Assembly: GCA_025056115.1 (NCBI GenBank)
Contig: JANWVM010000021.1
Location: forward strand, 1-39,070
Origin: Gloeomargarita sp. SKYG116
Lineage (GTDB): Bacteria; Cyanobacteriota; Cyanobacteriia; Gloeomargaritales; Gloeomargaritaceae
Length of the DNA stretch: 39,070 bases
Reading direction: 5' to 3'
The notes under the pieces were generated by a model. It saw only the letters and a list, made by a program, of their open reading frames with translations, was not told the origin of the DNA and ran no database searches. Numbering within the stretch: the first letter of the stretch is position 1; every line of letters starts with the position of its first letter. Below, piece after piece: positions 1 through 39,070 of this stretch. The position numbers and the translations under genes were made by a program.

Positions 1-90
1 CCTGAACGCTTTGACCGGTTGATGCGCGAAGAACTGGCGGTGATTGGGCAAGCCGTGGGTCGTTGGCCGAAGGTGCCGGTGGCGGTTTAG
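1..90 (+). CDS. 3' end of an unidentified gene (partial)
   Basis: An open frame runs from the window edge to a TAG stop at 88-90 and encodes the last 29 residues of a protein, ending in WPKVPVAV. The tail contains a short amphipathic helix (RFDRLMREELAVIGQAV) and no catalytic motif, so the product cannot be named. It is convergent with the DUF1269 gene, whose stop lies 6 bp away. Only the frame and stop are supported. Confidence 0.5.
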   Translation, partial: PERFDRLMREELAVIGQAVGRWPKVPVAV

Positions 91-96
91 TTTTAG

Positions 97-609
97 TCAC
101 TGAGTCGCACTCTGGGGATGCAGCCCCCGGTTAGTCAACACTTCCTGAATCTCGGCCTCCTTGTCTTTCGTCAGGGACGTGCGCAGGACTTTGCCGCCGT
201 AGGGCGCGATTTCCTCCAGCACTTTATCGGGAGTAAATTTGCGCACCAGAATAAACAAGGCTGAGGTGCCAGGACCAAGGGTTTGGCCTAACTCGCGCAT
301 GAAATCGTCATTTACACCAATATCTGAGAGCGCTCCGGCGATAGCTCCTGTTGCGGCGCCAATGGCTGCTCCGGCCAAAGGCATGAAAAACAACGTACCA
401 ATCAATAGTCCCCAAAATCCACCACTGACGGCGCCCATGCCGGTCAGGTTAATCGCTTGGTTGAGCCGCACGTTACCTTCAGGGTCTTTGATCACTACGG
501 CGGCGTCTTCTAGCTCGATGAGATGTTCTTTTTGTAATTTGAGCAGGGCTAACCGGACTTCCTCTGCTTTGTACATATCGTCGTAGGCAATGGCAATCAG
601 CTCGCTCAT
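97..609 (-). CDS. DUF1269 family membrane protein
   Basis: 170 aa. The N-terminus (MSELIAIAYDD...AEEVRLALLKLQ) and the central glycine/alanine-rich hairpin (about residues 58-92, GAVSGGFWGLLIGTLFF followed by a second Gly/Ala stretch) are typical of DUF1269 proteins. These have a ferredoxin-like cytosolic part and a glycine-zipper membrane hairpin. The biochemical role is unknown; members are often linked to stress or envelope functions, but nothing here narrows that down. The start is the ATG at 609. The gene stands alone, divergent from the radical SAM cassette with a 240 bp A/T-rich gap between them. Confidence 0.85.
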   Translation of the reverse strand: MSELIAIAYDDMYKAEEVRLALLKLQKEHLIELEDAAVVIKDPEGNVRLNQAINLTGMGAVSGGFWGLLIGTLFFMPLAGAAIGAATGAIAGALSDIGVNDDFMRELGQTLGPGTSALFILVRKFTPDKVLEEIAPYGGKVLRTSLTKDKEAEIQEVLTNRGLHPQSATQ

Positions 610-773
610 GGGTTTGCTCCAACGCTCCTCTTACCACCCTAACACCTAAAACTAACTCGACCAGGACATGAATCCGAGCCACTTTAGTCTGTCGGAAGGG
701 GAATAGCAAAATCTAGAATGGCGCGGCGCTTCGTGACCTACAAGATGACAAGCTTAAATGACTTTGCTGTAGC

Positions 774-799
774 ACTTGGTATACCACTGCAAGTATAAT
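774..799 (+). promoter_or_regulatory. Candidate operator dyad and -10 box of the radical SAM cassette
   Basis: A perfect 10-bp palindrome TGGTATACCA (777-786) sits inside a wider ACTTG...CAAGT inverted repeat (774-778 and 790-794). It lies directly upstream of a consensus TATAAT at 794-799. No convincing -35 is seen 16-18 bp upstream, which would fit an activated or repressor-occluded promoter. Predicted transcription would begin near 806, giving a leader of about 44 nt before the ATG at 850. That leader contains two GTTTAAA copies (807-813 and 821-827). Pattern evidence only. Confidence 0.4.
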
Positions 800-849
800 T
801 TACACCGTTTAAAGTTTTTTGTTTAAATTTTACATTTTTACTGAGGGTA

Positions 850-2385
850 ATGGACACTGCTTTGGGAAGCTTGATACAATCCTACCATTCAGATTTTGCC
901 AGGGAGGAGGGGAGAATGCTAAGAGTTAGTAGTTATTCCATTTTGTCCACTCCGCTCGAAGATGGCAGTTATGCCTTGATGAATGGTATTAGTGGCGCAG
1001 TCGATTTAGTTCCAGCTGATCTCGGACAGTCATTAGAAAAAGTACTAGCGAACCGGGATCAAGCCTCAGAATTTGAATTCCTAGCTATGCTTGACCTAGA
1101 GACGATTAAGTCTTTTTATGAGCGTGGTCACTTGACAAGTCTCTCTGAGGAAGAAGAAACTCAACAAGTATGTGCTATTGCCGAAGCTACCCACGAGGCT
1201 GCTGCTAAGAAACCCTCGTTTCTAATTGTTCCAAATTTCGATTGCAACTACCGATGTACCTACTGTTTTGAACGCCCACTCCAGAACTCCCTGTATCAAA
1301 AATGTGGAACGGACGTTTCCTCATCCCGAAATATTGTTATGAGTCGTGACCAGGTGGACGCCGTATATCGGTCAATCATCAGTATTCAAAAGCAAGTTGG
1401 GTGTTCACAAGGGGGTCAAATTGTTCTCTATGGCGGTGAACCTCTCGATGCCCAGCATAAATCTATAGTCACTTATATCATTTCCCGAGGATTAGAGGAA
1501 GGATTTTGTTTTGCTGCTATCACCAATGGTCATGATTTGGATGCATATACAGGTCTCCTGGGGCCTAGTCTTATTGAGCAAATTCAAGTGACCTTTGATG
1601 GTCCAAAGACGGTTCATGACCGACGCCGTATTCACCGTGGTCATGAATCTTCATTCGATAAAATAGTAGCCAACATTCATCAGGTCTTGCATGAAACAGA
1701 GGTACAAATTCAGTTACGCATTCATGTGGCACCTGACACCCTCGAGTATTTCGCTGAACTTATCGAATTTTTTGACAGACAGGGTTGGACAAACCACCCT
1801 CGCGTTGTTATCTATGGCAGTACAATTTATGCCAAGAAACAAGATGGGAAAGTTACCAGTACGGTCCCCAATGATCTGATAGCACAGGCACTTTCTTCTG
1901 TGGCTGCTGTCTACTTTAACGTTTACACATGTCCTCCAGCTTTCCATACAACGTCAGCATTGCGACCTGTCTTCGCAGATGGGTCTCGATTTGAGTTACG
2001 AGGTGTTTATTGCAGTGCCAATGTCGGTCTATATGTCTTTGCCCCAGATGGCGGTGTGTACAGTTGTTGGGAATCAATTGGTAAGGAGTGTAGCCGAATT
2101 GGGCATTATGACAGTCCGGAGGGGTTGGTGCTTCATAAAGAGCGAGCAAATCGTTGGTTCAATCGCTCGGTAGCTGCCATTGCAGAGTGCCAGCGCTGTC
2201 CCTATGCTCTTGTGTGTGGGGGGGGATGCGCTCAATACGCTGAATACAACACCGGTTCCCTCTATAAACCATACTGTGATCACTTCCAAGGTGTGTTTCG
2301 GCAAACGCTGGCTGAAAATTTGGAATTTTTCCTTAAGACGGGGCACTCCAAGATGGGCTTCGTCGAAACTGTTGTTCGTGAGTAA
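850..2385 (+). CDS. Radical SAM/SPASM peptide-modifying enzyme
   Basis: 511 aa. The radical SAM CX3CX2C cluster motif is C132-NYR-C136-TY-C139 (followed by FERP), after an N-terminal region of about 120 residues that could bind a leader peptide. A GGEP-type motif (YGGEPLD) follows. The C-terminus carries a SPASM domain for auxiliary Fe-S clusters: C388, C406, C447-QR-C450, C456-GGG-C460 and C476. This architecture is typical of RiPP maturases and anaerobic sulfatase-maturase-like enzymes. They use S-adenosylmethionine to generate a 5'-deoxyadenosyl radical and crosslink or otherwise modify a peptide. The ATG at 850 has a GAGGG Shine-Dalgarno just upstream. The gene is followed after 21 bp by a small exported protein and then by an orphan gene in the same direction. 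It is visibly more A/T-rich than the flanking housekeeping genes. The class is confident; the substrate is inferred from position. Confidence 0.92.
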   Translation: MDTALGSLIQSYHSDFAREEGRMLRVSSYSILSTPLEDGSYALMNGISGAVDLVPADLGQSLEKVLANRDQASEFEFLAMLDLETIKSFYERGHLTSLSEEEETQQVCAIAEATHEAAAKKPSFLIVPNFDCNYRCTYCFERPLQNSLYQKCGTDVSSSRNIVMSRDQVDAVYRSIISIQKQVGCSQGGQIVLYGGEPLDAQHKSIVTYIISRGLEEGFCFAAITNGHDLDAYTGLLGPSLIEQIQVTFDGPKTVHDRRRIHRGHESSFDKIVANIHQVLHETEVQIQLRIHVAPDTLEYFAELIEFFDRQGWTNHPRVVIYGSTIYAKKQDGKVTSTVPNDLIAQALSSVAAVYFNVYTCPPAFHTTSALRPVFADGSRFELRGVYCSANVGLYVFAPDGGVYSCWESIGKECSRIGHYDSPEGLVLHKERANRWFNRSVAAIAECQRCPYALVCGGGCAQYAEYNTGSLYKPYCDHFQGVFRQTLAENLEFFLKTGHSKMGFVETVVRE

Positions 2386-2395
2386 ACTACACTAC

Positions 2396-2401
2396 AGGAG
2401 G
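2396..2401 (+). promoter_or_regulatory. Full AGGAGG ribosome binding site of the putative precursor gene
   Basis: AGGAGG lies 5 nt before the ATG at 2407. It is the best Shine-Dalgarno of the three cassette genes; the enzyme gene has only GAGGG. This fits higher translation of a substrate than of its modifying enzyme, which is an inference. Confidence 0.7.
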
Positions 2402-2406
2402 TTCAA

Positions 2407-2775
2407 ATGGCTGGAAACACTGAACGTCGTAACTTGCTCAAAGCGGCTCTTATTGCTGCTGGTGCGATGCTGCCTGCCGGGATAGCCCGTGCTCAGCAGA
2501 AGCTTCGTCAAACGCTGGAAATTAATCCACAGGCGAAAGCTGTCATGCCCGATGGCAAAATCTTGTCTCGCGAGATGATACTCCAGAGGTTGGGCTTAGA
2601 CCCCAAGACACCTCCCGATGCTTGGTTGACGATCGTAAGGTGTGGGAGTAATGCGGCTGCTTTGGGACCTGAACGGTTACAGAATTTGATACGTGAGGGC
2701 AAGTTGAAGTTGGAGGACTTGGATCCCGAAGTTCAGCAACGCTTGAAACAGATGCCAGCACCAAAGCCTCGCTAA
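2407..2775 (+). CDS. Small Tat-leader protein, putative substrate of the radical SAM enzyme
   Basis: 122 aa; family not recognised. The N-terminus has a twin arginine (R7-R8 in ERRNLLKAA), a hydrophobic stretch (about 13-25) and an A27-R28-A29 signal-peptidase site followed by QQ, which together make a Tat-type signal. The mature part has a charged helix (about 50-64: DGKILSREMILQRLG), then DPKTPPDAWLTIVRCGSN, which holds the only cysteine (C79) and a tryptophan (W73), then a second helical region and a proline/basic tail. It lies 21 bp after the SPASM gene and 29 bp before the third gene, with a full AGGAGG site. Size, position and the single conserved-looking WLTIVRCGSN segment suggest a peptide or protein modified in the cytoplasm and then exported folded. 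Alternatively it is an exported accessory protein and the true substrate lies elsewhere. Confidence 0.75.
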   Translation: MAGNTERRNLLKAALIAAGAMLPAGIARAQQKLRQTLEINPQAKAVMPDGKILSREMILQRLGLDPKTPPDAWLTIVRCGSNAAALGPERLQNLIREGKLKLEDLDPEVQQRLKQMPAPKPR

Positions 2776-2804
2776 ATTTTCTCAGTAATCAGGGAGGCCA
2801 ACGT

Positions 2805-3728
2805 GTGAGTTCGTGGGCTAGTCGAGTTACGACCAAGGTACTTGGCTGGCTTAAAAAGCATCTTTATCGCTTTAACCCGTTTACTTCTGGAGATGGGGTG
2901 AGTGAAGCTAGACAAACAGCGCTAGCTGAGCTTGCCCTGCTCTGTTTTGAGTTAAGCCAAAATCCTAGGGCTGAAACTAAAGTATTAGCATTGGCTATTC
3001 GAGGCCGGCAAGTTCTGGAAGCAGCATACCGGCAACCCGAGCTCCATAAGTTTATTCACAGGGGACCTGAGCAAGCCTTCAACGGACACTTGCTAATGTG
3101 GTTAGCCTTGCCACGACCCGTAGCAGAATCTATGGTGCCGAAAGAAGAATTCCAAGCAGTCTTCGACCACCGGGCTATTGCTCACGCTGGGTGGTCTCCG
3201 ATGCGACTGCTGGAATTGCGTTACTTTTTGGATTACTCCGGTTTGCACCACAACCTGCCGACTCCACGGCTACTTCTCGAAGAGGCGCTTGACTTGTCCA
3301 GCCTCGACCCTTACGAAATGAGTGTTACGGCAATTTACGACCTCACGCATGTCATCTTCTACGCCACTCACTTCGGTAGATGGCCTGGTGCCATACTCAC
3401 CGGTACTGAACGTGAGCATCTTGCAGCGCTGATTCTAGTCCTACAAGACCGTTTGATTAATCAAAAACACTGGGATTTAGTGGCGGAAATCATCCTTTCT
3501 CGTCGTTGCTTATGTCTTCCCGATGAGCAGCTAGCTACAGAACCAGCCTGGTATGCATTGGCTCAAGCACAAGAGGAAGAGGGTGCATACAACGCTCAAC
3601 TCTTACAACAGTTGCTGGTTGCCCAGGGCATGGAACTGGAATTGGCTGCTGACTATGTGTTCCTACGGTGCTATCACCCCTGTCTGGTAACAGCCATGGC
3701 AGGTCTGTTCCCAGAACCGTTGATCTAA
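2805..3728 (+). CDS. Unrecognised helical protein of the radical SAM cassette
   Basis: 307 aa, starting at GTG with GGGAGG at 2792-2797, 7 nt upstream. There is no signal peptide or membrane segment. The protein looks all-helical: helices around 35-75, a HKFIHRGPEQAFNGHLLMWLALP segment, and a histidine-rich block ending DLTHVIFYATHFG (about residues 184-196). That block recalls the THxxFYxTDFG signature I associate with DUF6895 proteins, a resemblance from memory only. The C-terminal half (EEEGAYNAQLLQQLLVAQG) resembles helical-repeat packing. It follows the putative precursor after 29 bp, so it probably belongs to the same transcript. It could be a leader-binding, scaffolding or second tailoring protein. 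No catalytic motif is obvious. Confidence 0.7.
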   Translation: MSSWASRVTTKVLGWLKKHLYRFNPFTSGDGVSEARQTALAELALLCFELSQNPRAETKVLALAIRGRQVLEAAYRQPELHKFIHRGPEQAFNGHLLMWLALPRPVAESMVPKEEFQAVFDHRAIAHAGWSPMRLLELRYFLDYSGLHHNLPTPRLLLEEALDLSSLDPYEMSVTAIYDLTHVIFYATHFGRWPGAILTGTEREHLAALILVLQDRLINQKHWDLVAEIILSRRCLCLPDEQLATEPAWYALAQAQEEEGAYNAQLLQQLLVAQGMELELAADYVFLRCYHPCLVTAMAGLFPEPLI

Positions 3729-3765
3729 GCCCCACCGGAAAATCTATAGAAAAGCACTTAGCTGC

Positions 3766-4121
3766 TTGGGGGGAGCAGGCCGTAAGCCGGGTTCTGTTCG
3801 AGGGCGATTATCTATCTGGGATGACGGTTACCCGCCACCTCTAGCGGTTCTCATCAACGGGACGGGAAAAAGACCAACCCTTGTCCCTCCACCTTGCTCT
3901 CAACCGGGGTTTACCGAGCCAGTACCTCACGGTACTGCTGGTGCGCTCTTACCGCACCTTTGCACCCTTGCCTGTGAGGTTTCCCTCCATCGGCGGTGTG
4001 TTTCTGTGGCACTTTCCTCACGCTCGCGCGTACTGGGCGTTACCCAGCGGTTTGGTCTTTCGAGAGCCCGGACTTTCCTCAGATGCCGAAGCATCCGCAA
4101 TCGCCACACCTACTCCCCTTC
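3766..4121 (-). ncRNA. rnpB: RNase P RNA
   Basis: Reading the minus strand, the 5' core GAGGAAAGTCCGGGCTC (complement of 4064-4080) and the 3' core ACAGAACCCGGCTTACGGC (complement of 3779-3797) are the universally conserved type-A RNase P signatures. The ends form a 10-bp P1 helix: GGGGAGTAGG (complement of 4109-4118) pairs fully with CCTGCTCCCC (complement of 3770-3779), with one G-U. This ribozyme removes 5' leaders from pre-tRNAs. The exact termini are uncertain by a few bases. The gene is convergent with the radical SAM cassette and divergent from rpsA. Confidence 0.95.
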
Positions 4122-4126
4122 TCTTA

Positions 4127-4132
4127 ATTGTA
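4127..4132 (-). promoter_or_regulatory. -10 element of rnpB
   Basis: The minus strand reads TACAAT here, 6 nt before the predicted 5' end of RNase P RNA near 4120. No strong -35 is seen at the right distance. It lies back to back with the rpsA promoter. Confidence 0.5.
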
Positions 4133-4141
4133 ATCCACGGT

Positions 4142-4171
4142 TTGGCAAGCCTGTTTGGACTGGGATATAAT
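4142..4171 (+). promoter_or_regulatory. Sigma-70-type promoter of rpsA
   Basis: TTGGCA at 4142-4147 and a perfect TATAAT at 4166-4171 are separated by 18 bp, predicting a start near 4178. That start lies downstream of the longest possible rpsA start codon (TTG 4174), which excludes it and supports the start at 4222. Confidence 0.7.
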
Positions 4172-4221
4172 GATTGTCTGTCCCTATCGAGTTATCACGT
4201 AGGTTAGGAGGTTACGTTCGC

Positions 4222-5205
4222 TTGGGGAACAAGAAGAAAAACAGCGTGGGATTTACCCACGAGGACTTCGCTGCTTTGTTGGATCGCTATGACTATCGGT
4301 TTAGTCCAGGCGATATCGTCCAAGGGACGGTGTTTGCCTTGGAGCCGAAGGGAGCTTTGATTGATATTGGGGCGAAAACAGCCGCTTTTCTGCCCTTGCA
4401 AGAAATGTCGATTAACCGGGTGGATAGCCCAGAAGAAGTGTTACGCCCGGACGAGACACGGGAATTTTTCATCTTGTCGGAGGAGAACGAAGAAGGGCAA
4501 TTGACGCTCTCGATCCGGCGAATTGAATACATGCGTTCCTGGGAGCGGGTGCGCCAGTTGCAACGGGAAGACGCCACGGTGCGGGCGACAGTATTTGCCA
4601 TCAATCGGGGTGGCGCGCTGGTGCGGATTGAGGGGCTGCGCGGGTTTATTCCCGGCTCCCACATCAGTACGCGGCACGCCAAGGAAGATTTGATGGGGCA
4701 GGAATTGCCGCTGAAGTTTTTGGAGGTGGACGAGGAGCGCAACCGCTTGGTGTTGAGCCACCGCCGCGCACTGGTAGAACGGCAAATGAACAAGCTGGAG
4801 ATTGGGGAGGTGGTGACCGGGACGGTGCGCGGCATCAAGCCCTACGGTGCGTTTATAGACATTGGCGGGGTCAGTGGTCTGCTGCACATTTCGGAAATTT
4901 CCCACGAGCACATCGAAACACCCCACAACGTGTTCTCTGTGGGCGATGAGCTGAAGGTGATGATCATTGACCTGGATGCCGACCGAGGCCGCATTTCCCT
5001 CTCGACCAAGCAGCTAGAGCCGGAGCCTGGAGACATGGTGCGCAACCGGGCGTTGGTGTTTGAACGGGCGGAGGAAATGGCCCAACGCTGGCGCGAAAAA
5101 CAAGCGGCGAAGCTGGCTGGGTTGCCGGAGGAAGGGGAAACGACGGCAGAGGCAGTACCAGCAGCAACAGCGGAGGAGGACTTGGAAGCGGCAGCGGCTG
5201 TCTAG
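4222..5205 (+). CDS. rpsA: 30S ribosomal protein S1 (cyanobacterial three-domain form)
   Basis: 327 aa from a TTG start. It binds mRNA on the small ribosomal subunit. After the typical cyanobacterial N-terminus (GFTHEDFAALLDRYDYRFSPGDIV) come three S1 OB-fold repeats, starting near GDIVQGTVF, ATVRATVF and GEVVTGTVRGIKPYGAFIDIGG. An acidic, alanine-rich tail follows. The length is normal for cyanobacteria and about half of the six-domain E. coli protein. The start is set by GGAGG at 4207-4211, 10 nt upstream, and by the predicted transcription start near 4178; the longer frame from 4174 would begin upstream of the transcript. A permease gene begins 4 bp after the stop. Confidence 0.93.
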   Translation: MGNKKKNSVGFTHEDFAALLDRYDYRFSPGDIVQGTVFALEPKGALIDIGAKTAAFLPLQEMSINRVDSPEEVLRPDETREFFILSEENEEGQLTLSIRRIEYMRSWERVRQLQREDATVRATVFAINRGGALVRIEGLRGFIPGSHISTRHAKEDLMGQELPLKFLEVDEERNRLVLSHRRALVERQMNKLEIGEVVTGTVRGIKPYGAFIDIGGVSGLLHISEISHEHIETPHNVFSVGDELKVMIIDLDADRGRISLSTKQLEPEPGDMVRNRALVFERAEEMAQRWREKQAAKLAGLPEEGETTAEAVPAATAEEDLEAAAAV

Positions 5206-5209
5206 AGCG

Positions 5210-5974
5210 ATGCTGGCCCAAATCTGGCAAGATAGCCTGACCGTGTTTTGGGGAGAATGGCTTGACCTGCGAGTGCGGTTGCCCCAAGTGTTTGCGTCGG
5301 GCCTGGTTTCGCCCTTGATTTATATCCTGGCGTTTGGGTTTGGGGTGGGTAGTTCGTTGACAACACCGCCTATCGGGTCCTCCTACCTGGAATTTATCCT
5401 GCCAGGCATGGTGGCTTTGTCCTCGATGATTATTAGTTTTGCTGGTACGACCTTCTCCATTTGTGGCGACCGCTTGTTCAACAAAACCTTTGAAGAATTG
5501 TTGTTAGCGCCGGTGCATCCGTTGGGCGTGTACTTAGGCAAGGTGATGGCAGGGGTGGTGCGGGGTTTATTGACAGCATCAGCAATTATCTTGATTAGCA
5601 TTTTGTTTACGGGCCGGTGGCAGGGTTTCTTGCATCCCTTGTTTTTGGGCATGGTGTTGCTTAATAGCTTGGTGTTTGCTGGTTTGGGGGTCATTGTGGG
5701 CTTGAGTGTAGCGTCGCTAGAAACGGTGGGTTTGTATAACAATTTTTTGATTGTGCCGATGTCGTTTCTGGGGGGAACATTTTTTGATCCCGCTACAGTG
5801 CCGCCGCTTTTGAAAGTGATTGTCTATCTGATTCCGTTGACCTATGCCAGTATTGGATTGCGAGCCAGCGCCTTGGGTGGTGAATTTCCTTGGTATGCGC
5901 CGCTAGTGCTACTGATCATCGCCAGTATCTTGGCAGGTATCGGGGCGTATCAGTTTTCGCATCAACAAGACTGA
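5210..5974 (+). CDS. ABC-2 type transporter permease
   Basis: 254 aa. About six hydrophobic segments are arranged as in ABC-2 export permeases (PLIYILAFGFGVG, a FILPGMVALSSMIISF stretch, an LLLAPVHPLGVYLGK cytosolic loop, and a C-terminal VPMSFLGGTFFDPATVPPLLK segment). Such proteins export polysaccharides, drugs or lipids together with a separate ATPase. The frame is open back to 5060, but that part is a shadow of rpsA. The ATG at 5210 directly follows the rpsA stop and begins the family-like MLAQIW sequence. No ATP-binding partner lies beside it, so the substrate cannot be guessed. The 3' end is convergent with chlG, the two stops being 1 bp apart. Confidence 0.88.
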   Translation: MLAQIWQDSLTVFWGEWLDLRVRLPQVFASGLVSPLIYILAFGFGVGSSLTTPPIGSSYLEFILPGMVALSSMIISFAGTTFSICGDRLFNKTFEELLLAPVHPLGVYLGKVMAGVVRGLLTASAIILISILFTGRWQGFLHPLFLGMVLLNSLVFAGLGVIVGLSVASLETVGLYNNFLIVPMSFLGGTFFDPATVPPLLKVIVYLIPLTYASIGLRASALGGEFPWYAPLVLLIIASILAGIGAYQFSHQQD

Positions 5975-5975
5975 T

Positions 5976-6932
5976 TCAGGCCCGCCCAAGCGCCAGTCCC
6001 ACCACTAGCATACCCAGGACAAAAAAGGGTTGGGCGCTCGCTTGATACTTCACATCATTTTTAAGGGGATCGCGTAAGAAGTACATATCTTGAAAAGTAA
6101 TCTGGGGAATGACTAACAGGAGCAGAAGGGTGGCATAAAGCTGTTGACCAATCCCAATCAAATAGGCCGCCACTCCTATTTGAAATAGGTCAATCATAGC
6201 CACACTGATCCAGGCGGCTGTTTGCACGCCAAATTGCACGGGTAATGACGCCAAACCCAAGGCCCGGTCGCCTTCCATGCTTTTGAAATCGTTGACCACC
6301 GCAATTCCCAGTCCCGCTAGGCTGTAGAACAAGGTGAGCGCCACAATGGTTAGATTTAACGTGCCAAACAAGGCATGACCAGCGCACCAGGGCAAGGCGA
6401 TATAACTAGCTCCGAGCGCGTAGTTGCCGAGCCACCCGTTTTGCTTCAATTTCAGGGGCGGCGCCGAATAAATGTAGGCCAAAACTGCACCAATCAGGGC
6501 AATAGTCGTGATCACTGGCCACGGATGCCCCGCCCACTGGTCGAGGAGCCACGCCAACCCCAAACCTGCTAGCAACAACGTCACGATTTGGGCAATTACT
6601 TCGCGCAAAGGAATGGCCCCTGAGGGAATGGGTCGGTAGGGTTCATTAATTGCATCAATTTCTCGATCAAAAAAGTCATTTAATGTTTGCGTGTAACCGG
6701 TCATCAGCGGCCCGGACAACAGCATACAGGTCAAAACTTTTAGGATATCTTCTACTTGCCAATGAAACCCTCCTGATGAGGCCGCGCCACACAACACGCC
6801 CCACATCAGGGGAATCCAGGTAATGGGTTTCATTAATTGCAACCGCAGCCGCCACTTGGGGACATTTTGAACCTGCGCCCCTTTCATTCCCAGCATTTGA
6901 CGGACTTGGGCTTGGCTTGGCGTCTCACTCAT
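5976..6932 (-). CDS. chlG: Chlorophyll synthase
   Basis: 318 aa UbiA-family prenyltransferase. It esterifies chlorophyllide a with phytyl or geranylgeranyl diphosphate in the thylakoid membrane, the last step of chlorophyll a synthesis. The first aspartate-rich motif NDFFDREIDAINEPYRPIPSG and the second (VNDFKSMEGDRALGL) are intact, as are the cyanobacterial N-terminal RQMLGMKGA and LMKPITWIPLMWGVLCGAASSG segments. Eight to nine membrane spans are visible. The start is the ATG at 6932 (MSETPSQAQ); an in-frame TTG at 6953 is less likely. Transcribed toward the ABC permease. Confidence 0.97.
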   Translation of the reverse strand: MSETPSQAQVRQMLGMKGAQVQNVPKWRLRLQLMKPITWIPLMWGVLCGAASSGGFHWQVEDILKVLTCMLLSGPLMTGYTQTLNDFFDREIDAINEPYRPIPSGAIPLREVIAQIVTLLLAGLGLAWLLDQWAGHPWPVITTIALIGAVLAYIYSAPPLKLKQNGWLGNYALGASYIALPWCAGHALFGTLNLTIVALTLFYSLAGLGIAVVNDFKSMEGDRALGLASLPVQFGVQTAAWISVAMIDLFQIGVAAYLIGIGQQLYATLLLLLVIPQITFQDMYFLRDPLKNDVKYQASAQPFFVLGMLVVGLALGRA

Positions 6933-6986
6933 AACCGGTTTCTGCACCGACAACCCAACGATTATAACTTAGTCGCCTCAGACGCC

Positions 6987-7511
6987 TTAGTGGGACAAGC
7001 GTTCTTGCAGCCAAGCCCGCAGCGAGTGCAATTCTTCCTTGAGTTGCGCCACTTCGGTTTCCAGCGCGCGCACCCGCGCTTCCACATCGGCGCTGACCGG
7101 TTTGGGCACAGCACTGATCTGCTGGCGTTTGGCGCGTTCAGCAGCAAAACGAGTCGCCAAGCGGATGGCTTCGAACAATTCGTTTTTCTCAAATGGTTTG
7201 GCGACAAACGCAAAGTAATCAAAGGGTTCCGGGACTTTTTCCACGACTTCTTCTTTGCGTCCCGACATGATCACCAGGGCAATTGTTTGTAAATTTACAT
7301 CTTGTTGAATCTTTTGAAAAACTTCCCAGCCGCCCATCTTGGGAAGGATGAAATCCAACAGGATGAGATTGGGGTGATGTTCCCGGATCATATTCATGCC
7401 TTCGATGCCGTCGCGGGCTTCCAGCAGCTCTAACCCTTCCTGGGGCATCATCTCTCGCACCCGCATGCGAATGACCCGGCTATCATCAATGACCAAAACT
7501 TTCCTTGTCAT
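6987..7511 (-). CDS. CheY-like response regulator with coiled-coil tail
   Basis: 174 aa. The receiver domain fills residues 1-120: acidic pair D8-D9 (VLVIDDSR), phospho-acceptor aspartate in LILLDFILPKMGGW, MSGRKE for the switch Ser/Thr, and the lysine of FVAKPFEKNELFEA. There is no DNA-binding output domain. Instead a C-terminal helix (about 136-170, VEARVRALETEVAQLKEELHSLRAWLQERL) has heptad spacing and probably forms a coiled coil for dimerisation or partner binding. An open frame extends back to 7625 inside bioD, but ATG 7511 begins the canonical MTRKVLVIDD. It sits 58 bp after bioD on the same strand. The cognate kinase is not adjacent. Confidence 0.9.
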   Translation of the reverse strand: MTRKVLVIDDSRVIRMRVREMMPQEGLELLEARDGIEGMNMIREHHPNLILLDFILPKMGGWEVFQKIQQDVNLQTIALVIMSGRKEEVVEKVPEPFDYFAFVAKPFEKNELFEAIRLATRFAAERAKRQQISAVPKPVSADVEARVRALETEVAQLKEELHSLRAWLQERLSH

Positions 7512-7569
7512 AACGCCCCGTGGCTTGGCACCCACTTCTGATTTAAGCACATTTCGGTAGGGCTGCAAC

Positions 7570-8232
7570 TCATGGGATGACCCCCAAGGCCAAACCCGCT
7601 TGCTTGAGACACTCCCGGTTGTCAATATCAGCCACGTAGGGGAAATACCCCCACACCGGCGTCCCCGTCAAGCGCTGGATTAAACCCACAGGCGCCCAGT
7701 CCTGCCGTTGTTGTGGGGTCAGTGGTTCGCGTTCATTCAGGACCAACCCGACCAATGGCACGCCCGTCTGCCGCGCTAGAGCCACCTGGGCCACAGCCTG
7801 CCCGATTGCCCCTAACCGCACCGGCACCACCACCAGCGTTGGCAATCGCCATTGCGCCGCTACATCCGCGACGGTCCACTCCCAGGTCACCGGCGACCCC
7901 AATCCCCCCGCCCCTTCCACCAGTACGTGCGGGTAACGCTGTCGCAATTGAGTCAACTGTTGCCAGGCCCAGGTTAGATCAACGGTTTTCCCTTCGAGTT
8001 GCGCGGCCAAAGGCGGTGCTAACGGGGCAGCAAAGTACAGGGGATTGAGTTCAGCGGGGGTCTGGTCGGGATGCAACACCTGCTGGTAATATTCCCGGTC
8101 GCCGACGCCCGCCTGCACCAGCTTCATCACCCCCACGTTGCCTAGGGCTAGCGCCAGCGCCGCCGTGACGATTGTTTTGCCGCAACCGGTATCACTGGCG
8201 CTCACCAGCAGGCACTGATACGGGAAAGCCAT
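7570..8232 (-). CDS. bioD: Dethiobiotin synthetase
   Basis: 220 aa. It closes the ureido ring of biotin from 7,8-diaminopelargonate using CO2 and ATP. The P-loop is SASDTGCGKT, where most family members have a GTDTEVGKT-like form. VEGAGGLGSPV carries the family acidic VEGAGG motif, and VVVPVRLGAIGQ and LVLNE match the nucleotide-binding strands. The length is normal. No other bio gene is in the window. Read in the same direction as the following response regulator and divergent from the LptA-like gene (38 bp apart). Confidence 0.9.
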   Translation of the reverse strand: MAFPYQCLLVSASDTGCGKTIVTAALALALGNVGVMKLVQAGVGDREYYQQVLHPDQTPAELNPLYFAAPLAPPLAAQLEGKTVDLTWAWQQLTQLRQRYPHVLVEGAGGLGSPVTWEWTVADVAAQWRLPTLVVVPVRLGAIGQAVAQVALARQTGVPLVGLVLNEREPLTPQQRQDWAPVGLIQRLTGTPVWGYFPYVADIDNRECLKQAGLALGVIP

Positions 8233-8270
8233 CGTCCTCTATCATAGGCAGTAGCGTTGCGATCACCATT

Positions 8271-8699
8271 ATGAAGGGATGGGTCTGCGGTGTGCTGGGC
8301 GGTCTGGGACTGGTGACCGTCACGATATTACCCCTGGGAGCACAGCCTCAACGAGGGGGGCCACTCACCATCACATCCGATATCCAGGAAGCCAACGCCC
8401 GCACTGGTATTTTGGTCGCCCGCGGCAATGTCCGCCTGGTTTATCCCAGTCGCCAAGTGGATGCGGTTGCTGAAATGGCCGAGTACGACACCCGGCGGCG
8501 GATCATCACCCTGCGGGGCAATGTGTTTGTCCAGCAGGAAAACAACACGCTACGGGCGGAAGTGGTGACCTACAACATTAACACCGGCAAAATCGAAGCT
8601 CTCCCGGCGCCCCAAAAACAGGTGCAATCGGTGTATGTGATTAAGGAAGACCCGGAAAAGCCCGCCCCGCAGATAAGTCCGACTCCCACGCCGCCGTAA
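8271..8699 (+). CDS. LptA/OstA-like periplasmic LPS transport protein
   Basis: 142 aa. An N-terminal signal (KGWVCGVLGGLGLVTVTILPLGAQ) precedes an OstA-type beta-jellyroll: PLTITSDIQEANARTG, ARGNVRLVYPSRQVDAVAEMAEYD, TLRGNVFVQQENNTLRAEVVTYN. The repeated V/I-x-A-x-x-A and GNV pattern is typical of LptA. The last 20 residues are proline-rich and probably disordered. The role is to bridge lipopolysaccharide from the inner-membrane ABC exporter to the outer membrane. A second Lpt-type gene (LptC-like) lies at 20735. The start ATG 8271 was chosen because it begins the signal peptide; the frame is open further upstream inside bioD. Confidence 0.85.
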   Translation: MKGWVCGVLGGLGLVTVTILPLGAQPQRGGPLTITSDIQEANARTGILVARGNVRLVYPSRQVDAVAEMAEYDTRRRIITLRGNVFVQQENNTLRAEVVTYNINTGKIEALPAPQKQVQSVYVIKEDPEKPAPQISPTPTPP

Positions 8700-8772
8700 C
8701 CCCTTGCCGGCAGGGACAATTCATTCCTAAAGTGGAACAGGTGGCTTTATTCGGCGAGCGAGGTGGCAGTCT

Positions 8773-9258
8773 ATGGCTTTAGTCGCACAAGTGATTGCAA
8801 ATGCAGATGAAGAACTGCGTTACCCGACCAGCGGGGAATTGCAGGCGATTCGGGATTTCTGCGCAACGGGTGAACAACGGCTCCGCATTGCCAGTATCCT
8901 AGCCGAGAACGAGAAAAAAATTATAGACAAAGCCGTACAACAACTCTGGCAACTACACCCGGATTACATTCTCCCCGGCGGCAACGCTTACGGTCAGCGG
9001 CAACGGGCCTTGTGCCTGCGGGACTACGGCTGGTATCTGCGTTTGATCACCTACGGGATCGTGGCTGGGGATAAAGAACCCATCGAAAGCATCGGCCTGA
9101 TTGGGGTGCGGGAAATGTACAACTCTCTAGGCGTGCCGGTGGTAGGGATGGCCGACGCGATTCGTTGCCTAAAAACGGCGGCCCTGGCGCTCCTGGATGA
9201 GGAAGATGCGGCGATTGCGGCCGATTACTTCGACTACGTGATTCAGGCGATGTCCTGA
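8773..9258 (+). CDS. apcD: Allophycocyanin-B alpha subunit
   Basis: 161 aa phycobiliprotein of the phycobilisome core. It acts as a terminal emitter and has been linked to energy transfer to photosystem I. The chromophore cysteine is in [14 protein letters not shown] (residue about 81). ApcD-type residues distinguish it from ApcA: the N-terminus [47 protein letters not shown] and [15 protein letters not shown]. It ends in the family-typical [20 protein letters not shown] site precedes the ATG. A lysozyme-like gene follows 15 bp later on the same strand. Confidence 0.95.
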
Positions 9259-9273
9259 CGGTTATTCACGGGT

Positions 9274-9924
9274 GTGAGGGGTATCTTCCCACCAAAACAT
9301 CACCGGTTTTGGGCGGGTTTCTTGCTGGGGATGGGTGTCGGTAGCTGGCCGTTGTGGCAACCGTCCCTGTGGCTGCATTGGCTGGCTCCCCCGTTGGCGA
9401 TGCGAGGCGGCGACCCCTATGTCCGGGCGTTAATGCGCACCATTACGGTCAGCGAAGCTCCCGGCCCGCGCACCTACAACCGCCTGTATGGGGGAGGATA
9501 CACCCCTGACCTCCGGCAGCATCCTGACCGGTGTGTGGTGATTCGTCCCGGTTGGTGTTCAACCGCGGCAGGTCGCTACCAACTCCTGTCCACCACCTGG
9601 TACGAAAAAGTGCAGCGTTATCATCCCCACCCACAAGCCGCCGAGTTTGCCCCAGAATTCCAGGATCAGGTGGTGTACCGCTGGCTGAGCGACTCTCACG
9701 CTTGGGGTTTCGATATTACAGCCACCCTCCGCCAAGGGCAATTGACAACTGTCCTGCGAGAACTCTCCGGCACCTGGACCAGCCTGGGGTATGGCCCGGA
9801 ATCCAACCGCTGGACGCCCCTGTTGCCCTGGATTTATCAGCACGTGTTGCGGGAGGAACTGGCGCAAACCACTCAGTCCTCGTCTAACGGCAACCCCCGG
9901 CGCACCCGTCCCTTGCCAAAGTAA
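9274..9924 (+). CDS. Phage-endolysin-like lysozyme (GH104/lambda R type), membrane-anchored
   Basis: 216 aa from a GTG start 15 bp after apcD. After an N-terminal hydrophobic segment (FWAGFLLGMGVGSWPLW, about 11-27), the catalytic domain has TITVSEAPGPRTYNRLYGGG with the probable catalytic glutamate in SEA. CSTAAGRYQLLSTTW is the substrate-cleft signature of lambda gpR-type transglycosylases, and ELSGTWTSLGYG follows near the end. It should cleave peptidoglycan glycan strands in the periplasm, the anchor tethering it to the inner membrane. No other phage gene is nearby, so this appears to be a domesticated cell-wall enzyme. Its last 52 bp overlap the fdC2 gene on the other strand. The tail is rich in Ser, Arg and Pro. 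Confidence 0.8.
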   Translation: MRGIFPPKHHRFWAGFLLGMGVGSWPLWQPSLWLHWLAPPLAMRGGDPYVRALMRTITVSEAPGPRTYNRLYGGGYTPDLRQHPDRCVVIRPGWCSTAAGRYQLLSTTWYEKVQRYHPHPQAAEFAPEFQDQVVYRWLSDSHAWGFDITATLRQGQLTTVLRELSGTWTSLGYGPESNRWTPLLPWIYQHVLREELAQTTQSSSNGNPRRTRPLPK

Positions 9925-10241
9925 CGACCAAATTGCAGTTCGTACAATTCATCCTCATCCTGGGTGGCCAGTTCCAAATCCGACCGGGCGTAGCTCACAC
10001 AAGCCAAGGCGTATCCCGCCTGCCGCAACGACGCCGATAGCCCCAACGCCTCCGGCTGGTCCACCGCTCCCTGCAATACCCGCACGCCACAGGTAGTGCA
10101 ACAGCCATTGCGACAGGCAAACGGCAGGCGAATCCCCTGGGCCTCCAGCGCCATGAGCAAGTATTGGTCGTCGGGCACCTGGGCGTGGTACACCTGTCCC
10201 TGCTGCCGGTCGTGAATCGTGACGTGGTAATAACGAGTCAT
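9873..10241 (-). CDS. FdC2-type [2Fe-2S] ferredoxin
   Basis: 122 aa. The plant-type cluster motif is C-RNGC-C-TT-C, with the fourth ligand in ALACVSYARSDLE. The C-terminal extension DEDELYELQFGRYFGKGKVRR-like block ending in GLPLDED is characteristic of cyanobacterial and plastid FdC2 and absent from PetF. FdC2 proteins have a raised redox potential and have been tied to chlorophyll synthesis and acclimation. An extra cysteine sits immediately before the second ligand, where PetF has serine. The stop overlaps the end of the lysozyme gene by 52 bp. The FAD oxidoreductase gene upstream ends exactly 1 bp before the start, so the two probably share a transcript. Confidence 0.92.
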   Translation of the reverse strand: MTRYYHVTIHDRQQGQVYHAQVPDDQYLLMALEAQGIRLPFACRNGCCTTCGVRVLQGAVDQPEALGLSASLRQAGYALACVSYARSDLELATQDEDELYELQFGRYFGKGRVRRGLPLDED

Positions 10242-11630
10242 TTACAACCTCGCTCCTTGGGCAATCAACCGCTGGCGCAACGCGACCCCATCCACCTGGC
10301 GCGGGGGAATCCCTTCATCCAGGGACATGGCCATGGCTACGGCGGCCGCTTCTCCCATGGCTCGGCAATTGGACTGCACCCGCACCGACCCTTGGGCTGC
10401 GAACGTCGCCGACAAGCACCGCCCTGCCACCAACAACTGTTCGACCCCCAACGGCACCAGACAGCGGTAAGGAATCTCGTGGTATTCGCCGGGCGGCAGA
10501 TGGGTCAATCCCGGTCGCTGGTCTTTGGTGGGGCGATGGATGTCAATCGGATAATTGTTGCGGGCAATGGCATCGGGAAATTTCCGCGCCTCCAGCACAT
10601 CCGTCTCGGTGAGCAGGTATTCCCCCAGCATCCGCCGGGACTCCCGCACCCCCACCAGCGCCGCCCCCATCACCACGTAGGCCTGTTCGCACCCCGGCAG
10701 ATAGCGCCGACAAAACTGCCAGTAGCGCCGGATGGCCTGCCGTCCCCGGATTTGCGCCTGTGTTAAATGCCACGGATTCGTCCCGTCCACCTCGCCACTG
10801 ATGCGCGGGCAATTAAACGCCAGTTCCCCCGGTCGCCCCGCCATTGTAAACACTTGAAAATACTCCCCGTCTTCCGGCAACAGCACCCCCTCGGCCACCG
10901 CTTGGCGAAACAAGGGTTCTAGCGGCCAGTTGCGTCCCCAGACCATCGCTGTATGGATCAAGGGCACCTGCGACCCCTCCGCCTGGTCCATGACCTCATA
11001 CCGCCCCAAACTGCGCAAAAAATCCGCAAAGCGAGCCAAATCCACATTTCCCAAATGAAACCGCACGGAAAAGGGCTGGTTCACCCCGGTTTCCGGGTCG
11101 CCGCTCTGGAACGGTACACCCGCCCGGTAGGCCACGTCCCCATCGCCAGTGGCGTCAATCGTGCGCTTGGCCCAAATCACTCCCCGCCCCGCCTTGTTGG
11201 TCACGACCACCCCCACCACTTGCCCGTCTACCACCACTGCGTCTTCAAAAAACGTGTAGTACAAAAGCTGGGCGCCGCAAGATACGAGCATCTCCTCCAG
11301 AACCCATTTCAGCGCCTCTGGGTTAAACCAGCCCCGGTTGCCATCCCGCCAGACCCCCGATTCCACCAGGTCGTTGAGTCGCTGGTTAATCTCCGCATCA
11401 ATCCCGCCGTTGAGGGGCGTTCCCTGCAATTGGTTCGGCATCATCGGCGTGACCAAGGCTCCGGTCTGGGTTCCCCCTAGATACCCTAACTGCTCCACCA
11501 CCAGCGTGCGATAGCCCGTACGTCCAGCAGCAATGCCAGCGACAGCTCCTGCCGTTCCTCCGCCCACGACGAGAATGTCCGCTGCGGCCACGACGGGCAA
11601 ATCGGCAATTGCCTGGGGGGATAGGGCCAT
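10242..11630 (-). CDS. FAD-dependent oxidoreductase (FAD_oxidored family)
   Basis: 462 aa from ATG 11630. The N-terminal dinucleotide-binding motif ILVVGGGTAGAVAGIAAGRTG is followed by TLVVEQLGYLGGTQTGALVTP. IDATGDGDVAYRAGV is a second flavin contact. The C-terminal LLVAGRCLSATFAAQGSVRVQSNCRAMGEAAAVA closes the FAD site, as in the family that includes thiazole-type and anaerobic fumarate-like oxidoreductases of unknown substrate. The frame is open to 11693, but ATG 11630 lies 2 bp past the stop of the preceding small gene and puts the Rossmann motif at a normal distance. It is followed directly by fdC2, which could serve as its electron partner (inference). No substrate is assignable. Confidence 0.85.
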   Translation of the reverse strand: MALSPQAIADLPVVAAADILVVGGGTAGAVAGIAAGRTGYRTLVVEQLGYLGGTQTGALVTPMMPNQLQGTPLNGGIDAEINQRLNDLVESGVWRDGNRGWFNPEALKWVLEEMLVSCGAQLLYYTFFEDAVVVDGQVVGVVVTNKAGRGVIWAKRTIDATGDGDVAYRAGVPFQSGDPETGVNQPFSVRFHLGNVDLARFADFLRSLGRYEVMDQAEGSQVPLIHTAMVWGRNWPLEPLFRQAVAEGVLLPEDGEYFQVFTMAGRPGELAFNCPRISGEVDGTNPWHLTQAQIRGRQAIRRYWQFCRRYLPGCEQAYVVMGAALVGVRESRRMLGEYLLTETDVLEARKFPDAIARNNYPIDIHRPTKDQRPGLTHLPPGEYHEIPYRCLVPLGVEQLLVAGRCLSATFAAQGSVRVQSNCRAMGEAAAVAMAMSLDEGIPPRQVDGVALRQRLIAQGARL

Positions 11631-11632
11631 AC

Positions 11633-11851
11633 TCAACGCAACAAAGACGGCGGCGGCGGTGGGACATCCTGCTCCTGATTGCACCCCTTCCATGCCTCCC
11701 GCATCGCCAGCAAGGCCACCTCCAGCGGCATCTCGGACAGAGTCTGGCGGAAATGGAACTTTAAACCCGCAATCAGTTCACGCACTTCAGGTGGAAAAGG
11801 GGCTTTGGGCTGCATATGCTGGGGGTAGGTGTCCACGGTGATATGGGGCAA
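11633..11851 (-). CDS. Small hypothetical protein upstream of the FAD oxidoreductase
   Basis: 72 aa, unrecognised. It has a helical middle (PPEVRELIAGLKFHFRQTLSEMPLEVALLAMREAWKG), a polyproline tail and no signal peptide. The stop is 2 bp before the preferred ATG of the oxidoreductase, which suggests translational coupling. An in-frame ATG twelve codons in (MQPKAPFPPEV) is an alternative start. The amino-acid composition is protein-like, but no database support was available. Confidence 0.55.
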   Translation of the reverse strand: MPHITVDTYPQHMQPKAPFPPEVRELIAGLKFHFRQTLSEMPLEVALLAMREAWKGCNQEQDVPPPPPSLLR

Positions 11852-12155
11852 AACATAGAGTGGATTCGTATTCGTATTTTGTCATGGATACCGCCGACTG
11901 TTCAGCAAACGGCAGAGGTTGTTATGATATAGCCAAGCTAGTGCCGTTGGTCAGAGCAAGAACCAGCAACAGAGCTTCGCTTGGCAACCCCAGGGATGAC
12001 ATCATAAATAATTGGGCGATGTCGTCACCCAAGGGATGTAATTGAGTCTTGCCTTATGCTACAACCTTCACCCTAGCAACAATCCAACTAATTTTTTACA
12101 AAACTTAAAAAGGTGATACGTTGGGTTAAAGAGGTTATCCTAAGCCAGCGGTAAA
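11852..12155. other. Gene-free 304-bp region with two stem-loops
   Basis: No convincing coding frame. A TATGAT box at 11923-11928 is followed by two foldable segments. The first has a 7-bp closing helix GCCAAGC/GCTTGGC (11932-11938 with 11979-11985) enclosing a GTTGGT/ACCAGC hairpin. The second is a 9-bp hairpin GATGACATC/GATGTCGTC (11995-12003 with 12018-12026, one G-U). Downstream the sequence becomes A/T-rich with a T run near 12091. This could be a structured small RNA or a leader of the pentapeptide gene. Confidence 0.4.
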
Positions 12156-12821
12156 ATGGCAGCAGAGCACGGGGACGGGATGGTGCGTCCAGTCTTGATT
12201 CAGCGGTATGCTCAGGGGGAAAAAGATTTCCGTCGTTTGGATGTCCCAGGGGCTGACCTCAGTGGCATTGTGCTAGCCGGTGTGGATTTACGGGAGAGTG
12301 ATTTGCGACGGACCAATTTACAGGGGGCGAATCTCAGCCGTTGTCGCTTACAAAAGGCCAATCTGCGGGGGGCGTGCTTGACCATGGCCAATCTCCAGCG
12401 GGCAGACTTGCGCGATAGCAATCTCAGCCTGTGTTCGCTGGTGGCTTGCGACCTGCGGCGGGCCAATTTACAGGGCTGCGACCTCCAGTGCGCCATTTTG
12501 GACCAACCCCGTCCCCATCTTTCGCGCCTCGTCGTGATTGGGATCAACGGGCTGGCCTGGTTGTTGCTGATCGGGTTGGGCCTCTACGGGCGCTGGGGAG
12601 CCTGGATGGGTGTTGGGGTGCTGCTGGCGCTGGGCAATGGCGTTTTGATGTGTTGGCGCAGTGGCACAGCAGCGGACTTGCGGGGAGCCGACTTGCGCGG
12701 GGCCAATCTCACGGGCGCTCGCCTCGGCGGCATGTATCTTTTGGGCGTGCGTTGCGACGGCGCGATCCTGCCCAATGGTCAACCCTATCGCTTCTGGCAA
12801 AATCTTTTCCCCTGGGACTGA
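12156..12821 (+). CDS. Pentapeptide-repeat membrane protein
   Basis: 221 aa. Residues about 28-113 are A(D/N)LxX pentapeptide repeats (ADLSG, VDLRE, TNLQG, ANLSR, ANLRG and so on) that form a right-handed quadrilateral beta-helix. Two hydrophobic segments follow (LVVIGINGLAWLLLIGLGLYG and AWMGVGVLLALGNGVLMCW, about 126-168), then a second short repeat block (ADLRGADLRGANLTGARLGG) and a tail PYRFWQNLFPWD. The membrane hairpin thus splits the helix. The function of such proteins is usually unknown. ATG 12156 was taken; ATG 12180 (MVRPVLIQRY) is possible. The methyltransferase gene starts 2 bp after the stop. Confidence 0.85.
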   Translation: MAAEHGDGMVRPVLIQRYAQGEKDFRRLDVPGADLSGIVLAGVDLRESDLRRTNLQGANLSRCRLQKANLRGACLTMANLQRADLRDSNLSLCSLVACDLRRANLQGCDLQCAILDQPRPHLSRLVVIGINGLAWLLLIGLGLYGRWGAWMGVGVLLALGNGVLMCWRSGTAADLRGADLRGANLTGARLGGMYLLGVRCDGAILPNGQPYRFWQNLFPWD

Positions 12822-12823
12822 CC

Positions 12824-13990
12824 ATGACCGATGCCATTACCCAAGCTGTACAAAAACTATACAATACTTACCCTTTTCCACCGGACCCTATTACGGATGG
12901 CCCTCCCCCTGGCTACAACTGGCGGTGGTCTGTACCAGCGGCGCACCATTTTACCCTCGGTTGGATACCCAAACAATGGCCAGCGCTGCAGATTTTGGAT
13001 GCCGGTTGTGGCACAGGCGTAGGCACCGATTACCTGGCCCATTTGAATCCCACGGCGACTGTCATTGGCATCGACCTCAGTGAAGCGGCGCTGGCAACGG
13101 CCCAACAACGGGTGGAACGTTCAGGCGTGGCCCAGCGCGTGACGCTACGGCAAATGAGCCTGCTCGATGTCCATCAATTATCCCAACAGTTTCATTACAT
13201 CAACTGCGTAGGCGTCTTGCATCATCTACCTGACCCCAAGGCGGGCTTGCGGGCTTTAGCGGCGGTGCTGGCGCCGGGGGGACTGATGCACGTGTTTGTG
13301 TACGGGTTTTGGGGTCGTTGGGAAATCCGGCTGCTGCAAAAGGCCATCCGATTGCTGCAACCGCCAGGAGCCGATTATCGGACTGGGGTGGCGATTGGCC
13401 GACAGTTGCTGGCGCATTTACCCCCTGACAACCGGCTAGTGCGGCGGGAGCGGGAACGTTGGGCGCTGGATAATGTCCACGACGCCACCTTTGCCGATAT
13501 GTATGTGCATCCCCACGAAATTGATTACACAGTCGAGACGTTGTTTGACCTGATTGCAGATACCGGCCTGGAATTCCTGGGCTTTTCTAACCCCCGGTAC
13601 TGGCAGTTGGAACGGTTGTTGTCCCCCATGCCGGAATTGTTGGCTGCCGCCCGCGCTTTGCCCCCACAGCAGCAGTACGAGTTAGTAGAAGCCCTTGACC
13701 CAGAACTAACGCACTTTGAATTTTTCCTAGGACGCCCGCCTTTACAACGGTGGCAGGGGGCGTTGGAGCAGATGATACCCGTGCGCTCGACCTGTCTAAC
13801 GGGTTGGCCGGGCCGTTCCCTGTTGGACTATGACTACCAGCCAGTGGATTTAACCCCCCTGGAGTACGACATCCTCAGCCAGGCCACGGGGGACTTAACC
13901 GTTGCGGAATTGCTGAGCCGGGTTCCCAGCGCCACCCCAGAGCACATTCGCGATTTGCAACAACGACAATTGCTGTGGTTACAGGCGTGA
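12824..13990 (+). CDS. Class I SAM-dependent methyltransferase
   Basis: 388 aa. The motif I nucleotide-binding loop is ILDAGCGTGVGTDYLA (about 47-62), followed by VIGIDLSEAALATAQQR (motif II acid), HYINCVGVLHHLPDPKAGLRAL and VLAPGGLMHVFVYG. The last 190 residues form a helical region, with a LFDLIADTGLEFLGFSNPRYWQ segment and a C-terminal LTPLEYDILSQATGDLTVAELLSR part that resembles a winged-helix or small DNA-mimic-like domain. The methyl acceptor is unknown. The frame is open far upstream (to 12431), but that part is a shadow of the pentapeptide gene; ATG 12824 begins the conserved MTDAITQAVQKLYNTYPFP. Its end overlaps the PHP gene on the other strand by 12 bp. Confidence 0.87.
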   Translation: MTDAITQAVQKLYNTYPFPPDPITDGPPPGYNWRWSVPAAHHFTLGWIPKQWPALQILDAGCGTGVGTDYLAHLNPTATVIGIDLSEAALATAQQRVERSGVAQRVTLRQMSLLDVHQLSQQFHYINCVGVLHHLPDPKAGLRALAAVLAPGGLMHVFVYGFWGRWEIRLLQKAIRLLQPPGADYRTGVAIGRQLLAHLPPDNRLVRRERERWALDNVHDATFADMYVHPHEIDYTVETLFDLIADTGLEFLGFSNPRYWQLERLLSPMPELLAAARALPPQQQYELVEALDPELTHFEFFLGRPPLQRWQGALEQMIPVRSTCLTGWPGRSLLDYDYQPVDLTPLEYDILSQATGDLTVAELLSRVPSATPEHIRDLQQRQLLWLQA

Positions 13991-14653
13991 GCGGATATTG
14001 CGCCCGTGGGTATCGGTGCCGCAGGTGACCCAGAGGCCGTACACCTGGCTGAGATGGAGCACCGTCGCCGTTTGCTCAGGGCTGGGACGCCAGGGGTCGG
14101 GATTGTTATAGGCGTAATAGGCCTCGACCCCGTCAATACCGAGGGCGCTAGCGGCAGGGATCAGTTCACTTGCTGGTTTCTTGTAGCGTTCTGGGTGAGC
14201 CAGTACCGCGAGTCCCCCAGCGCCCTGAATAGCATGAATCACCGCTGCTGCCTGATAGTCATCCCCCAGGGGCGTGGTTCCTTGCACATAGGGTGCCATG
14301 AGGCTGTGGTTGGGGTCAAAGCCATAGCCTAGGATATGCACTTCCATGCCTAGCAGGTCGCAACTGATTTCAATCCCCGACCAGAGTTTGGGCTTATGCT
14401 TCGCTGGTAGGCTGGCAAGATACCGATAGGCCTGTTCGTAGCCGCTGACCTGATGATGGTCAGTAATCGCCAGCCCCTGCAATCCGTAGGCCACTGCCTG
14501 GTCAATCACTTCTTCCGGTTCCAGCCGACCATCCGAATGAACCGTGTGCAAGTGAAAGTTATAAACATCAGGACAACTGCGCATGTGGAGTCCCGCCCAT
14601 GCTTCCTTGAGTTCTTTCACCGTTGGCCGCTGCGCCGTTACCGTTGCCGTCAT
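13979..14653 (-). CDS. PHP-domain phosphoesterase
   Basis: 224 aa. The four PHP metal motifs are present: FHLHTVHSDG, ITDHHQVSGYEQA, the HPERY of VLAHPERYKKP, and CGTDTHG near the C-terminus. A glutamate ligand lies in SGIEISCDLLGMEVHILGYGFD. PHP enzymes hydrolyse phosphate esters, for example 3',5'-nucleoside bisphosphates or histidinol phosphate; this one is of the RNase AM/YciV-like stand-alone type, substrate unproven. The start is uncertain: ATG 14653 or 14659 are both reasonable, and the frame is open to a GTG at 14707. An AGGAGG at about 14691 lies too far upstream to serve either ATG well. Confidence 0.85.
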   Translation of the reverse strand: MTATVTAQRPTVKELKEAWAGLHMRSCPDVYNFHLHTVHSDGRLEPEEVIDQAVAYGLQGLAITDHHQVSGYEQAYRYLASLPAKHKPKLWSGIEISCDLLGMEVHILGYGFDPNHSLMAPYVQGTTPLGDDYQAAAVIHAIQGAGGLAVLAHPERYKKPASELIPAASALGIDGVEAYYAYNNPDPWRPSPEQTATVLHLSQVYGLWVTCGTDTHGRNIRSRL

Positions 14654-14783
14654 GCCCATCGCCAAACGTAAAACTTTATTAAGATTGGGCCTCCTATAGC
14701 ATAACACGCGCGACTAGGGATGAGACACGGCCAGGAGGGAAGTGATATATTGGAAAATGTTTTGCGATTCTTTAGCCCCACCT

Positions 14784-14966
14784 ATGGCAGTTCCCAAGAA
14801 AAAGACCTCCAAGGCTCGCAAGCGGCAGCGCAAAGCCGTGTGGAAACGGCAAGCCTCGTTGGCAGCGCAAAAAGCCCTATCGCTGGCCAGGTCAATTTTG
14901 ACTGGGCGTTCCCGTAGTTTCTATTACCCCACAGACGAAGCGGAAGAATCGGAAGAGGAAACGTAA
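14784..14966 (+). CDS. rpmF: 50S ribosomal protein L32
   Basis: 60 aa. The sequence [20 protein letters not shown], then a [20 protein letters not shown] block and an acidic tail, is the cyanobacterial/plastid L32 form. That form lacks the zinc-binding cysteines of many bacteria. It sits in the large-subunit exit-side region. ATG 14784 was chosen over an in-frame upstream start at 14742 because it begins the canonical MAVPKKK. The last 43 bp overlap the end of coaBC on the other strand. Confidence 0.95.
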
Positions 14967-16153
14967 AGTTCACGAGCTGCATCCAAAATTTGATGGGCCA
15001 GGTGCAATTTACTGGTGCGGGGCCAAACGCGGCGTTGCCCACAACGGTCTAGCCAGATTCCCTCATTCTGGTCACTGCCGAAGCCGGCGCCAGGTTGATC
15101 AATCGGGTTAGCGACAATTGCATCTAGGTTTTTAGCTTGCAGTTTTTCTCGCGCTGGCGTTTCCAGGTCACCCGTCTGGGCGGCAAAACCAACCAGGAGT
15201 TGATCAGCGCGTTTGATTTGGCCGAGATGTTTTAGAACATCGGGAGCGAGTTGCAGGGGTAAACACGCTGGCAATGCCTGTTTGGGGAGCTTGGTGGGGT
15301 GGTAGGTGGCTGGTTGAACATCGCTCACAGCGGCGGCCATCAGACACCAATCTTGGGTGGGAAAACACGCGAGGACCGCTGCGTACATCTCCTGGGCGCT
15401 GGTAACGGGAATCGCCTGCGCGACAGCAGGAATCGGTTGCGTGGTGTGGGCATAAACAAGCGTGACTTGCGCACCCCGGCTGAGAGCGGCTTGAGCCAGC
15501 GCTATGCCCATGGCCCCAGTGGCAGGATTCCCCAAAAACCGCACCGGATCGAGATATTCTCGGGTGCCACCCGCTGTCACCAGGATTTTGTAGGGCTGTA
15601 AATCCCGTTTGCCCTGGGTGAGCAAGAGTGAGTGAACCCAGGTGTTGATTTCCCACGGCTCAGCCAACCGTCCCGGCCCGACTGCATCGCACGCCAACAA
15701 ACCTGCCCGTACCCCCACGCTATGAATTCGCGGCCAGGCCAGCAGCGCTTGGTAATTTTGCTGTACAGAGACCTGTTGCCACATGGTGCTATTCATGGCC
15801 GGAGCAACCAGTACCGGTGCTGTGCTAGCCAGCAGGGTGCTAGTGAGCAGGTCATCTGCCAAGCCATGGGCCATTTTGGCGAGCAAGTCGGCCGTCAGGG
15901 GGGCAATGACAATGACGTCGGCCCATTCCCCCAATTCAATGTGCAGCGGGCGTCCGGTGGGTTGCCAAAAATCTGCATCCGTGTAAGCGGGCTGGCGACT
16001 GAGGGTGCTCACGGTTAAAGGCGTGATGAACTGGGTCGCTGGGGGCGTGAGGATCACTTTCACCTGATGCCCCTGCTGCACCCACTGGGAGACCAGTTCA
16101 CAGACCTTGTAGGCCGCGATGCCTCCCCCTATTCCGACGAGGATCCGGCCCAT
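14924..16153 (-). CDS. coaBC: Bifunctional phosphopantothenoylcysteine decarboxylase/synthetase
   Basis: 409 aa; second and third steps of coenzyme A synthesis. The N-terminal CoaC flavoprotein half has [13 protein letters not shown], the catalytic histidine in [20 protein letters not shown] and the PAMNSTMW substrate loop. The cysteine of the flexible lid is probably in the [18 protein letters not shown] part. The C-terminal CoaB half has [20 protein letters not shown] and TGAMG, with [12 protein letters not shown] near the CTP site. ATG 16153 overlaps the TAA stop of the upstream DCC gene by one base (TAATG), indicating translational coupling. An upstream in-frame start at 16198 would overlap that gene. 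The 3' end overlaps rpmF by 43 bp. Confidence 0.95.
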
Positions 16154-16539
16154 TAGGGTGACGGCACCCGGTACACGTCTGGTCGCTCGCCGAACCACTC
16201 GTAACGATGGTCACGGATTTGGGCATAGCAAGCATCGCCCAGCGCTTTTAATCCAGGTATCTGCCGATAAACCGCCACAAGCGGGGCGACCCCTGGAATG
16301 AAACTCGCTAATTGCTCGAGCGCCGCCGTTCCCTGCCAACGGCGTTCCGGCTGATGGGTGTCAATCAAGATCATCCCCTGCTGGCAATCATCCGGCGCAA
16401 CACCCCACTGCCGCAGCGCTGCCTCGTCCTGCATCGGCAGGTAACGTAACCACCGTCCCCGTTCGATGTTGTAAAGCGCCGCCGCCCAACCGCTGCACAG
16501 TTGACAGCGCCCATCATAGATGATCAGGTAGCGAGACAC
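16153..16539 (-). CDS. Thiol-disulfide oxidoreductase-like DCC family protein (DUF393)
   Basis: 128 aa. The N-terminal [15 protein letters not shown] carries the D-x-x-C-x-x-C thioredoxin-like motif that names the DCC family, and the thioredoxin-fold length fits. A hydrophobic helix ([24 protein letters not shown]) follows. The start is GTG 16539, set by GGGGGAGG a few bases upstream; an ATG at 16581 is in frame but would reach the divergent aat gene. The stop overlaps the coaBC ATG, so they share a transcript. The molecular function of the family is unproven. Two CXXC cysteines are present. Confidence 0.85.
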
Positions 16540-16579
16540 TGGTTTCCTCCCCCTCTCTGCCCTCATTGTAACGGTCGCC

Positions 16580-17164
16580 ATGGACAGGGATGTGGCTTGG
16601 CTCCTCGCGGGCTACCGGCGCGGGTATTTTCTGATGGCCGATGACCGCACTGGCGCCCTGGGTTGGTATCGCAGTCGAGAACGCGCCCTCATTCCCTTGG
16701 ATGAACGCTTCCATTGCCCGCGTTCCCTCAAACGCAAGCTGCGCCGGTTCCAGGTGCGCGTGAATCAGGATTTTGCCGGTGTCGTTGCCGGTTGCGCTGA
16801 CCGTCCCCAGACCTGGATTTCCGATGAACTGCAATCGCTGTACTGGCAACTGCACCAGGCGGGCTATGCCCATAGCTGGGAAACCTGGGACGGCGACACC
16901 CTCGCTGGGGGAGTGCTGGGTATCGTTATCGGCGCAGCGTTCATTGGCGAATCCATGTTCCACCGGGTGACCGACGCCTCCAAGGTTGCCCTCGTTACCC
17001 TGGTCGAGCACCTGCGCCGGCATAATTTCTGGCTTTTCGACGCTCAGTTGATGAACCCTCACCTGGCCCGCTTTGGCGCCTACGTGATTTCCGACCGCGA
17101 GTACAGTAACCTACTGGCGCAGGCGGTTCAACAACCCCAGCGACCCTTCGACCAGCTCTGGTAG
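16580..17164 (+). CDS. aat: Leucyl/phenylalanyl-tRNA-protein transferase
   Basis: 194 aa. It adds Leu or Phe from aminoacyl-tRNA to N-terminal Arg/Lys of proteins, creating Leu-N-end-rule degrons for ClpS/ClpAP. Recognisable blocks are [54 protein letters not shown] and [14 protein letters not shown], then [16 protein letters not shown]. The family length and the conserved E-S-M-F and AH-S-W-E blocks are intact. It is divergent from the DCC gene with 40 bp between starts, and tail-to-tail with tRNA-Glu 10 bp away. Confidence 0.95.
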
Positions 17165-17174
17165 AGGCAAAAAA

Positions 17175-17247
17175 TACCCCCAAGGGAATTCGAATCCCTG
17201 TTACCTCCGTGAAAGGGAGGTGTCCTAGACCACTAGACGATGGGGGC
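17175..17247 (-). tRNA. tRNA-Glu (UUC)
   Basis: 73 nt on the minus strand beginning GCCCCCATCG and ending TGGGGGTA. The anticodon stem-loop is CCTCC-CTTTCAC-GGAGG with anticodon TTC (complement of 17211-17213). The T-loop is GATTCGAATTC. The acceptor stem has the G1-U72 pair usual in chloroplast and cyanobacterial tRNA-Glu. CCA is not encoded. In cyanobacteria this tRNA also feeds the C5 pathway to chlorophyll and bilins. A T run (complement of 17169-17174) follows the gene and may terminate it. Confidence 0.96.
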
Positions 17248-17298
17248 ACGCGTTTATCGCATTTATTACCTTAGCGAATGGATGAAAAACTTGTCAAT

Positions 17299-18360
17299 TC
17301 AAGGGCGATACACGGGCAACGTGAAGTGAAAGCGGCTGCCCCGGCCTGGTTCGGACTCCACCCAAATCCGCCCGTAGTGCGCCTGGATAATCTGTCGACA
17401 GACGGCCAGCCCTAGTCCATAACCGCTCGGTTCCTGGTTATGGTTAGCCAGGCGGGTGCTGGGGTCAAAAATGCGTTCCTGGTCGGTGAGGGGAATGCCT
17501 GGCCCATTGTCAGCGACTGTCACTTGGACTTTCAGCGTCGTGCTGTGCAAAGTGCTGATACTGATTTGCCCACCTGGTGGCGTGTACTTGCAGGCGTTGT
17601 CTAGCAGGTTGTTCAAGACCCGTCGCAGGGCATCGGGGTCAGCAAACACCAGCGGGCAAGGTTCCGCAATATCCACCTGCAGCGTGTGTTGTCGGCTTGC
17701 CAGAAGGGTTTGAAAACTCTGCGCCACCTGCTGGATAACCTCCGGCAACTGTACCGCCTGGGGATTGAGTTGCAGGACTTTTTGCTGGTTACGGCTGACC
17801 TGGAGGATACTGGTGATCATCCGGTCAAGGGTTTTCACCTGGTTGCGGGCCTGCTGGATTAGTTGCGGCGCGAGTTCTTGCCGTTGGGGGGCCATCTCCA
17901 GGGTCTCCAGGGCAATGCTGACCGCCGTCAAGGGATTGCGCAGGTCATGGGCCAGCATTTCAATCACCTGGTTGCGGAAGTCCACCTGAGCCGTCAATTG
18001 GCGGATGGTGAGTTGGGCGCGCGCCAATTCCTCTTCCAAGCGAGCCACGTCGGGGCTAGTCACGGCTGGCGGGGGTTGACCATTGGCTTCTGCTTCCGTT
18101 TGCCAGCGGGGCCACCAGTAGTCAACTTGTTCCAGCAAATCCTTACCAGCCAGGACTTGGCGCGGTTCGGGATAGGCTTTGACCAGGGCCGGCGTTGCCA
18201 CCACCCGCAGGCGTTCGGCGAGATAGGGTTGTTCGCTCACGTCCACGATTTGCAATGCTTCCTTGGGACAGCCGAGCGCCTCTAGCCGTTGTTGCAATTG
18301 CTTAATCTGGTCGCGGTGCGTGCTCTTGCTGGTGAATAAGTAAACCTGAACCGTGGACAT
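17299..18360 (-). CDS. sasA: Circadian clock sensory histidine kinase SasA
   Basis: 353 aa. The N-terminal 100 residues form a KaiB-like thioredoxin-fold sensor (VQVYLFTSKSTHRDQIKQLQQ, VDVSEQPYLAERLRVVATPALVK) that binds KaiC. A linker helix leads to the dimerisation domain with the phospho-accepting histidine in EMLAHDLRNPLTAVSIALETLE. The ATPase domain has NLLDNACKYTPPGG (N box), VADNGPGIP (G1), IFDPSTR (F box) and GYGLGLAVCRQI (G2). SasA relays KaiC state to the response regulator RpaA. ATG 18360 was chosen over the frame's upstream part, which is non-homologous. Divergent from metG. Confidence 0.95.
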   Translation of the reverse strand: MSTVQVYLFTSKSTHRDQIKQLQQRLEALGCPKEALQIVDVSEQPYLAERLRVVATPALVKAYPEPRQVLAGKDLLEQVDYWWPRWQTEAEANGQPPPAVTSPDVARLEEELARAQLTIRQLTAQVDFRNQVIEMLAHDLRNPLTAVSIALETLEMAPQRQELAPQLIQQARNQVKTLDRMITSILQVSRNQQKVLQLNPQAVQLPEVIQQVAQSFQTLLASRQHTLQVDIAEPCPLVFADPDALRRVLNNLLDNACKYTPPGGQISISTLHSTTLKVQVTVADNGPGIPLTDQERIFDPSTRLANHNQEPSGYGLGLAVCRQIIQAHYGRIWVESEPGRGSRFHFTLPVYRP

Positions 18361-18477
18361 GGCGCACTGGTTGTGATGAGAATTACAATTCCATTTACCA
18401 GGATAGAGGACGGTTGCCTCGAGACGCAGGCGCAACCCCACTATGATGGAAACAAGCGCATTCAACCCCTCGCAGTC

Positions 18478-20043
18478 ATGGCCCGTTTCAGCTTGACCAC
18501 CCCCCTGTACTACGTCAACGCCCGACCTCACATTGGCAGCGCCTATACAACCATGGCGGCGGATGCCATTGCTCGCTTTGCTCGGTTGCGGGGGGACGAG
18601 GTGTTGCTGGTGACAGGGACGGACGAACACGGGCAGAAAATCCAACGCACCGCCCAGGAGCAGGGACTACCCCCCCAAACCCATTGCGACCGGGTAGCGG
18701 CAGAATTCCAAGCGCTTTGGCAGAAACTCAACATCCAATGGCACCGTTTTAGTCGCACCACCGACCCGCGTCACGGCGTGATTGTCAAAGAGTTTTTTCT
18801 GCGGGTGTGGGAACGGGGTGATATTTACTTGCACCAGCAACAGGGGTGGTATTGCGTCGCCTGCGAAGAATTTAAGGATGAACGGGAGTTATTGCCAGGC
18901 CGTTACTGCCCCTTGCATCCCACGTTGCTGGTGGAATGGCGGGATGAACCCAACTACTTTTTCCGGTTATCCCGTTATCAAGCGCAACTCGAACAGCTTT
19001 ATCAAACGCAACCGGATTTCATCCAACCCGAAACCCGCCGCAATGAGGTCATGAAATTTGTGGCCCAAGGGTTGACGGATTTTTCCATTTCGCGCCTGCA
19101 TTTGGACTGGGGATTTCCAGTGCCTGTGGACCCGCAACACGTCATTTACGTCTGGTTTGACGCCCTGTTGGGATACATCACGGCCCTGTTAGAACCCGAC
19201 GAACCCCCTAGTTTGGCAGCGGCAGTACGCACCTGGTGGCCAGTGGATTTGCATCTCATTGGCAAGGATATTTTACGGTTTCATGCGGTGTACTGGCCAG
19301 CGATGCTTATGTCTGCTGGATTGCCCTTGCCGAGACGCATTTTTGCCCACGGATTTCTGACTAAAGACGGTCAGAAAATGAGTAAATCATTGGGCAATAT
19401 TGTGGACCCGTTTGCGCTAGTGGAGACCTACGGCAGCGATGCCCTACGCTATTATTTTTTGAAGGAAATTGAATTAGGGAAAGACGGGGATTTTAGCGAA
19501 GAACGATTTGTGCAAATTGTTAATGCTGATCTGGCGAATGGCCTGGGCAATTTACTCAATCGCACGCTGAAGTTGGTGCATAAGTATTGCGGGGGACGGG
19601 TGCCGACGGCGACGGACAGCAACGAAAACCCATTGGCGGCAATGGGGCGGGAGTTGGGTGAACAGGTGGCGCAAGCCTATGCCGCGTTAGCTTTGCACCG
19701 GGCCTGTGGATTGACGTTGGCGTTGGTGCAGCGGGCCAATCAGTGGATTGATGAACAGGCGCCCTGGCAGTTGGCGAAAACTGGCAACCAGCAGGCTTTG
19801 GCAGGTGTGTTGTACGCGTTGCTGGAGGCGGTGCGCTTGGCAGCCTACTTACTGAGTCCTGTCATCCCCCAGACCAGTACCCGCATTTACCAGCAGTTGG
19901 GTTACGACGTGGATTTTGACCGCGAGCTGCCGATAGGGTTTGCAGAGCACAGCCGCTGGGGAGTCTTGCCCACTGGTCAAGCAGTCGCAACACCCGAGCC
20001 AGTGTTTGCCCGCTTGGAGCTGCCAAAACTGATAAAATCCTAA
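18478..20043 (+). CDS. metG: Methionyl-tRNA synthetase
   Basis: 521 aa class I aminoacyl-tRNA synthetase. Signature HIGH variant PHIGSAY lies in YYVNARPHIGSAYTT, and KMSKS is in GQKMSKSLGNIVDP. The zinc-like segment is CVACEEFKDERELLPGRYC, with PLHP following. It ends shortly after the anticodon-binding helical domain, with no tRNA-binding (Arc1p-like) extension. ATG 18478 begins MARFSLTTPLYYV and is preferred to upstream in-frame starts to 18373. It sits between sasA and labA. Confidence 0.95.
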   Translation: MARFSLTTPLYYVNARPHIGSAYTTMAADAIARFARLRGDEVLLVTGTDEHGQKIQRTAQEQGLPPQTHCDRVAAEFQALWQKLNIQWHRFSRTTDPRHGVIVKEFFLRVWERGDIYLHQQQGWYCVACEEFKDERELLPGRYCPLHPTLLVEWRDEPNYFFRLSRYQAQLEQLYQTQPDFIQPETRRNEVMKFVAQGLTDFSISRLHLDWGFPVPVDPQHVIYVWFDALLGYITALLEPDEPPSLAAAVRTWWPVDLHLIGKDILRFHAVYWPAMLMSAGLPLPRRIFAHGFLTKDGQKMSKSLGNIVDPFALVETYGSDALRYYFLKEIELGKDGDFSEERFVQIVNADLANGLGNLLNRTLKLVHKYCGGRVPTATDSNENPLAAMGRELGEQVAQAYAALALHRACGLTLALVQRANQWIDEQAPWQLAKTGNQQALAGVLYALLEAVRLAAYLLSPVIPQTSTRIYQQLGYDVDFDRELPIGFAEHSRWGVLPTGQAVATPEPVFARLELPKLIKS

Positions 20044-20157
20044 CGTTTTCTGGGGCGGGCAATGTTTTTTTGGTAGGGTATAGGTATGCTCCCGATGTTA
20101 CTTTCGGGGTTGCCTTGGTGAGTTCATAGTTGATTTTATTAACCTGGGATTAAACCG

Positions 20158-20790
20158 ATGTCTGGCATGGATAATATGGGCTTGTTTACTCCCCAGCAGG
20201 TGTTGGAGAACCGGGGCCGCATTGCCATTTTTATTGATGGTTCTAATCTGTTCTATGCGGCCTTGCAGTTGGGGATTGAAATTGATTACAGCAAGTTGTT
20301 GTGTTATTTAACGGCGGGTTCTCGCTTGTTGCGGGCTTTTTTCTACACGGGTGTGGACCCGACAAATGAAAAACAGCAGGGGTTTTTGCTATGGATGCGC
20401 CGCAACGGGTATCGGGTGGTGTGCAAGGAATTGGTGCAGTTGCCTGATGGGTCGAAAAAAGCCAATTTAGATGTGGAAATCGCGGTGGATATGTTGTCAT
20501 TGGTGGGGTCCTATGACACAGCGATTTTGGTGAGCGGGGATGGGGATTTAGCCTACGCAGTGGATGCTGTCAGCTACCGGGGGGTGCGGGTGGAAGTGGT
20601 CAGCCTGCGCTCGATGACCAGCGATAATTTGATCAACGTGGCGGACCGCTATATTGATCTAGAGACAATTCGGGACGAAATCCGCAAGGCCCATCGTCCT
20701 ACCGCCTATCGCCCTGTCGCTGAGATGGTCAATAATGCCAACAACAACGCCAGCAACCTCGACAATAACAGTAACGACACGGCCAATTAA
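20158..20790 (+). CDS. labA: LabA-like NYN-domain protein
   Basis: 210 aa. The PIN-like NYN domain begins IAIFIDGSNLFYAALQLG (acidic D of the metal site). It continues with ANLDVEIAVDMLSL (second acid) and AILVSGDGDLAYAVDAVSYRGVRVEVVS (third acidic pair), matching LabA/RNase-type NYN folds. LabA in Synechococcus elongatus acts in negative feedback on clock-controlled expression. The last 20 residues are asparagine-rich and low in complexity. Orthology to the clock protein rather than to a paralogue cannot be settled here. The start of the LptC-like gene overlaps its 3' end. Confidence 0.85.
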   Translation: MSGMDNMGLFTPQQVLENRGRIAIFIDGSNLFYAALQLGIEIDYSKLLCYLTAGSRLLRAFFYTGVDPTNEKQQGFLLWMRRNGYRVVCKELVQLPDGSKKANLDVEIAVDMLSLVGSYDTAILVSGDGDLAYAVDAVSYRGVRVEVVSLRSMTSDNLINVADRYIDLETIRDEIRKAHRPTAYRPVAEMVNNANNNASNLDNNSNDTAN

Positions 20791-21679
20791 GCGGGTGATT
20801 GGGGCTGTGGTCTTGGGGTTAGGGCTGGTGAGTTGCCAGGTGCCGGAACGCCCACTAGAGCCAGAGAGCAGCCCAGAAGCAGCTCAGCAGTTGACCTTTG
20901 AATCGTTGCGGCTGCACCAGGCCGATAAAAATGGTCAGACGGTGTGGAAGTTGCAGGCGGATAAGGCGGTGGCGGATGTCCAAACGCGGCAGGTGACGGC
21001 GCAGCAGGTGGTGGGGGATATCTACGCCCAGGGGAAACCCCGTTATCGGGTCAAGGCAGCCCAGGCGACGGTGCAGGAGGCCCAAGAAACGTTAACCGTC
21101 GAAGGGGAAATTACTGCCGAGGACATCCAGGATAGAACCGTTATCAAAGCGCGGCTGCTGGTGTGGCGTCCGGCCCAGAAAGAAATCCTCCTCAAGGGCA
21201 ATCTGGAGTTTCGCCAGCCGAAGCTGCAAGTCAAAGCCCAGGAAGCCATCATTCGCCTGCGGGATAACCGTTTATCTCTGCGTCAACAGGTGCAAGTAAC
21301 CAACCAAAAACCGGCTTTACGGATCAGTGGGGAAGCCCTAGACTGGCAATGGCGAGAGGGGCTGGTGCAGGCGCTACAACCGGTGCAGATTGTCTATACA
21401 CCGGAGCAATTGGTGGTGAAAGCCGGCGGCGGGCAGATGGATTTTCCACGGCAGGTGCTGCGGTTGAGCCAGGGGGTGGAGGCGGTGCATCAACGGGGAC
21501 GTTTACGGGCGCAGACGGTGGAGTGGCGGATTGAACGGCAGGAGGTAACCGCTAGCGGCAATGTGTTTTACACCCAAACCGACCCACCCCTTACCGTCGC
21601 CGGCGCACAGGCCGAGGGGAATTTGGCTATGCGGCAGATTCGGGTGACACGAGCGCGAACGCAGGTGATACCGGAGTAG
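20735..21679 (+). CDS. LptC-like lipoprotein, LPS export
   Basis: 314 aa. A lipobox LGLVSC gives a predicted lipidated cysteine about residue 34. The body repeats LptA/LptC-type strands: LTFESLRLHQADKNGQTVWKL, AVADVQTRQVTAQQVVGDIYA, LTVEGEITAEDIQDRTVIKARLL, LLKGNLEFRQPKLQVKAQEAII. It is longer than E. coli LptC, with two OstA-like repeats in tandem as in cyanobacterial members. It would sit in the periplasm and pass LPS to LptA. The start at 20735 overlaps labA by 56 bp; a GTG at 20795 (VIGAVVLG) avoids the overlap but gives a short signal, so the start is unresolved. menG follows after 2 bp. Confidence 0.8.
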   Translation: MPTTTPATSTITVTTRPIKRVIGAVVLGLGLVSCQVPERPLEPESSPEAAQQLTFESLRLHQADKNGQTVWKLQADKAVADVQTRQVTAQQVVGDIYAQGKPRYRVKAAQATVQEAQETLTVEGEITAEDIQDRTVIKARLLVWRPAQKEILLKGNLEFRQPKLQVKAQEAIIRLRDNRLSLRQQVQVTNQKPALRISGEALDWQWREGLVQALQPVQIVYTPEQLVVKAGGGQMDFPRQVLRLSQGVEAVHQRGRLRAQTVEWRIERQEVTASGNVFYTQTDPPLTVAGAQAEGNLAMRQIRVTRARTQVIPE

Positions 21680-21681
21680 GG

Positions 21682-22356
21682 ATGGCGGACACCCAGGCGA
21701 TTTTTAATCGCGTTGCCCGGCATTACGATGCGTTGAACAACTGGTTGAGTTGGGGGCAACACTGGATTTGGAAACACATGGTCATTGGCTGGGTGGCTCC
21801 CCAACCAGGAGAAACGGCAGTGGATTTGTGTTGCGGCACAGGGGATTTGACGGGACTGCTCGCGCGGAAAATCGGTGCTGCTGGTAAGGTCTGGGGGATT
21901 GACTTTGCCGAAGCGATGTTGGCCATTGCCCGGCAGCGGTACGCCCATTTACCGATTTGTTGGTACGAGGGAGATGTTCTCCAGTTGCCTTTCCCGGATC
22001 AGTCGGTGGATGTGGTGACGATGGGGTATGGATTGCGCAATGTCACCGACCGGTTGGGGTGTTTGCGGGAAATCTATCGGGTGTTGCGGCCAGGGGGACG
22101 GGCGGCCATTCTAGATTTTCACCAGCCCCGTGATCCCTGGTTACGGGCGTGGCAGGCGTGGTATTTGCAGCAGGTGGTGGTGCCAGTGGCAAGCGGGTTG
22201 GGCCTGGCCGATGAGTACGCCTATATCTGGCCGAGTTTACAAACGTTTCCCCCTGGGGAACAGCAAGTGGCGTGGGCGAGAGATTGCGGGTTTCAGGCCT
22301 GCCATTACCCAATTGCCAATGGTTTAATGGGGGTGTTAGTCCTGCGCCGACCGTGA
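21682..22356 (+). CDS. menG: Demethylphylloquinone methyltransferase (UbiE/MenG family)
   Basis: 224 aa. It performs the final methylation of phylloquinone, the photosystem I quinone. The N-terminal FNRVARHYDALNNWLSWGQH is the UbiE signature 1; the SAM site is AVDLCCGTGDLTGLLA; YGLRNVTDRLGCLREIYRVLRPGG is signature 2. The length is normal. It lies 2 bp after the LptC-like gene, and its TGA overlaps the ATG of larC (ATGA). Confidence 0.93.
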   Translation: MADTQAIFNRVARHYDALNNWLSWGQHWIWKHMVIGWVAPQPGETAVDLCCGTGDLTGLLARKIGAAGKVWGIDFAEAMLAIARQRYAHLPICWYEGDVLQLPFPDQSVDVVTMGYGLRNVTDRLGCLREIYRVLRPGGRAAILDFHQPRDPWLRAWQAWYLQQVVVPVASGLGLADEYAYIWPSLQTFPPGEQQVAWARDCGFQACHYPIANGLMGVLVLRRP

Positions 22357-23561
22357 TGGAACGAATAGCTTACTTTGATTGCCCCACGGGTATCGCCGGC
22401 GATATGTGTCTAGGGGCGCTGGTGGACGCAGGTTTACCCATAGATGTCCTAGAACGCGCATTGCAGGGTTTGGGCATGACCGAGGCCTTTACCTTGACCG
22501 CCCAGACAGTGCATCGGCAAGGGCAGCGGGCGACCCATGTGCAGGTTCATGTGCGAGAACACGTCCAGCATCGGCAGTGGGGGGAAATTCGCACGCTGTT
22601 GACCAAGGCGTCATTACCCGACCCGGTGAAGCAATGGAGCCAAGCCATTTTTGAAAACCTGGCGATTGCTGAAGGCGCTGTGCACGGCGTGCCGCCGGAG
22701 CAGGTGCATTTCCATGAGGTGGGCGCAGTGGATGCGATTGTGGACATCGTGGGCACGTGTATCGGGTTGCATTACTGGAACGCGACGCAGGTTTACTGCT
22801 CAGCCTTGCCCCTGGGGTCTGGTGACGTGGAAACAGCGCATGGTCGGATGGCAGTGCCCACCCCGGCGGTGCTGTACCTGTGCCAGGCCAAACAGGCGCC
22901 TGTCTATGACAACGGTATCCGCGGAGAATTGGTCACCCCGACGGGTGCTGCCATTGTCACTACGCTCGCGCAGGCGTTTGGTCGCCCTCCCCTGATGCAA
23001 CTCGAACGGGTAGGCTGGGGCGCTGGCAGCCGGGATTTGCCCATGGCTAACGTACTGCGGCTGTGGCTAGGGCAAGCGCCGTTAGGAGTACTCACAGAAC
23101 CAGTGGTGGTACTGGCAACCCAAATTGACGATATGTCGCCCCAAGGACTGGCCTACGCCTGTGAACGACTCCTGGCAGAGGGCGCGCTGGATGTCTGGTG
23201 TCAAACCGCGATGATGAAAAAAGGACGACAGGGCGTATTGTTAAACGTCTTGTGTACGCCGGAGCAGGCCGACCGCTGTGAGGCAATTCTTTTGGAAGAA
23301 ACCACAACGCTCGGTGTCCGGCGCCAGTGGCAAGAGCGGCGGGTTTTGCCTAGACGGTTTGTACAGGTGGCAACCGAGTGGGGGGAAGTGGCGGTCAAGG
23401 TGGCGGAAATAAACGGTCGCGTGATCAACGTGCAACCCGAGTACGAAGACTGCGCCCGTATCGCTCGAACTCATGGACTGCCCTGGAAACAAGTTCATCA
23501 ACAGGTCATTCATCAGTTTTGGCAAACGTGGGGGATTCAAGATGGTCAAAACCCTGGTTAA
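22356..23561 (+). CDS. larC: Nickel insertion protein LarC (pincer cofactor synthesis)
   Basis: 401 aa. LarC is a CTP-dependent nickel insertase for the pincer nucleotide used by lactate racemase and related racemases. The N-terminus IAYFDCPTGIAGDMCLGALVDAG and the conserved VHFHEVGAVDAIVDIVG, YCSALPLGSGDVETAHGRMAVPTPA and ELVTPTGAA blocks are intact. Further blocks are ATQIDDMSPQGLAYACERLL and MMKKGRQG, so both halves are present. The ATG overlaps the menG TGA. The LarB/LarE partners and a racemase are not in the window. In cyanobacteria LarC homologues can be widespread without LarA, so the physiological cofactor user is open. Confidence 0.92.
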   Translation: MERIAYFDCPTGIAGDMCLGALVDAGLPIDVLERALQGLGMTEAFTLTAQTVHRQGQRATHVQVHVREHVQHRQWGEIRTLLTKASLPDPVKQWSQAIFENLAIAEGAVHGVPPEQVHFHEVGAVDAIVDIVGTCIGLHYWNATQVYCSALPLGSGDVETAHGRMAVPTPAVLYLCQAKQAPVYDNGIRGELVTPTGAAIVTTLAQAFGRPPLMQLERVGWGAGSRDLPMANVLRLWLGQAPLGVLTEPVVVLATQIDDMSPQGLAYACERLLAEGALDVWCQTAMMKKGRQGVLLNVLCTPEQADRCEAILLEETTTLGVRRQWQERRVLPRRFVQVATEWGEVAVKVAEINGRVINVQPEYEDCARIARTHGLPWKQVHQQVIHQFWQTWGIQDGQNPG

Positions 23562-24330
23562 TATCTTGGTGGGACTCGCGACCTTTGCCGGTGTGGTGGG
23601 GTTACAGGTGCAACGCCAAGCCTGGTTGACCGCTCAACAGCAGGATAACCTCCCCCTCTGGCGACAACAAGAAGCGATAACCGCAACCCAACTGCGTTTG
23701 TGGCGACAGATGCCTAGCTTTGGGTTTGATAATTTGATTGCTGATTGGTGGTTGATCCAGTTCAATATTTACTTCGGCGATGAGGCAGCGCGAGCCGCTT
23801 TGACGTATCGATTAGTGCCTGATTTTTTTGACGTCATTTTGCATCACGACCCGCGCTTTATCCGGGCTTATTTGTTCCTATCCACTTCTGGGTCACTCTA
23901 TGCCGGCGAACCGGAACGCAGCATTCAAATTGCCAGCCGCGCCATGCAGTCCCTGACACCCGATGTTCCCGATTCGTACTACCCCTGGATGTACCGGGGC
24001 ATTGATGAAATGTTATTCCTCGGGGATGGTCGGGCCGCCATTCGTTCGTTTCAAACCGCAGCCGCATGGGCCAGCCGCTGGCGAACGCCGGAAAGTGAAG
24101 CTGTGGTTCAGCGCGCGACTCAGTTTGCCCAGTTCCTACGGGAAGACAAAAACAGTCGTATTGCTAAAGTCATTGGTTGGATGATGATTCTCGGATATGC
24201 CCCAACCAAGCGGGCACAGGCCATCGCCGTTCGTAAAATCCTAGAAGCTGGGGGACGGATTGAACAACTCCCCAACGGTCGGCGAGTCATTATCCTCCCC
24301 CGCGATGTCCAAGAACGCCTGCGTGGTTAG
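23542..24330 (+). CDS. Membrane-anchored TPR-like protein, cyanobacterial unknown
   Basis: 262 aa; function not known. An N-terminal hydrophobic anchor (VKTLVNILVGLATFAGVVGLQ, about 2-22) is followed by a helical region with TPR-like helix pairs: YLFLSTSGSLYAGEPERSIQIASRAMQSL, then MLFLGDGRAAIRSFQTAAAWAS and AVVQRATQFAQFL. A second hydrophobic helix (IAKVIGWMMILGYAP) precedes the C-terminal KRAQAIAVRKILEAGG. ATG 23542 overlaps the end of larC by 20 bp; the frame is open to 23473. Last gene of the labA-larC run, overlapping the RRM gene tail-to-tail by 4 bp. Confidence 0.8.
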   Translation: MVKTLVNILVGLATFAGVVGLQVQRQAWLTAQQQDNLPLWRQQEAITATQLRLWRQMPSFGFDNLIADWWLIQFNIYFGDEAARAALTYRLVPDFFDVILHHDPRFIRAYLFLSTSGSLYAGEPERSIQIASRAMQSLTPDVPDSYYPWMYRGIDEMLFLGDGRAAIRSFQTAAAWASRWRTPESEAVVQRATQFAQFLREDKNSRIAKVIGWMMILGYAPTKRAQAIAVRKILEAGGRIEQLPNGRRVIILPRDVQERLRG

Positions 24331-24587
24331 AAACGCCGGTTATCCTCACGGGGCCGGGCTTTGTTGACCCGCAGTTGCCGCCCCATCCACTCGGCACCGT
24401 CTAAGGCGTTAATCGCCTTTTCCTCGTGGTCATCTTCCATCATCTCGACAAAGGCGAACCCACGCATCCGACCGGTTTCCCGGTCCATCGGTAACGTGAC
24501 CCGTTTAACCGGCCCGTATTCAGAAAAAACTTCCCTCAGGTCCTGCTCAGTGGCCTTGAAGGACAAATTACCGACGTAAATAGTCAT
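24327..24587 (-). CDS. RRM-domain RNA-binding protein (Rbp)
   Basis: 86 aa, a single RRM. RNP2 is IYVGNL and RNP1 is RGFAFVEM, with the conserved REVFSEYGPVKRV helix. It lacks the glycine-rich tail of cold-inducible RbpA types and ends KARPREDNRRF. Such proteins bind mRNAs, including thylakoid-targeted photosystem messages in Synechocystis. ATG 24587 starts the domain at the usual place; the in-frame extension to 24719 is rejected because a promoter lies inside it. A CTGACA-17-TATGAT promoter and a leader dyad precede it (reported separately). Confidence 0.93.
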   Translation of the reverse strand: MTIYVGNLSFKATEQDLREVFSEYGPVKRVTLPMDRETGRMRGFAFVEMMEDDHEEKAINALDGAEWMGRQLRVNKARPREDNRRF

Positions 24588-24625
24588 AACCCAAACCCAA
24601 ATTTCAGAAAAAGCCACTGCCGCAA

Positions 24626-24650
24626 TGGAATTAAGCAAAGCCAAATTCCA
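24626..24650 (-). promoter_or_regulatory. Leader hairpin or operator dyad of the RRM gene
   Basis: TGGAATT and AATTCCA form a perfect 7-bp inverted repeat separated by 11 nt, 39 nt upstream of the RRM start codon. With the promoter at 24676-24704 it lies inside the 5' leader, so it may act as an RNA hairpin; it could also be a protein-binding dyad. Confidence 0.45.
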
Positions 24651-24675
24651 GGGGGCGCATGGTGAAACCAAGTTC

Positions 24676-24704
24676 ATCATAACCGGTCCTGTCAAGTCTG
24701 TCAG
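24676..24704 (-). promoter_or_regulatory. Promoter of the RRM gene
   Basis: On the minus strand CTGACA (complement of 24699-24704) and TATGAT (complement of 24676-24681) are 17 bp apart. Predicted transcript start is near 24669, giving a leader of about 82 nt. Confidence 0.6.
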
Positions 24705-24789
24705 GGGGGGGTGCTTCATGTTTCTTTACGACTTAGGGTCAAGGGTAGTGCTTGTTAAGATAGGGGCAAAATGCGCCGGTGCAGTCGCC

Positions 24790-25191
24790 ATGTCCGATGT
24801 AGTTCCTATTCCCCTGTACCCCGAAAATACGCTGTTGCATCAATGTCAGGCTGGCCAAGACTTTGACCGAGTGTACGGTACGACGGATTTGTTGCCGAAG
24901 GTCCGGTACCTGGGTGAGCCGCAGGAGTTAGAGGCGCGGGCTTTGAAGTTTGCGGAAGAGACCATTATGCCCCAGATGAATCAGATTTCCTGGGTAATTA
25001 CTCGCATGCAAGAGGACATGATTGTTTACCACCGGTTGGGGTTGACGCCGGTTCTTAGGGGACCCCATGTAACAGTCATGGGAGCGACTTCGGACAAGAT
25101 TGCAGTGGACCTGGGAGCGCAACCCTACAAAACCCTGATTTGTATTGGTCAAAAGCGAATTTCCCAAACCACGCCCCTGCAATCCCTATAA
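24790..25191 (+). CDS. Conserved-looking protein of unknown function
   Basis: 133 aa, not recognised. The frame is open upstream to 24625, but ATG 24790 begins MSDVVPIPLYPENTLLHQC. The body is GQDFDRVYGTTDLLPKVRYLGEPQELEARALKFAEETIMPQMNQ, followed by a WVITRMQEDMIVYHRLGLTP block and a C-terminal part ending CIGQKRISQTTP. There is no signal peptide, membrane segment or catalytic motif. A G-rich run precedes it, with no strong Shine-Dalgarno. Convergent with the first Uma2 gene, overlapping its 3' end by 6 bp. Confidence 0.6.
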   Translation: MSDVVPIPLYPENTLLHQCQAGQDFDRVYGTTDLLPKVRYLGEPQELEARALKFAEETIMPQMNQISWVITRMQEDMIVYHRLGLTPVLRGPHVTVMGATSDKIAVDLGAQPYKTLICIGQKRISQTTPLQSL

Positions 25192-25812
25192 CGTATCGGG
25201 GGTGATTCCCTGCGCGCGCAACTTCTCAAGTAACGCCAAATGCCTTTGCCGTTCCTGGGCCAGTTCTGCCGGGGTGAGCAATTTTTCCCCACTATCCAGT
25301 CGGTAGAAATCAATCAAGGCGCCGTTGGGCACTAAGCGCAGTTGTAACACGTGACTGATGTTGTCCGGGATGACGTGGTAATCATCGCCAATCAATTGAT
25401 AGCCCACCAGCGGCGGGTTCAAGCACTCCCCACGCGGGTCAAACAACCAATACTCCGGGATTTCCATCGCTTCGTAGAGGTCTTTTTTATCTCCCTGGTC
25501 CGCCGCCAGGGTTTGGGCTGATGTCATCTCAAAAATGACGGTTGGTGCGCGTCCTTCCTCCCAGGTTTGGTAACTATCGCGCTCGCCCGGCGTTACCCCC
25601 AAAATCACCATCACATCCGGCAGCACCCGCAATCGGGGAAGCCCCCGCGCGTAGTAGAGAAACCGGTTGGCCAAAACACAAGCCGGCTGATCAGCGAGAT
25701 ACTGGCGCAAAACCTCCCAGGTCACAAACATGGCGTATTGGTGGGCGTAGGTTTCGGCAGCAGGTTCCCGCGTTTCGATGTAACTAATCACGCGCTCCGG
25801 GTCATAGGGCAT
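25186..25812 (-). CDS. Uma2-family endonuclease (DUF820), copy A
   Basis: 208 aa PD-(D/E)XK-type fold. Recognisable blocks are LPDVMVILG (acidic residue of the active site), VIFEMTSAQTLAADQGDKKDLYEAMEIPEYWLFDPRGE (E and K ligands), and LVPNGALIDFYRLDSGEKLLTPAELA near the C-terminus. Uma2 proteins are expanded in cyanobacteria; their physiological role is unknown. The tail is a charged helix with variable length, shorter than copy B. ATG 25812 lies 11 bp inside the end of copy B, indicating coupling. Confidence 0.88.
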   Translation of the reverse strand: MPYDPERVISYIETREPAAETYAHQYAMFVTWEVLRQYLADQPACVLANRFLYYARGLPRLRVLPDVMVILGVTPGERDSYQTWEEGRAPTVIFEMTSAQTLAADQGDKKDLYEAMEIPEYWLFDPRGECLNPPLVGYQLIGDDYHVIPDNISHVLQLRLVPNGALIDFYRLDSGEKLLTPAELAQERQRHLALLEKLRAQGITPDTL

Positions 25813-26488
25813 CGGGGTCGATTCCTCTGGCGCGCAGTTTTTCGATGAGTTCTAATCGCAGTTGCCGTTCCCGTTCCTTCTCGAGCCGTTCGCGTTCTTT
25901 TTCGAGACGTTCCTGTTCCCTGGCCTGGGCCAATTCTTCTGGGGTGAGCAATTTTTCCCCATTATCCAGCCGGTAGAAATCAATTAAGGGGCCGTTCGGC
26001 ACTAGGCGCAGTTGCAAAACCTGGCTAGTGTTATCGGAAATCGCACTGTAACGATTCCCCACCAACTGATAGCCAAGCAAGGGGGGATGTAACCATTCGC
26101 CTTTGGGGTCAAATAACCAGTATTCCTGAACGCCTATCGCTTCATAGATTTGCTTTTTTTGCTGCTGGTCTTTTTGACGGGTTTGAGCCGATGTCATCTC
26201 AAAAATCACCGCTGGAACTTGACCTTCCTCCCAGATTTTGTAACTGTCCCGGCCTCCAGGCGCCACCCCAAAAATCACCATGACATCGGGAGCCACCCGC
26301 AACTTGGGAAAAGCCTGGGCATAGTAAAGAAACTGGTTGGCCAAGACGGTTGCCTGTTGCCCGGCGAGATACTGGCGCAGGATTTCCAGCGTGACAAAGA
26401 TGGCGTACACATGGGCGTAACTTTCTGCCACCGGTTTGCCATCCCCACTCGGGTAGTGAATGGCTTTGGCAACCGTCGCAGCGGTCAC
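25802..26488 (-). CDS. Uma2-family endonuclease (DUF820), copy B
   Basis: 228 aa, closely similar to the neighbouring copy A: APDVMVIFGVAPGGRDSYKIWEEGQVPAVIFEMTSAQT and a YEAIGVQEYWLFDPKGEW block align almost residue by residue, so the pair is a tandem duplication. It differs by a longer charged tail (EQERLEKERERLEKERERQ) that is probably a coiled coil. The start GTG 26486-26488 overlaps the tldD TGA (GTGA). The three genes tldD, B and A form one unit with start-stop overlaps. Confidence 0.88.
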   Translation of the reverse strand: MTAATVAKAIHYPSGDGKPVAESYAHVYAIFVTLEILRQYLAGQQATVLANQFLYYAQAFPKLRVAPDVMVIFGVAPGGRDSYKIWEEGQVPAVIFEMTSAQTRQKDQQQKKQIYEAIGVQEYWLFDPKGEWLHPPLLGYQLVGNRYSAISDNTSQVLQLRLVPNGPLIDFYRLDNGEKLLTPEELAQAREQERLEKERERLEKERERQLRLELIEKLRARGIDPDAL

Positions 26489-27882
26489 GAGCGCCCTCCA
26501 ATCACCACATTTTTGATGCGCACATGGGGGCCGCCGACGCTCACTGGCAGGGGAGATTGCCCAGCTTTGCCGCAGCCGCCATTGCGATAGACGGTGTCGT
26601 TGCCAATGGCTTCGATGTCCTTCAGAGTTTGAAACACATTGCCGCTCAGGGTCACATCGCTCACCGGTTCCGCCAGTTGCCCGTTGCGGATCATAAAGCC
26701 CTCAGCAGCGGCAAAGGTAAATAGTTCTCCATTCGTCTGGCCCCCCAGCATGCGCACACAGTACACCCCCAGGTCAATGTCCTGCATCATCTCGGCCAAG
26801 GTATAGCGCCCCGGTTCAATGCCGGTATTGGTCATGCGCACGATGGGGGCATAGGTCGCCGATAACGCCCGCGCATTGCCGGTGGGTGGCTCGCCCATTT
26901 TGCCTGCCGTTTCTCGAGAGTGGAGCCGTTGCGTTAGCACGCCGTCCTTGATGAGATACTTCCGTTGCCCTGGCACCCCCTCATCGTCGTACTTCAGAGA
27001 ACCCGGCAACCCTGGCATGGTCGCATCGTCCACTACATTCAATTCGGGAATCGCCACCTGTCGCCCCAGTTGCAGTAGCTCTTGCAGGCGGGGGTTCTCG
27101 TACACAAAATCGGCTTCGGATAAATGCCCAAACGCCTCGTGGATAAAGACGCCCGAGAGATAGGGGTCAAGAATGACCGTGTACTGCCCGCCCTTGACCG
27201 GTTGCGCCTCTAATTGCCGGATGGCCCGCTGCGCCGCTTCCAGCACCTGCTGGTCAATCCCCACCACCACGTTGTAGTCCGAGCGGGAATGCACCGATTC
27301 ATAGCCCTGGCGCACCACCAGTCCTTCCCCCCGCGCCACCACGCCAAACATCCCCGACACATCCAAGCGTTCCTGAGCCAGGTTGGTGCCAGTGGACGTC
27401 ACTAGGTAGGTCACCCCAAACCGTTCCCGGTAGCTGACGCTGGTGGTCTGGATGCGGGGGTCATAGGCCAACAGCAGGTCGTTGTAGTGCTGGAGCAATG
27501 CCCGTTTTTCCGCCAGAGGCACCGTACGGGGGTCGCAGGCAATGTCTGCTTGGACGTAATCCACCACCGGTTCGACGGGGGCCAACTGAGTTTGTTCGTG
27601 ACCAATCAACCGCGCCTGCTCGACCGCTTCCTGGACCCGCTCGGCCAGTTCGTCCAGTCCATTAAACGTCACAAAGCTCCAGCCGCCCCGGTAGCAGGCC
27701 CGAATGCCCCCCGCCAGTGACAACGCCCGGTCCACCGCATCAAACCGTGGCCCCCGAAACCCCAACCGCAGGGATTCGCTTTGCTCTAGCCGAATTTCCA
27801 GATAATCCACGCGGGGGGCGTAGCGTTGCACGGTCGCTTGCAACTGGTCTTGGATGCGCGGCGGTGTCAGGGTGGCTGTCAT
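26485..27882 (-). CDS. tldD: TldD-family metallopeptidase
   Basis: 465 aa. It is the TldD partner of the TldD/TldE (PmbA) peptidase known for trimming microcin B17 leader and CcdA. The zinc motif is HEAFGH in GVFIHEAFGHLSEADFVYENP; the conserved GxGxPG-type segment appears as DDATMPGLPGSLKYDDEGVPGQ. C-terminal blocks are GNVFQTLKDIEAIGND and GGCGKAGQS, with VSVGGPH following. ATG 27882 begins MTATLTPPRIQD; the frame is open to 28017 but that part reaches the divergent Rrf2 gene. No pmbA lies in the window. Divergent from the Rrf2 gene by 40 bp. Confidence 0.93.
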   Translation of the reverse strand: MTATLTPPRIQDQLQATVQRYAPRVDYLEIRLEQSESLRLGFRGPRFDAVDRALSLAGGIRACYRGGWSFVTFNGLDELAERVQEAVEQARLIGHEQTQLAPVEPVVDYVQADIACDPRTVPLAEKRALLQHYNDLLLAYDPRIQTTSVSYRERFGVTYLVTSTGTNLAQERLDVSGMFGVVARGEGLVVRQGYESVHSRSDYNVVVGIDQQVLEAAQRAIRQLEAQPVKGGQYTVILDPYLSGVFIHEAFGHLSEADFVYENPRLQELLQLGRQVAIPELNVVDDATMPGLPGSLKYDDEGVPGQRKYLIKDGVLTQRLHSRETAGKMGEPPTGNARALSATYAPIVRMTNTGIEPGRYTLAEMMQDIDLGVYCVRMLGGQTNGELFTFAAAEGFMIRNGQLAEPVSDVTLSGNVFQTLKDIEAIGNDTVYRNGGCGKAGQSPLPVSVGGPHVRIKNVVIGGRS

Positions 27883-27922
27883 GATGGGAAATGGTGAAAA
27901 AACTGTATTTCCTAGTGTAACG

Positions 27923-28360
27923 ATGTTCCGGCTGTCCATGCGGGGGCAGTACGCGCTCAAGGCTATGCTGGATTTGACGCTGCATGCGTCCCGGCAACCG
28001 GTGTCGGTGCGCACCATTGCCCAGCGCCAAGGGATACCCGCGCCCTTTCTGGAGAAATTGCTACTGGCGTTACGACGTGCTGGACTTGTCGTGGCGCACC
28101 GGGGCGCGCAAGGGGGCTATCGGCTAGCACAACCGCCGGAAGCCATTCGCGTACAACAGATTCTGGCGGCGGTGGGAGAGTCGTTTACCGCACCGGAACC
28201 ACCGGCTATCCAGCCAACCGACTGGGTCACGCGCAGTCTATGGCGACGGGTTAGCGAGCGGTGTCAACAAACCCTGGCGCAATTGACCCTGGCCGACCTG
28301 TACTACGACGTGCGCAGCCGCATGGCCAACGAAACCGAGCCGTATCACTTCATCGTGTAG
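27923..28360 (+). CDS. Rrf2-family transcriptional regulator
   Basis: 145 aa. The winged-helix N-terminus MRGQYALKAMLDLTLHASRQPVSVRTIAQRQGIPAPFLEKLLLALRRAGLV and the wing GAQGGYRLAQPPE are classic Rrf2. Cluster-binding cysteines of IscR/NsrR are absent: the only cysteine is in ERCQQT. The sensor, if any, is therefore not an [Fe-S] cluster of the IscR type. It is divergent from tldD with 40 bp between, so it may regulate tldD-Uma2. ATG 27923 (MFRLSMRG); 27938 possible. Its last 11 bp overlap the xth gene. Confidence 0.9.
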   Translation: MFRLSMRGQYALKAMLDLTLHASRQPVSVRTIAQRQGIPAPFLEKLLLALRRAGLVVAHRGAQGGYRLAQPPEAIRVQQILAAVGESFTAPEPPAIQPTDWVTRSLWRRVSERCQQTLAQLTLADLYYDVRSRMANETEPYHFIV

Positions 28361-29147
28361 GAGGCCAGTCCAGTTCTAACACGACCGGCACATGGTCGCT
28401 CGGTTGTGGCCACGCGCGGGGTTCCCGGTCAATCCAACAGTGTTTGGCCCAACTGCGTAGGGGTTGGCTAATGAGAATGTGGTCAATCCGCCAGCCCTGA
28501 TTGCGGCGAAACGCACCTGCTCGGTAGTCCCACCAGGTAAAGTGACCCCCTTCGTGGCAAAACAACCGGAAACTGTCTTGGAAATCCAAGGCCAGCACTT
28601 GTTGAAACGCAGCCCGCTCCGAAGGCGACGCCATGATGTGCGCCTGCTTGTCCTGGGGGTCGTAAATATCCAAATCTGTCGGGGCCACATTCCAATCCCC
28701 GCACACACAGACCTGGGACGTTTGCTGCAACAACCGTTGGAGATATTGGTGCAACGCCGCCAGCCACCGCAATTTGTAATCGTATTTGTCGCTTCCCACG
28801 CTCTGGCCATTGGGCACGTAGACATTGACAATCTCCAGGCCCTGTATTTGCACATGAATTAACCGTTTTTGTTCATCTAAATAGCCGGTCCATTCCTGGC
28901 CCAATAACGGTGCAAAACCCACAGAAACATGCGTGGGAGGAATACGGGTTAAAATGGCAACTCCGTTGTAGGACTTTTGCCCCGCCACCACACAGTGATA
29001 ACCGGGAAACGCCTCGGTCGGGAATTGGTCATCGGTGACCTTGGTCTCCTGTAAACACAAAATCTCCACTGGGTGTTTCTGCAACCACGTCTGGATATGC
29101 CCAAGGCGGGTGCGAATCGAATTCACATTCCAGGTGGCAATTTGCAT
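28350..29147 (-). CDS. xth: Exodeoxyribonuclease III / AP endonuclease
   Basis: 265 aa. It repairs abasic sites and 3' blocks in DNA. The endonuclease/exonuclease/phosphatase fold motifs are intact: TWNVNSIRTR, LQETKVTDDQFP (metal glutamate), VCGDWNVAPTDLDIYDP, and the C-terminal RIDHILIS and SDHVPVV (catalytic histidine). The length equals the E. coli enzyme within a few residues. Its stop overlaps the Rrf2 stop region by 11 bp; upstream is the divergent slipin gene. Confidence 0.95.
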   Translation of the reverse strand: MQIATWNVNSIRTRLGHIQTWLQKHPVEILCLQETKVTDDQFPTEAFPGYHCVVAGQKSYNGVAILTRIPPTHVSVGFAPLLGQEWTGYLDEQKRLIHVQIQGLEIVNVYVPNGQSVGSDKYDYKLRWLAALHQYLQRLLQQTSQVCVCGDWNVAPTDLDIYDPQDKQAHIMASPSERAAFQQVLALDFQDSFRLFCHEGGHFTWWDYRAGAFRRNQGWRIDHILISQPLRSWAKHCWIDREPRAWPQPSDHVPVVLELDWPPTR

Positions 29148-29216
29148 GGGTTGGTGGCCGCCAAACCAGCCTGTAGTATAGCAATTCCTGGCTTAGACTA
29201 GAGCTACAGGGTTCAC

Positions 29217-30017
29217 ATGGGGGACAAGGGTATGCCGTGGGGCGCGACTGCGCTTCTGGTCCTGCTGGCCATCGTTTTATCCGGTTTCAAACTCGACCGT
29301 GAGTACCAGCGGGGGGTGATTTTTCGCTTGGGACGCCTGCACAGTATCCGCGGGCCGGGGCTGTACTGGACGATCCCGTTGGTGGAGCAAAAAATCCAGG
29401 TGGATATGCGCACCAAAACCGTGGACGTGCAACCCCAGGAGACGGTCACCGCTGACAGTGTTACGATTCGGGTCAACGCTGTCCTTTACTACCGAATTAT
29501 TGACCCTGCAAAAGCCATCAACCGAGTGGAAGACTACCATCAGGCGGTGTACCTAGCAGCCCAAACCACCCTGCGCAACGTGGTCGGACAAAACCTACTG
29601 GATGACGTCCTCAAAAACCGCGACAAGGTGAACTGGCGCATCCGCGAAATTGTGGACGAGATCACGGAACCCTGGGGCATTGACATTGAACGGGTGGAAA
29701 TGCGGGATGTGGAAATTCCCCCTTCGATGCAGCGGGCCATGGCCAAGGAGGCCGAAGCCGTCCGGGAAAAACGCGCGCGACTCATCAAAGCCACTGCCGA
29801 ACAGGAAGCGTCGCTTCAGTTAGCCAGCGCTGCCCGCGAAATCGCCCAAAACCCCGCAGCTTTGGAACTCCGTCGCCTGCAAATGCTCACGGAAATCGGC
29901 GCAGAGAACAACACCACGACCATCATCATGGTGCCCGCTGATTTTGTGAATCTAGCCAGACGCTGGGCGGAATCCCCTAACGCCGGGGCACCGGCACCGC
30001 CATCTGACGTAGCGTAG
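29217..30017 (+). CDS. Stomatin-like SPFH protein (slipin)
   Basis: 266 aa. An N-terminal hydrophobic segment (PWGATALLVLLAIVLSGFKL) is followed by the SPFH/Band 7 domain: EYQRGVIFRLGRLHSIRGPGLYWTIPLVEQ, and TADSVTIRVNAVLYYRIIDP. The C-terminal coiled-coil is rich in Glu/Ala (AMAKEAEAVREKRARLIKATAEQEAS). Such proteins oligomerise on membranes and scaffold proteases or channels. There is no NfeD partner beside it, though slipins often pair with one. ATG 29217 with a GTT-CAC spacer; ATG 29232 is an alternative. The 3' end overlaps the pentapeptide gene by 41 bp. Confidence 0.9.
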   Translation: MGDKGMPWGATALLVLLAIVLSGFKLDREYQRGVIFRLGRLHSIRGPGLYWTIPLVEQKIQVDMRTKTVDVQPQETVTADSVTIRVNAVLYYRIIDPAKAINRVEDYHQAVYLAAQTTLRNVVGQNLLDDVLKNRDKVNWRIREIVDEITEPWGIDIERVEMRDVEIPPSMQRAMAKEAEAVREKRARLIKATAEQEASLQLASAAREIAQNPAALELRRLQMLTEIGAENNTTTIIMVPADFVNLARRWAESPNAGAPAPPSDVA

Positions 30018-30402
30018 GATAGCCGCCGAATTCGCCGCGCCGCCGACCTTCTAGTTCCGTCCCGCGCAGGTTGGCTCCGTCTAAATTCGCGCCCCGCAAG
30101 TCAGCCCCGTCCAGCTTGGCATAGCTCAGATTGGCACCCCGCAAATCCGCACCCCGCAAGTCCGTATTGCTTAGGTCAGCGCCCACCAAATCCGCACCCC
30201 GCAGATTCGCCCGCGTCAAATCCGACCCCTGCAAGTTGGCATTACTCAAACGCGCGCCCCGCAGGTCAGCCCCCCGCAGGTCACAATTGGTACACGTCTT
30301 GGTGTGCAACAATTGCCGCACTTGCGCCGCATCTTCCGCCCGCACCGGTAACGCCACCAGCCCGCTCACCGCCGCTGCCACGATCAGATTGAGGAACTTC
30401 AT
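29977..30402 (-). CDS. Exported pentapeptide-repeat protein
   Basis: 141 aa. A signal peptide (FLNLIVAAAVSGLVALPVRAED, about 3-24) precedes a CTNC pair and about 16 A(D/N)LxX repeats (CDLRG, ADLRG, ARLSN, ANLQG, SDLTR, ANLRG and so on). These form a beta-helix, ending in an RRRGEFGGYPTLRQ tail. It is probably periplasmic or thylakoid-lumenal. ATG 30402 was chosen because GGGAG lies 7 nt upstream; an earlier ATG at 30435 would add 11 non-signal residues. The pair of cysteines at the start of the repeats is a common cyanobacterial variant of unknown purpose. Confidence 0.85.
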   Translation of the reverse strand: MKFLNLIVAAAVSGLVALPVRAEDAAQVRQLLHTKTCTNCDLRGADLRGARLSNANLQGSDLTRANLRGADLVGADLSNTDLRGADLRGANLSYAKLDGADLRGANLDGANLRGTELEGRRRGEFGGYPTLRQMAVPVPRR

Positions 30403-30482
30403 AAAAAACTCCCGGATGAACGCCCAGAACTCCACTCTCCTATTGTGGGCGAAAAAGCGCAGTAACGATGTGATCTGTATCG

Positions 30483-31616
30483 CTAGTAGTCCACCCCCCG
30501 CTTGAGGTCCACCCCCCGCTCGGCGTAGTGCTTGTGGTTGACCATCTCGGAATGCACACTGGCCAGGTCAAAGTAGCGGGGGAGTTGCCGGCACCGGCCG
30601 GTAATGATCACTTCTGTATGCTGGGGCTTGCGCAACAGCGTCTGGATGATAGGCTCCTGGGGCAAGAGTTCTAAATCCACTGTGGGATTGAGTTCATCCA
30701 AAATAATGGTTTTGTATAGCCCCGAGAGAATCGCCGCCTGGGCAATTTCCCAGCCCCGTTCCGCTTCCACGTAGTCTAGTTCCTGCCGGTCGTTCCACCA
30801 GACAATCGCATCACGGCCACAGCGCTGGTGGTCCACCAGATTGGGATAACTGTGTTGCAGGGCTTGAATCGCTGCGTCTTCGGTGTAGCCCGTGCCCCCC
30901 TTGAGCCATTGCAGGATGAGCACCCGGTGGGACAAGTCTAAGCGAATCCCCCGCCCAATCGCCTGCAACGCCTTGCCCAGCGCGCTGGTAGATTTGCCTT
31001 TGCCCGCGCCGGTGTAGATTTCGATGCCCGTAATGCCGTACTTTTCGGCGGTGGGGTGATGGTGGGGACGCATTTCGGAATGCAGGTCGGCAATTTCCAG
31101 TAGCTCGCGCGGTGCTGCCCGGCCCGTCGCAATAATCTCCAGCGATTCCGGTTTTTTGGCCAGGGTTTCCACCACTTCGTCAAGGGGGAGCAATCCCAAG
31201 TCCAGCACGGGATTGATTTCATCCAGCACAATCACCGAGTAGAGTTCCGAAAGAATCGCGCCCTTGGCGATATGCCAGCCCCGTTCAGCTTCCATCCGGT
31301 CAAAAGCAGTGATTTCATCTGGCCCAAAATACTCAGCCCGCCCCGTGCGCACCTGGTCAATCAAGTGGGGAAAGGCCTGTTCTAGGGCTTCGATGGCGCC
31401 ATCTTCATCATAGACCCGCCCCGGCCCCTTGAGAAACCGCAGCAGAAGCACCCGGTTTTGCTTGCCTGTGTTAATCCCCAGCCCAATCGAACGCAGCACG
31501 ACCCCCAATGCCGCCTGGGATTTGCCCTTGCCAAGGCCATCATAGACATGAATCTGACCAACGGGTCGCTCTTGCCGCCGCTGCGCCGTGACAATGCCGA
31601 TGCCTGTACGTCCCAT
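30483..31616 (-). CDS. Tandem-duplicated CobO/BtuR-type ATP:corrinoid adenosyltransferase homologue
   Basis: 377 aa made of two homologous P-loop domains. Domain 1 (about 20-195) has VYDGLGKGKSQAALG; domain 2 (about 200-375) has IYTGAGKGKSTSALG. Each repeats the rest of the family pattern: RVLLLRFLKG / RVLILQWLKG, AERGWHIAKGAIL / AERGWEIAQAAIL, IVLDEINPVLDLGLLP / IILDELNPTVDLELLP, and a terminal TGR block plus HSEM. The single-domain enzyme adenosylates cob(I)alamin as a dimer, so the fusion resembles a covalent pseudo-dimer. Both P-loops look functional. Cofactor activity is inferred from homology. Upstream and divergent genes are unrelated to B12. Confidence 0.88.
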   Translation of the reverse strand: MGRTGIGIVTAQRRQERPVGQIHVYDGLGKGKSQAALGVVLRSIGLGINTGKQNRVLLLRFLKGPGRVYDEDGAIEALEQAFPHLIDQVRTGRAEYFGPDEITAFDRMEAERGWHIAKGAILSELYSVIVLDEINPVLDLGLLPLDEVVETLAKKPESLEIIATGRAAPRELLEIADLHSEMRPHHHPTAEKYGITGIEIYTGAGKGKSTSALGKALQAIGRGIRLDLSHRVLILQWLKGGTGYTEDAAIQALQHSYPNLVDHQRCGRDAIVWWNDRQELDYVEAERGWEIAQAAILSGLYKTIILDELNPTVDLELLPQEPIIQTLLRKPQHTEVIITGRCRQLPRYFDLASVHSEMVNHKHYAERGVDLKRGVDY

Positions 31617-31661
31617 GCCCGCCTTACCTACCAGGCTACTTCCATTCTAGGGAGCGCGGGG

Positions 31662-31793
31662 TCAATCTTCGTGGTCTTCAAAGGGATCGTCGAGCGCTTG
31701 GGAGGGCGGGCCAAACGCGACGTAAATGGCGTAGCCGGTGATGCCAATGACCAGCGCCGCCAGGGAAATGATAAAAACTGTTGCAGATTCCAT
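31662..31793 (-). CDS. psbN: Photosystem II assembly protein PsbN
   Basis: 43 aa, one transmembrane helix ([25 protein letters not shown]), ending in the conserved [13 protein letters not shown]. PsbN is not a stable subunit but is required for early photosystem II assembly and repair. The small ORF was found by reading the psbH flank. It is divergent from psbH, as in other cyanobacteria, where psbN is read opposite to psbH. ATG 31793, stop 31662-31664. Confidence 0.95.
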
Positions 31794-31824
31794 TGGTCGC
31801 TCTCCACGCTGGTGAGCCTGCTCC

Positions 31825-31830
31825 TATAAT
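31825..31830 (+). promoter_or_regulatory. -10 element of psbH
   Basis: Perfect TATAAT 40 bp before the psbH ATG, predicting a start near 31837. No good -35 at standard spacing. Confidence 0.5.
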
Positions 31831-31847
31831 GTTACAGGAGATTAACG

Positions 31848-31859
31848 ATGGACAGGTAA
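31848..31859 (+). promoter_or_regulatory. Three-codon leader ORF before psbH
   Basis: ATG-GAC-AGG-TAA, with AGGAG at 31836-31840 spaced 7 nt from its ATG; the psbH ATG starts 5 nt after its stop. The Shine-Dalgarno is well placed for this mini-ORF but 24 nt from the psbH start, so it may feed psbH by reinitiation. It could be chance. Confidence 0.35.
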
Positions 31860-31864
31860 AGCCT

Positions 31865-32059
31865 ATGGCGATGCGGACTTGGTTGGGTGATTTGTTGCGC
31901 CCGCTCAATTCGGAGTACGGCAAAGTTGCGCCGGGTTGGGGAACCACACCCTTGATGGCGGTCTTTATGGGTTTATTTTTCGTCTTTTTATTGATCATCC
32001 TGCAGATTTATAACTCGTCTTTGATTCTGGACAGCTTCAAGGTGGATTGGGGCGGTTAA
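31865..32059 (+). CDS. psbH: Photosystem II reaction centre protein H
   Basis: 64 aa. The N-terminal stromal part [29 protein letters not shown] and one transmembrane helix ([24 protein letters not shown]) with [11 protein letters not shown] match PsbH closely. It stabilises bicarbonate and QB-site function and the PSII dimer. ATG 31865 or 31871 (MRTW) are both possible; the former gives the usual MA start. Divergent from psbN, followed by a weak terminator and tatA. Confidence 0.96.
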
Positions 32060-32067
32060 ACGTTTAT

Positions 32068-32096
32068 GGGGGTTGGTAAGCAGGCTAGCCCCCTTT
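32068..32096 (+). terminator. Weak hairpin terminator after psbH
   Basis: GGGGGTT (32068-32074) pairs with AGCCCCC (32087-32093, one G-U) over a 12-nt loop, followed by only TTT. Read-through into tatA is likely. Confidence 0.4.
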
Positions 32097-32109
32097 GGGA
32101 GGACAAACC

Positions 32110-32313
32110 ATGAACATTTTTGGGATGGGGCTGCCGGAGCTAGGGGTGATTGCAATTGTTGCACTCCTGATTTTTGGACCCCGCAAGTTGCCAGAGATCG
32201 GTCGCAGTCTCGGCAAGACGGTCAAAAGCTTCCAACAGGCGGCCCGCGAATTTGAAGAGGAATTCAAGCGGGAAGCGAGTGCTCTAGAAGCGGGAGAGGA
32301 CAAAAATAGCTAG
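32110..32313 (+). CDS. tatA: Twin-arginine translocase subunit TatA/E
   Basis: 67 aa. One transmembrane helix (LPELGVIAIVALLIFG) is followed by the FGPRKLPEIGRSLGKT hinge and an amphipathic helix (VKSFQQAAREFEEEF), then an acidic tail. It forms the pore of the Tat pathway that exports folded proteins, including cofactor-containing ones in thylakoid and plasma membrane. GGGAGG lies 8 nt before ATG 32110. The Tat-like leader protein at 2407 would depend on this pathway. Ends 4 bp into the 5'-nucleotidase 3' end. Confidence 0.93.
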   Translation: MNIFGMGLPELGVIAIVALLIFGPRKLPEIGRSLGKTVKSFQQAAREFEEEFKREASALEAGEDKNS

Positions 32314-33956
32314 TTTTGGATGCGTCCCAAGGGTGGGGGGCTAATCGGTGAACGGTTGCGGAAGTAGGCTTCCAAAGCGGCTATATCGGTAGGGCCAACG
32401 AGCCGGTTCTTTCCTTCCTGCAGCACCGTAAACCCATCGCCGCCATCGGCTAGAAAACTATTGACCGTCACCCGGTAGGTTTGGGTGGGAATCAGGGGTT
32501 GGCCGTTGAGCGTTATGTCTACGACCCGTTGCCCTGGGGGCCTATCTGGTCGCCAGCGATAGCGAAACCCCTGAGACACCTGCAAAATCCGGTTTTGGCC
32601 CGGCGCGGGATTGTCAAATTGTTGTTCTAGCAACGCCTTGATCTGCGCCCCCGTTAAGGTCATGGTCACGAGATGGTTCCCGAAGGGTTGCACGGTAAAT
32701 GCCTGGCCGTAGGTCACATGGCCCCCGTCGCCGTAGGTCAAATCCGCGCGAATTCCCCCTGGATTCATGAAGGCAATTACTGCTCCCCCGGTTTCTGGCG
32801 CTTGGGTGGCGGCCAACTGGGCGTCAGCAATGAGATTTCCTAGGGGCATCTCGCCGCTGGGGCTGGGTTGGCGCAGAATATCGGCGGTAATTTGCCCGAT
32901 GACGCGATTCGCCAGCGGGTCGGCAAAGACTTTGTACTGCCCAATCAAACGGGTCAGGGCGGGGGCTTTGGGAACATCGTGGGTAATGATGCGGTTATTG
33001 GCTCGCAGCGAACGCACGTCTTTTGTCCGGCGGTCGAGCACTAGGTTGATTTCCGTCACCATGCGGCCAAAGGCATCCGCGCTAGTCACCAGCCGACCGT
33101 CCACCACGCAGTTGTAGGCCCGGTGGGTATGCCCGGTGATGAACACATCCACTTCCCGGTCGGTGCGTTGGACGATGTCCACAATCGGGCCAGTGAAATG
33201 GCGACACTCGTTCGGACCGCCGGTGGTGAATCCCCCTTCATGCACCAATGCTACGATGGCCCGGACGCCCTGTTTCTTTAAGACGGGGACTAATGCATTG
33301 AGGGTTTCCGCTTCGTCTAGAAATTGTAATCCGGCCACAGCTTGGGGTGGGATAATTCGAGGCGTCCCTTTCAAGGTCATGCCGATAAAGGCCACTTTTA
33401 CGCCGGAAAACGTGTAGATTTGGTAGGGGGGTAAGATGGGGCGGTTGGTTTTTTCATCAATCACATTCGCGGCCAGATATTGGAATTTCGCTCCCTTAAA
33501 CGTTTCACCAGCGCGACAGCCATCTGTGGGATGACATCCCCCCTTTTGCAAGCGCAGGAGTTCGTCAACGCCCCGGTCGAATTCATGGTTGCCCACCGCA
33601 CTAACGGCTAACCCCATCGCATTCAACGCTTCAATCGTGGGTTCGTCGTGAAATAGAGCCGACAGCAAGGGAGTTGCGCCGATATTATCGCCAGCGGAAA
33701 CAAATAGGCTGTGCCGGTGTCCTTGCCGCCATTGTTGGAGATGGGTCGCCAAGAATTCCGCACCCCCTGCCGGCAGGCGTTGGCCATCTGGTAAGGCGAG
33801 TGTCAAATTGCCTGGCTCTAAATTTCCGTGAAAATCGTTAATCGCAAGTAGCTGCACGGTCACTGTATGTTGCTGGGCGAGGACAGGCGTTAACCCTAGA
33901 CACGTGACACACAAGGCTGCTAGTCCGAGCAATAAAGTTTTGACCAGGCGAGGCAT
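32310..33956 (-). CDS. Periplasmic bifunctional metallophosphatase/5'-nucleotidase
   Basis: 548 aa. A signal peptide (KTLLLGLAALCVTCLGLTPVLAQ) precedes the metallophosphatase domain: LLAINDFHGNLEP, SAGDNIGATPLLSALF, AVGNHEFDRGVDELL and FITGHTHRAYNC. A 5'-nucleotidase C-terminal domain (NPGGIRADLTYGDGG, TVNSFLADGGDGFTVL) carries the substrate-specificity region. It hydrolyses nucleoside monophosphates or UDP-sugars for salvage of external nucleotides. The first residue is ATG 33956. Tail-to-tail with tatA. Confidence 0.92.
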   Translation of the reverse strand: MPRLVKTLLLGLAALCVTCLGLTPVLAQQHTVTVQLLAINDFHGNLEPGNLTLALPDGQRLPAGGAEFLATHLQQWRQGHRHSLFVSAGDNIGATPLLSALFHDEPTIEALNAMGLAVSAVGNHEFDRGVDELLRLQKGGCHPTDGCRAGETFKGAKFQYLAANVIDEKTNRPILPPYQIYTFSGVKVAFIGMTLKGTPRIIPPQAVAGLQFLDEAETLNALVPVLKKQGVRAIVALVHEGGFTTGGPNECRHFTGPIVDIVQRTDREVDVFITGHTHRAYNCVVDGRLVTSADAFGRMVTEINLVLDRRTKDVRSLRANNRIITHDVPKAPALTRLIGQYKVFADPLANRVIGQITADILRQPSPSGEMPLGNLIADAQLAATQAPETGGAVIAFMNPGGIRADLTYGDGGHVTYGQAFTVQPFGNHLVTMTLTGAQIKALLEQQFDNPAPGQNRILQVSQGFRYRWRPDRPPGQRVVDITLNGQPLIPTQTYRVTVNSFLADGGDGFTVLQEGKNRLVGPTDIAALEAYFRNRSPISPPPLGRIQN

Positions 33957-34001
33957 ACGGGCATTTTCCCCAACACCCGCCGCAATTGTAGATGAAGAGA
34001 A

Positions 34002-34463
34002 CTACAAACTCAATCCCGTTTGAGCGGCAATATCCTGGGCGATTTCTGGCGGGACCGGTAGCACCGATAACCGATTGCCAGGACGAACAACCAGGAATTG
34101 ATGCGGGTTGTAGGATTGGCGCAATTGCTCCAGGGATAGGGGAGTTGGACACGTTTGTAAATAGCCGACTTCTACCGTCCACCAGCGGGGATTTGCGGGT
34201 GATGATTTGGGGTCGTAGTAGGGGCTTTGGGGGTCAAACTGCGTTGGGTCAATAATATTCACTTGGGTGATTTCCATGAGTCCCACAATGCCTGGCGGGT
34301 CCGCATTGGAGTGATAAAAAAAGGCGCGTTCCCCCACTTGCATTTGCCGTAAAAAGTTGCGGGCTTGGTAATTGCGAACCCCATCCCAAATCGTGCGTTT
34401 ATCTCGTTCTAAATCGGCGATGCTGTAGACGTGGGGTTCGGATTTCATGAGCCAGTAAGTCAT
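34002..34463 (-). CDS. EVE-domain protein
   Basis: 153 aa. The N-terminal MTYWLMKSEPHVYSIADLERDKRTIWDGVRNYQARNFLRQMQVGE, then ERAFFYHSNADPPGIVGLMEI, is the EVE/THYN1 signature. It forms a PUA-like pocket that binds modified cytosine or similar bases in nucleic acids. The genomic length is normal. ATG 34463; the frame is open to 34490. Divergent from lipA (57 bp between starts). Confidence 0.92.
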   Translation of the reverse strand: MTYWLMKSEPHVYSIADLERDKRTIWDGVRNYQARNFLRQMQVGERAFFYHSNADPPGIVGLMEITQVNIIDPTQFDPQSPYYDPKSSPANPRWWTVEVGYLQTCPTPLSLEQLRQSYNPHQFLVVRPGNRLSVLPVPPEIAQDIAAQTGLSL

Positions 34464-34520
34464 AGCGCTGTCCAAGCGTTGCCCTAACACCTTAGTCTAT
34501 CCTTTGCTACAGTGGGATTC

Positions 34521-35408
34521 ATGACAAAATCCCCCGTGAGAACCCGCAAACCGGATTGGCTGCGCACCCCCCTAGGACAAGGGCCAGTCTTTGGTCAGGT
34601 CAAGCATCTACTTCGAGATTTACGGCTGAACACCGTTTGCGAGGAGGCGTCCTGCCCCAATATCGGCGAGTGTTTTAGCCAGGGCACAGCAACGTTTTTG
34701 ATCATGGGGCCGGCCTGCACCCGCGCCTGTCCCTACTGCGATATTGAGTTTGTGAAGAAACCCCCGCCTTTAGACCCAGAGGAACCCGCTCGTTTAGCGG
34801 AAGCGGTGCGACGGTTGGGACTCCGGCACGTGGTGATCACGTCGGTGAATCGGGACGACCTGCCGGATGGAGGGGCGCAACAATTTGCCAACTGCATTCA
34901 CAAGGTGCGGGAAATTTGCCCTGGCACCACGATTGAAGTCCTGATTCCCGATTTATGCGGCAACTGGGAGGCCCTGGCGGTTATCTTGGCGGCGCAACCG
35001 GAGGTGCTCAACCACAACACGGAGACTGTCCCGCGGTTGTACCGGCGCGTGCGACCCCAAGGAGATTACCACCGCAGCCTGATGCTTTTGCGCAAGGCCC
35101 GGCAACTCTATCCCCGTACCTACACCAAATCGGGGCTGATGGTGGGACTGGGGGAAACCTGGGAAGAGGTGGTGCAAGTGATGCAGGATTTACGCCAGGT
35201 GGATTGTGACATTCTCACGCTGGGGCAATACCTACAACCGAGTCCCAAGCATTTGCCGGTGGCCCGCTACGTTCCCCCAGAAGAGTTTGCGGAATGGCGA
35301 CGTATTGGCGAAGCTATGGGCTTTTTGCAAGTGGTGGCATCGCCCTTGACCCGCAGTTCCTACCACGCCGCCGAAGTGCATCAACTGATGCAGCGTTATC
35401 CCCGCTAG
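34521..35408 (+). CDS. lipA: Lipoyl synthase
   Basis: 295 aa radical SAM enzyme. It inserts two sulfurs into protein-bound octanoate to form lipoyl cofactor. The auxiliary cluster motif is [12 protein letters not shown] and the radical SAM motif CTRACPYC (CX3CX2C). [26 protein letters not shown] and the C-terminal RSSYHA (serine ligand of the auxiliary cluster) are all present. ATG 34521 (MTKSPV); a GTG at 34512 is in frame. Cyanobacteria often carry two LipA types; this is the one used with LipB or Lpl-type supply, which cannot be told here. Confidence 0.95.
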
Positions 35409-35448
35409 ACCCGTATAATGCAGGACATTCGGTGAGGGCAGGTAAGCG

Positions 35449-35883
35449 ATGGATGAGTTCATGCAAGCGGCAATTGCCCAGGCGCGCCAGGGACTCGCTG
35501 AAGGCGGTATTCCGATTGGTTCCGTACTGGTGAAAGCAGGGCAAATTGTGGGCGCAGGACGCAACCGGCGGGTGCAAGAGAATGACCCTATTACCCACGC
35601 AGAAATTGATTGTTTACGGCGGGCGGGACGGATTGGTTCCTATCGCGATACCACCCTGTATTCGACGTTGATGCCCTGTTATTTATGCGCCGGCGCGGTG
35701 GTGCAATTTGGGATTCGGCGGGTGATTGTAGGGGAATCACGAACCTTTCAGGGCGCGCGAGAACTCATGGAACAACACGGAGTAGAAGTGATTGATTTAG
35801 ACTTGGCGGAATGCCGGAATCTGATGCAGGAATTTATCCAGCGTCACCCAGATTTATGGTACGAGGATATTGGGCAACTGTAG
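35449..35883 (+). CDS. Cytosine deaminase (CDA-fold nucleoside deaminase)
   Basis: 144 aa. The zinc motifs are HAEIDCLRRAGR (HAE) and PCYLCAGAVVQFGI (PCxxC). The context TTLYSTLMPCYLCAGAVV and the end EVIDLDLAECRNLMQEFIQRHPDLWYEDIGQL resemble yeast Fcy1-type free-base cytosine deaminases more than TadA. It would convert cytosine to uracil for pyrimidine salvage. ATG 35449 with GGCAGGTAAGCG before it. Not a tRNA deaminase: it lacks the TadA C-terminal region. Substrate is inferred from residue pattern. Confidence 0.85.
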   Translation: MDEFMQAAIAQARQGLAEGGIPIGSVLVKAGQIVGAGRNRRVQENDPITHAEIDCLRRAGRIGSYRDTTLYSTLMPCYLCAGAVVQFGIRRVIVGESRTFQGARELMEQHGVEVIDLDLAECRNLMQEFIQRHPDLWYEDIGQL

Positions 35884-36054
35884 CTAGGGATAGCAGGGGT
35901 AGAGGCACTTTTCACGACTAAGCCATTTATCTGGTTATCTCCTGGATTCCCAAACACAGCCCTGTCTTTGACTTTCCCCAGAGCAACAAGCCGCAGTCAC
36001 AGTCAGCCAACCCCCAAGGAATTGCCCTGCTTGGATAGAGACGAGCTGGAGCAA

Positions 36055-36075
36055 GAGAACGCTGAAACGGTTCTC
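36055..36075. repeat. Short inverted repeat between deaminase and fasciclin genes
   Basis: GAGAAC and GTTCTC, 6-bp perfect arms with a 9-nt loop, lie in the 230-bp gap after the cytosine deaminase gene. There is no T run, so a terminator role is weak; the rest of the gap shows no gene. Confidence 0.3.
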
Positions 36076-36113
36076 CTGGCCAGCCCACCTGTTTCTGGAT
36101 GGTTACTCCCCCT

Positions 36114-36662
36114 TTACTTCGGCAACACCACCCGGTCAATCACATGGATCACCCCGTTACTGGCGGGAATGTCGGTTCGAATAATGCGGGCGTTATCCAC
36201 CTGGGGCTGCCCCATGAGATTCACCGTAAGCAATTGCCCCTGTACGGTCTTGAGCGGCCCCGCCTTCAGGTCTTTAGACGTAACCCGCCCCGGCACCACG
36301 TGATAGGTCAAAATTGCCCGTAGCCTGTCCCGGTTTTCCGGTTTAAGCAGGCTCTCCAACGTCCCCTTGGGCAACGCGGCGAAGGCTTCATCCGTCGGTG
36401 CAAATACAGTAAACGGCCCAGGACCGGATAACACATCCACCAATCCTGCTGCCTGCACCGCCTGCACCAAAGTCTTGAACTGACCCGCCTGCTGCGCCAC
36501 TTGCACAATTGTCCCTTGAGTCGCCGCTTGTTGGCCGGGATTGCCCGTCGCCACAACTGATGCCTGCCCTCGCGCACCACAAGTACTGCCGGCCATAACC
36601 GGTCCAGCCTGCCACATACTCAACCCGAGAGCAACAGCCAACACCGTCCATGACTTCCACAT
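36114..36662 (-). CDS. Fasciclin-domain secreted protein
   Basis: 182 aa. A signal peptide ([21 protein letters not shown]) precedes a single FAS1 domain: [51 protein letters not shown] and [16 protein letters not shown]1 domains mediate adhesion or bind carotenoids and metals in cyanobacteria. GGAGG lies 8 nt before ATG 36662. The promoter region contains repeats (reported separately). Confidence 0.92.
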
Positions 36663-36673
36663 AAACACAACCT

Positions 36674-36738
36674 CCAACGCCACTGATGTAAAGATGTAAA
36701 TGAATGTATATATTCGTCTAGTTTTATTACGGCGTTGG
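36674..36738. promoter_or_regulatory. Inverted and tandem repeats in the fasciclin promoter region
   Basis: CCAACGCC (36674-36681) and GGCGTTGG (36731-36738) are perfect 8-bp inverted arms bracketing A/T-rich DNA. Inside is a tandem GATGTAAA-GATGTAAA repeat (36685-36700), read on the minus strand as two TTTACATC units. Likely regulatory for the fasciclin gene; no exact promoter was assigned. Confidence 0.45.
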
Positions 36739-36755
36739 TCGGTGTCTGGTTTGCC

Positions 36756-37103
36756 CTAGGCACTAGGATTTTGCAATTCGGCGAGGGCGTCAAGGGCGTG
36801 GGTCGCATACATCAGAGCCGGGCCGCCGCCCATCATCACCGCAACACTCAAGGTTTCCATGATCTCTTGAGCCGTCGCGCCCGCCTGTAACGCTGCCCGT
36901 GTGTGAAACCCGATACAGCCGTCGCACCGCAGCACCACGCCAATGGCTAGGGCCATCAGTTCCTTGGTTTTGGTGTCTAGGGCGCCAGGGGCGGAAGCTG
37001 ACTTGCTCAGGGCATAAAACGCCTTCATGGTTTCGGGTACCGCTTGGGACAGTTGTCCCGTCCCCCGTTTAATCCGCTCCATTTCCTGCTGAAACGTGCT
37101 CAT
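36756..37103 (-). CDS. AhpD-like carboxymuconolactone decarboxylase family protein
   Basis: 115 aa. The core is ALAIGVVLRCDGCIGFHTRAALQAGATAQEIMETLSVAVMMGGGPALMY, with the CxxCxxxH active-site motif of AhpD-type alkylhydroperoxidases. The C-terminal helix and length fit. It should reduce peroxides or couple to a thiol donor. It follows the radical SAM activase gene by 11 bp, so the two probably share a transcript; a metabolic link is not evident. Confidence 0.9.
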   Translation of the reverse strand: MSTFQQEMERIKRGTGQLSQAVPETMKAFYALSKSASAPGALDTKTKELMALAIGVVLRCDGCIGFHTRAALQAGATAQEIMETLSVAVMMGGGPALMYATHALDALAELQNPSA

Positions 37104-37114
37104 GGCATCCCCTG

Positions 37115-37705
37115 TCAGTCGGCAACGAATTGGCCTAGAAAACCGGTAAAGATGCGAGTGCCGTCTTTCAAAACATGCACTTCCGCCTGGTTACTGGCCC
37201 AGTCCAGCCGGTTTTGGAGCGCTGGGTTGAACACATGCACCCGCTGGTTCCGTGACGACACTAGGGAATGGGGGTCGTTGACCGCCAGGGACGCCACGTA
37301 GGGACCATCTACCAAGATATCGAGCTGGGAAAGTAAATCAGCAGCGCCCGGTGGGGCTTGGGGGCTTTGCAACTCGGCGAGGGTGTAACCGCTAAAGGAC
37401 ATGACATTGCGACCGGCGGCTTTCACAGCCCGAGCGACCTGAGCCAAGGCCACTGCCTGGAGAAACGGCTCGCCACCGGAAAAGGTCACCCCTTCATCGT
37501 CGGGGTCGGCCAAAATCCAGTCCACCAGTTCTGGCACCGGCACCAGCTCGCGAATTTCCCAGGCCCAGGATTGGGGGTTAAAACAGCCCGGACAAGCGCG
37601 GTAACACCCCTGCACCCAAACTACCGCGCGTCGCCCTGGCCCGTTCACTTCGGAGCCATGCACCCGCCCCATGAGATTCACATAACCTGCGGGAATTTCT
37701 ATCAT
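37115..37705 (-). CDS. NrdG-like 4Fe-4S radical SAM activating protein
   Basis: 196 aa. The cluster motif is C-YRA-C-PG-C in VVWVQGCYRACPGCFNPQSW, with SGGEPFLQ and an NVMSFSGYTLAELQ strand as in small glycyl-radical activases. It would generate a glycyl radical or activate another enzyme, but no NrdD or glycyl-radical partner is in the window. Its size is close to NrdG. ATG 37705 (MIEIPAGYVN) was preferred; GTG 37735 in frame is possible. The C-terminal part (LVSSRNQRVHVFNPALQNRLDWAS) is unlike typical NrdG. Confidence 0.85.
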   Translation of the reverse strand: MIEIPAGYVNLMGRVHGSEVNGPGRRAVVWVQGCYRACPGCFNPQSWAWEIRELVPVPELVDWILADPDDEGVTFSGGEPFLQAVALAQVARAVKAAGRNVMSFSGYTLAELQSPQAPPGAADLLSQLDILVDGPYVASLAVNDPHSLVSSRNQRVHVFNPALQNRLDWASNQAEVHVLKDGTRIFTGFLGQFVAD

Positions 37706-37786
37706 CCATTTTTGCCGAGCACTTTCCTCTCTCACCTTAGCAATCCGGCCAACCCAACCCTGGCTTTTTTGGCAATCTCTTAACTT

Positions 37787-38491
37787 CTACACCGACAGAT
37801 AGCGTTGGATAATTTCAGCCGTTAATTCACTCGTGGGTCCCGCCGCCACAATCCCCCCTTTCTGCATGGCGTAGTAGAAATCCGCCTGCTTCACAAAATG
37901 CAAATGCTGTTCCACCAGCAAAACGCCAATGCCGCGGGTGCTGACAATTTGCCGGACTGCCGCTTCGATTTCCAGCACAATCGAGGGTTGAATTCCTTCC
38001 GTCGGTTCATCCAGCAGCAGGAGACGGGGATGACTGACCAGCGCCCTGGCAATGGCCAACTGTTGTTGTTGCCCGCCGCTTAAGTTTCCCCCCAGGCGAT
38101 GCTGCATGGTTTCTAGCGCGGGAAACAGGGTGAAGGCTTCGGTCAAAGCCCTCTCTTGCTGTGCAGCCGATGGTTCCGGATGGGCCGCCAGCCCCAGCAG
38201 CAGATTTTCCCGTACCGTCAAGCGCGGCAGAATTTCCCGGCCCTGGGGCACGTATCCAATCCCCAGTTTCGCCCGCGCGTAGGGAGGCAAGGGCAAAAGG
38301 GACTGATTTTGCCAGCGAATGTCCCCCTGGCGAGGCGTCAGTAAACCCATGATGGTTTTGAGGAGCGTGGTTTTCCCCACCCCATTCCGGCCAATCAAAC
38401 AGACAATTTCCCCCGGATTTACCTTCAGGTCCACCTGCCGGAGAATGTGGCTTTCGCCGTAAAAAACATCCAAGTTACTGACATGCAACAT
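37787..38491 (-). CDS. urtE: Urea ABC transporter ATP-binding subunit UrtE
   Basis: 234 aa ABC ATPase. LHVSNLDVFYGESHILRQVDL is the UrtE N-terminus. Walker A is CLIGRNGVGKTTLLKTIMG, the signature is LSGGQQQQLAIARAL, and Walker B is LLLLDEPTEGIQPS with LLVEQHLHFV. It energises high-affinity urea uptake with UrtD under nitrogen limitation. ATG 38491 overlaps the urtD stop region by 17 bp. It is the last gene of the urt operon read here. Confidence 0.95.
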   Translation of the reverse strand: MLHVSNLDVFYGESHILRQVDLKVNPGEIVCLIGRNGVGKTTLLKTIMGLLTPRQGDIRWQNQSLLPLPPYARAKLGIGYVPQGREILPRLTVRENLLLGLAAHPEPSAAQQERALTEAFTLFPALETMQHRLGGNLSGGQQQQLAIARALVSHPRLLLLDEPTEGIQPSIVLEIEAAVRQIVSTRGIGVLLVEQHLHFVKQADFYYAMQKGGIVAAGPTSELTAEIIQRYLSV

Positions 38492-39070
38492 CTGCCTGCT
38501 CCTGGCTACCCAAATAGACAGCAATCACGCGGGGGTCGGACTGAATCTCCGCAATCGTTCCTTCGCAGAGGACTGTCCCTTGATGCAAGACCGTTACTTT
38601 CTGAGCAATTTGCCGGACAAATTCCATGTCATGTTCGATGACAATAATCGAATGTTCCCCCGCCAAAGACAGCAGCAAATTGCCTGTTTTTTCTGTTTCT
38701 TCATCGGTGAGACCGGCTACCGGTTCATCCACCAACAACAAATCTGGTGATTGGGCAACCAACATACCGATTTCCAGCCACTGCTTTTCGCCGTGGGACA
38801 GTAAACCCGCCGGCCAGTGTTGTTTTTTTGCTAGGCCAATGAAGGCCAACAGGTCCTGAACCGACCGCTGTTCGGAAGGTTTGGGACGCCCCCACAGCGT
38901 GTGCCACAAATTCTTACGACGGTTGCTGGCCAGTTCCAAATTCTCCCGCACCGACAGTTTGAGATACACACGGGGCGTTTGGAACTTGCGACCTACCCCC
39001 ATGCGGGCAATAGCAAATTCTGGATAGCGGCTCTAGTCTTTTCCTTTGAACCGCACCTGCCCTGACGTTG
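38475..39070 (-). pseudogene. urtD: UrtD urea ABC ATPase, 3' part with in-frame amber codon
   Basis: The window edge cuts the 5' part. From the minus strand the frame reads ...TSGQVRFKGKD, then TAG (complement of 39033-39035), then SRYPEFAIARMGVGRKFQTPRVYL and on through LSHGEKQWLEIGMLVAQSPDLLLVDEPVAGLTDEE (signature and Walker B) to the stop at 38475. Both sides of the stop match UrtD without a frame change, and the family has leucine at the amber position. So this is either a nonsense mutation (for example TTG to TAG), a base-call error, or a suppressed codon. A restart at ATG 39002 would lack Walker A, so it could not be an active ATPase. Called a pseudogene tentatively. Confidence 0.8.

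Follow-up and report, generated by a model that had tools for sequence, protein, structure and literature searches.

A likely horizontally acquired RiPP-like maturation cassette pairing a SPASM radical SAM enzyme and a DUF6895 protein with a Tat-leader small protein in Gloeomargarita

The genome of Gloeomargarita sp. SKYG116 carries a cassette of three genes that is likely a horizontally acquired RiPP-like maturation system, a reading in which chemistry and function are predicted from the genes and their relatives. Judged from its sequence, the cassette very probably directs the synthesis of a small exported protein and its modification by a radical enzyme and, probably, an epimerase. An earlier note on this DNA had proposed a RiPP-like system, and the proposal is now supported by a matching gene pair in Desulfocicer vacuolatum, so that two species carry the pair, by conservation of a core segment in the small protein and by the assignment of the third protein to DUF6895. 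The window, the whole stretch of DNA analysed (39,070 nucleotides), is one entire contig of a 2.37-Mb draft genome that is 98% complete.

Cassette architecture and insertion site

The cassette spans positions 613..3766 (approximate bounds, no strand assigned), as delimited by comparison with a same-genus genome (G732) and by a drop in GC3. It lies between a gene at 97-609(-) and its right neighbour, the RNase P RNA gene rnpB (3767-4117, minus strand). At locus L043 of G732, ~17 bp separate rnpB from the counterpart of the left flanking gene (77% identical), compared with ~3.15 kb in the window. The three cassette genes have GC3 values of 0.40, 0.53 and 0.48, against 0.57-0.72 in the listed flanking genes, in keeping with the earlier description of an A/T-richer segment. 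The enzyme was not found in the seven other genomes of the window's family in a profile search of eight genomes. Because GC3 is low, the flanks adjoin in G732 and the enzyme is absent from these seven genomes, the best reading is that the cassette is a rare, horizontally acquired, foreign insertion. Binning contamination is ruled out, as the DNA to either side of the cassette, within one contig, matches the same-genus genome and is native; chlorophyll synthase ChlG and 30S ribosomal protein S1 are among the flanking genes, which marks the host as a cyanobacterium. No flanking direct repeats, inverted ends or terminal repeats marking a transposon were found around the cassette. The left flanking gene encodes a conserved 170-aa protein with a glycine/alanine-rich, membrane-like stretch; it is also the neighbour of rnpB in G732 and has no NCBIfam match.

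Three co-directional open reading frames, at 850-2385, 2407-2775 and 2805-3728 on the plus strand with gaps of 21 and 29 bp, were re-read as first described. The first is indeed open from 850, whereas its start is likelier at M23 (base 916) than at 850. From the sequence, M23 is probably the real start, since GGGAGGAGGGG precedes its codon, the site ahead of the 850 start being weaker, and since the Desulfocicer homologue begins exactly at that point.

The SPASM enzyme and its relatives

The first gene (916..2385, plus strand) encodes a SPASM radical SAM maturase that exceeds the cut-offs of both the SPASM model TIGR04085 (49.2 vs 27 bits) and Pfam Radical_SAM (30.1 vs 29.5). The cysteines singled out previously were recovered: C132, C136 and C139 form the CxxxCxxC motif of the radical SAM [4Fe-4S] cluster (1243..1266, plus strand), and C388, C406, C447, C450, C456, C460 and C476 are the seven auxiliary-cluster cysteines of the SPASM domain (2011..2277, plus strand), placed by the TIGR04085 match and by cysteine alignment. 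All ten are invariant in the aligned SPASM enzymes (n=8 relatives), and an eighth C-terminal cysteine, C414, is non-conserved.

A pattern scan of the genomes of ~85,000 species, which detects close relatives only, returned one close relative of the enzyme, in Desulfocicer vacuolatum, a member of a different phylum; the two enzymes are 45% identical over 467 residues. Profile searches covering 386 genomes of cyanobacteria, 345 from the Desulfocicer phylum, 291 from the Desulfocicer order and 8 from the family of the window, in overlapping samples, found no further close members. Relatives of neither the enzyme nor the small protein were found in profile scans of viral contigs, and plasmids yielded only distant SPASM enzymes (29-30% identity) and no relative of the small protein.

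Outgroup SPASM relatives from the profile searches (~30% identity) adjoin Cys-rich small proteins or, in one cyanobacterium, a Nif11 precursor. Since these outgroups stand beside small-protein genes, this part of the SPASM family looks like peptide maturases. Peptide maturases are also the closest named families of the enzyme, although it stays below the cut-offs of the named NCBIfam RiPP maturases CefB (111.5/600), TIGR04463 (100.9/525), Clo7bot (91/600), geopeptide (84.4/400) and PapB (74.9/340); the Desulfocicer enzyme likewise falls under every NCBIfam maturase cut-off. The best fold match of the enzyme model, of low confidence, is CteB over nearly its full length (the structure models have mean pLDDT values of 50 and 45, that of the DUF6895 model being 50). 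Matches of parts of the cassette proteins to phytochrome and Protein A are not credible.

The earlier note had reported no PqqD-like gene. No separate one is present, yet the N-terminal extension of the enzyme (residues 23-92; 916..1125, plus strand) is a candidate RRE-like region, with three strands and then three helices predicted in a low-confidence, low-pLDDT model. The N-terminal 100 residues have no Pfam match.

Other SPASM loci seen in these searches differ in content. In three genomes of the Desulfocicer phylum (loci L018, 5679-12150, L019 and L020), the enzymes have several small Cys-rich proteins as neighbours, together with two proteins of very large size (640 and 887-926 aa). The L018 pair of large proteins is without a Pfam match, although its sequence is suggestive of polyprenyl-synthase and alpha/alpha-toroid parts. 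At cyanobacterial L039 (4690-14025), the SPASM enzyme (7017-8540) adjoins a Nif11-leader precursor ending in FYYGNSRGSSCSQW, and tryptophan-halogenase-like, 2OG-oxygenase-like, TfuA-like and YcaO-like genes, named from sequence only, lie nearby.

The small protein and the DUF6895 protein

The second gene (2407..2775, plus strand) encodes a 122-aa protein that is the probable substrate, or precursor. Its AGGAGG site and twin-arginine leader are as originally reported: the Tat signal model TIGR01409 scores 18.5 bits against a cut-off of 16.7, and the two Desulfocicer small proteins score 20.1 and 18.3. The leader, ERRNLLKAALIAAGAMLPAGIARA (2407..2493, plus strand), contains an AxA motif, with cleavage expected after ARA, and the window's genome encodes TatC (E 5e-68).

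Three small proteins, otherwise broadly divergent, share TPPDAWL and CGSNA. They have 35 invariant positions, 14 of them inside a 21-residue block, P-x-TPPDAWL...CGSNAxxL, which in the window is PKTPPDAWLTIVRCGSNAAAL (residues 66-86; 2602..2664, plus strand) and is the predicted modification site. The enrichment of invariant positions in this block has a hypergeometric p of 4e-4 within the mature part, an optimistic value because the block was picked with the alignment already in view; the alignment of the mature part scores 164, against at most 46 in 1000 shuffles. The core suggested earlier, WLTIVRCGSN, holds at its ends, as WL and CGSN belong to the most conserved stretch, whereas the TIVR between them varies and the loop from WL to CGSN is not of constant length. 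One cysteine (C79) is present in the window protein, against two in Desulfocicer. Features that characterize RiPPs are thus found here, namely a precursor gene adjoining the enzyme at both loci and a conserved segment within diverging precursors. Membership of a known non-substrate family would have spoken against a substrate role, and the small protein matches none in family searches; a match to PA4570 (E 0.17) was rejected because the 100-bit cut-off was not approached.

In Desulfocicer, the enzyme gene is followed after 1 bp by a gene for a 133-aa small protein, then by a second Tat-type paralogue and by a B12 radical SAM RiPP C-methyltransferase (TIGR03975, 502 vs a cut-off of 282 bits). 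This last gene lies at 8443-10314 of the locus (L004), and a piece of an IS4-type transposase lies at 11560-12099, near the contig end. The sole close homologue of the enzyme thus adjoins the small protein, present there in two copies, which agrees with the proposed pairing. Across the enzyme profile samples and the small-protein searches, the latter covering 386 and 175 genomes in overlapping samples, neither the enzyme nor the small protein was found without the other, and the two genomes were the only ones with the pair. The 175 genomes of the Desulfocicer order held no small protein outside Desulfocicer in a profile search. A small-protein match in another genome, G300 (E 0.0097), was rejected, as it falls in an efflux membrane-fusion-type protein.

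The third gene (2805..3728, plus strand) encodes a 307-aa protein that had been called unrecognised. This is incorrect: it belongs to PF21836/DUF6895 (E 9.9e-43, 147 vs 23.8 bits), and an alignment of seven DUF6895 proteins indicates that it keeps the invariant positions, including Y178, T181, H182, D224, E228, Y290 and H291. A DUF6895 lasso-peptide epimerase is named in the title of a recent article (ACS Catal. 2026, 16:1757, reference 371 of PMC13352647). By analogy, the DUF6895 protein probably epimerises a peptide residue, and its presence as the third gene strengthens the RiPP reading.

Short peptide genes lie directly upstream or nearby in five of the six other DUF6895 loci: two near-identical 64-aa genes in a cyanobacterium, genes of 62-69 aa in two Streptomyces, 65 aa in Kitasatospora and 86 aa in Pseudalkalibacillus. 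The neighbour at the sixth is 130-134 aa. A SPASM enzyme was seen in none of these six loci. Neither a lasso cyclase nor a leader protease was found in the cassette (Pfam, NCBIfam) or in the scanned flanking genes. The epimerase step is not a shared part of the system, because no DUF6895 gene adjoins the Desulfocicer enzyme; the window's own genome, in turn, has no TIGR03975 C-methyltransferase. A separate weak match, below cut-off, occurs in G270.

The DUF6895 loci show arrangements of their own. At cyanobacterial L010, two tandem near-identical 64-aa frames (6845-7289) with strong ribosome sites precede a 656-aa protein (7471-9441) that begins with a DUF6895 domain, and ABC-2 transporter and efflux genes come next; by its looks this is a separate DUF6895 RiPP cluster. 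The Streptomyces plasmid loci L023 (3548-6408) and L024 (3635-6405) each carry a short peptide gene, a gene for a ~231-aa protein and two tandem DUF6895 genes, and their peptides conserve RDSRECAALAL and a PPxPRPKKG end. No annotated lasso cyclase gene is near L024, and L023 carries no annotation.

Proposed maturation, alternatives and known systems

In the proposed mechanism, the SPASM enzyme would bind the small protein, perhaps by means of the RRE-like part at the enzyme's N-terminus, and a 5'-deoxyadenosyl radical generated from SAM would abstract a hydrogen in the TPPDAWL...CGSNA segment. The auxiliary clusters would help the enzyme to install a crosslink, for which the conserved Cys/Trp core is the likeliest site. 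A thioether from C79, the sole cysteine of the window protein, is the likeliest product, with a chance slightly short of even; it is preferred on the grounds that the named maturases with the best matches, and the fold match CteB from a low-confidence model, are thioether-forming or have Cys-rich peptides as substrates. Both CteB and PapB are thioether-forming enzymes. A Trp cyclophane ranks second and is possible on the sequence, because DAWL is invariant. Before or after crosslinking, the DUF6895 protein would probably convert one residue into its D form by epimerisation. Once modified, the small protein would fold and leave by Tat, and signal peptidase would cut after ARA, releasing a modified protein of ~93 residues into the periplasm or thylakoid lumen. 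As stated in the earlier note, no dedicated transporter or protease lies near the cassette. This speaks against the proposal, as do the restriction of the pair to two species, the lack of DUF6895 beside the Desulfocicer enzyme, the low pLDDT of both structure models, and the differences between the two species in cysteine number and in WL-to-CGSN spacing. More tentatively, the cassette may belong to a Tat-exported RiPP-like family whose single TPPDAWL...CGSNA core receives, before export, both a crosslink from the radical SAM enzyme and a D-amino acid from DUF6895, with C-methylation replacing epimerisation in Desulfocicer.

The small protein might instead be a working subunit that acquires a protein-derived cofactor, or crosslinks that stabilise it, through the SPASM enzyme and then serves in the periplasm or lumen as part of an enzyme or redox carrier. 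Such a role would suit a ~93-residue product whose long tail is conserved and which Tat exports in folded form, the lack of an adjoining protease or ABC exporter, and the additional resemblance of the enzyme to quinohemoprotein maturase and anaerobic sulfatase maturase models. We nevertheless regard it as unlikely, as the cassette lacks a dehydrogenase or other large partner gene, both DUF6895 and the Desulfocicer RiPP C-methyltransferase point to peptide tailoring, and sporadic distribution together with insertion is typical of specialised products.

It is more improbable still that the small protein is an exported pathway partner and the enzyme acts on a peptide or protein encoded elsewhere. 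The position of the presumed core in mid-protein and the unusually long C-terminal tail could be read in this way, but the two genes are adjacent in both species, the small-protein gene is duplicated directly behind the enzyme in Desulfocicer, and the Cys/Trp segment is more conserved than the remainder. Three intact frames with good ribosome sites, the ten retained cluster cysteines and the retained DUF6895 invariant residues make it very hard to regard the cassette as a passing, non-functional foreign segment that is intact by chance, even though this genome is the only one of eight in its family to carry it and its GC3 is atypical. A RiPP-like maturation system is therefore the reading we prefer.

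SPASM RiPPs are already known, whereas we did not find a SPASM and DUF6895 hybrid system with a twin-arginine leader described. Export signals are described as highly unusual leaders for bacterial RiPPs, and bufferins are the only ones for which use of the general Sec route by the natural host has been demonstrated (PMC12452194). The open-access literature yielded no described Tat-leader radical SAM RiPP, and the literature searched held no description of a SPASM and DUF6895 combination. A Tat leader would allow export of a crosslinked, folded small protein. With three genes, the compact cassette pairs two tailoring chemistries not seen together elsewhere in this analysis and, if the reading is true, extends the reach of DUF6895 past lasso peptides.

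Among known systems, the SPASM maturases of ranthipeptides and sactipeptides (CteB, PapB, CefB NF038107, TIGR04463) provide the best sequence and fold matches and share the CxxxCxxC motif, the seven SPASM cysteines, an N-terminal extension and an adjacent small substrate gene. However, the scores of 75-129 bits stand against family cut-offs of 340-600, and their substrates have a Cys-rich core, in contrast to the single cysteine and Tat-signal leader of the window substrate. The quinohemoprotein amine dehydrogenase gamma subunit and QhpD likewise involve a SPASM enzyme that crosslinks a small exported protein, but the cassette has no dehydrogenase genes and its enzyme scores 52 against a cut-off of 453. 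The Cys-Xaa-Xaa-Xaa repeat targets of TIGR04117 have a leader weakly matched by the N-terminus of one Desulfocicer small protein (E 0.003), so a similar leader may exist in Desulfocicer; the score of 17.6 is far below the cut-off of 50, and the small proteins lack a CxxxC repeat core. Compared at the level of its title, the DUF6895 lasso-peptide epimerase belongs to the same Pfam family, whose invariant residues the window protein keeps, whereas the cassette has no recognised lasso cyclase or protease and pairs the protein with a SPASM enzyme. Bufferins, which are MNIO-modified RiPPs (PMC12452194), use Sec and an MNIO enzyme in place of Tat and radical SAM, and their copper-binding Cys motifs are not seen in the cassette; what they share with the proposed system is a long precursor, an export signal as leader and modification before export.

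Follow-up and report, generated by a model that had tools for sequence, protein, structure and literature searches.

A putative Tat-targeted precursor gene beside a radical SAM/SPASM enzyme gene in the cyanobacterium Gloeomargarita sp. SKYG116

Can a small protein be both the substrate of a radical SAM peptide-modifying enzyme and cargo of the twin-arginine (Tat) export pathway? This question is raised by a 122-aa open reading frame at 2407-2775 on the plus strand of a 39,070-nucleotide stretch of Gloeomargarita sp. SKYG116 (contig JANWVM010000021.1; the whole stretch is referred to here as the window), in which a phycobilisome protein gene at 8773-9258 indicates a cyanobacterial host. The first-pass annotation had described this frame as a precursor candidate beside a RiPP-type radical SAM enzyme, and our analysis supports that description, as the same pair of genes recurs in Desulfocicer vacuolatum DSM 3385, a member of another phylum. 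Judging from sequence comparisons, we consider it moderately probable that the product of 2407-2775 is either a radical-SAM RiPP precursor targeted to Tat or a small crosslinked exported protein. The radical SAM gene (which ends at 2385), the precursor gene and a DUF6895 gene (2805-3728) form a tight co-directional row, and the features of this locus are as follows:

613 to 3769, no strand: stretch absent from the congener G783, borders approximate (blastn)
916 to 2385, plus strand: radical SAM/SPASM peptide maturase, 489 aa from the ATG at 916 (PF04055, TIGR04085, invariant Cys)
2396 to 2401, plus strand: AGGAGG Shine-Dalgarno sequence of the precursor gene, as read from the sequence, ending 5 bases ahead of the ATG at 2407
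2407 to 2775, plus strand: candidate precursor gene, 122 aa, homologous to Desulfocicer L003:7487-7888 and L003:7962-8315
2407 to 2493, plus strand: twin-arginine signal peptide, residues 1-29 (TIGR01409 covers residues 5-29; predicted cleavage after A-R-A)
2602 to 2664, plus strand: residues 66-86 (PKTPPDAWLTIVRCGSNAAAL), a conserved block and the proposed site of modification, with W73 at 2623-2625 and C79 at 2641-2643
2805 to 3728, plus strand: DUF6895 protein, 307 aa, GTG start, candidate tailoring enzyme, epimerase by family (PF21836, 147 bits over 23.8)
3767 to 4117, minus strand: RNase P RNA (rnpB), right border of the cassette (Rfam RF00010, 263.6 bits)

With regard to the origin of this row, blastn against congener G783 (L033) matched window positions 1-612 and 3770 onwards with 16 bases between the two matches, and a DUF1269 gene abuts rnpB in this congener where the window holds about 3.1 kb; in five other congeners, rnpB has other neighbours. 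The radical SAM gene was found in none of seven close relatives (six congeners and one family member) in a search run without a positive control, and the same query matched G000 and four more of 386 genomes. GC content differs modestly (0.44-0.52 in the cassette versus 0.51-0.64 in the flanking 8 kb), nothing credible was found in the way of terminal repeats or mobile-element ends of the cassette, and a scan for promoters and terminators gave no excess over shuffled sequence. A cassette of about 3 kb was probably gained horizontally, transfer being the simplest reading; repeated loss is an alternative that we do not favour.

The enzyme that precedes the candidate precursor belongs to the radical SAM and SPASM families, with 30.1 bits against PF04055 (over 29.5) and 49.2 bits against TIGR04085 (over 27). 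Its frame can be opened at 850, and the ATG at 916 is preferred as the start because of a strong GGAGG-type ribosome site and agreement with the start of the Desulfocicer homologue. The CxxxCxxC cysteines (C110, C114 and C117) and the SPASM cysteines (C366, C384, C425, C428, C434, C438 and C454) are invariant in all six aligned homologues. None of the specific NCBIfam maturase cut-offs compared (CefB, TIGR04463, Clo7bot, PapB, nif11, SCIFF, QhpD, YhhB and FxsB) was reached, the best score being 111.5 of 600 bits for CefB (NF038107), and the Desulfocicer enzyme likewise stays below all of them (best, 129.4 of 525 bits). On these profile scores the enzyme is assigned to an unnamed subfamily, since both enzymes miss every specific cut-off. 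An AlphaFold2 model of the enzyme (pLDDT 74.9, pTM 0.77) matched ChlB (Z 23.0, residues 94-479), the thioether-forming RiPP maturase CteB (Z 22.1, residues 5-470), an anaerobic sulfatase maturase (Z 21.4, residues 99-480) and TigE (Z 20.2, residues 1-477), where matches within 1 Z unit count as tied and absence from the match list excludes no family. Residues 1-97 of the model form three strands followed by helices, and the CteB and TigE alignments include the N-terminal 90 residues; as seen within the whole-enzyme model, this arrangement suits a RiPP recognition element and marks a candidate domain of that kind.

The leader of the 2407-2775 protein is as the first-pass annotation had it, with the twin arginine R7-R8, a hydrophobic stretch and A27-R28-A29, which together give the Tat signal pattern (RR-x-hydrophobic-hydrophobic-K, h-region, A-x-A). 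The protein passes NCBIfam TIGR01409 (18.5 bits, cut-off 16.7, E 0.0019) and falls below the gathering score of the shorter Pfam model PF10518 (13.8 bits versus 22.7). A Tat-leader rule (RR-x-hydrophobic-hydrophobic, then an uncharged stretch that closes with small-x-Ala), composed with knowledge of the 2407-2775 sequence, was applied to the 303 stop-to-stop ORFs of the window that reach 60 aa or more. It selected this frame alone, and none of 8790 ORFs across 30 base shuffles of the window. When the rule was applied to the other loci (2157 ORFs, with overlapping loci counted repeatedly and the window's own copies L001, L004, L013 and L020 excluded), it returned ten rows, eight of which were the two Desulfocicer precursors in repeated copies and two of which were other proteins (L016 and L048). 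TatC was found in both genomes.

Behind the leader, W73 and C79 are the sole Trp and the sole Cys of the entire precursor, and W73 is its only aromatic residue, as the protein contains no Phe, Tyr or His. Signal cleavage would leave a 93-aa protein in which no second cleavage site is visible. A structure model of the precursor showed no confident fold (pLDDT 56; with low confidence and an alignment of three rows, it says little), which would be expected for a peptide substrate. No Nif11 leader domain matched the precursor up to E 1 in NCBIfam or Pfam, using a method that does detect this domain in L005, where the precursor lies next to an enzyme with 33% identity. The motif CxxxD/E is the substrate motif of PapB-type ranthipeptides; it is absent here, residue +4 after C79 being A83. 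A search of PDB sequences with the precursor profile yielded matches with E values of 0.26 or worse, which were dismissed as chance.

A scan of species genomes with the enzyme, which finds close relatives only and may thus pass over other homologues, identified one locus, that of Desulfocicer, with 44-45% identity. Two tandem genes directly behind the Desulfocicer enzyme encode proteins of 133 and 117 aa with the leaders NRREFIK and DRRNFIK, and the order of enzyme and precursor is the same as in the window, a conserved pair of the kind that characterizes a RiPP locus. The tandem genes are followed by a gene for a B12-type radical SAM protein that matches TIGR03975, the RiPP maturation radical SAM C-methyltransferase, with 502 bits over 282; this marks the Desulfocicer cluster as a RiPP cluster on evidence independent of the precursors. 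Both Desulfocicer precursors score above the TIGR01409 cut-off (20.1 and 18.6 bits), so that all three precursors pass it, and R7, R8 and K12 are invariant among the three, which share the leader RR-x-[FL]-[IL]-K.

Alignment of the three precursors, two of which are paralogues from a single genome, showed 36 of the 122 window residues to be invariant, with 14 of 21 in residues 66-86 (P66, T68-L74, C79-A83 and L86) as compared to 22 of 101 elsewhere. The similarity between the window precursor and one Desulfocicer precursor (pairwise E 2e-21) is likewise concentrated in this block. Trp and Cys tend towards conservation in any protein family; here RR, TPPDAWL and CGSNA are each invariant in 3/3. 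The earlier suggestion that W73 and C79 would be kept in homologues next to the same enzyme thus held in every precursor available, and loss of these residues, which would have spoken against the proposal, was not observed. The description of a single-cysteine segment applies to the window protein, in which C79 stands alone, and not to the family: in Desulfocicer the block of either precursor contains two Cys (WLAxCGGGCGSN), with a spacing of 8 from Trp to the last Cys.

Searches with the precursor in wider samples added no further member. In the cyanobacterial phylum sample, 2 of 386 genomes matched, i.e., this genome and G300, and the latter match (E 0.0097, inside a 526-codon frame) was rejected as chance. 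In the desulfobacterial phylum sample, matches occurred in seven of 395 genomes, with Desulfocicer as the sole real one; the others (G425, G429, G698, G719, G723 and G773; E 1e-5 to 0.01) were rejected, as the frames inspected were without the PPDAW/CGSN block, the rejection of G773, G429 and G425 resting on weak score and partial coverage, given that the inspected frames may not be the matched ones. Within the family of Desulfocicer, the precursor was present in one of 86 genomes. Plasmids yielded no homologue with either precursor tried as query, and none of 46 and 57 pattern matches in viral contigs was confirmed. TIGR04117, to which one Desulfocicer leader showed a weak match, was uninformative (2/198 genomes, both below cut-off). 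The system appears to be a rare Tat-signal variant of radical SAM RiPP systems, one that was probably transferred.

Loci of weaker enzyme relatives (L005, L038, L006, L007, L008, L050, L051, L052 and L053) contained no convincing Tat-like leader beside the enzyme. Some of them have other contents. In the cyanobacterium G019 (L005/L038; L005:1450-2970(-), 3312-3644(-) and 2-1431(-)), the neighbours of the 33% identical SPASM enzyme are a 2OG-Fe(II) oxygenase, a tryptophan halogenase and a Nif11-leader peptide whose end reads GGFYYGNSRGSSCSQW; this is a candidate cluster for a halogenated radical-SAM RiPP. Two related SPASM loci from further families of this phylum (L006:1336-1446(+) and L008:2797-2904(-)) encode a 36-37 aa peptide ending Cys-Cys ... 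AGCHD, which matches no NCBIfam model and lies near an ORF that by eye is methyltransferase-like. A Methylomagnum ishizawai plasmid (L053) carries CefA, a TIGR04463 enzyme, a RiPP C-methyltransferase and a 2OG-Fe(II) oxygenase, and parallels the Desulfocicer locus, including its C-methyltransferase.

The third gene of the row, which is preceded by AGGGAGG at 2791-2797, encodes a DUF6895 protein with 19-24% identity to the other members of a seven-member alignment (the window protein and six others), in which H182, D224, E228, Y290 and H291 are invariant. Among 367 cyanobacterial genomes, DUF6895 was detected in three, including the present one, and it was not found in the Desulfocicer genome, which suggests an optional tailoring gene rather than a core part. 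A sequence search with this protein gave weak bacteriophytochrome matches (E 0.14 or worse), which were rejected. Beyond the window, six loci with DUF6895 were compared, two in G191 and G346 and four on plasmids. Each of the five that carry annotation encodes a protein of 62-130 aa within 2 kb upstream; the sixth record is unannotated. Short ORFs are common near any gene, and the short proteins beside other DUF6895 genes, 6/6 of which lack a Pfam family, are a hint only. At L043:8845-9286(+) in G191, an ABC transporter and a DUF6895 protein of two domains lie behind two near-identical peptides of 64 aa, which is likely a DUF6895 RiPP cluster without radical SAM; on Streptomyces fungicidicus plasmid p1 (L046:6520-8405(+)), a cytochrome P450 gene and a gene for a hypothetical protein of 62 aa are followed by a pair of DUF6895-like genes next to each other. 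As far as the available part of the source describes it, PF21836 includes an enzyme reported to epimerise a lasso peptide (ACS Catal. 2026, doi 10.1021/acscatal.5c08590, reference 371 of PMC13352647); the window operon has this family in common with the lasso-peptide system and differs from it, on the same description, in that it has no lasso cyclase or peptidase and is paired with a radical SAM enzyme.

For the favoured reading, i.e., a Tat-targeted precursor or small crosslinked exported protein, we propose the following sequence of events. In the cytoplasm, the SPASM enzyme would bind the precursor, probably via its N-terminal domain, a candidate for peptide binding, and 5'-deoxyadenosyl radical chemistry would modify the TPPDAWL...CGSNA block, most likely through a thioether from C79. 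A thioether is favoured in view of the conservation of CGSNA, which equals that of DAWL, and of the thioether enzymes that rank with the best structural matches; S81, N82, A83, L86 and D71, all invariant, are candidate acceptors. The DUF6895 protein would probably epimerise one residue, after which the modified chain may leave by Tat and be cut by signal peptidase I after A29. Signal peptidase I and Tat would then do what a dedicated leader protease and an ABC exporter do for ordinary RiPPs. The operon contains neither a transporter nor a protease gene; signal peptidase I is the likely leader protease for this reason, and this gene content is in keeping with the first-pass remark that leader removal is normally the task of dedicated proteases.

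Several points weigh against this reading: the three precursors come from two genomes, the enzyme scores below the specific maturase cut-offs, no transporter or protease gene marks the operon as a natural-product cluster, the leader is below the PF10518 threshold, and DUF6895 is absent in Desulfocicer. Rather than a diffusible natural product, the locus might yield a periplasmic or lumenal protein that carries a crosslink or cofactor derived from the peptide, comparable to the quinohemoprotein amine dehydrogenase gamma subunit, in which QhpD forms thioethers before export. Tat is the usual route of proteins completed in the cytoplasm, and the 93 residues left without a visible second cleavage site would suit such a protein, as would the distance of 6 between W73 and C79, which, in the available part of PMC7876137, is that of Cys37 and Trp43 in QhpC in the opposite order. 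We nevertheless regard this explanation as unlikely, given that the enzyme reaches 52 bits against TIGR03906 (QhpD) where the cut-off is 453, the operon has no gene for a partner subunit, flavoprotein or protease, and Desulfocicer combines a Trp-to-last-Cys spacing of 8 with a C-methyltransferase. According to the same portion of that source, QhpC shares with the window protein a radical SAM/SPASM enzyme and a Cys-Trp polypeptide that would end in the periplasm, but its 28-residue leader is removed by the protease QhpE and it exits via the ABC transporter QhpF (PMC7876137), genes for which are lacking in the window operon.

The invariance of W73 as the only aromatic residue, in 3/3 precursors, would also suit a carbon-carbon (cyclophane-type) link centred on this Trp, with C79 in another role, e.g., metal binding, and the cyclophane-forming models YhhB and FxsB do occur among the weaker enzyme matches. 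Their scores (61 of 445 bits and 42 of 370 bits), the presence of the thioether enzyme CteB among the best full-length structural matches, and the equal conservation of CGSNA and DAWL argue against such a link, which we hold to be rather improbable. A further proposal takes the RR-leader for a recognition leader that merely resembles a Tat signal, with the peptide exported otherwise or kept inside; it would account for the PF10518 score and for Leu in the window protein at the position where the motif usually has Phe, yet all three precursors pass TIGR01409, the two phyla have RR and K12 in common, and TatC is present, so that we give it little credence. That an ordinary small Tat-secreted protein lies by chance beside a radical SAM gene is hardly credible: the family has three known members only, but a second phylum shows the two genes in the same order, with the precursor duplicated, and the precursor was found in no other genome searched.

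The window enzyme and its Desulfocicer counterpart share with known radical SAM/SPASM RiPP maturases (CefB NF038107, TIGR04463, Clo7bot TIGR04334 and CteB) the CxxxCxxC core, the SPASM cysteines, an N-terminal domain (here a candidate recognition element) and an adjoining small gene for the putative substrate; the substrates differ in carrying a Tat signal and in having one Cys (window) or two (Desulfocicer) instead of Cys repeats. As described in the available part of PMC12452194, bufferins and oxazolins, which are MNIO RiPPs with a Sec signal, likewise carry a signal peptide where a classical leader would be expected and are modified before export; the window system has a radical SAM enzyme rather than an MNIO, Tat rather than Sec, and no DUF2063 partner. 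The same part of that source terms Sec signal peptides on RiPP precursors 'highly unusual', reports them for bufferins, and poses as open how signal-peptide RiPP precursors escape export before modification; lipoprotein-signal RiPPs are described in the accessible portion of PMC12636315. The words 'Tat' and 'twin-arginine' did not occur in the searched text of PMC12452194, PMC12636315 or the leader-protease review PMC10885120, and no Tat-signal RiPP was found in the open-licence literature searched, which is not proof of absence. The first-pass view that Tat signals on RiPP precursors would be unusual agrees with this, Sec signals being already called rare in the available part of PMC12452194. 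Tat export of a radical-SAM-modified peptide has rarely if ever been reported.

Tentatively, and with somewhat less confidence than we place in the precursor assignment itself, these loci may represent a class of radical-SAM RiPPs whose Tat signal peptide stands in for three things together, the leader, its protease and a dedicated exporter, with Tat holding the cargo until it is finished and with a core pair that occurs in distant phyla with differing tailoring enzymes. Tailoring in such a class would involve a DUF6895 epimerase in the cyanobacterium, which would combine a radical crosslink with a D-residue, and a B12 C-methyltransferase in Desulfocicer. If this is true, Tat would solve the premature-export problem raised for Sec-signal RiPPs, and a Tat-routed radical-SAM precursor would offer a direct answer to that question in one system together with a genetic handle. 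Exported proteins would also join the known targets of radical SAM peptide chemistry, and this chemistry would be coupled to DUF6895, the biochemistry of which is just now being reported.
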